38,604 nt of DNA from Actinomycetota bacterium (lineage in GTDB: Bacteria; Actinomycetota; Acidimicrobiia; Acidimicrobiales; Acidimicrobilacustridaceae): positions 1-38,604 of the forward strand of contig WLCQ01000007.1 of assembly GCA_009705225.1 (NCBI GenBank), in the 5' to 3' direction. Positions within the stretch are counted from its first letter, which is position 1. Each line of letters opens with the position of its first letter. Below, in pieces: positions 1-38,604 of this stretch. The notes under the pieces were generated by a model. That model was not told the DNA's origin, made no database searches, and saw nothing but the letters and a program-made list of their open reading frames with translations. Position numbers and translations under genes: made by a program.

Positions 1-147
1 CTCGTGGGCTACGGCGCCACCCATGAACGCGAACGCTTCGGCAAGGTCATCTACGACGTCAACCAGATCGGCATCGACGTGAAGGCGCGTCGTGAACAGA
101 TGCGGGCCTACAGCGAGTTCTTCAGCATTCCCGACGAACCCTGGTGA
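1..147 (+). CDS. C-terminal fragment of an unidentified protein
   Basis: Open from the window edge in frame 1 and ending at TGA 145-147, giving 48 residues that end in IPDEPW. The visible part is charged and looks helical (ERERFGKVIYDV, then DVKARREQMRAYSEFF). I do not recognise the family, and the start and most of the protein lie outside the window. Its stop codon meets the ribF stop tail to tail (shared TGATCA at 145-150), so the two genes converge with no spacer and no room for a conventional terminator. The coding call rests on the continuous frame, its composition and the exact abutment with ribF. Confidence 0.6.
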   Translation, partial: LVGYGATHERERFGKVIYDVNQIGIDVKARREQMRAYSEFFSIPDEPW

Positions 148-1101
148 TCAGAGCGGCGAGAGGACTGCGGCAGCGCGCTCGACGTCACGACCCATCTGGG
201 CGATGAGCGCCTCGACCGAGTCGAACTTCAGCTCATCGCGCAGATGCTCGACGAACTGCACGCGGGCTGGCTGTCCGTAGAGATCACCGTCGAAAGAGAT
301 GAGGTGCGCCTCGAGTAACGAGGTGTCAGCGAACTCGTAGAACGTGGGGCGACGACCAAGCGAGATGGCTGTGGGATGACGCTCGCCATCAGGGGTGAAA
401 TACCAACCGGCGTAGATGCCGTCGGCCGGCAGACAGATGGCTTCGGGCACTGCAACATTGGCGGTGCGGAACCCGAGGTCGCGGGCTCGGGCATCACCAT
501 GGCCGACGATGCCGCGAACCTCATGTGGTCGACCGAGCATGACGTTCGCGCTTTCAAGGTCTCCATCGGTCAGCGCCCGACGGATCCTGGTGGACGACAC
601 CGGCCCATCATCACGACCGGCCCCCTCGATGCCGACAAGTTCGTGACCCACGACCTCGAAGCCGAGCTCGGCTCCCATGGTGCGCAGCAACGCAACATTC
701 CCGGATCGACGATGCCCGAAATGGAAGTCCTCTCCCACTGCCACGAGACGAGCACCGAGTGCGCTGCTGAGTACTTCGGTGACGAAATCCTCGGCGCTCT
801 CCGTGGCCCGTTCGGCATCGAAATGCACGACGTAGACGAGATCGACGCCGCAGTCGGCGAGTAGTTCGAGTTTCTGGTCGAGATCGGTGAGCAGAAGTGG
901 GGCCGATTCGGGGCGCACCACTGAAGCCGGGTGACGATCGAAGGTGACGACTGCGGTCTGCAGTCCGCGCTGCTCGGCCACCTCGCGCACCGAGGCGATC
1001 ACCGCCCGATGCCCGCGATGCACCCCATCGAATGCGCCAATAGTGACCGCAGTCCCCGAAGGGGGTCGAGTGAACGTCGAGTCGTCGCGGATGACCTTCA
1101 T
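148..1101 (-). CDS. ribF: Bifunctional riboflavin kinase / FAD synthetase
   Basis: Makes FMN from riboflavin and then FAD from FMN, in the cytoplasm. The 317-aa length is normal for the family. The N-terminal nucleotidyltransferase domain shows AVTIGAFDGVHRGH, with the HxGH-type histidines at 28 and 31. The C-terminal flavokinase domain starts near residue 200 and includes GFRTAN, DGIYAGWY and SLGRRPTF. The usual PTAN motif reads RTAN here (Arg212 for Pro), while Thr and Asn are kept. I chose the ATG at 1101 because it opens on the conserved N-terminus and lies 14 bases after truB; the reading frame extends further upstream, but that part only overlaps truB. It is the last gene of the rimP-nusA-infB-rbfA-truB-ribF run. 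The family call is secure. Confidence 0.95.
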   Translation of the reverse strand: MKVIRDDSTFTRPPSGTAVTIGAFDGVHRGHRAVIASVREVAEQRGLQTAVVTFDRHPASVVRPESAPLLLTDLDQKLELLADCGVDLVYVVHFDAERATESAEDFVTEVLSSALGARLVAVGEDFHFGHRRSGNVALLRTMGAELGFEVVGHELVGIEGAGRDDGPVSSTRIRRALTDGDLESANVMLGRPHEVRGIVGHGDARARDLGFRTANVAVPEAICLPADGIYAGWYFTPDGERHPTAISLGRRPTFYEFADTSLLEAHLISFDGDLYGQPARVQFVEHLRDELKFDSVEALIAQMGRDVERAAAVLSPL

Positions 1102-1115
1102 GGCGAAGGCGAACG

Positions 1116-2099
1116 CTACCCGTCGATCGGGTCTGACGACGAAGGCGGCGCTGAGCGCGAACCGTCGACGGGAGAACCCGCAGCATCGTCGGGCGGTACT
1201 GAAGCGGAACCCTCGATCGGCGCCACCACCACTTCCGGCTTCACGGTCCCGCCGCGATGCGCCGCGTACACGGCCAGTAGTCGACCATCGTCGTCGACGA
1301 TCACCCACGGGCCTTCGCCGGCGAAGCGTTCGTCGCGCGGCAGCACCTTGCCGTGGCCGACGTCGAGCCGTTCGCTCTCGGTCACCACGATGGTCGGGTA
1401 GTCGCGCAGAGCCGAAGCAGGGGTGAGCAACGATGCGGGCGAGATCGAGGCGAGCGGGAGTGCATCGGCGAGCGAGAACGACCCGATCGCGGTGCGACGC
1501 AGATCGCGGAGATGCGCTCCGCCACCGAGCGCGGTCCCGAGATCGGCCGCCAAGGTACGCACATAGGTACCCGACGAGCATTCGACCTCGGCGCGGATGA
1601 TGTGCGCCTCGCCGGTGGGAGTGACCGTGAACCTATGAACCGTGACCGGACGCGGCGCGCGTTCCACCTCGATGCCCTCGCGTGCGAGTTCATGGAGGCG
1701 GCGACCGTCGATCTTCACGGCGGAGACCATGGGAGGAATCTGCATGATGTCGCCGGTGAGTCCCCGGGCCGCGGCCTCGATCTGCTCGAAGGTCACCGAT
1801 GACATGTCGTAGGTGGCCACCACCTCGCCGGAATCGTCGAGTGTGGTGGTCTCGGTACCGAGCACGATGTCGCAGGTATAGGTCTTGGGCAGGGCAGTAA
1901 GAAAGCGCAGCAACCGCGTGACCCTCCCCACACCGAGCAACAAGATGCCAGTGGCATCGGGATCGAGCGTGCCGGAGTGTCCGACCTTGCGGGTGCCGAG
2001 TAGACCCCGGGACTTGGCAACGACATCGTGAGAGGTCCAGCCCGCGTCCTTGTCGACGACAACCAGGCCGTCGGGGCCGTCGTTGCGACGGCGACTCAC
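1116..2099 (-). CDS. truB: tRNA pseudouridine(55) synthase TruB
   Basis: Converts U55 of the T-loop of tRNAs to pseudouridine. The 327-aa protein opens with DGLVVVDKDAGWTSHDVV and has the family signature GHSGTLDPDATG with the catalytic aspartate at about residue 46. A later segment (PPMVSAVKIDGRRLHELAR) is also typical. The last 30 or so residues after the PUA-like region are a Ser/Pro/Asp-rich tail that looks unstructured. The start is GTG at 2099-2097, which overlaps the rbfA stop as GTGA, so translation is probably coupled to rbfA. The ribF start lies 14 bases downstream. Confidence 0.95.
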   Translation of the reverse strand: MSRRRNDGPDGLVVVDKDAGWTSHDVVAKSRGLLGTRKVGHSGTLDPDATGILLLGVGRVTRLLRFLTALPKTYTCDIVLGTETTTLDDSGEVVATYDMSSVTFEQIEAAARGLTGDIMQIPPMVSAVKIDGRRLHELAREGIEVERAPRPVTVHRFTVTPTGEAHIIRAEVECSSGTYVRTLAADLGTALGGGAHLRDLRRTAIGSFSLADALPLASISPASLLTPASALRDYPTIVVTESERLDVGHGKVLPRDERFAGEGPWVIVDDDGRLLAVYAAHRGGTVKPEVVVAPIEGSASVPPDDAAGSPVDGSRSAPPSSSDPIDG

Positions 2100-2485
2100 G
2101 ACTGGTCGTCGTCGGCCGGGATCGGCAATTCCGAAAGCAGCGAATCGATCCGCTCTCCAGCCCTGATGGCCGGATCTGGTTCGAAGCTCAGCTCCGGAGT
2201 GTGCTTCATCCGGGCCTGACGACCGATTGCACCCTGCAGGCGCCAGCGCAGTTCGCCGAACGCCTCAAGAATCTCGGGATCACCATCTTCACCCCGGATG
2301 GAGTCGAAGAACACGACTGCGTGACGCAGATCGCCATCGATCGAGACCGAAGTAATGGTGAGTAGTTGCAAACGGTCATCGTCGAGATGCTCGAGTTCGT
2401 CAGCGAGGATCTCGCGCAGCAGTTCGTTGATCCGAGCTGTGCGCGGGTACTGACGCGGGTTTCCGTGATTTCGTTGCCTTGCCAT
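2096..2485 (-). CDS. rbfA: 30S ribosome-binding factor RbfA
   Basis: A small KH-like protein that binds the 30S subunit during late maturation of 16S rRNA. The 129-aa length matches the family. Recognisable features are RTARINELLREILADELE at the N-terminus, TSVSIDGDLRHAVVFFDS in the core, and an arginine-containing helix (ELRWRLQGAIGRQARMKHTPEL). The ATG at 2485 was chosen over longer in-frame options because GGAGG sits a few bases before it and the homologous sequence begins there. It follows infB by 62 bases that contain a long inverted repeat, and it overlaps truB by four bases. Confidence 0.93.
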   Translation of the reverse strand: MARQRNHGNPRQYPRTARINELLREILADELEHLDDDRLQLLTITSVSIDGDLRHAVVFFDSIRGEDGDPEILEAFGELRWRLQGAIGRQARMKHTPELSFEPDPAIRAGERIDSLLSELPIPADDDQS

Positions 2486-2517
2486 CGTCGACCTCCGGGC
2501 GAGAACCGAGCGCTGAT

Positions 2518-2544
2518 GGATCGATGGCAGCCTGCCATCGATCC
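2518..2544 (-). terminator. Perfect inverted repeat just after the infB stop
   Basis: Two exactly complementary 13-base arms (2518-2530 and 2532-2544) flank one central base, so the RNA could form a 12-bp stem with a 3-base loop. It begins three bases after the infB stop codon on the transcript. No U-tract follows, so it is not a classical intrinsic terminator. It may instead be a U-less terminator, an mRNA-processing or protection hairpin, or a way to lower rbfA output relative to infB. The structure is seen directly; the function is inferred. Confidence 0.4.
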
Positions 2545-2547
2545 GGA

Positions 2548-5424
2548 TCAGACGCGGGGGATCTCGCGGTCCTCGTAGGTTTCGATGATGTCGCCGGGCT
2601 TGAGATCCTGGAAATCGGTGAGACCGATACCGCACTCGAATCCGGTGGCCACTTCACGCACATCGTCTTTGAAACGACGCAGTGACGAGACTGCGCCCTT
2701 CCAGATGACGGTGCCCTCCCGGAGGAAGCGGACCTTGGACCCACGGGTGATCTGACCGTTCTGCACCATGCAACCGGCGATGGCGCCGACCTTCGGAACA
2801 CGGAAGATCTCGCGGACCTCGGCATCGCCGGTGACCACTTCTTCGTAGACCGGCTGGAGCAGACCCAGCATGGCGTTCTCGATGTCCTCGAGTACCTGGT
2901 AGATGATTTCGTAGGTTCGGATCTCGACGCGTTCGGTATCGGCCAGTTCACGAGCCTGACGATCGGGACGCACGTTGAAGCCGATGATGGTGGCGTTCGA
3001 GGTGGCGGCGAGCTGCACATCGTTCTGGGTGATGCCGCCCACTGCACGATGCACGAATGCCAGCTTGACCTCAGGCCGTTCGAGCTTCTTCAGGCTTTCG
3101 GTGAGCGCCTCGAGCGAGCCGGTCACGTCGGCCTTGACGATCAGGTTCAGCGTGGCGGATTCGCCGGACTGGATCTGTTGGAAGATGTCCTCGAGCTTGG
3201 CACCACCGCTCATGGCATGGGCCTCGCGTCCGATGGATGCGACTCGAAGCCAATGTTCACGAGTGGCAGCCACCTTCGAGGCGGTCTTCTCATCAGGGGC
3301 AACCACGAATCGGTCACCTGAAATGGCGACATCGGAGAGACCAAGAACCTGCACCGGCATTGCCGGGCCAGCTTCCTTGATCTGCTTGCCCTTGTCGTCG
3401 ATGAGCGCACGGACACGGCCCCACGCCGCGCCGGCCACGAGCGGATCGCCGACCCGTAGGGTGCCGTGCTGCACGAGGATGGTGGCAACGGGGCCACGGC
3501 CGATGTCGAGGTTGGATTCGAGCACGACGCCGCGGGCACGCCCGTCCTCGGTGGCCCGGAGGTCTTCGAGTTCGGAGATGACCAGCACGTTTTCAAGCAG
3601 ATCGTCGATACCCAGATTCTGCAGCGCCGATACCTCAACCATGACGGTGTCGCCACCCCACGCTTCGGGAACGAGTCCGTGCTCGGAGAGTTGCTGCATC
3701 ACACGAGTGGGATCGGCGTTGTCGCGGTCGACCTTGTTGATGGCGACGAGGATGGGCACCTCGGCGGCCTTGGCATGGTTGAGCGCCTCGATGGTCTGGG
3801 GCATGACGCCGTCGTCGGCAGCGACTACGAGGATGACGATGTCGGTGGCTTCGGCACCACGGGCTCGCATGGCGGTGAACGCCTCATGGCCGGGGGTGTC
3901 GAGGAAGGTCAGTACGCGCCCGTCCTTTTCGGCCTGATAGGCGCCGATGTGCTGGGTGATTCCGCCGGCCTCGCCGGCGACCACATTGGCATTGCGGATC
4001 TGATCAAGCAGCTTGGTCTTGCCGTGATCGACGTGTCCCATGACGGTGATGACCGGGGGACGATGCGGCCAGGACTCATAGGTCTCATCGTCGACGTCCT
4101 CGTCGAGCATGAGGAGCTTCTGGAGTTCGACTTCCTGTTCCTCACCGGGGTTGACGAGACGGATCTCGGCACCGATCTCAGCGGCGAACAGTTCGATCAT
4201 GTCATCGTTCAGCGACTGGGTCGCCGTGACCATCTCACCCTGCTGCATGAGGAAGCGAACAACATCGGCTGCGGTTCGGTTGAGCTTCGGACCCAATTCC
4301 TGGGGGGTGGTGGCGCGCTCCACCACGATCATGCCGATGGGGACAGGCGCCTCGCGCGGGGTGTAACTCGGTGCATCGATCGGCTGGAGTTCGTCCTGAC
4401 TGCGACGACGACGGCCCTTGCGGCGCTGCGGGCGACGCGGTCCACCGGGACCACCACCGGGACGACCACCGCCACCGGGACGACCACCAGGCCCACCACC
4501 GGGACCTCCGGGACCACCGGGACCACCACCGAAACCACTGCCGGGACCGCTGGGGGAACCACCAGGACCGCCGGGACGCGGGCCGCTGGGTCCGCCGGGA
4601 CGGGTACCAGGACCACCGGGACGGGCACCGGGACCACCGGGGCGACCGGTGGGCGGGATATCGCGACGAGCACCGGGCGGCGGCGGAATCGGTTTTCCTG
4701 TTGCCGACGTGGGCGGACGCATGCCAGGGGGCGGCGGAATGGGCTTGCCTGTTGCTGATGTCGGCGGACGCGGAGGCGCATCACTGCGGGCGGCGGGAGC
4801 GGCGGGACGCGGTGGGGCGTCGGACGGCGCAACGGCCGCAGGAGCGGCGGGAGCCGCAGGAGCCTGCGTCGGCTCGGCAGCCGGGCGCGGTGCCGGCGGT
4901 TCTTCGCGTCGCACTGGTCCGGCGCTTCCCGAGGAGGAGATGACCCTCTTCGGCGGTGCGGGCGGTACTGCAGGAGCAGGGGGAGCAGCAGGCGGTGCTG
5001 CAGGGGCTGCTGCCGGAGCAGGAGCCGGGGCCGGGGCGTCGACGACTGCGGCATCAGCGGTAGTAACCGGGACTTCGGGGACAACCGGAGACACCGGGGC
5101 GGGTGCCTCGACAGCAGGAACCTCGACTGCGGGAACCTGGGCAGTTGGCTCCTCCGGAGCGGAAGCATCGGCCTTGGTGGCCGCTGCTTTCTTGGCAGCA
5201 GCCTTCTTGGCCGGCTTCTTCTCGGCCTCGGGCTCCTCGGGCTGGACATCGCGGATCAGACCCTCACGCTCCGCCTTGCGACGGACACGATCGGCCTGCG
5301 CCTCGACCACACTCGAGGAGTGGGTCTTGACGCCGATCCCGAGCGCGACGCACAGATCGAGGGTCTCTTTGTTGGTGAGCCCTAGTTCTCGAGCCAGCTC
5401 GTGGACACGGATGTTTGACGGCAA
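2548..5424 (-). CDS. infB: Translation initiation factor IF-2
   Basis: GTPase that brings fMet-tRNA to the 30S subunit and promotes subunit joining. The 958-aa protein has an N-terminal IF2_N domain (RVHELARELGLTNKETLDL), a long Ala/Pro/Gly-rich low-complexity linker (about residues 75-340), a basic stretch (RRPQRRKGRRRR), a second IF2_N-like domain, then the G domain: GHVDHGKT at 463-470, DTPGH at 509-513 and NKVD at 563-566. Domains II-IV follow and end in FECGIGLTDFQDLKPGDIIE. The start is TTG at 5424-5422, supported by GAGGT five bases upstream and by the family N-terminus beginning there. A 130-base gap separates it from nusA, and ylxR, often found there, is absent. The linker contains two near-identical 16-residue units. 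Confidence 0.97.
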   Translation of the reverse strand: MPSNIRVHELARELGLTNKETLDLCVALGIGVKTHSSSVVEAQADRVRRKAEREGLIRDVQPEEPEAEKKPAKKAAAKKAAATKADASAPEEPTAQVPAVEVPAVEAPAPVSPVVPEVPVTTADAAVVDAPAPAPAPAAAPAAPPAAPPAPAVPPAPPKRVISSSGSAGPVRREEPPAPRPAAEPTQAPAAPAAPAAVAPSDAPPRPAAPAARSDAPPRPPTSATGKPIPPPPGMRPPTSATGKPIPPPPGARRDIPPTGRPGGPGARPGGPGTRPGGPSGPRPGGPGGSPSGPGSGFGGGPGGPGGPGGGPGGRPGGGGRPGGGPGGPRRPQRRKGRRRRSQDELQPIDAPSYTPREAPVPIGMIVVERATTPQELGPKLNRTAADVVRFLMQQGEMVTATQSLNDDMIELFAAEIGAEIRLVNPGEEQEVELQKLLMLDEDVDDETYESWPHRPPVITVMGHVDHGKTKLLDQIRNANVVAGEAGGITQHIGAYQAEKDGRVLTFLDTPGHEAFTAMRARGAEATDIVILVVAADDGVMPQTIEALNHAKAAEVPILVAINKVDRDNADPTRVMQQLSEHGLVPEAWGGDTVMVEVSALQNLGIDDLLENVLVISELEDLRATEDGRARGVVLESNLDIGRGPVATILVQHGTLRVGDPLVAGAAWGRVRALIDDKGKQIKEAGPAMPVQVLGLSDVAISGDRFVVAPDEKTASKVAATREHWLRVASIGREAHAMSGGAKLEDIFQQIQSGESATLNLIVKADVTGSLEALTESLKKLERPEVKLAFVHRAVGGITQNDVQLAATSNATIIGFNVRPDRQARELADTERVEIRTYEIIYQVLEDIENAMLGLLQPVYEEVVTGDAEVREIFRVPKVGAIAGCMVQNGQITRGSKVRFLREGTVIWKGAVSSLRRFKDDVREVATGFECGIGLTDFQDLKPGDIIETYEDREIPRV

Positions 5425-5478
5425 CTGCTACCTCAGTCTTCTCGACATCGTGGTTCGCCCCTCGGCGCCTGCGATGTG

Positions 5479-5498
5479 TTCCCGGCTGGAGCCGGGAA
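5479..5498 (-). other. Hairpin in the nusA-infB spacer
   Basis: Nine-base arms (5479-5487 and 5490-5498) are perfectly complementary around a two-base centre, within the 130-base spacer between nusA and infB. No run of U follows on the minus-strand transcript, so it is a weak terminator candidate at best. It could attenuate or stabilise the infB part of the mRNA. The rest of the spacer (5425-5478 and 5499-5554) holds the infB ribosome-binding site and no gene that I can support. Confidence 0.35.
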
Positions 5499-5554
5499 GC
5501 GGGTTGTAATCCTCGCACGACCAGCGGTCGTACACGAACGGTTGATGGCTGGTG

Positions 5555-6817
5555 CTACTGGTCGCCCTCGTCCGATTCGCCCGATTCGGACGTCACGGTA
5601 TCGGTGTCTGCTTCCGCATCCACGGGTTCTGAAACCTCGGAGGCCCCAGAATCGGCATCGGCTTCGGTTGCCGGCGTGGCGACGGCCTCACCGGCAGCTT
5701 CGTCCTCGGCGGCCTGCACGTAGGCCTCCGCAGACATGGCCTCGCCACCCTCGGCGGGCTGCCAGACCTGTTCGCCGGTCTCGGAATCGACGATCCACTC
5801 GCCCTCGGCCCAATCCTGATTGGCGTAGGCCTCTTCCTCGGCGAGCTGGGTCTCGCTCTTGATATCGACGCGCCAACCGGTGAGACGAGCGGCGAGACGG
5901 GCGTTCTGGCCCTCCTTACCGATGGCCAGCGAGAGCTGGTAGTCGGGCACGATCACCTCAGCGGTGCCGGTGTCCTCATGGATCCGAACTTCCTTGACCT
6001 TGGCCGGCGACAGCGCCTTCATCACGAAATCGGCCGGTTCGTCGGAGAACGGCACGATGTCGATCTTCTCGCCGCGCAGTTCGTTGACGACCATGCGCAC
6101 GCGGGCACCCCGGGCGCCCACGCAGGCGCCGACGGGATCGACATTGGAGTCATTGGAGAGGACGGCAATCTTGGTGCGGGCCCCTGGTTCACGGGCACAG
6201 GCCTTGATCTCGACGATGCCGTCGGCGATCTCGGGAACCTCGAGTTCGAAGAGACGCTTGATGAGACCGGGATGCGTGCGGCTGGTGACGATCTGCGGGC
6301 CCTTGACGGTCTTGCGGACCTCGACGATGTAGGCCTTGACGCGGGCACCGGGTTCGGGGCGCTCGTAGGGCACCTGCTCGGCCTGGGGCATGAGCGCCTC
6401 CACCCGACCGAGGTCGAGCAGGGTGTAGCGGGCATCGGTCTGCTGGATGATGCCGGTGACGATGTCGCCCTCGCGGCCGGCGTACTCCTCGTACTTCATC
6501 TCGCGCTCAGCCTCGCGAATGCGCTGGTTCATGACCTGCTTGATGGTCTGGGCTGCGACGCGTCCCCACACCTCGGGCGGCGGGGTGACGTCGAACTCCT
6601 CGCCCATAGGGATGCCATCGTCGTCGAGGGCCTGGGCCATGACCCGAACATCACCGGAGTCAGGGTCGATGATGACCCACGCGTACTCCTGAGAGTTGGG
6701 AAGGCGCTTGTAGGCCGACTCGAACGCATCGGCAAGCGCCCCGAAGAGCGTGTCGACGGAGATTCCCTTGTCGGCGGCGAGCGCCTGCAGGGCCTCGATG
6801 AGGTCGGGGGTGTTCAT
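5555..6817 (-). CDS. nusA: Transcription termination/antitermination protein NusA
   Basis: Binds RNA polymerase and nascent RNA and modulates pausing, termination and antitermination. In 420 aa the order is the N-terminal polymerase-binding domain (residues 1-125), an S1 domain (about 130-200, starting [21 protein letters not shown]), and two KH domains with [15 protein letters not shown] and [20 protein letters not shown]. The last 70 residues are acidic and replace any C-terminal repeats. The ATG at 6817 overlaps the rimP stop as TGATG, which supports this start over longer in-frame ones. It lies between rimP and infB, the classical order. Confidence 0.96.
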
Positions 6818-7374
6818 CACGACTGGACCTTCTTCTGCTTGGGGGCAGCGCTGGCGGCTGCCTTCGTACCCGCGCCCGTGGGAGGTGCGGGTTTCGACTT
6901 GGGGCCACCGGGCTTGGGAGCCGCCGCCCACACGAAGATCGTGCGGGCTTTCTCGATGTCGACGTAATCGAAGGTGATGGACTCACCGACTGGTTCATCG
7001 AGGGCGATGGTGACCGAGGTTTCGTCGCTGTGAGTGACGACACCGGTGAAACGACGGCCCCCCGGGAAATCGGAGACGGTCTTGATGCTGACGACGCGGT
7101 TCGCCGCCCACTCCCAATGACGAGGGGTGCGCAGCTGCCGTTCGAGACCGGGACTCGACACCTCAAGGGTGTACTGACCGGCAATGGGATCGTGTTCATC
7201 GAATGCCCGGGACAACGCACGGGTAGTGGCGGTGAGATCAGCGACATCAACGCCGCCGGGCTTGTCGAGAGTGACCCGAAGTACCGCACCGGCCTGTTCG
7301 AGATCGAACAGTTCGAGTTCGAGGCCGGCAACGATGGGTTCGACGAGCGCACGGACACGGTCGGGGACGGACAT
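6817..7374 (-). CDS. rimP: Ribosome maturation factor RimP
   Basis: Needed for assembly of the 30S subunit. The 185-aa protein has the family's N-terminal domain (VRALVEPIVAGLELELFDLE, then YTLEVSSPGLERQL, the most conserved segment) and the SH3-like C-terminal domain (GRRFTGVV to FDYVDIEKART). About 35 Pro/Ala/Lys-rich residues follow as a disordered tail. The ATG at 7374 has a near-perfect Shine-Dalgarno (AGGAGG, six bases upstream). It is the first gene of its operon: the proS terminator lies upstream, and nusA overlaps its stop by one base. Confidence 0.93.
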   Translation of the reverse strand: MSVPDRVRALVEPIVAGLELELFDLEQAGAVLRVTLDKPGGVDVADLTATTRALSRAFDEHDPIAGQYTLEVSSPGLERQLRTPRHWEWAANRVVSIKTVSDFPGGRRFTGVVTHSDETSVTIALDEPVGESITFDYVDIEKARTIFVWAAAPKPGGPKSKPAPPTGAGTKAAASAAPKQKKVQS

Positions 7375-7521
7375 TGTTACCTCCTCTCGGGCTGCTGCCA
7401 GCTCTGACGGCTGGCGGATGTTCGATGATCAAGGGACGCACGCAGACGTGCAGGACCGGCCCACCGACTCCAACTCAGGCACCGGCGAGCGGTAGCTGAG
7501 AAACGGAACTGCGTCTGAATG
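7375..7521 (-). promoter_or_regulatory. Leader/promoter region of the rimP-nusA-infB operon
   Basis: This is the stretch between the proS terminator and rimP, so the operon's own promoter should lie here. I cannot point to a convincing -35/-10 pair. A small hairpin with six-base arms (7397-7402 and 7410-7415, seven-base loop) lies about 20 bases upstream of the rimP start, just before the Shine-Dalgarno, and could influence rimP translation. The call is positional. Confidence 0.3.
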
Positions 7522-7548
7522 AACAAAAGACGTGGGCTGGAGCCCACG
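7522..7548 (-). terminator. Intrinsic terminator downstream of proS
   Basis: On the minus-strand transcript, a GC-rich stem with eight-base arms (7541-7548 pairing with 7531-7538, two-base centre) is followed directly by TCTTTTG (7530-7524). Stem plus U-rich tail is the standard Rho-independent layout. It lies about 80 bases after the proS stop and separates the comM-to-proS block from the rimP operon. A role as an attenuator in a read-through transcript is also possible. Confidence 0.65.
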
Positions 7549-7629
7549 CCTTCGTCGGACCTGCGAACGATTGCGAGGTAGTAAGCGTACCCGAATCCTC
7601 ACCGGAGCGCCCATTCAGGGCTGCTCGGG

Positions 7630-9042
7630 TCAGTATGAACGGGCCACGATGGCGATGGCGCCGGGGGCGCGATCGGCCTCGGGCAGGGACCCGTCGGGCA
7701 TCACCAGACAGCGCACCGTGATTCCCTGGGCCCCGAGTTCAGCTTCACCGGCCACCCCGAGATCAGCCCACGGGATGCGGGCCCAACCAGTGGACGCGGC
7801 CTCGATGGCCTCGGGAATGGTGCTCACATCGGCCGTTCGAGCCTCCCGGCGGGCCGTGGACTCGGCCAGAAGCGCAGCTTGGGCGGCTTCGAGCACCTCG
7901 GCGATGCGGGCGGCAATGCCGTCGAGCGGTGCGGCGTCCTTGGAGCCGGCGATGCGGTCGACGAGCGTGACGGCACCTTCGGCGAGATCGCGGGGTCCGA
8001 GCTCGAGCCGAACCGGGACTCCCTTGAGTTCCCAATCAGTGGCGCGGCGACCAGCGGAGGTCTCAGTGCGAAGATCGAGTTCAACGCGGATACCGGCGGC
8101 GAGCAGTTCCTCGGCGAGTGTGCGGCAGCGATCGATGACGGCGTCATCCTCACGAACGGCCATGACAACAACCTGCACCGGGGCGAGACGGGGCGGGATA
8201 CGCAGTCCGTTGTCATCGCCGTGGCACATGATGAGCCCGCCGACCATACGGGTGGATACGCCCCATGAGGTCGTCCAGGCCAACTCCTGCTTGCCCTCGG
8301 CACTCTGGAACCCGATATCGAAAGCCTTCGCGAAGTTCTGGCCCAGCTCGTGGCTGGTGCCCATCTGCAGGGCCTTGCCGTCGCCCATCATGGCTTCGCA
8401 GGTCATGGTGTTGGTGGCGCCGGCGAAACGCTCCTTGGCGGTCTTGCGGCCCACAACCACGGGCATGGCCAGCACATCGCGCATGAATGACTCGTAGACC
8501 TCATGCAGGATGCGCACGGCGTAGGACCGACCATCGGCCTCGCTCACGTGTGCTGTGTGCCCCTCCTGCCACAGGAACTCGCTGGTGCGCAGGAACACAC
8601 GCGGGCGCAGCTCCCACCGCACAACGTTGGCCCACTGGTTGAGCAGCAACGGGAGATCGCGATAGCTCTGGACCCACTTGGCCATGAACTCGCCGATGAC
8701 TGTTTCGGAGGTGGGACGCACCACCACCGGCTCTTCGAGTTCCTTGCCACCGGCCACGGTGACCACGGCGAGTTCGGGGCTGAACCCTTCGACGTGCTCG
8801 GCCTCACGAGTGAGATAGCTCTCGGGGATGAACAGCGGGAAGTAGGCGTTCTTGGCGCCGGCGGCCTTGATGCGGCGGTCGACCTCGGCCTGCATCTGCT
8901 CCCAGATCGAGTAGCCATAGGGGCGAATGACCATGGTGCCGCGTACCGGACCGTTATCGGCCATCTCGGCCTTGGCGACGATGTCCTGGTACCAACGGGG
9001 AAAATCTTCGGACTGCGGAGTGAGAACGGGAGCCTTGGCCAT
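7630..9042 (-). CDS. proS: Prolyl-tRNA synthetase, archaeal/eukaryotic-like short type
   Basis: Charges tRNA-Pro with proline. The 470-aa protein is the short form without the bacterial editing insertion (bacterial-type enzymes are about 570 aa), so it belongs to the archaeal/eukaryotic-like class. Class II motif 2 is in the region VVVRPTSETVIGEF to WELRPRVFLRTSEFLWQEGH, and motif 3 appears as TSWGVSTRMVGGLIM. An anticodon-binding domain follows (PPRLAPVQVVVMAV), and the C-terminus is Tyr, as is common in this class. The ATG at 9042 opens on the conserved N-terminus; its ribosome-binding site is weak. It follows ispG by 45 bases and is closed by a terminator. Confidence 0.95.
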   Translation of the reverse strand: MAKAPVLTPQSEDFPRWYQDIVAKAEMADNGPVRGTMVIRPYGYSIWEQMQAEVDRRIKAAGAKNAYFPLFIPESYLTREAEHVEGFSPELAVVTVAGGKELEEPVVVRPTSETVIGEFMAKWVQSYRDLPLLLNQWANVVRWELRPRVFLRTSEFLWQEGHTAHVSEADGRSYAVRILHEVYESFMRDVLAMPVVVGRKTAKERFAGATNTMTCEAMMGDGKALQMGTSHELGQNFAKAFDIGFQSAEGKQELAWTTSWGVSTRMVGGLIMCHGDDNGLRIPPRLAPVQVVVMAVREDDAVIDRCRTLAEELLAAGIRVELDLRTETSAGRRATDWELKGVPVRLELGPRDLAEGAVTLVDRIAGSKDAAPLDGIAARIAEVLEAAQAALLAESTARREARTADVSTIPEAIEAASTGWARIPWADLGVAGEAELGAQGITVRCLVMPDGSLPEADRAPGAIAIVARSY

Positions 9043-9087
9043 AGGGGTCGATGCTAGGCGACCCCGCTCGTGCCCTCGGTGGCCCGA

Positions 9088-10317
9088 TCAGCGCATCTTG
9101 CGGATGATCTCGATGCGTTCGGTGGCGTGGTTGGCGTCGTCGCCCTTCTCATCGAGAAGTTCGGCGCGATCGGCTTCGGCTTCGGCGGCCGCGGAGTCGT
9201 CCTTACGACGAAGAGCCTCCTCCACTCCCCCGTCGGCAATGATCTGCGCCCATTCCACCAGCGCCTCGACCATGCCATCCTCGGGAACGACCTTCACGAC
9301 CTCACCCTTGACGAACAAGTGACCGCGCTTGCGGCCGGCGGCAATGCCGAGATCGGCCTCACGAGCTTCGCCCGGGCCGTTCACCACACAACCCATGACG
9401 GCCACCTGGATCGGGATGTTGAGATCGGTAAGAGCTTCCTGCGCCTTGGCGGCCACGTCGATGACATCGACCTCGGCTCGGCCACACGAAGGGCAGGCAA
9501 TGAGATCGAGCCCGCGTCGCTCGCGCAAGCCGAGGCTCTCGAGCAACCAACGCCCGGCTCGCACCTCCTCGACCGGATCAGCAGTGAGGGAATAACGAAT
9601 GGTGTCGCCGATTCCTTCGGCCAGAAGCGTGGCCATACCGGCGGTGGCCTTGACCAGCCCGGCCGGAGGTGGACCGGCTTCAGTGACTCCCAGATGCAGT
9701 GGATAGTCGACGGTGTCGGCAAGCAGTCGATAGGCATCGATCATCAGAGCCACGTTGGACGCCTTCACCGAGATCTTCACATCGTCGAAGCCGACCTCTT
9801 CGAAGAAGTCGAGTTCACGCTTGGCGGACTCGACCATGGCCTCGGCCGTGACTCGACCGCCGTATTTCTCGTAAAGATCGGGATCGAGCGACCCACCATT
9901 GACGCCGATACGGATCGGAATGCCACGATCCTTCGCTTCACGAGCAACGGCCTTGATGTGCTCGGGCCGACGGATGTTGCCGGGGTTCAGCCGCAGACCC
10001 TGCACACCGGCCTCCATGGCCTCCATGGCGCGCAGGTACTGGTGATGGATATCGGCGATGATCGGCAATGGCGATCGCGGAATGATGTGGGCGAGACCCT
10101 CGGCAGCCTCGGGTTCGTTGCACGTACAGCGCACGATGTCGCAGCCGGCAGCGGCGAGGGCGTAGATCTGCTGCAGCGTGCCCTCGACATCAGCGGTCTT
10201 GGTCGTGGTCATCGACTGGATCGAGATGGGGGCGTCGCCACCCACGAGGACCGATCCGACTCGAACCTGACGAGTCGTGCGTCGTGGATAGCTGGACTGG
10301 GGGGCGAGTTCGCTCAC
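9088..10317 (-). CDS. ispG: 4-hydroxy-3-methylbut-2-en-1-yl diphosphate synthase IspG
   Basis: Converts MEcPP to HMBPP in the MEP isoprenoid pathway using a [4Fe-4S] cluster. Cluster ligands are visible as CPSCGR (Cys275 and Cys278) and CVVNGPGE (Cys310, followed by the conserved Glu). The TIM-barrel part includes SIQSMTTTKT, LRLNPGNI and IGVNGGSLD. I chose GTG at 10317, which gives 409 aa and lies 16 bases after the rseP stop; an in-frame ATG at 10365 would overlap rseP by 32 bases and add an unconserved Arg-rich stretch. The last 40 residues are a charged tail beyond the usual end. Neighbours rseP and dxr form the familiar dxr-rseP-ispG cluster. Confidence 0.95.
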   Translation of the reverse strand: MSELAPQSSYPRRTTRQVRVGSVLVGGDAPISIQSMTTTKTADVEGTLQQIYALAAAGCDIVRCTCNEPEAAEGLAHIIPRSPLPIIADIHHQYLRAMEAMEAGVQGLRLNPGNIRRPEHIKAVAREAKDRGIPIRIGVNGGSLDPDLYEKYGGRVTAEAMVESAKRELDFFEEVGFDDVKISVKASNVALMIDAYRLLADTVDYPLHLGVTEAGPPPAGLVKATAGMATLLAEGIGDTIRYSLTADPVEEVRAGRWLLESLGLRERRGLDLIACPSCGRAEVDVIDVAAKAQEALTDLNIPIQVAVMGCVVNGPGEAREADLGIAAGRKRGHLFVKGEVVKVVPEDGMVEALVEWAQIIADGGVEEALRRKDDSAAAEAEADRAELLDEKGDDANHATERIEIIRKMR

Positions 10318-10333
10318 GCTGTTGAGGTTACGA

Positions 10334-11835
10334 CTACGGCGTGAGTTGCACGGGGTCGACGGCATCGAGATACAGCGTCGACATGAATAACCCGATCATC
10401 AGGAACACCACCACATAGGTGACCGGCATGAGCCTGCTCATATCAACCCGATAGGGCTTCTTCGAGATCCGACTACGGATCTCCTCGTAACAAGCCACTG
10501 CGATGTGGCCGCCATCGAACGGAAGCAGGGGCACCAGATTGATGAGCCCGAGGAAGATATTCACCGTGGCGAGAAGGGCGAGCACGCCGGCCCAGCCCTG
10601 CTGCTCACCGAGTTGCGTGCCTACGTTGACGATGCCGAGCAATGACATGGGTCGGTCCTGGGCCGAGGAGTCGGCTGATCCGCTGCCGGCACCGGGCAGC
10701 GAGGAACCCCCGCCCGAACCGGTTGCGGGCGCCGTAGCGTCCGATGCACCACCGTTGGCCACCTGCGAGGCGAGGTTGCCAAGACCAGTTGGCGAGAAGA
10801 TGCGGCCCATGCCCTGCACCGACCCCACGATGGTGTCGCCGAACGCTCCAGCTGCGAGGCCGGTCGCGTCGAGGATCCCGGAATGCTCGAGCACCGACTG
10901 TGGGCCAACGCCGAGGAACCCGCGGAAGCCGTCAATAGGCATCGCGATCGGACCGGTGACCGAGGTTGTGAACACACTTCCGCCCCGGATGAACGAGATA
11001 TCGACAGGACCGATGTAGCGCTGCAGCGCTCCGACCAGATCGGAATAGAAGGTGATAGGCCGACCGTCGACGATGATCACGGTGTCGCCCTTTTCGAGCG
11101 GTGCGAGCCGCTTGGCTCCGTCGGCATCGAGGGTCCAGCCGATCTGCACCGGCAGGGTGAGGGTTTGCCCGTCACGATCCACTGTGAGTTCGATCGAGGT
11201 ACCGGCATGGGCCCGGATGAGCGACGACACTTCGTCGAAACTGCCCGCCGCAGCGCCGTTGAACTTGACGATGCGGTCGCCGGGTTCGATTCCCGCCTTC
11301 GCTGCCGCCGAACCGTCGACCACCGAACGCACCTGCCATTTGGTGTCGGAGGGGTGACCGAAACCGGCGAACACCACGATGAGCAAGAGGAACCCGAGGG
11401 CGATGTTGACCACCGGGCCGGCGAGCACCACGGGCATACGACGACTGAACCGTTGCGCTCGATAGGTGCGCACCTCGTGTTCGGCGGGTACCTCCTCGAG
11501 ACCGTGCATCCCGATGATGCGCACATAGGCGCCCGCGGGAATGAGCTTGATTCCGTACTCGGTCTCGCCCCGACGGAACGACCAGATGCGGGGTCCGAAG
11601 CCAAGGAAGAACTCGGTCACTCGCATCCCATTGCGCTTGGCCATCAGGAAATGGCCCATCTCGTGCAGGAAGACCGAAAGCACAATGGCGATGATGAGCA
11701 CGAACAACCAGATGCGAGTGGAGGCCACATACGCGAGGCCGCCAAGCAGCAGAGCGAGACGGAGGCCGCGGCTGCCAGTCAGGCGTTCAAGAGCCGAATC
11801 GTGCTGTTCAACAGGAGGTTGGGACGAGATTTCGG

Positions 11836-11839
<4 letters not shown>
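10334..11839 (-). CDS. rseP: Site-2 (M50) membrane metalloprotease RseP/Rip1-like
   Basis: Zinc intramembrane protease that cleaves membrane-embedded substrates such as anti-sigma factors. In 501 aa the first membrane segment carries HEMGH (His59, Glu60, His63), a second segment follows near VVLAGPVVNIALGFLLLIVVF, a PDZ domain covers about residues 165-250 (GSAAAKAGIEPGDRIVKFNG), and the third zinc-ligand motif is NLVPLLPFDGGH. A Ser/Gly-rich loop lies between about 360 and 400. The ATG overlaps the dxr stop by four bases (ATGA). Its place between dxr and ispG is the standard actinobacterial context. Its substrate here is unknown. Confidence 0.93.
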
Positions 11840-13041
<1,202 letters not shown>

Positions 13042-13103
13042 GCGTCAAGCCTACCGACGGGCTACCGATTCGTCGCCGCGGGAGATTGCCCTGCTGCGAC
13101 CGA

Positions 13104-14456
13104 TCAGCCGGCCACGCCGCAGAGCCGGGCCACGTAATACGTGGCCGGGAGCACGAACAGCATCCCGTCGAAGCGATCGAGAATGCCTCCATGCTGTGGA
13201 AGCAACGTGCCCATGTCCTTGATCCCGAGATCTCGTTTGAACAGCGATTCGGCGAGATCTCCGAGCGGCGCCATGATCGCTATGACGATGCCGAGAAGCA
13301 GTGCTCCACCAGCGCTGAAGGGACCAACGCCAAGCAGGACGGCGACCACGAACACGGCCACGATCGATCCGACCATGCCGCCGATGAGACCCTCAACGGT
13401 CTTGTTCGGGGAGAGCGCGGACATCGGGGTGCGACCCGCAGCCCGGCCAATGAAGAAGGCGCCGACGTCGTGGCCAACCGTGCCGACGATGCCGAGCAGC
13501 AGCAGGCTCACGCCCTCAGAGGGCACGTTGACCACCAGCGCGGCGAATGCGCCGAACATCCCGATCCATAGAACACTGAGCAGGGTGACACCCAAGTTGG
13601 CCACCGGTCGGGCACGACCACCCAGACCCGCCACGAACCAGATGATGCCAACCACAACGGTGAGAGCGAGGACGAGCGGGAAGGCCGCCTCGCCCTTCCA
13701 GTAGGCAGCAAGCGGAAACACAGCGATGGCCACGACGCCGACCAACGTGGCGGGACGGAATCCGTTTCGCTGCAGCGCAGTGAGGAACTCCACGCCCGCA
13801 GCAGCCACGACGATCTCAGCAATCAGAAGTGCACCGACCGGGCCGACGCTGAACGCCAGAAGGGCGACCACGGCCATGATGACGCCCACCGCAGCAGCCA
13901 GTGGGACGTTGCGTCCACCGGGTCGGGCTGATCCGTCGACGCCATCACGTGCTTGCGACCCAGACGCCGGGGCTGGAGCCGATACCTGGCCCGTGCTCTG
14001 TGTCGCTGGGGTCGATCGCGTGGTGCGGGGACGACGGGAGCGAGCGCGGCTGCGTTTACGGGGATCAAGCTCGACATCATCGAAGTTGAGATAGTCGGAA
14101 TCGGTCGTGCGCTCGCTGGTGTCGAGTGCACCGAGGCGTTCGACCACCGGCTCATCGGGATCGAGATTGCCGAGCTCGCGCAGGAAATCCAGATCGTCGG
14201 AGGATTCACGCTCATCGCGCCAACGCACGGAGTCGGCGGAGGAACTGACCTCGGGATCGACGCCGGTACCGAGCACCACCTGGGGAACCTGACCCGTGGC
14301 TGGGGCGGTCCAGTGCGGTAATTGCACCTCACCGGACGGGGCGCCGAGGTCGATCAACGGAGGGCGCGTTTCGGCGGGGCCATCGGCGAGGTCCTCAGCG
14401 GTGACGAAACGAACACCATCGTCGTCCTTGGCACCGGGGCGATCGTCGTCGGCCAT
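13104..14456 (-). CDS. cdsA: Phosphatidate cytidylyltransferase (CDP-diacylglycerol synthase)
   Basis: Makes CDP-diacylglycerol from phosphatidate and CTP at the membrane, for phospholipid synthesis. The C-terminal half is polytopic and carries SPNKTVEGLIGG and the family signature (FKRDLGIKD, then PQHGGILDRFD). The first 190 or so residues are hydrophilic and unusual: an acidic Pro-containing segment, then an Arg-rich stretch and a Thr/Gly/Ser linker, probably a disordered cytoplasmic extension. Total length is 450 aa against about 270-310 in many bacteria. The ATG overlaps the frr stop as TGATG, which supports the long form. Confidence 0.93.
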   Translation of the reverse strand: MADDDRPGAKDDDGVRFVTAEDLADGPAETRPPLIDLGAPSGEVQLPHWTAPATGQVPQVVLGTGVDPEVSSSADSVRWRDERESSDDLDFLRELGNLDPDEPVVERLGALDTSERTTDSDYLNFDDVELDPRKRSRARSRRPRTTRSTPATQSTGQVSAPAPASGSQARDGVDGSARPGGRNVPLAAAVGVIMAVVALLAFSVGPVGALLIAEIVVAAAGVEFLTALQRNGFRPATLVGVVAIAVFPLAAYWKGEAAFPLVLALTVVVGIIWFVAGLGGRARPVANLGVTLLSVLWIGMFGAFAALVVNVPSEGVSLLLLGIVGTVGHDVGAFFIGRAAGRTPMSALSPNKTVEGLIGGMVGSIVAVFVVAVLLGVGPFSAGGALLLGIVIAIMAPLGDLAESLFKRDLGIKDMGTLLPQHGGILDRFDGMLFVLPATYYVARLCGVAG

Positions 14457-15025
14457 CAGTCCTCCAGCAGTTCCCGCTCTTTGGCGGCAAGCGCCTCATC
14501 GATGAGGGCCTCCTGCGCGTGGATGAGCTTGTCGAGTTCCTTCTCGGCGCGCTCGAGATCGTCCTTCGAGAGCTCGCCATCCTTCTCGAGACCCTCAAGA
14601 TCCTTACGGGTATCGCGGCGCTGATTGCGCAGCGTGATTCTGTTCTCCTCCGCCATGTTCTTCACAACCTTGACCAGTTCCTTGCGGCGTTCCTGATTCA
14701 GAGGTGGGAAGGTGAGTCGGATCGAGACGCCGTCATTGCTGGGGTTCAGCCCGAGATTCGACATCTGCAGTGCCCGTTCGATCGGACCGATGGCGGTCTT
14801 GTCGTAGGGAGTTATGAGGAGCTGACGCGCCTCGGGCACGCTGAACCCTGCGAGCTGCTGCAAAGGAACCTCGGCCCCGAAGTACTCGACCGTGATCTTT
14901 TCGACAAGTGCGGGCGCGGCCCGCCCCGTGCGGATACTGGCGAAGTCGCTCCGGGCGTGCGCCACGGCTTTGGCCATCTTCTCGCCGCATTCCGTCAGCA
15001 GCATGTCGGCCATTTCGGTGCTCAT
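14456..15025 (-). CDS. frr: Ribosome recycling factor
   Basis: Splits post-termination ribosomes together with EF-G. The 189-aa length is standard. Conserved features are the N-terminal helix with FASIRTGRAAPAL, VEYFGAEVPLQQLA, the segment LLITPYDKTAIGPIERAL, and a long C-terminal coiled coil rich in Glu and Lys. The ATG at 15025 has AGGAG eight bases upstream and opens on the conserved helix; the frame extends further upstream without conserved sequence. It follows pyrH by 41 bases and overlaps cdsA by one. Confidence 0.96.
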   Translation of the reverse strand: MSTEMADMLLTECGEKMAKAVAHARSDFASIRTGRAAPALVEKITVEYFGAEVPLQQLAGFSVPEARQLLITPYDKTAIGPIERALQMSNLGLNPSNDGVSIRLTFPPLNQERRKELVKVVKNMAEENRITLRNQRRDTRKDLEGLEKDGELSKDDLERAEKELDKLIHAQEALIDEALAAKERELLED

Positions 15026-15066
15026 TGCGCTCTCCTGAAGGTGGTGCGGATCCCGGGGGGACCGGC

Positions 15067-16589
<1,523 letters not shown>

Positions 16590-16593
16590 TGGT

Positions 16594-17538
16594 TCAGGCC
16601 TCCTCGGTCGCGGTTTCGGCTGCGGGAGCTTCGGCGGCAGGAGCTTCGGCAACAGGCGCCTCAGCAACGGCTTCGTCGGCGGCGTCAGCGGCTGCCGCAC
16701 GCTCAGCGGCGATACGGGCCTCACGGGCAGCGGCAGCTTCGGCGGCCTGACGACGAGCATCGGCCTGGGCGGCTTCGTGCTCAGCGATCTCCTCGGCGGT
16801 GCGCTCGACGACAGCCGGGCCCTCAGGGGCAACGGCGCCGCGCTTGCGGGAGGCAATGAAGCGACCTTCGGTGACGGCGTCAGCGATCACGCGGCACATG
16901 AGATTGGCCGAACGGATGGCGTCGTCGTTACCGGGGATCACGTACTGGATGATGTCGGGATCGCAGTTGGTGTCGACGACGGCGACGATCGGAAGACCGA
17001 GCTTGTTGGCCTCGGTCACTGCGATGTCTTCCTTCTTCGTGTCGAGCACGAAGATGGCGCTCGGGGTGCGCTCCATGTTGCGGATGCCGCCGAGGTTGCG
17101 CTCGAGCTTCTCGAGTTCGCGGCTGATGAGGAGGGCTTCCTTCTTCGGCATGGCCTCAAACTCACCAGAGTCACGCATGCGCTGATATTCCTTCATCTTC
17201 GCAACGCGCTTGGACATGGTCTGGTAGTTGGTGAGCATGCCGCCGAGCCAACGCTCGTTCACATAGGGCATACCGCAGGACTCGGCATAGCTGCGCACCG
17301 GATCCTGGGCCTGCTTCTTGGTGCCCACGAACAAGATGGTGCCGCCGTCGGCAACGAGATCGCGCACGAAGCTGTACGAGGTCTCGATACGTCCGAGGGT
17401 CTGCTGGAGATCAATGATGTAGATGCCGTTGCGCTCACCGTGGATGAAGCGCTTCATCTTGGGGTTCCAGCGTCGGGTCTGATGTCCGAAATGGACACCT
17501 GCCTCGAGCAGCTGGCGCATCGTTACGACTGGAGCCAT
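16594..17538 (-). CDS. rpsB: 30S ribosomal protein S2
   Basis: Small-subunit protein. The 314-aa sequence starts [20 protein letters not shown] and contains [34 protein letters not shown] and [13 protein letters not shown]. The last 70 or so residues are a low-complexity Ala/Glu-rich tail with a repeated [15 protein letters not shown] pattern, probably disordered and partly coiled coil. The ATG at 17538 has AAGGA six bases upstream. It heads the rpsB-tsf-pyrH-frr run and follows a 187-base leader region. Confidence 0.97.
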
Positions 17539-17725
17539 GGTTTTTCCTTACCCATCGGTTGAAAGTTGGAGAATCCGGTGTCGTGCGGGCGGTCCCTATG
17601 GAGGGATCGACCGTGGGGTGCACGGGCCGCGGTGTGTGCGGGTCGACCTGACCTGCGGAAGGGGTCAGGCAGACGCTTGACCGGACGATGAGTGTACGGG
17701 ACGACGGAACCCTGCGGCCAACTGA
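17539..17725 (-). promoter_or_regulatory. rpsB promoter and leader region
   Basis: The space between the LytM/lipase gene and rpsB. A possible promoter is TACACT as -10 (17696-17691 on the minus strand) with TTGGCC as -35 (17721-17716), but the 19-base spacing is long. Downstream of it, seven-base complementary arms (17647-17653 and 17663-17669, nine-base loop) could form a leader hairpin. Ribosomal-protein leaders often carry autoregulatory structures, so this is a natural place for one, but I see no proof of it. Confidence 0.3.
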
Positions 17726-19456
17726 TCAGTCGTCGTCCACCAGTGCCCCGACACCAGCACCGATCGCGGCCAGTGGCGGCGATCCACCGACAACGCCGAC
17801 GGCGATGCCTGCTCCGGCGGCTGATTCGGCGACCGAGACCCCCTCTGCCATGAGGAACGAGCCAGCGGCCTCGGTGAAACCCTGACACGTAAGTGGCAGT
17901 CCGGCCACAGCCAGTCCCAACTCACGAGTCACGCGGGAGTCGCCGGGCAGGTGGCCATGCACAGCGAGATCCAGTTCGGTGGGCAAGATCCGTTGGTCGT
18001 CGGCTGCCGGATCCGAGGTGGCGACCCCCGGAACGACGAGATCCCCCGAACCGCCGAGCGAGACGAACCGAACGTGCTGAGGCATCGGTGTCGAACGGAG
18101 TTCCTGAATCACCGGGGAGGTCTCGGCCAGGTCGGCCATGGCGGGAAGACGATCGTCGAGGTCCCCAGCGAGGTGACTGCTGCGCACGGCACCGAGTACC
18201 CCTCTACCCGCGGCGGTCAGCCCGACCGCAGCGACGCCGGTCGCGAGCGGCGCTCCCGCATGGGGTGATCCAACCGTGACAAGAGTCGAGACAGATGACG
18301 GCAGATCGCCCGCCCGATCGGCCCGTTCCACGGCGAGGCGGGCCACGACTCCACCCTGGGAATGGGCGAACACATCGATCGGCACCCCGGGATTGTCACG
18401 AGCGGTTGCGGAGATGAGCGCGGCCAGTCGATCGGCGGAAACACCCACCGGTTGCTGCGAATCGATGCGATCGAACTCACTCCAGCCACTACCCGATGCT
18501 TCAAGGGCGGATATCCCGGGCCGTCGTGGAGGAACTCGCCCGCCGTTGTAGGAAAACCGGACGACGTCATCGGGGGCGTATCCGAGTCGGTCGGTATCGA
18601 ACTCCCACGCCGAGTTGTCGTCGCTCGCGGTCCCGAGCCCACTCACCTCGATCACGATCCGGCGTGCGGTCGGGCTGGGGACCGGCACCGACTCATCAGT
18701 GCAGTTCATGCGCTGCTGCGCCCATCGCACGAACGCGGTGGCCGCCCGGAACTCAACCGCCACAGCCGAGAGCGTTGTTGCGTAATGAGCGCCTATCGCG
18801 GCGATGTCGACACCCGTGCGGGCGAGGTTGGCGATCGCTGCGGACCCCGTATCGAACAGCACGTGCATGAGCGAGCGATGCTCCCCTCCGCCGAGAGGTG
18901 CGAGGCCCTCGTCTGCTCCCGGGACGAGCCGGGTCGATGGCTGCTCTGCGCCCGACAGCACGGCTTCGGGGTCGAGATACGAACCATCGGGGGTGCGGAA
19001 GCCGAGGTGGAACGGACCCGCGGCTGTTCCGACCGACGCTCCCCGACGTACCCGGTCACCGCGGGCGACTGCGATCGTGGCAAGGAAGGAGTACGAACTT
19101 CGAAGACCATCTGTGTGTTCGATCGTGACATGCAGTGCCCCGCCGACCTCGCCGGCGAACACCACGGCCCCTTCGGCAACGGCGGAGATCTCAGCGCCAG
19201 CAGTGGTTCCGTAATCACTACCCCGGTTCCCGGGACCCCACTCCCCCTTCGGGGGACGGAAGTGATCGACGATCGGCGCATCGCAGGGAGGGCTGTACAC
19301 GACTGTTCCCGAGGCGACAGCGACAGCTGCTGTCGGCACCGAACCGGACGCAGCGGCGTCCCTGGCCGTGACGACGGTGCATGCGATCAGACAGAAGGTC
19401 GTGACAATGACGGCCAGCGCGATCGCGCTGACCCGAGTAACGCGGGCGCGTTGCAT
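17726..19456 (-). CDS. Secreted LytM/M23-like domain fused to an alpha/beta-hydrolase (lipase-like) domain
   Basis: A 576-aa protein with an N-terminal hydrophobic segment (about residues 9-28: signal peptide or anchor). Residues 55-165 read as an M23/LytM fold (GSDYGTTAGAEISAVAEG, then VTIEHTDGLRSSYSFL), but two zinc-ligand positions look lost: the usual HxGxD-type histidine is Asn77 (Asp81 kept), and the first His of HxH is Pro148 (His150 kept). Residues 265-510 look like an alpha/beta hydrolase with AHSQGG (nucleophile Ser366), SGDLVVPG (Asp472) and VHGHLPG (His500 or His502). The C-terminus is Gly/Ala-rich and hydrophobic. An M23 gene between xerC and rpsB is known in actinobacteria, so the LytM part fits the locus and the lipase part is the addition. 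Substrate unknown; an envelope lipid or ester is possible. The start ATG has GAGGGG upstream. Confidence 0.7.
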   Translation of the reverse strand: MQRARVTRVSAIALAVIVTTFCLIACTVVTARDAAASGSVPTAAVAVASGTVVYSPPCDAPIVDHFRPPKGEWGPGNRGSDYGTTAGAEISAVAEGAVVFAGEVGGALHVTIEHTDGLRSSYSFLATIAVARGDRVRRGASVGTAAGPFHLGFRTPDGSYLDPEAVLSGAEQPSTRLVPGADEGLAPLGGGEHRSLMHVLFDTGSAAIANLARTGVDIAAIGAHYATTLSAVAVEFRAATAFVRWAQQRMNCTDESVPVPSPTARRIVIEVSGLGTASDDNSAWEFDTDRLGYAPDDVVRFSYNGGRVPPRRPGISALEASGSGWSEFDRIDSQQPVGVSADRLAALISATARDNPGVPIDVFAHSQGGVVARLAVERADRAGDLPSSVSTLVTVGSPHAGAPLATGVAAVGLTAAGRGVLGAVRSSHLAGDLDDRLPAMADLAETSPVIQELRSTPMPQHVRFVSLGGSGDLVVPGVATSDPAADDQRILPTELDLAVHGHLPGDSRVTRELGLAVAGLPLTCQGFTEAAGSFLMAEGVSVAESAAGAGIAVGVVGGSPPLAAIGAGVGALVDDD

Positions 19457-19487
19457 GATCCCCCTCGAGGGTCGGCAGCTGAGGGGG
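19454..19487 (-). promoter_or_regulatory. Hairpin that can mask the LytM/lipase gene's ribosome-binding site
   Basis: Seven-base perfectly complementary arms (19481-19487 and 19460-19466) with a 14-base loop lie in the 42-base gap between xerC and the fusion gene. The arm next to the start codon is the Shine-Dalgarno itself (GAGGGGG, three bases before ATG 19456-19454). Pairing would hide the ribosome-binding site. The pairing is seen; control by it is inferred. Confidence 0.4.
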
Positions 19488-19498
19488 AAGTTCGGGAA

Positions 19499-20419
19499 CT
19501 ACGCGCGGGGGTGGGTTGCGTCGAGCACGTTGCGGAGACGCTGCTTACTCACATGGGTGTAGTGCTGGGTGGTGGAGAGGTCGGCGTGGCCGAGCAGTTC
19601 TTGGACCGCACGCAGATCGGCGCCACCATCGAGCAGATGTGTGGCGAAGGTATGACGCAGCGCATGCGGATGGGTGGGCGATGGCGCCCGCCGATCAAGC
19701 AGCCTGCGGACATCTCGCGGCCCGAGCTGTCGACCCCTCTGATTCAGGAACACGGCATCAGCCGGCGAGTCGGCGGTGGCGATCACCCGTCGACCATGGT
19801 CGAGCCATTGACGCAGCGCGTGACAGGCCGGCTCGCTCAGCGGCACCACCCGTTGCTTCGAGCCTTTGCCCCAGACCACGACCCGACGACGGGCAATGTC
19901 GAGATCCTCTGGGCGCAGACCGCACAGTTCGGAGACTCGCAATCCGCTCCCGTAGAGCAGTTCGAGAACGGCGTCGTCGCGGGACCGGATTGCCGGAGTG
20001 TCATTGGCGGTCGTACCCGGCGGATCGTCGAGGACTGCGATGAGTTCGTCGTCGCGCAGCACTCGCGGCAATCGACCAGAACCACCGGGAGCACTCAGAC
20101 CCGCCGAAGGATCACTGGTCAGCAGCCCGGTGCGGGTGAGCCAACCGAAGTATCGCCGTAACGCCGACGCCTTTCTGGCGATTGTGCGTCGGGCGTACTG
20201 ACGAGTTGCCAGCGAGCCGACGTAGCGGCGCAATGTGGTGCGCGTGACTCGTATCGGGGAGTCGAGTTCCGCCCGTTCGCACCAGATGACGAAACTGTCG
20301 AGATCGGATCGATACGCCCGCAGCGTGGCCGCCGACACCGAGGTGAGCGAGGAGCAGAACGCATCGAGTGACCAGAGGTCGGAGTCAGATGCCACCGCGG
20401 TAACTGTACCCGTGCGCAT
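19499..20419 (-). CDS. xerC: Tyrosine recombinase XerC
   Basis: Site-specific recombinase that resolves chromosome dimers at dif. The 306-aa protein has an N-terminal SAM-like domain (TLRAYRSDLDSFVIWC) and a catalytic domain with GLRVSEL (Arg), KGSKQR (Lys), HALRHTFATHLL (His and Arg), LGHAD (His) and the nucleophile Tyr287 in QHYTH. The start is uncertain: ATG at 20419 gives a typical length and is used here, but an ATG at 20488 overlaps the dprA stop as ATGA, a junction common in this operon, and would add 23 residues. The chromosomal context (comM-dprA-xerC) argues for the housekeeping enzyme over a phage integrase. Confidence 0.9.
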   Translation of the reverse strand: MRTGTVTAVASDSDLWSLDAFCSSLTSVSAATLRAYRSDLDSFVIWCERAELDSPIRVTRTTLRRYVGSLATRQYARRTIARKASALRRYFGWLTRTGLLTSDPSAGLSAPGGSGRLPRVLRDDELIAVLDDPPGTTANDTPAIRSRDDAVLELLYGSGLRVSELCGLRPEDLDIARRRVVVWGKGSKQRVVPLSEPACHALRQWLDHGRRVIATADSPADAVFLNQRGRQLGPRDVRRLLDRRAPSPTHPHALRHTFATHLLDGGADLRAVQELLGHADLSTTQHYTHVSKQRLRNVLDATHPRA

Positions 20420-20484
20420 GTTCGATTCGATCGGATACACGTGCAGCAGACCAACATCTCGTCGTCTGTGAGCGCTCGAGGAGA

Positions 20485-21657
20485 TCATGAACGCGAGCGC
20501 CCGATCCGCTCGACCCAACCGGCTCGTTGGGCCACCCAACCCTCTGCTTCGAGAGCGTCGATGTGGAGTGCGAGAACCCCGAGATCGAGCCCGGTGGCGA
20601 GCAGAAGTTGTTCCATCGGAGCGGCCTGCCACGCGATGTGCTCAAGTACCGCTGCAGCTTCGGGCGAGGGCGGGCGACGCGATTCAGTCGCTGATCGGCG
20701 CGGAACCGAATCGCGCCCCAGTGCGATCAGGACATCGGTTGCATCGCGCGCGGGCACGCAGCCGTCGACGAGCAATTGGTTCGTACCGTCCGAACTCGAC
20801 GCCGTGACCGGACCGGGCACCGCCATGACGACCCCGCCACGCCGGGTTGCCTCGATGGCCGTTCCCATCGCCCCTCCGGTGTGTTGGGATTCGACCACGA
20901 TGAGCGCATCAGCAAGCGTCGCGATCAGGCGATTGCGCGCCGGGAATTGCCAGGCCGCCGCTGGTGCGCCCAGCGGATACTCGCTGATGATCACTCCGGC
21001 GTCAGCGACTCGGCGCCACAGCGCAGCGTGGGCTCGTGGGTAGATACGGTCGAGCCCGCTGCCCACCACCGCAATGGGCGGCGCGGCGCAGGCCTCGAGT
21101 GCACCGCTGTGGGCTGCTCCATCGATGCCGAGGGCAAGGCCCGAAACCACAGCGATACCGGCTGCGGCGAGATCCCGACCCAACTCGAACGCGACATCGC
21201 GTCCGTAACGCGACGCTCGTCGGGTGCCGACGAGCGCCGCTCTAACGCCGGCGAGGTGATCGAGATCACCTTTCCAGAACAGGACCATCGGCGGATCATC
21301 ATCAGCGGCGAACACGGGCGGAAATGACGGGGAACCGAACACCGTGACACCGATGCCGGCATCGAGGTGAGCCTGCCAGAAGGTCGAGACATCAAGGGAT
21401 CTGGCGGCCCGACCCCACAATTCGATGAGCCCTACCCGTTGCGTTTCCGAAAGCCGATCGAGACCGTCGGCCATCAACTTCCCCACCACTGAACTGCGCT
21501 GCGAGGTCGACTCCGAGGGCGACACCCGACAGAGCGACTCCCAGACCTCCGATGGCTCACCGACGCACAGCAGCGAGCGAAGGCGTGCCGGACCGACCTG
21601 GGGCAATCGAGCCAGTGCAACAACGAACGCGTCGGAAGGAATGGCCCGCCGACTCAT
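20485..21657 (-). CDS. dprA: DNA-processing protein DprA
   Basis: Binds incoming single-stranded DNA and loads RecA during transformation. The 390-aa protein has an N-terminal helical region (LARLPQVGPARLRSLL), the Rossmann-like core with ALVGTRRASRYGRD, VVSGLALGIDGAAHSGAL, SEYPLGAPAAAWQFPARNR and VVESQHTGGAMGTA, and a C-terminal winged-helix-like domain (about residues 330-385). The ATG overlaps the comM stop by four bases. With comM upstream it suggests the cell could take up DNA, although no uptake-pore genes lie in this window. Confidence 0.95.
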   Translation of the reverse strand: MSRRAIPSDAFVVALARLPQVGPARLRSLLCVGEPSEVWESLCRVSPSESTSQRSSVVGKLMADGLDRLSETQRVGLIELWGRAARSLDVSTFWQAHLDAGIGVTVFGSPSFPPVFAADDDPPMVLFWKGDLDHLAGVRAALVGTRRASRYGRDVAFELGRDLAAAGIAVVSGLALGIDGAAHSGALEACAAPPIAVVGSGLDRIYPRAHAALWRRVADAGVIISEYPLGAPAAAWQFPARNRLIATLADALIVVESQHTGGAMGTAIEATRRGGVVMAVPGPVTASSSDGTNQLLVDGCVPARDATDVLIALGRDSVPRRSATESRRPPSPEAAAVLEHIAWQAAPMEQLLLATGLDLGVLALHIDALEAEGWVAQRAGWVERIGRSRS

Positions 21658-23168
21658 GCGGCCGAGGATCCCAGAAGGAACGCGGGATCCGCACGGAGGT
21701 GGAAGGCCGACGCGACGTGTTCGGCACGTAGGGGACCATCGTGCTCGGCGAGATCAGCAATGGTGAGCGCAACACGCCAGATCCGGCGCAGCCCACGCGC
21801 CGTGAGCCGACCTGATTCGAGCGCCCGTTGCAGCAGATCGCTCGCCGGCGCCGAAAGTGGGGCGTCGCGCTCAAGTGCCGAACCGCCGAGGCCGGCGTTG
21901 CTTGTGACACCGCGGGAGCGTGCTCGTTCACGAACCGCCCGAACTCTGGCGGCTACCACCGCAGTGCTCTCGGCGCCATCGCCGTGGAGGAGTGCGCGGG
22001 GATCGGGTCGATGCACATCGAGACGAAGATCGAAGCGGTCCAACAAGGGCCCCGAGACCCGCCGGCGATAACGATCCAGGGCTCGATCCGTGCATCGACA
22101 TGACGAAGGAATGACTCCTTCACCACATGGGCAGGGGTTCATGGCGGCCACCAAGAGGAAATCTGCTGGAACCTCGACGCGGGTTTCGGCTCGGGCGATC
22201 CGGATGACTCCTTCCTCGAGTGGCTGACGCAGTGCATCGAGAACCACTGCGCTGAACTCTCCGAGTTCGTCGAGGAAGAGCACACCACCATGCGCGAGCG
22301 AGATCTCGCCGGGCCGTAGGCGTTGACTTCCACCACCGACCATGGCGACCGCGCTTGTTCCGTGGTGCGGCGCCCGCCACGGTGGCCGACGGATCAGCCC
22401 ACCCGGCGGCAACACGCCCGCCGCGGAATGAACTCGCGTGGCTTCAAGAGCAATTCCGTCATCAAGATCGGGCAATAACCCACTGAGTCGATGGGCGAGC
22501 ATGGTCTTGCCCGCTCCGGGAGGGCCGACCATCAGCAGATTGTGACCACCCGCCGCGGCGATCTCGAGCGCAGCACGCGCCACCTGATGGCCGCGTACAT
22601 CGGCGAGTTCGGGCAACGCCGCCACCGTGAGATCGAAGGGCTCATCCGGAGGACGGGGCCACGGAACCTCAGCAGTCAGTGCGTCGACGAGTTCTTTGAG
22701 ATCAGTCGCACACAGGACGCGACGATCGCCGACCAACGAAGCCTCATGAACAGAACCGGGCGGCACGATGATCTCGGGCGCGCTGATTGCCTCAATGATG
22801 GGAAGCACGCCGGGGACATGTCGCAAGGTGCCATCGAGTCCCAGTTCCCCGAGGAATGCCCGGTCCTCGATGGCGGCGGGCGAGAGTTGTTCGCTCGCCA
22901 CGAGCACGCCGATAGCGATGGCCAGATCGAGGGCGGAACCGATCTTGCGGACCGACGTGGGTGCCAGATTCACCGTGGTTCGCTTATCGGGCCAGGCGAA
23001 CCCCGAGGTGAGCAGTGCAGCGCGCACGCGATCTCGTGACTCACGACATGAGGTGTCGGGCAGGCCGACCACGGTGAACCCGGGCAGGCCGCGCGCCACA
23101 TGCACCTCGACGGTGACAGCCACGCCGGCAACGCCGAACAGGGCTGCAGATGGAACAGTGGCGAGCAT
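21654..23168 (-). CDS. comM: ComM/YifB-family Mg-chelatase-like AAA+ ATPase
   Basis: Helicase-like AAA+ protein that promotes branch migration when transformed DNA is integrated. The 504-aa protein has the N-terminal ChlI-like domain (VEVHVARGLPGFTVVGLPD), then the AAA+ core with Walker A VGPPGAGKTML, the segment RAPHHGTSAVAMVGGG, Walker B GGVLFLDELGEF, and a cysteine-bearing loop (AMNPCPCGEG). The C-terminal Mg-chelatase domain ends the protein. The ATG at 23168 has AGGAGG seven bases upstream. It is the first gene of the long minus-strand block. Confidence 0.94.
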   Translation of the reverse strand: MLATVPSAALFGVAGVAVTVEVHVARGLPGFTVVGLPDTSCRESRDRVRAALLTSGFAWPDKRTTVNLAPTSVRKIGSALDLAIAIGVLVASEQLSPAAIEDRAFLGELGLDGTLRHVPGVLPIIEAISAPEIIVPPGSVHEASLVGDRRVLCATDLKELVDALTAEVPWPRPPDEPFDLTVAALPELADVRGHQVARAALEIAAAGGHNLLMVGPPGAGKTMLAHRLSGLLPDLDDGIALEATRVHSAAGVLPPGGLIRRPPWRAPHHGTSAVAMVGGGSQRLRPGEISLAHGGVLFLDELGEFSAVVLDALRQPLEEGVIRIARAETRVEVPADFLLVAAMNPCPCGEGVIPSSCRCTDRALDRYRRRVSGPLLDRFDLRLDVHRPDPRALLHGDGAESTAVVAARVRAVRERARSRGVTSNAGLGGSALERDAPLSAPASDLLQRALESGRLTARGLRRIWRVALTIADLAEHDGPLRAEHVASAFHLRADPAFLLGSSAA

Positions 23169-23511
23169 CGGGCCTCCTAAACACGTGTGGTGGAGGGCGA
23201 TCGCTCGCCGAGATCGCGAACCTACGGGTGCCGACCCACCTGTGTCATGGGCCAGATGGCCGTCGCTGTCAGTTCATCGACCGCGAACTATGGCGTCGGA
23301 GGCGACCGACGCAGGTTTGGTGCGATCAACCGGTGAACTGCGGAACCACGCCCGGGGTGACCGTCGCCGACCGCTCTGGCCGGGACCACTCGGCGCGGCA
23401 CAGCCGCGCGAACGACAGCGGATCCGGATGCGGGGGCCGACTCCACCGAGGAAGAGCGATACGCTTAACTCCTCGACTGCAGGCGGCGGCACGACCCGGG
23501 GGAGGTGACGA
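23169..23511. other. 343-bp intergenic region between comM and a TetR gene
   Basis: Divergent spacer. Every open frame across it is a run-in from the genes on either side, so I support no gene here. On the minus strand there is a fair promoter for comM (see separate entry). On the plus side the tetR gene has a clear GGAGGT ribosome-binding site at its end but no promoter that I would defend. yraN and rnhB, which often lie upstream of comM in other genomes, are not here. Confidence 0.6.
23219..23248 (-). promoter_or_regulatory. Candidate comM promoter
   Basis: On the minus strand ATGACA (23248-23243) matches TTGACA at five of six positions, and TAGGTT (23224-23219) is an acceptable -10, 18 bases apart. 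Transcription would start near 23212, leaving a leader of about 44 bases before the comM ATG. This is a sequence match only. Confidence 0.4.
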
Positions 23512-24105
23512 GTGGCAGACGACACCCGAGCGAGGATCCTCGACCTCGCCGTCGACGCCATCGATGCCGGAGGTGAGGCGGCGCTGCGCCTTGAGCCGAT
23601 CCTCAATGCCGTCGGGGTCACGCCGCCCACGATCTCCTACCACTTCGGCAATCGCGACGGTCTGGTCATCGCCGCGCAGATCGAGCGGTACACCCGCCAG
23701 ACCAGGACCGACACCGCGGCGATCGGTCGCGCTGTCGCCAAGTGCACGACGAGCGACGAACTCCACACCGCGCTGCGCATCACCTGGACCCGGTCGCTGG
23801 CGCAGAGATCGGAAAGCCGGTGGCGGAGGATCAGCATCGTCGGCAGCGCCTACGCACGCCCCGAGCTCGCCGAGGCCGTCGCCAAAGCGCAGGACGAGAT
23901 CGTCGCCACCCTGACCGACATCCTCGAACCGTGCCGCGAACGCGGGTGGCTCCGGCCCGATATCGACCTCGCCAGCACGATCGCATGGCACCACAGCTTG
24001 CTCATCGGACGCGTCTTCATGGAGCACGGCCAACGTCACGGCGATCCCACCGTGTGGGATCAGCTCACGCTCGACGCGCTCGACCGGGCGTTCTTCGGCG
24101 ACTGA
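23512..24105 (+). CDS. TetR-family transcriptional regulator
   Basis: A 197-aa DNA-binding regulator. The N-terminal helix-turn-helix domain is typical: TRARILDLAVDAIDAGGEAA, then LEPILNAVGVTPPTISYHFG, then NRDGLVIAAQ. The C-terminal ligand-binding domain is helical and not recognisable in detail. The start is GTG at 23512 with GGAGGT upstream. It lies 129 bases before, and in the same direction as, the permease gene, so it may regulate that gene or itself. No ligand can be inferred. Confidence 0.88.
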   Translation: MADDTRARILDLAVDAIDAGGEAALRLEPILNAVGVTPPTISYHFGNRDGLVIAAQIERYTRQTRTDTAAIGRAVAKCTTSDELHTALRITWTRSLAQRSESRWRRISIVGSAYARPELAEAVAKAQDEIVATLTDILEPCRERGWLRPDIDLASTIAWHHSLLIGRVFMEHGQRHGDPTVWDQLTLDALDRAFFGD

Positions 24106-24181
24106 CTGCTCCGTCGGCGAGTCAGTCGACGGCCAGAAGACCTCTCGGGGGAGCCCACCACCGCGATTCCACGCGAGCCAT

Positions 24182-24213
24182 CACTGGCACTGGTACACAC
24201 TGGGTGACACTCG
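24182..24213 (+). promoter_or_regulatory. CACTGG repeat cluster before the permease gene
   Basis: CACTGG occurs at 24182, 24188 and 24198, and a variant CACTCG at 24208; the last three start at ten-base intervals. They sit 22-53 bases upstream of the GTG start of the permease. About one helical turn between copies is what a regulator binding one DNA face would use. The neighbouring TetR protein is a possible binder, although TetR operators are usually inverted repeats, so this is tentative. Confidence 0.3.
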
Positions 24214-24234
24214 GAACGAGAAAGGGGGTCTCGT

Positions 24235-25917
24235 GTGAGTGACAGCGCGACGACCACAACCACCGGCGACGCTGACAGCGATCGCCTCCATGAGCTCGGC
24301 TATGCCCAAGAGCTCCGACGCGGGATGGGATGGTTCTCGAACTTCGCGGTCAGCTTCACAATCATCTCGATCCTCACGGGCGGGATCACAACCTTCTACC
24401 TGCCACTGCTGGCCGGCGGGCCCAAGGCCGTCACGTTCAGCTGGATCATCGTCGGCTCATTCACGCTGCTGGTGGGACTCTCGATGGCCGAGATCTGCTC
24501 CGCGTACCCCACAGCCGGCGGCCTCTACTACTGGTCCGCCAAGCTGGCCAAGCGGAACGCCCCTGCGTGGAGTTGGTTCACCGGCTGGTTCAACTTTGTC
24601 GGTCAGGTGGCGATCACCGCGAGCATCGACTTCGGTCTCGCGACCACGATCAATTTCCTGCTGTCGTCCTACATTGACGCAGATCTTTTGAGCGCAGGGT
24701 GGATCCTGTTCACCTATGGCCTTGTCCTACTCCTCCACGGCCTGATGAATACGTTCCGCGTTTCGCTGGTGTCGTTGTTCAACCAGATCAGCGTGTGGTG
24801 GCATGTCACGGGCGTCGCGGTGATCGTGGGAGCGCTGGTGTTTCTCCCAGATACGCACCGACCTGTGGACTTCATTTTCTCCTCATCCAACAGCACCGGA
24901 TGGGACTTTCCCTTCGTCGGGGTCTACGTCTTCTTCATCGGCATCCTGATCGCGCAGTACACGATCACCGGCTTCGACGCTTCGGCGCATATGACCGAAG
25001 AAACCAAGCAAGCGAACGTCTCGGCATCCAAAGCCATTGTGCGCGCTATTTACATCTCGGCGATCGCTGGACTTATCTTGAACCTCGCCATGCTTTTCGC
25101 CATCCCCGGTGGCGTTGACGGGTACGAGAGCGTTGCCCTGACCGCCCCCTCCCTCATGGCCGGGTTCCAGTTGTTCATCAACGCCATCGGTCCGGCAGGC
25201 GGAAAGCTTCTCATCGTCATCTCGATCGTGGCGCAGCTGTTCTGCGGCATGGCCTCGGTGACCGCAAACTCGCGGATGATCTATGCGTTCTCCCGAGACG
25301 GGGCGGTTCCCGGCCATCGGCTCTGGCACCGGATCAACCCCAGAACCCGGACGCCAACGAACTCGGTCTGGCTTGCGGTGACCCTTGCGTTCATTCTCGG
25401 GCTTCCGTCGCTCTACCAGAACGCCGAATACTCGGTTGCGTTCTTCGCCATCGTCTCGATCGGCACCGTGAGCCTCTTCGTCGCCTACCTCATCCCGGTG
25501 TTCCTGCGGCTGCGCAGCGGTGAGTTCCAGCCCGGACCGTGGAACCTCGGCCGTTGGAGCAAGCCGATCGGTTGGATGGCGGTAACCTGGGTGATCTTCA
25601 TCGCCATCGCGTTCTTCCTCCCGGCGTTCTATCCGTGGATTCCCGGCGAAGAGGTCGACGGCGTGAACGTCGGCCTCAACAACTTCAACTGGTCCGGTCC
25701 GCTCTTGGTGACGATCTTCATCGTCATCGGAAGCTGGTGGCTGCTGTCAGCCAGGAAATGGTTCAAAGGTCCGCAGGTCCAAGGAACACGCGAGGAGCTC
25801 CTCGCCATCGAGCGCGAACTTGCCGCGATCGAGGCCGGCGCGGACCCGATCGAATTCGAACGCCTCGAGAATCGAATCGATGACGAACTCGACGAGCGAC
25901 TGCACCAGGAGCCCTGA
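24235..25917 (+). CDS. APC-superfamily amino acid/amine permease
   Basis: A 560-aa polytopic membrane transporter with about 12 hydrophobic segments. The N-terminal part is typical of the amino acid/choline transporter group: LGYAQELRRGMGWFSNFAVS, SFTIISILTGGITTFY, then YPTAGGLYYWSAKLA. Other hallmarks are TGFDASAHMTEET and SRMIYAFSRDGAVPG. The last 60 residues are a charged, Glu-rich cytoplasmic tail. The start is GTG at 24235 after AGGGGG. The substrate (amino acid, GABA, choline or polyamine) cannot be told from sequence. It ends convergently with the acyl-CoA synthetase, 53 bases away, where I see no clear terminator. Confidence 0.9.
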   Translation: MSDSATTTTTGDADSDRLHELGYAQELRRGMGWFSNFAVSFTIISILTGGITTFYLPLLAGGPKAVTFSWIIVGSFTLLVGLSMAEICSAYPTAGGLYYWSAKLAKRNAPAWSWFTGWFNFVGQVAITASIDFGLATTINFLLSSYIDADLLSAGWILFTYGLVLLLHGLMNTFRVSLVSLFNQISVWWHVTGVAVIVGALVFLPDTHRPVDFIFSSSNSTGWDFPFVGVYVFFIGILIAQYTITGFDASAHMTEETKQANVSASKAIVRAIYISAIAGLILNLAMLFAIPGGVDGYESVALTAPSLMAGFQLFINAIGPAGGKLLIVISIVAQLFCGMASVTANSRMIYAFSRDGAVPGHRLWHRINPRTRTPTNSVWLAVTLAFILGLPSLYQNAEYSVAFFAIVSIGTVSLFVAYLIPVFLRLRSGEFQPGPWNLGRWSKPIGWMAVTWVIFIAIAFFLPAFYPWIPGEEVDGVNVGLNNFNWSGPLLVTIFIVIGSWWLLSARKWFKGPQVQGTREELLAIERELAAIEAGADPIEFERLENRIDDELDERLHQEP

Positions 25918-25970
25918 GGATTCAGGGCCCTCTGACGGTTCGTCCCCGACCTATTCGAGAGGATCGATTT

Positions 25971-27506
25971 TCAGTTGATCCGGCGTTCGAATCCCGCCCA
26001 GTAGGGCTCGCGCAGTTTGAACTTCTGGAGCTTCCCGGTGGCGGTGCGCGCCAATTCGTCTCTGAACTCGACACGTTTCGGGGCCTTGTAATGCGCCAAC
26101 CGATCACGGGCCCAGGCGATGACTGCCGCCTCGTCGAGGGTTGACCCCGGAACGGTCACCACGAGAGCGAGGACCGCCTCGCCCCACTTCTCGTCGGGGA
26201 TACCGATGACAGCGACCTCAGCGATTTCAGGATGGGAAAAGATCACATCCTCGACTTCGAGCGATGAGACATTCTCGGCTCCGGAGTTGATGACATCCTT
26301 CTTCCGATCCGTGATCACGAGATGGTTGTCGTCGGCGATACGACCGCCATCGCCGGTGCGGAAGAACCCACCGGCGATCACTGTTGCAGTGACTTCGGGC
26401 TGCTGCCAGTAACCCTCCATGACCATGTTGCCTCGCACGAGGACCTCGCCATCGTGGGCAACGCGGATGGTGCTCCCGATCACCGGCACCCCCGCCCGGC
26501 CGAGGAGCGACGCCCGCTCGCCAACGTCGAGTTCGTCCCATTCCGCATGGGAGCGGTTGAGGGTTGCAACCGGCGTGGTCTCGGTGAGGCCGTAGATCTG
26601 CACGAACTCCCATCCCAGCTCGATCTCGCACCGTTCAATGATGCTCGTCGGCGGAGCCGCCCCCGCAACGACGATCCTCGTCATCCCAGTTCCGGGGATC
26701 GGACCATCCCAGTCGACAGCGGCATCGAGGATCGACTTGAGAACCGCCGGCGCGCAGCACATCAAGGTGACGCCCTCGCGTTCGACCCGCCGGAGAATTT
26801 CGGCGCCATCGATCTTGCGCTGGATCACGTGACGACCGCCCATGCCCGTGACCGCGTACAACATCCCCCAGCCGTTGCAATGGAACTGCGGGAGCGTGTG
26901 CAGATACACATCGCGATCGTTCACTCCCAGATGCCAACCGAAGATCGATGCGTTCAGCCACACGTTGCGATGGGTGAGCTGCACTCCCTTTGGTCGCGCC
27001 GTGGTGCCCGAGGTGTAGTTGATCGTCGCCGTGGCATCCTCGTCGGCCTCCCACTCGAGGGGTTCGACGTCGAACCGCATCAACTGCGAGTCGCTTTCAT
27101 CGCCGATCACCCACTTCATCTCGCACGCCACGGATTCGAGGTCATCGCTGAGATCCTCATCGACCATCAGGATTCGAGCACCACAGTGCTGCACGATGTA
27201 GTCGACCTCACCTGCGGAGAGGCGAAAGTTGATGGGAACAAGAATGCGGCCCGAACCTGACACTCCGAAGAATGCCGTGAGCAGACGCGCGGAATTGTGC
27301 GACACCATCGCAACACGTTCACCCGGAGCGATACCGAGCGCATCGAGACCGGCGGCGATCGCACGAGCACGGCGAGCCATCTCGCCATAGGTGATCGAAT
27401 CCCATGACGTCGCCGGCTGATCGGGGTCATCGACGATTGCGATTCGATCGGGAAAGACCAACTCCGCTCGACGCAGAAAATCATTGACGGTGAGGGCAAC
27501 TTTCAT
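25971..27506 (-). CDS. Acyl-CoA synthetase (AMP-forming)
   Basis: Activates a carboxylic acid, probably a fatty acid, to its CoA thioester through an acyl-adenylate. The 511-aa protein shows the ATP-binding loop INYTSGTTARPKGV, YGLTETTPVA, the TGDGGRI segment, DRKKDVINSGAENVSS, and the C-terminal catalytic lysine motif RTATGKLQKFKLRE. This pattern is typical of medium/long-chain acyl-CoA synthetases. I chose the ATG at 27506 because the conserved N-terminus (VNDFLRRAELVFPDRIAI) starts there; a start further upstream adds 16 unlikely residues. It lies 91 bases downstream of the cytochrome c gene on the same strand. The exact substrate is unknown. Confidence 0.92.
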   Translation of the reverse strand: MKVALTVNDFLRRAELVFPDRIAIVDDPDQPATSWDSITYGEMARRARAIAAGLDALGIAPGERVAMVSHNSARLLTAFFGVSGSGRILVPINFRLSAGEVDYIVQHCGARILMVDEDLSDDLESVACEMKWVIGDESDSQLMRFDVEPLEWEADEDATATINYTSGTTARPKGVQLTHRNVWLNASIFGWHLGVNDRDVYLHTLPQFHCNGWGMLYAVTGMGGRHVIQRKIDGAEILRRVEREGVTLMCCAPAVLKSILDAAVDWDGPIPGTGMTRIVVAGAAPPTSIIERCEIELGWEFVQIYGLTETTPVATLNRSHAEWDELDVGERASLLGRAGVPVIGSTIRVAHDGEVLVRGNMVMEGYWQQPEVTATVIAGGFFRTGDGGRIADDNHLVITDRKKDVINSGAENVSSLEVEDVIFSHPEIAEVAVIGIPDEKWGEAVLALVVTVPGSTLDEAAVIAWARDRLAHYKAPKRVEFRDELARTATGKLQKFKLREPYWAGFERRIN

Positions 27507-27597
27507 ACTTCGGAAAACTAGATGTCCCGAAGCGCCTTCGCGTCGTACCGACAAGCAGTCGCCGATCTGACTGATGACCGGTACGGAAGTGCTTGCC

Positions 27598-27957
27598 CTA
27601 CTCGACGCCCAGCGACTCGCGTTCGTAGCGCGCCACCGCGTTGATCTCGGCGGCGCTCAGGCGGGATCCGAACTTCGGCATCGAACTACGACCATTGGCA
27701 ATGACAGCCTCTTGGTCGGCGATGTTCGGGTACTTCTTCTCCACGAGGCCGGCAAGCTTGGTGCCGATTCCGCCGCCGCCCTTCTGTCCGTGACACGACG
27801 CGCAGTTCTGTGTGTAGATCTGCTGACCCTGGGCCAGCACCGGATCGCTGGGCACGGCAATCGAGGAACCACCTGATGAGCACGCGGCGAACAGCGTGGC
27901 GGCGCCCATGAGCACGCCGCTGGCGAGGAGTACTCGTCCGGAACGAAGCATTGGCAT
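27598..27957 (-). CDS. Monohaem cytochrome c, lipoprotein-type
   Basis: A 119-aa exported electron carrier. The N-terminus has a hydrophobic segment ending LFAAC (Cys26), which looks like a lipobox although Phe at -3 is unusual, followed by a Ser/Gly linker. The haem site is CASCH (Cys52, Cys55, His56), and Met93 in SSMPKFG is the likely sixth ligand. The fold matches small class I cytochromes c. I chose ATG at 27957; TTG at 27963 and ATG at 27951 are also possible. It is transcribed toward the acyl-CoA synthetase and away from the small-protein cluster. The partner oxidase or dehydrogenase is not in the window. Confidence 0.88.
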   Translation of the reverse strand: MPMLRSGRVLLASGVLMGAATLFAACSSGGSSIAVPSDPVLAQGQQIYTQNCASCHGQKGGGGIGTKLAGLVEKKYPNIADQEAVIANGRSSMPKFGSRLSAAEINAVARYERESLGVE

Positions 27958-28009
27958 GGCCAAACGCTACCAGCGCGTCATCAGTGCTGGTCCGGCGCCG
28001 AGAAGCGGC

Positions 28010-28021
28010 GATACTTGTTCC
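28010..28021 (+). promoter_or_regulatory. Candidate -10 box for a leaderless start at 28022
   Basis: GATACT at 28010-28015 is six bases before the GTG start codon at 28022. Transcription would therefore begin at or next to the start codon, as in leaderless mRNAs that are common in actinobacteria. No Shine-Dalgarno is present before this GTG, which fits. The -35 region is weak. Confidence 0.35.
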
Positions 28022-28132
28022 GTGGGATTCAATCCGCATCGCCAACATCGCCGCAGCCCGCTCGACTACGTCATGGTCGCTGCCGCGCTCATCACCTGCG
28101 TCGGTCTGGTCATCTGGGCATTCTTCGGCTGA
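28022..28132 (+). CDS. Small membrane protein, 36 aa
   Basis: GTG-started peptide with a basic N-terminus (GFNPHRQHRRSPLDYV) and a single hydrophobic helix (about residues 18-35, ending VIWAFFG). The charge pattern predicts a cytoplasmic N-terminus. It resembles short actinobacterial membrane peptides of unknown function that I recall as having the same basic-start, one-helix layout, but I cannot name a family. A promoter-like GATACT lies six bases before it, and the next gene starts five bases after its stop. A longer upstream frame exists but runs into the divergent cytochrome c gene and lacks support. Confidence 0.55.
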   Translation: MGFNPHRQHRRSPLDYVMVAAALITCVGLVIWAFFG

Positions 28133-28137
28133 TCACC

Positions 28138-28365
28138 GTGGCTCCCGAACACGAACTCGACCCGATGGGTCTGGCCGTCGAGGTCCGCCGCGTGCAGCCC
28201 TATGAGGCCACGAAGTCCTACGTGTGTCCGGGCTGCAACCGCGAGATCCGCACCGGCGAAGGGCACCTCGTCGCAGTTCCGATCGACGCCCCGGATCTGC
28301 GCCGTCATTGGCACCGCGGATGCTGGGCGGCGCGTGACCGACGACGACCAGGACGCCGCGGCTAG
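28138..28365 (+). CDS. Small Cys/His-rich (zinc-ribbon-like) protein, 75 aa
   Basis: A 75-aa protein with CPGC (Cys30, Cys33), His43, then RRHWHRGCW (His57, His59, Cys62), which together could bind one zinc ion. The core RRVQPYEATKSYVCPGC is the kind of sequence I associate with a conserved actinobacterial small protein sometimes labelled ATP/GTP-binding; that label has no visible support here, as there is no Walker motif. The tail is Arg-rich. GTG at 28138 was chosen because it follows the previous stop by five bases; ATG at 28165 is an alternative. Function unknown; a nucleic-acid-binding role would fit but is a guess. Confidence 0.65.
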   Translation: MAPEHELDPMGLAVEVRRVQPYEATKSYVCPGCNREIRTGEGHLVAVPIDAPDLRRHWHRGCWAARDRRRPGRRG

Positions 28366-28399
28366 GCGCGCTGCCATCAACCGCGAGCAGGATGGGGAC

Positions 28400-29077
28400 A
28401 TGGAACTCGTCTTCATCCGCCATGGCCAACCCGAATGGGAACGCGACGGCCGCAGTATCGACAACCCCGTGCTCACCGAGGTTGGCCTGCAGCAGGCCGA
28501 ACTTCTGGGCCGGGCCTTCGCCGGTCAGCACGCCGATCGCATTCTCGTGTCCCCATTGGTGCGCGCCCAGCAGACCGCCGCTCCGATCATCGAGGCGCTC
28601 GGCATCGAACCCGAGACCCACGACTGGCTGGCCGAGATCACGGCGCCGGTCTGGCAGGACACACCCACTGAAGTTGTGGCCAAGGTCTTCGCCGAAAGTC
28701 GTGTGCGACCGCTCGAGGAACAATGGTTAGGAATACCGGGAGGCGAGACCTTCCACGACTTCCATGACCGGGTCACCACCGGCCTCATCGATTTCCTGAG
28801 CAGCATCGGCTGCTACCGATACAACGGGTTCCCCCCGCTCTGGCAGCTCGAAGACCCCGGCCCGCGCATCATCGTGGTCGCTCACTCGGGTACCGACGCC
28901 GTATGTCTCGGTCATCTCCTCGGCATCGACCCAGTGCCCTGGGAGTGGGAGCGGTTCGTGGCGTTCCATGCCTCGGTCAGCGTCGTGCGCCCGATGCATA
29001 TCGCCGACAAGCATTCCTTCAGCCTGTTCCGGTTCTCCGACCTCAGTCACCTACCCGCCGAGCTGCACACCCGCTGA
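28400..29077 (+). CDS. Histidine phosphatase family protein
   Basis: A 225-aa phosphoglycerate-mutase-like phosphatase. The catalytic phosphohistidine motif is near the start (LVFIRHGQPEWE), followed by LTEVGLQQAELLGRAF, SPLVRAQQTA (catalytic Arg region) and a second histidine in VVAHSGTDAV. A 50-residue insert with two Trp-rich segments lies in the middle. ATG at 28400 puts RHG at residue 7-9, normal for the family; GTG at 28334 in frame would overlap the preceding gene and add 22 charged residues. The substrate is unknown. It converges with pgi, 17 bases apart. Confidence 0.9.
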   Translation: MELVFIRHGQPEWERDGRSIDNPVLTEVGLQQAELLGRAFAGQHADRILVSPLVRAQQTAAPIIEALGIEPETHDWLAEITAPVWQDTPTEVVAKVFAESRVRPLEEQWLGIPGGETFHDFHDRVTTGLIDFLSSIGCYRYNGFPPLWQLEDPGPRIIVVAHSGTDAVCLGHLLGIDPVPWEWERFVAFHASVSVVRPMHIADKHSFSLFRFSDLSHLPAELHTR

Positions 29078-29094
29078 CGTTGACGCGGGAGCGA

Positions 29095-30726
29095 TCAGCG
29101 CATTGAGCGATACGCGCGGATCAGTGCATTCGTCGAGCTGTCATGCGCAAGTGACGGCTCCCCCACTGAGGTGAGCTCGGGGATGATCGCTTGGGCCAGT
29201 TTCTTGCCCAACTCCACACCCCACTGATCGAAGCTGTCGATGCCCCACACCGCTCCCTGCACGAACGTGCGGTGCTCATAGAGGGCAATGACCTGACCCA
29301 GCACCGACGGCGTGAGCTCAGGCACGAGAATCGACGTGCTCGGGTGGTTGCCAGCGAATGTGCGGGCACTCACCTGCTCGGACGCAACACCGTCAGCAAC
29401 TACCTGCTCGGCCGTTCGACCGAACGCCAGTGCCTCAGGTTGCGCGAAGAAGTTCGCCATGAAGATGTCGTGGTGGCTATCGAGATCGTGGGCGGGCTGG
29501 GCCACGGCGATGAAATCAGCCGGGATGAGCTTCGTTCCCTGATGGATGAGTTGGTAGAACGCGTGCTGGCCGTTGGTCCCGGGTTGCCCCCACACGATCT
29601 CGCCTGTCTGCACTGCCACGGGTCGACCCCACCGATCGACTGACTTGCCGTTGCTCTCCATGGCCAACTGCTGCAAGTACGGCGTGAGCTGTCCGAGATA
29701 GTGGCTGTAGGGAAGAACGGCCAGGGTCTGCGCCCCGAAGAAGTTGTTGTACCAAACGCTGATGAGCCCGAGGATCACGGGCAGGTTGCGTTCGAGCGGT
29801 GCGGACCGGAAGTGCTCATCGATGGTGTGGAAGCCCGCGAGGAACTCGCCGAACCGATCGGGCCCGATGGCGATCATGAGTGAGAGCCCTACCGCGGAGC
29901 CAACGCTGTAACGACCGCCGACCCAGTCCCAGAACCCGAACATGTTGTCGGTGTCGATACCGAATGCCGCGACTTCGTTGGCATTGGTGGAGACCGCCAC
30001 GAAATGTCGGGCGATAGCAGCGTCGTCGCCCAGCGAATCGAGCAACCAAGACCTCGCCGAGTGGGCGTTGGTCATGGTCTCGAGCGTGGTGAATGTCTTC
30101 GAAGCGACGATGAAGAGGGTTTCGGCGGGATCGAGGTCGTGGGTGAGTTCGAAGAACTCGTTGCCGTCGACGTTCGAAAGGAAGCGAAACTCGAGGGCGG
30201 GATCGGAATAGGGCCGGAGCGCATCGTGGGCCATATGCGGGCCGAGGTCACTTCCACCGATCCCGACGTTGATCACGGTGCGGATCTGTCGCCCCGTATG
30301 CCCGACCCACTCTCCTGACCGCACCCGACGACTGAACGACGCCATGCGATCAAGCACCTCGTGGACATCGGCGACGACATCATGCCCATCGATATCGATG
30401 GCGGTATCGCGCGGCGCTCGAAGAGCTGTGTGAAGCGCCGACCGATCCTCGGTGACATTGATGCGGTCGCCGGCGAACATCGCATCGCGTAACTCCTCGA
30501 CCCCTGCGGTGCGGGCGAGATCGAACAGCAGCGACAAGGTCGTGTCGTCTATCCGGTGCTTGGCATAGTCGACATGAAGGTCACCGACAGTGAGCGCCAT
30601 GCGATCGCCACGGGTGGGATCGGACGCGAAAAGTTCACGCAGATGGATATCGGCGATCTCTGCCTGATGCGCCGCCAATGCCCACCACTGCGGCGTGCGA
30701 TCGATCGATTCGGGGATCTCCGACAT
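29095..30726 (-). CDS. pgi: Glucose-6-phosphate isomerase
   Basis: Interconverts glucose-6-phosphate and fructose-6-phosphate. The 543-aa protein carries both family signatures: [14 protein letters not shown] and [17 protein letters not shown]. Other conserved stretches are [13 protein letters not shown] and [18 protein letters not shown]. The ATG abuts the stop of the aldose-1-epimerase-like gene with no gap, and AAGGGA lies just upstream, so it is expressed with that gene. Together with gnd it places upper glycolysis and pentose-phosphate steps in one cluster. Confidence 0.97.
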
Positions 30727-31644
30727 TCAGTTCCCTTCCCGGCTGATCGAGATGGTGAAGGTTGCCGGCAGACACCCACCCGGTTCGACGATTGGCGTTC
30801 TCCCGCACGAGAGCGCGTCGGTCGCTGCAGTCATCGGTTCGAGAGCCACGAGGTTCGACGCTACCGGCGCATACACCTGGGCGAAGGAATACGTATCGTC
30901 GAACGAGACCTCAATCCGATCGATGCCATCGGTGAGCGCCATCGATCGATCATCACCCAGTCGGTAGCCATCATCGAACGCGGTGCCAGTCAGGCTGATC
31001 GACTCCGCCGGTTCGAAGTTCTCCCGACCGGTCGGCAGGTGGAACTCGTCAAGTTCCAGATGATGTCGATCCGGTAGTTCGAGGGTCCAGTCACTCCGGG
31101 TCGAGCCGGGAAGTGTGAAATAGGGATGCCAACCGAAACTCACGGGAACCGAAAACGACCCTGTGGCAGTCAGGGTCGTGATGACCGTGAGCCGGCCCGG
31201 TTCCAGCAAATACTCGACACCGAGCGAATGCGGGAACGGGAACGAGGCCATCACCTCCACGCACTCAGATGCATCGAAGCGGGCCGACATCCGGGCCGAG
31301 GTGCTCGTCGTGACCGGCGCGTCCACCACCCAACCGCTGCGTCCGACCATGGTGCCGTGAATCGGCAGACCGGCGTCGTCGACGTGAACTCCGGGAGCGC
31401 CAACAACGCCCACCTCGACCCCATCGACGACGTAGTCCGGGCCACGCAGTCGGTTCGCCCAAGGCGCCAGCAACGGAATACCAGAGGTGTGCCCGTCCCG
31501 TACGGCTTCGACGCTGCGGAACCGCAGGTACTCCCGACCGGCAACGGTGAGCGAGGAACACACCAGACCGATCTCGGGCCGCACGTCGAGCGCGGTATCG
31601 CCAACGCGAAGGGTTACGACATGATTCTCACCGGACGCAGGCAT
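30727..31644 (-). CDS. Aldose 1-epimerase-like (galactose mutarotase superfamily) protein
   Basis: A 305-aa beta-sandwich protein. The fold signature is visible: LLAPWANRL, then LPIHGTMVGRSGW with the histidine of the mutarotase site, and VSFGWHPYFTLPGS with a second histidine. A C-terminal acidic segment (VALEPMTAATDAL) supplies the likely catalytic glutamate. It may interconvert alpha- and beta-anomers of a sugar or hexose-6-phosphate, which would suit its place between gnd and pgi. The ATG at 31644 is used; the frame extends upstream into gnd. The precise substrate is not certain. Confidence 0.85.
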   Translation of the reverse strand: MPASGENHVVTLRVGDTALDVRPEIGLVCSSLTVAGREYLRFRSVEAVRDGHTSGIPLLAPWANRLRGPDYVVDGVEVGVVGAPGVHVDDAGLPIHGTMVGRSGWVVDAPVTTSTSARMSARFDASECVEVMASFPFPHSLGVEYLLEPGRLTVITTLTATGSFSVPVSFGWHPYFTLPGSTRSDWTLELPDRHHLELDEFHLPTGRENFEPAESISLTGTAFDDGYRLGDDRSMALTDGIDRIEVSFDDTYSFAQVYAPVASNLVALEPMTAATDALSCGRTPIVEPGGCLPATFTISISREGN

Positions 31645-31675
31645 CACCGAACCCGGAGCATCCGGATGGCCACGG

Positions 31676-32701
<1,026 letters not shown>

Positions 32702-32794
32702 CTGAGGATCCTCCGCTCGCGCATCGCCGATCGGTACGCCCCCCCATCGTGCCAAAGAATCAGGCCGGAGCGATTCACAGGTCCGCAGCGGATC

Positions 32795-32814
32795 CCCCCG
32801 GATATCACCGGGGG
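32795..32814 (-). terminator. GC-rich hairpin downstream of the methyltransferase gene
   Basis: Seven-base perfectly complementary arms (32795-32801 and 32808-32814) with a six-base loop start six bases after the methyltransferase stop on the minus strand. There is no U-tract after it, so termination is uncertain. It lies in the 119-base gap before gnd, which also holds gnd's ribosome-binding site. Confidence 0.4.
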
Positions 32815-32820
32815 TGGGAG

Positions 32821-33759
32821 CTACATTCCTGAGGCGGGCACAGATCGGTGGCCGTCCAGAGACCTCGGCACGGCGAACATCCAATGCCCGGCAGATGGGC
32901 GGCCCTCCGACATCGCAAGCCAGCGATCATGTTCCACCACGTCGGCGAGTGCCGGCAGGGCATGCGGGTCTCGCGATCCAGATACAAAAAAAGTCAGGCG
33001 GTGCGTCGGCGCGAACCGCTCGGTGAGAAGTTCCGTGATTCCCGGGACGAAGTCATCGTGGAGTTCACAGACCAGGATCGCCTTCGTGAGTTCTGGCACC
33101 CCAATGGGATCGAGAAGTTCGCGTTCGTCTCCCTCGATGTCACAGAAGACCAGCGGCCGATCCCGGGATCCGAGCCACGCAGAGAGATTTGCATGCTCCG
33201 CCGCCCCAAGGAACAACTCCAGAGGATTGGTCTCGCCCAGCCGATTCAGTTCCCACGCGCGGGCGGTAGCGGTCAGCGCCACAGGTGCGATATCGATGGC
33301 AACCACGTCACAGCCCGGCAACAACCTCCCGAGTCCGGCGGCGTACAGCCCGCTCGCGCAACCGAGATTGACGACCGTGTCCGGATGGAGGTCGAGGCAG
33401 ATCCGAAGCGCGTCGTGAAGTTCCTGCTCATAGGCGCCGAGGAGCATTGCGGCATAGTCCTCCGCGCCCCACGCCATCGGAGGAGGCAGGACAGTCCCCT
33501 CGAAGAGACCCGACTGAACCACGCAGCCCGTTCGTTCGATCATGAGGTCGGCGAGCCGAGCACGTCGCGCGTTCACCGTGTCGGCGATAAGGCGATCCGC
33601 TCGGTTGGAAGTACTCAAATAGACACGACCGAAGACACGGATCGGCATCTTTGAAGTCACCCAACTGCGAATCACTTCGTCTCCCTTGTCTCCACCAGTT
33701 CCAACGTAATGCATTCGAATCCGGCGAACGATTGCCGAAGTTGACCCCTCCTTCCACAC
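32821..33759 (-). CDS. FkbM-like SAM-dependent methyltransferase
   Basis: A 312-aa class I methyltransferase. The SAM-binding motif I is VVNLGCASGLYAAGLG (about residues 129-144), followed by VVAIDIAPVALTATARAWELN. Upstream, GLFEGTVLPPPMAW and LLGAYEQEL are the pattern found before the core in FkbM-type enzymes, and FCDIEGDE matches that family's later motif. These enzymes usually O-methylate sugars or small molecules; the substrate here is unknown. I chose GTG at 33759 because GGAGAG lies nine bases upstream; ATG at 33714 would shorten the protein by 15 residues. It points away from the PI-PLC-like gene. Confidence 0.8.
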   Translation of the reverse strand: MWKEGSTSAIVRRIRMHYVGTGGDKGDEVIRSWVTSKMPIRVFGRVYLSTSNRADRLIADTVNARRARLADLMIERTGCVVQSGLFEGTVLPPPMAWGAEDYAAMLLGAYEQELHDALRICLDLHPDTVVNLGCASGLYAAGLGRLLPGCDVVAIDIAPVALTATARAWELNRLGETNPLELFLGAAEHANLSAWLGSRDRPLVFCDIEGDERELLDPIGVPELTKAILVCELHDDFVPGITELLTERFAPTHRLTFFVSGSRDPHALPALADVVEHDRWLAMSEGRPSAGHWMFAVPRSLDGHRSVPASGM

Positions 33760-33814
33760 GTTGGGACTCTCCGTCTCGGTCTAGTAACCGCATGCAACTG
33801 CGCCCGTATCGACT

Positions 33815-33888
33815 CTCAGGCTGACGAAGTGGCCGACAACGATCGATTCACCGTTCGCTGATCCGTTCGGTCCAGACCGGGGCGGACA
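33815..33888 (+). promoter_or_regulatory. Promoter/leader segment, copy 1
   Basis: First of two near-identical segments; the second is at 36277-36351. CTGACG (33821-33826) and TCGATT (33843-33848) occupy -35 and -10 positions 16 bases apart. The 35 bases at 33854-33888 are identical to copy 2 and would be the start of the mRNA; they can fold into a hairpin around CGGTC-CA-GACCG. The gene downstream is the PI-PLC-like membrane protein, whose ATG is 45 bases after the segment. Confidence 0.5.
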
Positions 33889-33932
33889 TGGATTGATGTG
33901 TCACGATTCCGCAAACGATCCCCGAGGTTCGA

Positions 33933-36257
33933 ATGTCTGCTGTTGTCGAGTCACCAGAGCGCCATCAACGGGTTCACTCCCGGCGCCGGAGTCATCTGGC
34001 AACCTCGCTCGCGATCATCTTCGCCTTCATGCTCACCCTCGATGGATTCGGATTCTGGGCGCAGGACTCCGTGCTCAGCAGCACGCGTTTCGCCGACAAT
34101 TCGGTGCGCCTGCTCGAGTCGACCGCCGTTCGCTCGGCACTTGCCGATGCCATCACCGAGAAACTGGTGGAATCGGGCCCTTCGCGGCTGGCCTCGTTCC
34201 AAACCGTGCTGCATCCCGCCATCGAACAGCTGCTCAACACCGACGTGTTCCGCTCGATCTTCCGAACGGCGATTGTCCGCGCCCAGGATGCGATCCTCAC
34301 CGAAGATGGCAATGCGGCAGCGATCAATCTGAGTGCGGCATTGAGCGTGCTGAGCGGAAGCCTCCAGGTCACCAACCCGGATCTCGCCGACTCCATCCCG
34401 AGCGGCACCGACGACTTCTTCGTGAATGTCAGCTCGACGTTGCGCAGCGCCCAGCCGTGGAAGGTCGCCAGATCATCGGGCGAGGGAACGCTGCGTTCGC
34501 TCGTCGTCCTCATCATCATGGGGACGGCGATCATCCTGCTCGAGGTTGAGCGGCGACGCGGGGTCCTCAAGCTCGGCATCGCGATCGCCGTGGCGGGTTC
34601 GGCATTGTTCGCGCTCGCCGTCGCTGCTCCCATCATCGCCGCATCATTCGGATCGACTCCGACGATCAAGCAGGCACTGAATGATGGCGCCGGGATCTTC
34701 TTCGAAAGCCTCGTCTCGATCGCGATCCATCTCGCCGCGATCGGGATCATCGTGTGCGCGTTCAGTATCGCAACGCGACCCGACCGCCCCCCGCTCTCCC
34801 CCGTCGAAGTGTGGGCATTCACCCGTGCTCGCGCCAGCAGATGGTCACCCACCTCGCCCGCCGGCCACGTGGTGCGGGCACTCGTCATCATGACCCTCGG
34901 GTACATCCTCATCGTCGCCCGTGATGTGGTCGCACCTCTGCTCGTATTCCTCGGCGGCGCCTATGTCGTGTACCTCGGGGCGATCGAACTGCTGAGCATC
35001 GTGGGTCGGTCCGATCATCGGAGCGTCCGAACGATTGCGTCCGAACATGCCCACGCGCAGGTGGTCAGGATCCGCTCACACCGGATTCTCGGAGCGTCCC
35101 TTGCGCTCATTGTTCTCGTCGCCGGGGTCGGGTTCGCAGTGCGCTCGGGAGGTCGTGCGTCGGCCGACGCCCAACAACGGTGCAACGGCTATGTCGAACT
35201 GTGTGATCGACACCTCGACGAAGTTGCCTTCGCCGCTTCGCATAACTCGATGTCAGCCCGGCGCGATCCGGGTTGGTTGTTCGCTGAACACGATCAGGGG
35301 ATCCCGGCCCAACTCTCGTTCGGCATCCGGGCGCTGTTGGTGAAGACGCACTACGGCGTCCCCTCCGGACTCAATGTGACCGGAGCACCGCTCGTGGTCA
35401 CCGACCAGGGTGCCGAGTTGGCGACCTCCACACCCGAGGCCAGCGCACTGCTCACACCCGAGCAGCAGCGACAGGCCGCCGCTATCGCCGCATCAGCAAA
35501 GGTCGACTCTTCATTGCGTGATGTCTACCTCTGCCATGTGAACTGCGAACTCGGTGCCACGAAGTTCACCGATGCGCTTCGCTACGTGCGTCAGTTCCTC
35601 GATGCACATCCGGACGAGGTCATCATGCTCGTCGTCGGCAATTACGTCTCCGATGCCGACACGGAGAAGGCGTTCCGTGACGCCAAACTCTTCGATCGCC
35701 TCTGGAATGTCGAACCCGGCGCCGGTTGGCCCACGCTTCGCGACATGATCGATTCCCGTCGCAACATCGTCATGTTCGCCGAGTTCGGTTCGGCCCAGCC
35801 ACCATGGAACTCCTCGGCCTACGGCGCCTTCCAGGACACACCGTTCACCTTCCGCACCCCGGAGGAACTCCTCACCCCCGGAGCGCCCGGCTACACCGGC
35901 GACGCCGTGGTCGACGGCCCAGTTCCAGCAACCGTCGCCAACCCCACCCCAACCGACCCCGCCGCGGTGTCGTTCGTACCCCCTTGGGACTGGACCGGTG
36001 TTCCCAGTTGCGCCCCGAACCGGGGGACGCCGGATTCGCCGCTGTTCCAGATCAACCATTGGGTCACCCCATCGGGCGAGGCGGCCACTGCAGCACAGGC
36101 GAAGATCATCAACGCCTACGACGTCCTGATGCCCCGGGTTCGCAACTGCATGACCCAGCGGGGTCGGTTCCCGAACCTCATCGGGGTCAACTTCTATGAC
36201 AAGGGCGATCTCCTGCGGGTGGTCAACGAGGTCAACGGAGTCGACGGGACCAGATGA
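33933..36257 (+). CDS. Polytopic membrane protein with a C-terminal PI-PLC-like domain
   Basis: A 774-aa protein. A membrane part has hydrophobic segments at about 22-43, 187-203, 211-238, 255-279, 309-356 and 382-400; its first loop (VLSSTRFADNSVRLLES and on) resembles the long first loop of a group of actinobacterial membrane proteins. From residue 415 on, the sequence fits a phosphatidylinositol-phospholipase-C X-type fold: FAASHNSMS (His437), GIRALLVKTHYG, and YLCHVNC (His535) followed by FLDAHPDEVIMLVVGN. The two histidines are the expected catalytic pair. The domain would lie outside the membrane. Likely a phosphodiesterase acting on a lipid or lipid-linked glycan, but the substrate is unknown. 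ATG at 33933 has GAGG nine bases upstream. Confidence 0.72.
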   Translation: MSAVVESPERHQRVHSRRRSHLATSLAIIFAFMLTLDGFGFWAQDSVLSSTRFADNSVRLLESTAVRSALADAITEKLVESGPSRLASFQTVLHPAIEQLLNTDVFRSIFRTAIVRAQDAILTEDGNAAAINLSAALSVLSGSLQVTNPDLADSIPSGTDDFFVNVSSTLRSAQPWKVARSSGEGTLRSLVVLIIMGTAIILLEVERRRGVLKLGIAIAVAGSALFALAVAAPIIAASFGSTPTIKQALNDGAGIFFESLVSIAIHLAAIGIIVCAFSIATRPDRPPLSPVEVWAFTRARASRWSPTSPAGHVVRALVIMTLGYILIVARDVVAPLLVFLGGAYVVYLGAIELLSIVGRSDHRSVRTIASEHAHAQVVRIRSHRILGASLALIVLVAGVGFAVRSGGRASADAQQRCNGYVELCDRHLDEVAFAASHNSMSARRDPGWLFAEHDQGIPAQLSFGIRALLVKTHYGVPSGLNVTGAPLVVTDQGAELATSTPEASALLTPEQQRQAAAIAASAKVDSSLRDVYLCHVNCELGATKFTDALRYVRQFLDAHPDEVIMLVVGNYVSDADTEKAFRDAKLFDRLWNVEPGAGWPTLRDMIDSRRNIVMFAEFGSAQPPWNSSAYGAFQDTPFTFRTPEELLTPGAPGYTGDAVVDGPVPATVANPTPTDPAAVSFVPPWDWTGVPSCAPNRGTPDSPLFQINHWVTPSGEAATAAQAKIINAYDVLMPRVRNCMTQRGRFPNLIGVNFYDKGDLLRVVNEVNGVDGTR

Positions 36258-36276
36258 TTCGCCGTCGGCAATGGCG

Positions 36277-36351
36277 CTCAGGCTGACGCTGGCCCGAGAC
36301 GGCGATAGATTCACCCTTCGCTGATCCGTTCGGTCCAGACCGGGGCGGACA
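36277..36351 (+). promoter_or_regulatory. Promoter/leader segment, copy 2
   Basis: Near-identical to 33815-33888. CTGACG (36283-36288) and TAGATT (36306-36311) are 17 bases apart, a good -35/-10 layout. The 35 bases at 36317-36351 match copy 1 exactly and include the CGGTC-CA-GACCG inverted repeat. The aldehyde dehydrogenase ATG is 68 bases after the segment, so its leader would be about 100 bases. Confidence 0.55.
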
Positions 36352-36419
36352 CACCGACCCGGGCGCCTGCCCGATCACGAGTCCGAACATCTCGAGACTC
36401 ACACCACACAAGGGGAACC

Positions 36420-37880
36420 ATGCTTACGTACGACAAGTTCTTCATCGGGGGCGAGTGGGTCGAGCCCGCTGGCAACGAGACCCTCAAGGTCATGTCCCCC
36501 ACCACCGAAGAGATCATCGGCTCGGTACCGGTGGCCACTCCGGCCGATATGGACCGTGCCGTCGCCGCCGCCAAGGCCGCGCTCACCGGCGAATGGGCCG
36601 ACTACACCCCGCAGCAGCGCTCCGCTCTGCTCGCCAAGGTGGCTGAGATCCTCACCGCCCGCCAGGAAGAGTTCACCAACCTCATCACCAGCGAGGTCGG
36701 CGCTCCCTACTACTTCTCGATGTTCGGCCAGGTGCTTTCATCCACGATGGTGCTGAACTCCTTCGCCCAGCACACCCTGAACTTCCCGTTTGAGGAGCGT
36801 CGTGACGGCGCCCTCGGTGGTCAGATCATCGTGCGTCGTGAGCCGGTCGGCGTCTGCGCCGGCATCATTCCCTGGAACGTGCCGCTGTTCATCACCACCC
36901 TCAAGGTGGGCCCCACGCTCGCTTCGGGTTCCACGATCGTCATCAAGCCCGCTCCGGAGACCCCGCTCGACGCCAACCTCTTCGCCGAGGTGCTCATCGA
37001 GGCCGGCGTCCCCGCCGGTGTCGTCAACATCGTTCCCGCCGACCGTGAGGTTGGCGAGTACCTCGTGCGTCATGCCGATGTCGACAAGGTCAGCTTCACC
37101 GGCTCCACCGCCGCTGGTCGCAAGATCGGCGCCATCTGTGGCGAGCAGCTCAAGCGCTGCACCCTGGAGCTCGGTGGCAAGTCGGCCGCCATCATCTGCG
37201 AGGACGCGAACCTCGATGAGGCCATCCCCCACATCATCGGTGGCGGTCTCATGAACAACGGTCAGGCCTGTGTGGCTCTCACCCGCGTGCTCGCCCCGGC
37301 CAGCCGCTACGACGAGATCCGTGATGCGCTCGCCGCCGCCGTTGGCGCCCAGACCACCGGCGATCCCGCCAACCCCGAGAACCTCTGCGGACCGCTCATC
37401 GCCGAGCGTCAGCGTGAGCGCGTCGAGGGCTACATCGCCAAGGGCCGTGAAGAGGGCGCAACCGTCGTCGTCGGCGGCGGTCGTCCCGATGAGGCCAAGG
37501 GTCATTTCGTGTCCCCCACCCTCTTCGCCGATGTCACCAACGACATGACCATTGCTCGTGAAGAGATCTTCGGCCCGGTGCTGTCGCTGCTCAAGTACGA
37601 CACCCTCGAAGAGGCCATCGCCATCGCCAACGACAACGACTACGGCCTGGCCGGCGCCTGCTACACCGCCGACCTCGAGAAGGGCATCAACGTGGCCCGC
37701 AAGGTCCGCACCGGAACCTTCGGTGTCAACACCACCCAGGGCATGGACTTCAACGGTCCGTTCGGTGGCTTCAAGAGCTCCGGCGTCGGCCGCGAGCTCG
37801 GCCCCGAGGGCATCGATGCGTTCTGCGAGTGCAAGACCATCTCGCTGCCCGGCGGCATCGACCTGCCGATCGGCGGCTAG
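36420..37880 (+). CDS. NAD(P)-dependent aldehyde dehydrogenase
   Basis: Oxidises an aldehyde to the acid. The 486-aa protein is a full-length family member: catalytic Cys284 in NNGQACVALTRV, general base Glu250 in LELGGKSA, the 34-residue spacing between them being typical, plus PWNVPLF, FTGSTAAGRKIG, EEIFGPVLSLL and FGGFKSSGVGRELGPEG. ATG at 36420 has AAGGGG a few bases upstream. It is read from its own promoter segment (copy 2) and is followed by a strong hairpin. Codon use is strongly C/G-ending, suggesting high expression. The substrate aldehyde cannot be told. Confidence 0.95.
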   Translation: MLTYDKFFIGGEWVEPAGNETLKVMSPTTEEIIGSVPVATPADMDRAVAAAKAALTGEWADYTPQQRSALLAKVAEILTARQEEFTNLITSEVGAPYYFSMFGQVLSSTMVLNSFAQHTLNFPFEERRDGALGGQIIVRREPVGVCAGIIPWNVPLFITTLKVGPTLASGSTIVIKPAPETPLDANLFAEVLIEAGVPAGVVNIVPADREVGEYLVRHADVDKVSFTGSTAAGRKIGAICGEQLKRCTLELGGKSAAIICEDANLDEAIPHIIGGGLMNNGQACVALTRVLAPASRYDEIRDALAAAVGAQTTGDPANPENLCGPLIAERQRERVEGYIAKGREEGATVVVGGGRPDEAKGHFVSPTLFADVTNDMTIAREEIFGPVLSLLKYDTLEEAIAIANDNDYGLAGACYTADLEKGINVARKVRTGTFGVNTTQGMDFNGPFGGFKSSGVGRELGPEGIDAFCECKTISLPGGIDLPIGG

Positions 37881-37913
37881 TTCCACCCAACACCGCTACA
37901 CCAGTTGTACGAG

Positions 37914-37946
37914 AGAGGGCCGACCCGCCGGGTCGGCCCTCTTCGC
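37914..37946 (+). terminator. Terminator hairpin after the aldehyde dehydrogenase
   Basis: Perfect 13-base arms (37914-37926 and 37930-37942) with a three-base loop, 33 bases after the stop codon. Only a couple of T residues follow, so it is a strong-stem, poor-U-tract terminator of the kind common in high-GC actinobacteria. Confidence 0.65.
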
Positions 37947-37974
37947 GTCCCGGGAGCACCCGCCACCGGCCATG

Positions 37975-37980
37975 TACGAT
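37975..37980 (+). promoter_or_regulatory. Candidate -10 box for the DinB/DUF664 gene
   Basis: TACGAT fits the actinobacterial TANNNT -10 pattern and ends eight bases before the ATG at 37989, where no Shine-Dalgarno is visible. A leaderless or near-leaderless mRNA is suggested. Confidence 0.35.
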
Positions 37981-37988
37981 CACGGTCC

Positions 37989-38456
37989 ATGGCCGATATC
38001 GATACCCCCCGAGCCGACGGGCCCGAGACGACGATCCTTCCGTCGACGTTGCGATATCTGCGCGGATCACTACTGCGTAAGGCCGAAGGACTCAACGACG
38101 AGACCGCTCGCTGGTCCCCTGTGGTGAGTGGAACCTCGATCCTGTGGCTTATCGATCACATGGCGTTCGTCGAGAGCATCTGGTTCGTGAACCGATTCCT
38201 CGGCGAAGGTGAGATTCCACCCTTCCGCACAAGTGACTCGCTGCAGCAGGCACTCGACAACTACGCGATGGTCGGTCAGCGTGTTGATGACGTGATCGAC
38301 CGCACAGCGGACTTCGACACCATGAGCATGGGCGACACCGGCAACGAAGCGGTCTCGATGCGTTGGATCCTCACGCATCTCATCGGCGAACTGGCCCGCC
38401 ACGCGGGACATGCCGACATCATCCGCGAACTGATCGACGAGAGCATCGGACGCTGA
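37989..38456 (+). CDS. DinB / DUF664 family protein (possible mycothiol-dependent transferase)
   Basis: A 155-aa four-helix-bundle protein of the DinB/YfiT superfamily. The DUF664 pattern is clear: LRYLRGSLLRKAEGL, WLIDHMAFVESIWF with a metal-ligand-type histidine, and WILTHLIGELARHAGHADII with the remaining histidines. Some actinobacterial members are mycothiol S-transferases used in detoxification, so that role is possible but not shown. ATG at 37989 opens directly on the protein, with a -10-like box just before it. It converges with the probable acyl-CoA dehydrogenase gene. Confidence 0.85.
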   Translation: MADIDTPRADGPETTILPSTLRYLRGSLLRKAEGLNDETARWSPVVSGTSILWLIDHMAFVESIWFVNRFLGEGEIPPFRTSDSLQQALDNYAMVGQRVDDVIDRTADFDTMSMGDTGNEAVSMRWILTHLIGELARHAGHADIIRELIDESIGR

Positions 38457-38488
38457 ACCGCATCCGATTCCCCCGAAACCCGGGTGGA

Positions 38489-38604
38489 TCAGTCGAGAAG
38501 CAGTGCCGCCACGCGACGACGGTGCCATCCGGCATCGCCCCACGAAGCAGCGAGCGCCCAAGAGCGCTTGAGCCAGAAGTGAAGATCGTGCTCAGTGGTG
38601 TAGC
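38489..38604 (-). CDS. C-terminal fragment of a probable acyl-CoA dehydrogenase
   Basis: Minus-strand frame open to the right window edge, ending at TGA 38491-38489. The 37 visible residues include TTEHDLHFWLKRSWALA and WHRRRVAALLLD, a pattern I associate with the C-termini of actinobacterial acyl-CoA dehydrogenase-like proteins (His-Asp/Leu-rich helix with two Trp, then HRRR). The fragment is too short for certainty. If right, it links with the acyl-CoA synthetase as fatty-acid metabolism in the region. Confidence 0.55.
   Translation of the reverse strand, partial: YTTEHDLHFWLKRSWALAASWGDAGWHRRRVAALLLD

Follow-up and report, generated by a model that had tools for sequence, protein, structure and literature searches.

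In LytM, the zinc ligands of the M23 peptidase site are H210, D214 and H293, and the catalytic residues are H260 and H291. A LytM fold that has lost its catalytic residues is found in EnvC, NlpD and DipM, the last of which is a degenerate amidase activator, and it is also found in the protein reported here; EnvC, NlpD and DipM are activators of amidases, and they differ from the latter in having no hydrolase partner. Closer in terms of genomic location is the Rv2891-type protein, which likewise carries an M23 domain at the rpsB locus, is short and secreted-looking, and is devoid of the catalytic histidine pair (YEP and CLHWG patterns). Unlike the fused protein, it has no hydrolase half, keeps the zinc triad H-D-H and is often encoded on the opposite strand. 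The mycobacterial and streptomycete-type members of our survey are presumably orthologues of Rv2891, as judged from the locus and from general knowledge.

Mycobacterial M23 proteins, including M. tuberculosis Rv2891, have been listed as genes of unknown function (PMC8594824), and a review of the M23 family counts over 1,000 architectures, with the word lipase being absent from its text (PMC9662197). The preliminary description of this DNA knew of no described family with a LytM domain followed by a hydrolase, and our search of the open-access literature likewise found no description of this order, an absence that constitutes weak evidence.

The fused gene and its locus

The gene analyzed here is a single open reading frame of 576 aa with an ATG start, located in the 38,604-nt stretch of DNA that was analyzed as a whole (hereafter, the window). 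The gene, its parts and its neighbours are as follows:

17726..19456, minus strand: fused gene, comprising signal-like N-terminus, LytM/M23 pseudo-peptidase, linker, alpha/beta-hydrolase and C-terminal tail (ORF, Pfam, same-slot homologues)
19343..19456, minus strand: residues 1-38, signal-like N-terminus, basic with a hydrophobic core and AAAS (sequence, by eye; N-termini of 66 homologues)
18953..19309, minus strand: residues 50-168, M23/LytM domain (Pfam PF01551; PDB profile matches)
18674..18949, minus strand: residues 170-261, variable linker (alignment; pairwise comparison)
17873..18673, minus strand: residues 262-528, alpha/beta-hydrolase domain (Pfam; PDB profile matches to LipA-type lipases)
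17729..17872, minus strand: residues 529-576, Ala/Gly-rich tail, weakly conserved (alignment)
16594..17538, minus strand: rpsB, downstream neighbour (Pfam Ribosomal_S2, 6e-98)
19499..20632, minus strand: xerC/D tyrosine recombinase, upstream neighbour (Pfam Phage_integrase, 3.5e-44)

The Pfam matches to M23, Ribosomal_S2 and Phage_integrase fall in the corresponding places, bearing out the earlier assignment of a LytM/M23-type gene to the slot between xerC and rpsB. The gap to rpsB is 187 bp and that from xerC/D is 42 bp, the real start of xerC/D lying probably inside its open reading frame; dprA and comM are found further upstream, beyond the recombinase gene. The linker is 61% identical to that of the nearest relative, as against 76-77% for both domains. 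A lipobox-like LIAC (residues 23-26) shows no conservation across the N-termini of the 66 homologues, and lipoprotein status was dropped because this motif varies among relatives.

No plasmid copies of the gene were found, a scan for promoters and terminators yielded no candidates, and no tRNAs or RNA families were detected within the window. An antisense open reading frame of 599 aa (18362-20161, plus strand) covers the fused gene over its 5' half and extends into xerC. A comparable antisense frame is open in a related locus (L031, 604 aa), and the one in the window is probably a by-product of the codon bias that accompanies a high GC content. Elsewhere in the window, Pfam returned nothing at E<=0.001 for a 774-aa multi-pass membrane open reading frame (33933-36257, plus strand), part of which (AASHNSMS...) resembles by eye a PI-PLC X domain.

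Active-site residues of the two halves

The Pfam Peptidase_M23 family (PF01551) matches residues 77-145 with an E-value of 1.1e-12 and 48.4 bits, against a gathering score of 28.7, and alpha/beta-hydrolase families are recovered in the same protein, as the preliminary description had anticipated. With a profile built from 37 fused homologues, the best PDB match of the M23 half is DipM (7qrl, 1e-19), followed by zoocin A (5kvp, 2e-19) and, more distantly, LytM (2b0p, 1e-8); the single sequence retrieves M23 enzymes and activators with its first half and a lactonizing lipase with its second. The protein falls short of the NCBIfam equivalog cut-offs for DipM (34.1 bits versus 900) and NlpD (30.6 versus 311), as well as of those for EnvC and ActS. 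The residue register was set by aligning the profile with zoocin A (GHVGVD, YAHL, PHLHF) and DipM, and these alignments, together with column counts, locate the active-site positions of the M23 half as follows:

19226..19228, minus strand: Asn77, replaces the zinc-ligand His (first His of HxGxD)
19214..19216, minus strand: Asp81, zinc-ligand Asp retained
19085..19087, minus strand: Phe124, replaces the catalytic His of the YAHL motif
19013..19015, minus strand: Pro148, replaces the catalytic His (first His of HLH)
19007..19009, minus strand: His150, zinc-ligand His (second His of HLH) retained

Given this register and the residue roles established for LytM, one zinc ligand and both catalytic histidines are gone, so that three of the five positions expected of an active M23 enzyme (HxGxD, HLH and the YAHL His) are replaced. 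Asn77 and Pro148 had both been singled out as substitutions in the preliminary description, rightly in both cases, the former standing at a zinc-ligand and the latter at a catalytic position; an intact zinc site, which that description had named as grounds for abandoning its reading, is spoken against by Asn77. An AlphaFold model of the window protein, computed with one relative as the only other sequence, had a mean pLDDT of 32 and was set aside.

In the hydrolase half, overlapping matches to several alpha/beta-hydrolase families cover approximately residues 340-406 (DUF7379, 2.2e-9; PGAP1, 1.5e-6; Palm_thioest, 3.6e-6), and the hydrolase halves alone match LipA-type lipases in PDB profile searches, with a best E-value of 1e-10. 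The residues of its putative active site, none of which varies among those fused members of the family that are alignable in the region, are:

18359..18361, minus strand: Ser366, nucleophile in AHSQGG
18041..18043, minus strand: Asp472 of the triad
17957..17959, minus strand: His500 of the triad

These three residues fall on the Ser/Asp/His triad of LipA in the profile alignment, yielding the ordered triad with nucleophile elbow of a lipase or esterase-type enzyme. The earlier proposal of AHSQGG, Asp472 and His500 thus stands, whereas its alternative His502 is variable in the fused family and is discarded. Bacillus LipA-type and lactonizing lipases (Pfam DUF7379/PGAP1-like/Palm_thioest) are alpha/beta-hydrolases that share with this half the AHSxGG elbow and the Asp and His in the LipA register, but they are remote (profile E-values of around 1e-9 to 1e-10), and the hydrolase described here is joined to a LytM domain and was never seen free-standing in the surveyed genomes. 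The hydrolase also matches weakly a PHROG phage 'endolysin' family (phrog_102, E 0.005), which we report as a lead only.

Distribution and history of the fusion

Homologues were identified in 263 of the 395 Acidimicrobiia genomes searched. Many of them are full-length, with frames of mostly 520-690 aa, and others consist of the M23 part only (~170-250 aa). Within the Acidimicrobiia, homologues that align end to end span approximately 24 family-level groups; they are also present in two other groups of Actinomycetota and in most cases occupy the same locus, the order xerC, fused gene, rpsB recurring across many families. The nearest named relative belongs to a Microthrixaceae MAG (73% identity), and among fused relatives Pfam detects M23 in 37 of 37 and DUF7379 in 35 of 37. 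A phylum-wide search located the fused protein also in groups f69/f113 of the genome survey, where it occupies the slot, and in f61, where it has been relocated and adjoins carbamate-kinase-like and permease-like open reading frames in the loci read. In f61 (L146, L147 and L148) a sigma-factor-like open reading frame lies between xerC and rpsB, the M23 gene being elsewhere.

The hydrolase appears to be tied to this arrangement. A profile of the hydrolase half matched 47 of 246 genomes of the class (E<=1e-25), once per genome, and all these matches lie in frames of at least 522 aa, save those in G028 (contig end) and G149 (frameshifted). Among 248 genomes of the phylum, the 23 with the strongest matches (E<=5e-39) harbor them in frames of at least 494 aa, and the next-best matches (2e-18 and weaker) are generic lipases. 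A search for a free-standing hydrolase in 30 unfused genomes revealed no member of the family and only weak generic matches; G012 and G028, which were also searched for a separate hydrolase, proved to be of the fused type or at a contig end. Hence, in the Actinomycetota genomes surveyed, the hydrolase occurs once per genome and essentially never outside the fusion.

The frameshift in G149 (f11, L051:2986-4498) affects the hydrolase half and leaves two overlapping frames, and similar breaks are seen in L036 and L038; they may reflect either real decay or assembly error. A window-type hydrolase was also observed within a 743-aa frame in G735, from group f96. A different protein of this group (G539, L105:3315-5237, plus strand) likewise presents, in 640 aa, an M23 domain (1.6e-21) followed by an alpha/beta-hydrolase, but the latter is an Abhydrolase_8 (PF06259, 8e-36) with an HSYGS elbow, and the gene lies outside the xerC-rpsB slot. 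The same two fold types thus seem to have been joined independently a second time within the phylum.

The history of the fusion was analyzed with trees of both halves. The M23 tree comprises 102 rows and excludes several large M23 proteins (L101-L104, L109, L110, L125 and L128) that keep HLH and look like paralogues. On this tree, which is unrooted and of low resolution (134 columns, with 48 forks left open), the fused state requires 13 changes, four of them forced by well-supported branches, and families f6 and f19 contain unfused rows nested with fused ones, suggesting repeated loss of the hydrolase. The hydrolase tree groups its members by taxon, separating the order of the window, the other orders of the class, f69/f113 and f61. 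Because it tracks taxonomy, the fusion is taken to be old and is likelier to have been lost elsewhere than gained here; the latter was the view of the preliminary description, which does not agree with the wide occurrence of fused homologues either. The simplest account, on grounds of parsimony rather than proof, would be a single ancient fusion passed on by vertical descent, from which the hydrolase was lost several times.

The active-site residues of the peptidase were counted over all rows. The YAHL histidine is present in none of the 102 slot proteins and the first histidine of HLH in six, so that almost no row has the catalytic pair, whether the protein is fused or not and including the unfused actinobacterial members. 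The zinc triad H-D-H, on the other hand, is retained in almost all rows outside the Acidimicrobiales, while within this order 52 of 53 rows have Asn in place of the HxGxD histidine, the change of Asp to Glu being common. Judging from these columns, loss of the histidine pair is general to the slot family and the change to Asn, often accompanied by that to Glu, is specific to the Acidimicrobiales; this distribution implies that decay proceeded in at least two steps, neither of which is tied to the genome studied here. Metal binding and some residual activity may persist in the few proteins that keep HLH and in the groups outside the order that keep the full H-D-H triad, which are the majority there. 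Among slot proteins of the Acidimicrobiales, His150 is conserved in 32 of 33 fused rows versus 14 of 20 unfused ones (from loci such as L048, L058, L067 and L068), as if attachment of the hydrolase went along with stronger constraint on the LytM site.

Proposed role of the fused protein

The reading that we consider reasonably probable is that of a secreted envelope protein, the product of an ancient fusion, in which the LytM pseudo-peptidase would serve as a binding or regulatory module for a complete lipase or esterase-type hydrolase. What the sequences themselves show is the order of the domains, a conserved triad, the loss of catalytic histidines, synteny, purifying selection and obligate linkage; the mechanism is put forward as a model. 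The gene product would be exported to the cell envelope, as the signal-like N-termini of the homologues suggest, where its LytM domain, presumably no longer able to cut peptidoglycan, might bind the wall, as the preliminary description had proposed, or, in the manner of EnvC, NlpD or DipM, dock to a partner involved in wall division. In either case it would hold or gate the hydrolase, with its Ser366-Asp472-His500 triad, which may cleave an acyl ester there. The short, M23-only slot protein would be what was left after the hydrolase half had been lost, an event that would have happened repeatedly. We prefer the hydrolase as the working part because conservation of the triad is complete, and attribute to the LytM domain a role of its own because, in much of the phylum, the locus has kept the short form by itself.

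That the two halves are separate genes joined through a sequencing or assembly error, as the preliminary description had considered, has a negligible probability. The same fused frame recurs in scores of independent genomes, and comparison of the window gene with its nearest relative gives a dN/dS ratio of approximately 0.14 in both halves, which are thus under purifying selection, and 0.21 in the linker, with dN also well below dS in closer pairs from other groups. A frameshift does split the gene in one relative, G149. It is also very improbable that the LytM domain retains peptidase activity with a modified metal site, since the retention of Asp81 and His150 has to be set against the replacement of a zinc ligand by Asn77 and of both catalytic histidines by Phe124 and Pro148.

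Two further explanations concern the job of the protein. The protein might be mainly a regulator of cell-wall amidases, akin to EnvC, NlpD or DipM, with the hydrolase fold as a structural or switch module; the LytM domain is degenerate, DipM is its best PDB profile match, and the persistence of slot members without hydrolase indicates that the LytM part has its own job. Nonetheless, a triad that is invariant even in other actinobacterial groups is unexpected in a structural module, and we regard this explanation as unlikely. A surface lipase with a nutritional role, for which the LytM domain would be the wall anchor and which would feed lipid scavenging, would fit the resemblance to LipA and lactonizing lipases and the Microthrixaceae affiliation of the nearest named relative, Microthrix being a lipid consumer with reported surface-associated lipases (PMC8267870; PMC11495043). 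It seems nevertheless a rather poor candidate, for a single copy at a conserved ribosomal-protein locus in many unrelated Acidimicrobiia and two other groups suits better a housekeeping envelope role, and such wide distribution argues against a purely nutritional one.

Extending the envelope reading, it is conceivable, as a tentative proposal, that the fused protein represents an undescribed ancient envelope factor of early-branching Actinomycetota, in which a LytM pseudo-peptidase is obligately coupled to an esterase family of its own and acts as a wall-gated deacylase whose substrate is either a lipid of the envelope or an acylated polymer of the wall, with the Rv2891-type protein as its enzyme-less derivative.

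The fusion is not a local oddity, since many early-branching actinobacteria keep it beside a ribosomal gene, and it involves a hydrolase family seen in this one fusion only. Much of the phylum conserves an M23 protein next to rpsB, among them the mycobacterial member of unknown function, and the intact enzyme attached to it here provides a handle on the role of the locus, as the target of the esterase should indicate which process the pseudo-peptidase takes part in. Likewise, the stepwise decay of the M23 active site and the accompanying domain-loss series are testable in cultured Acidimicrobiia.
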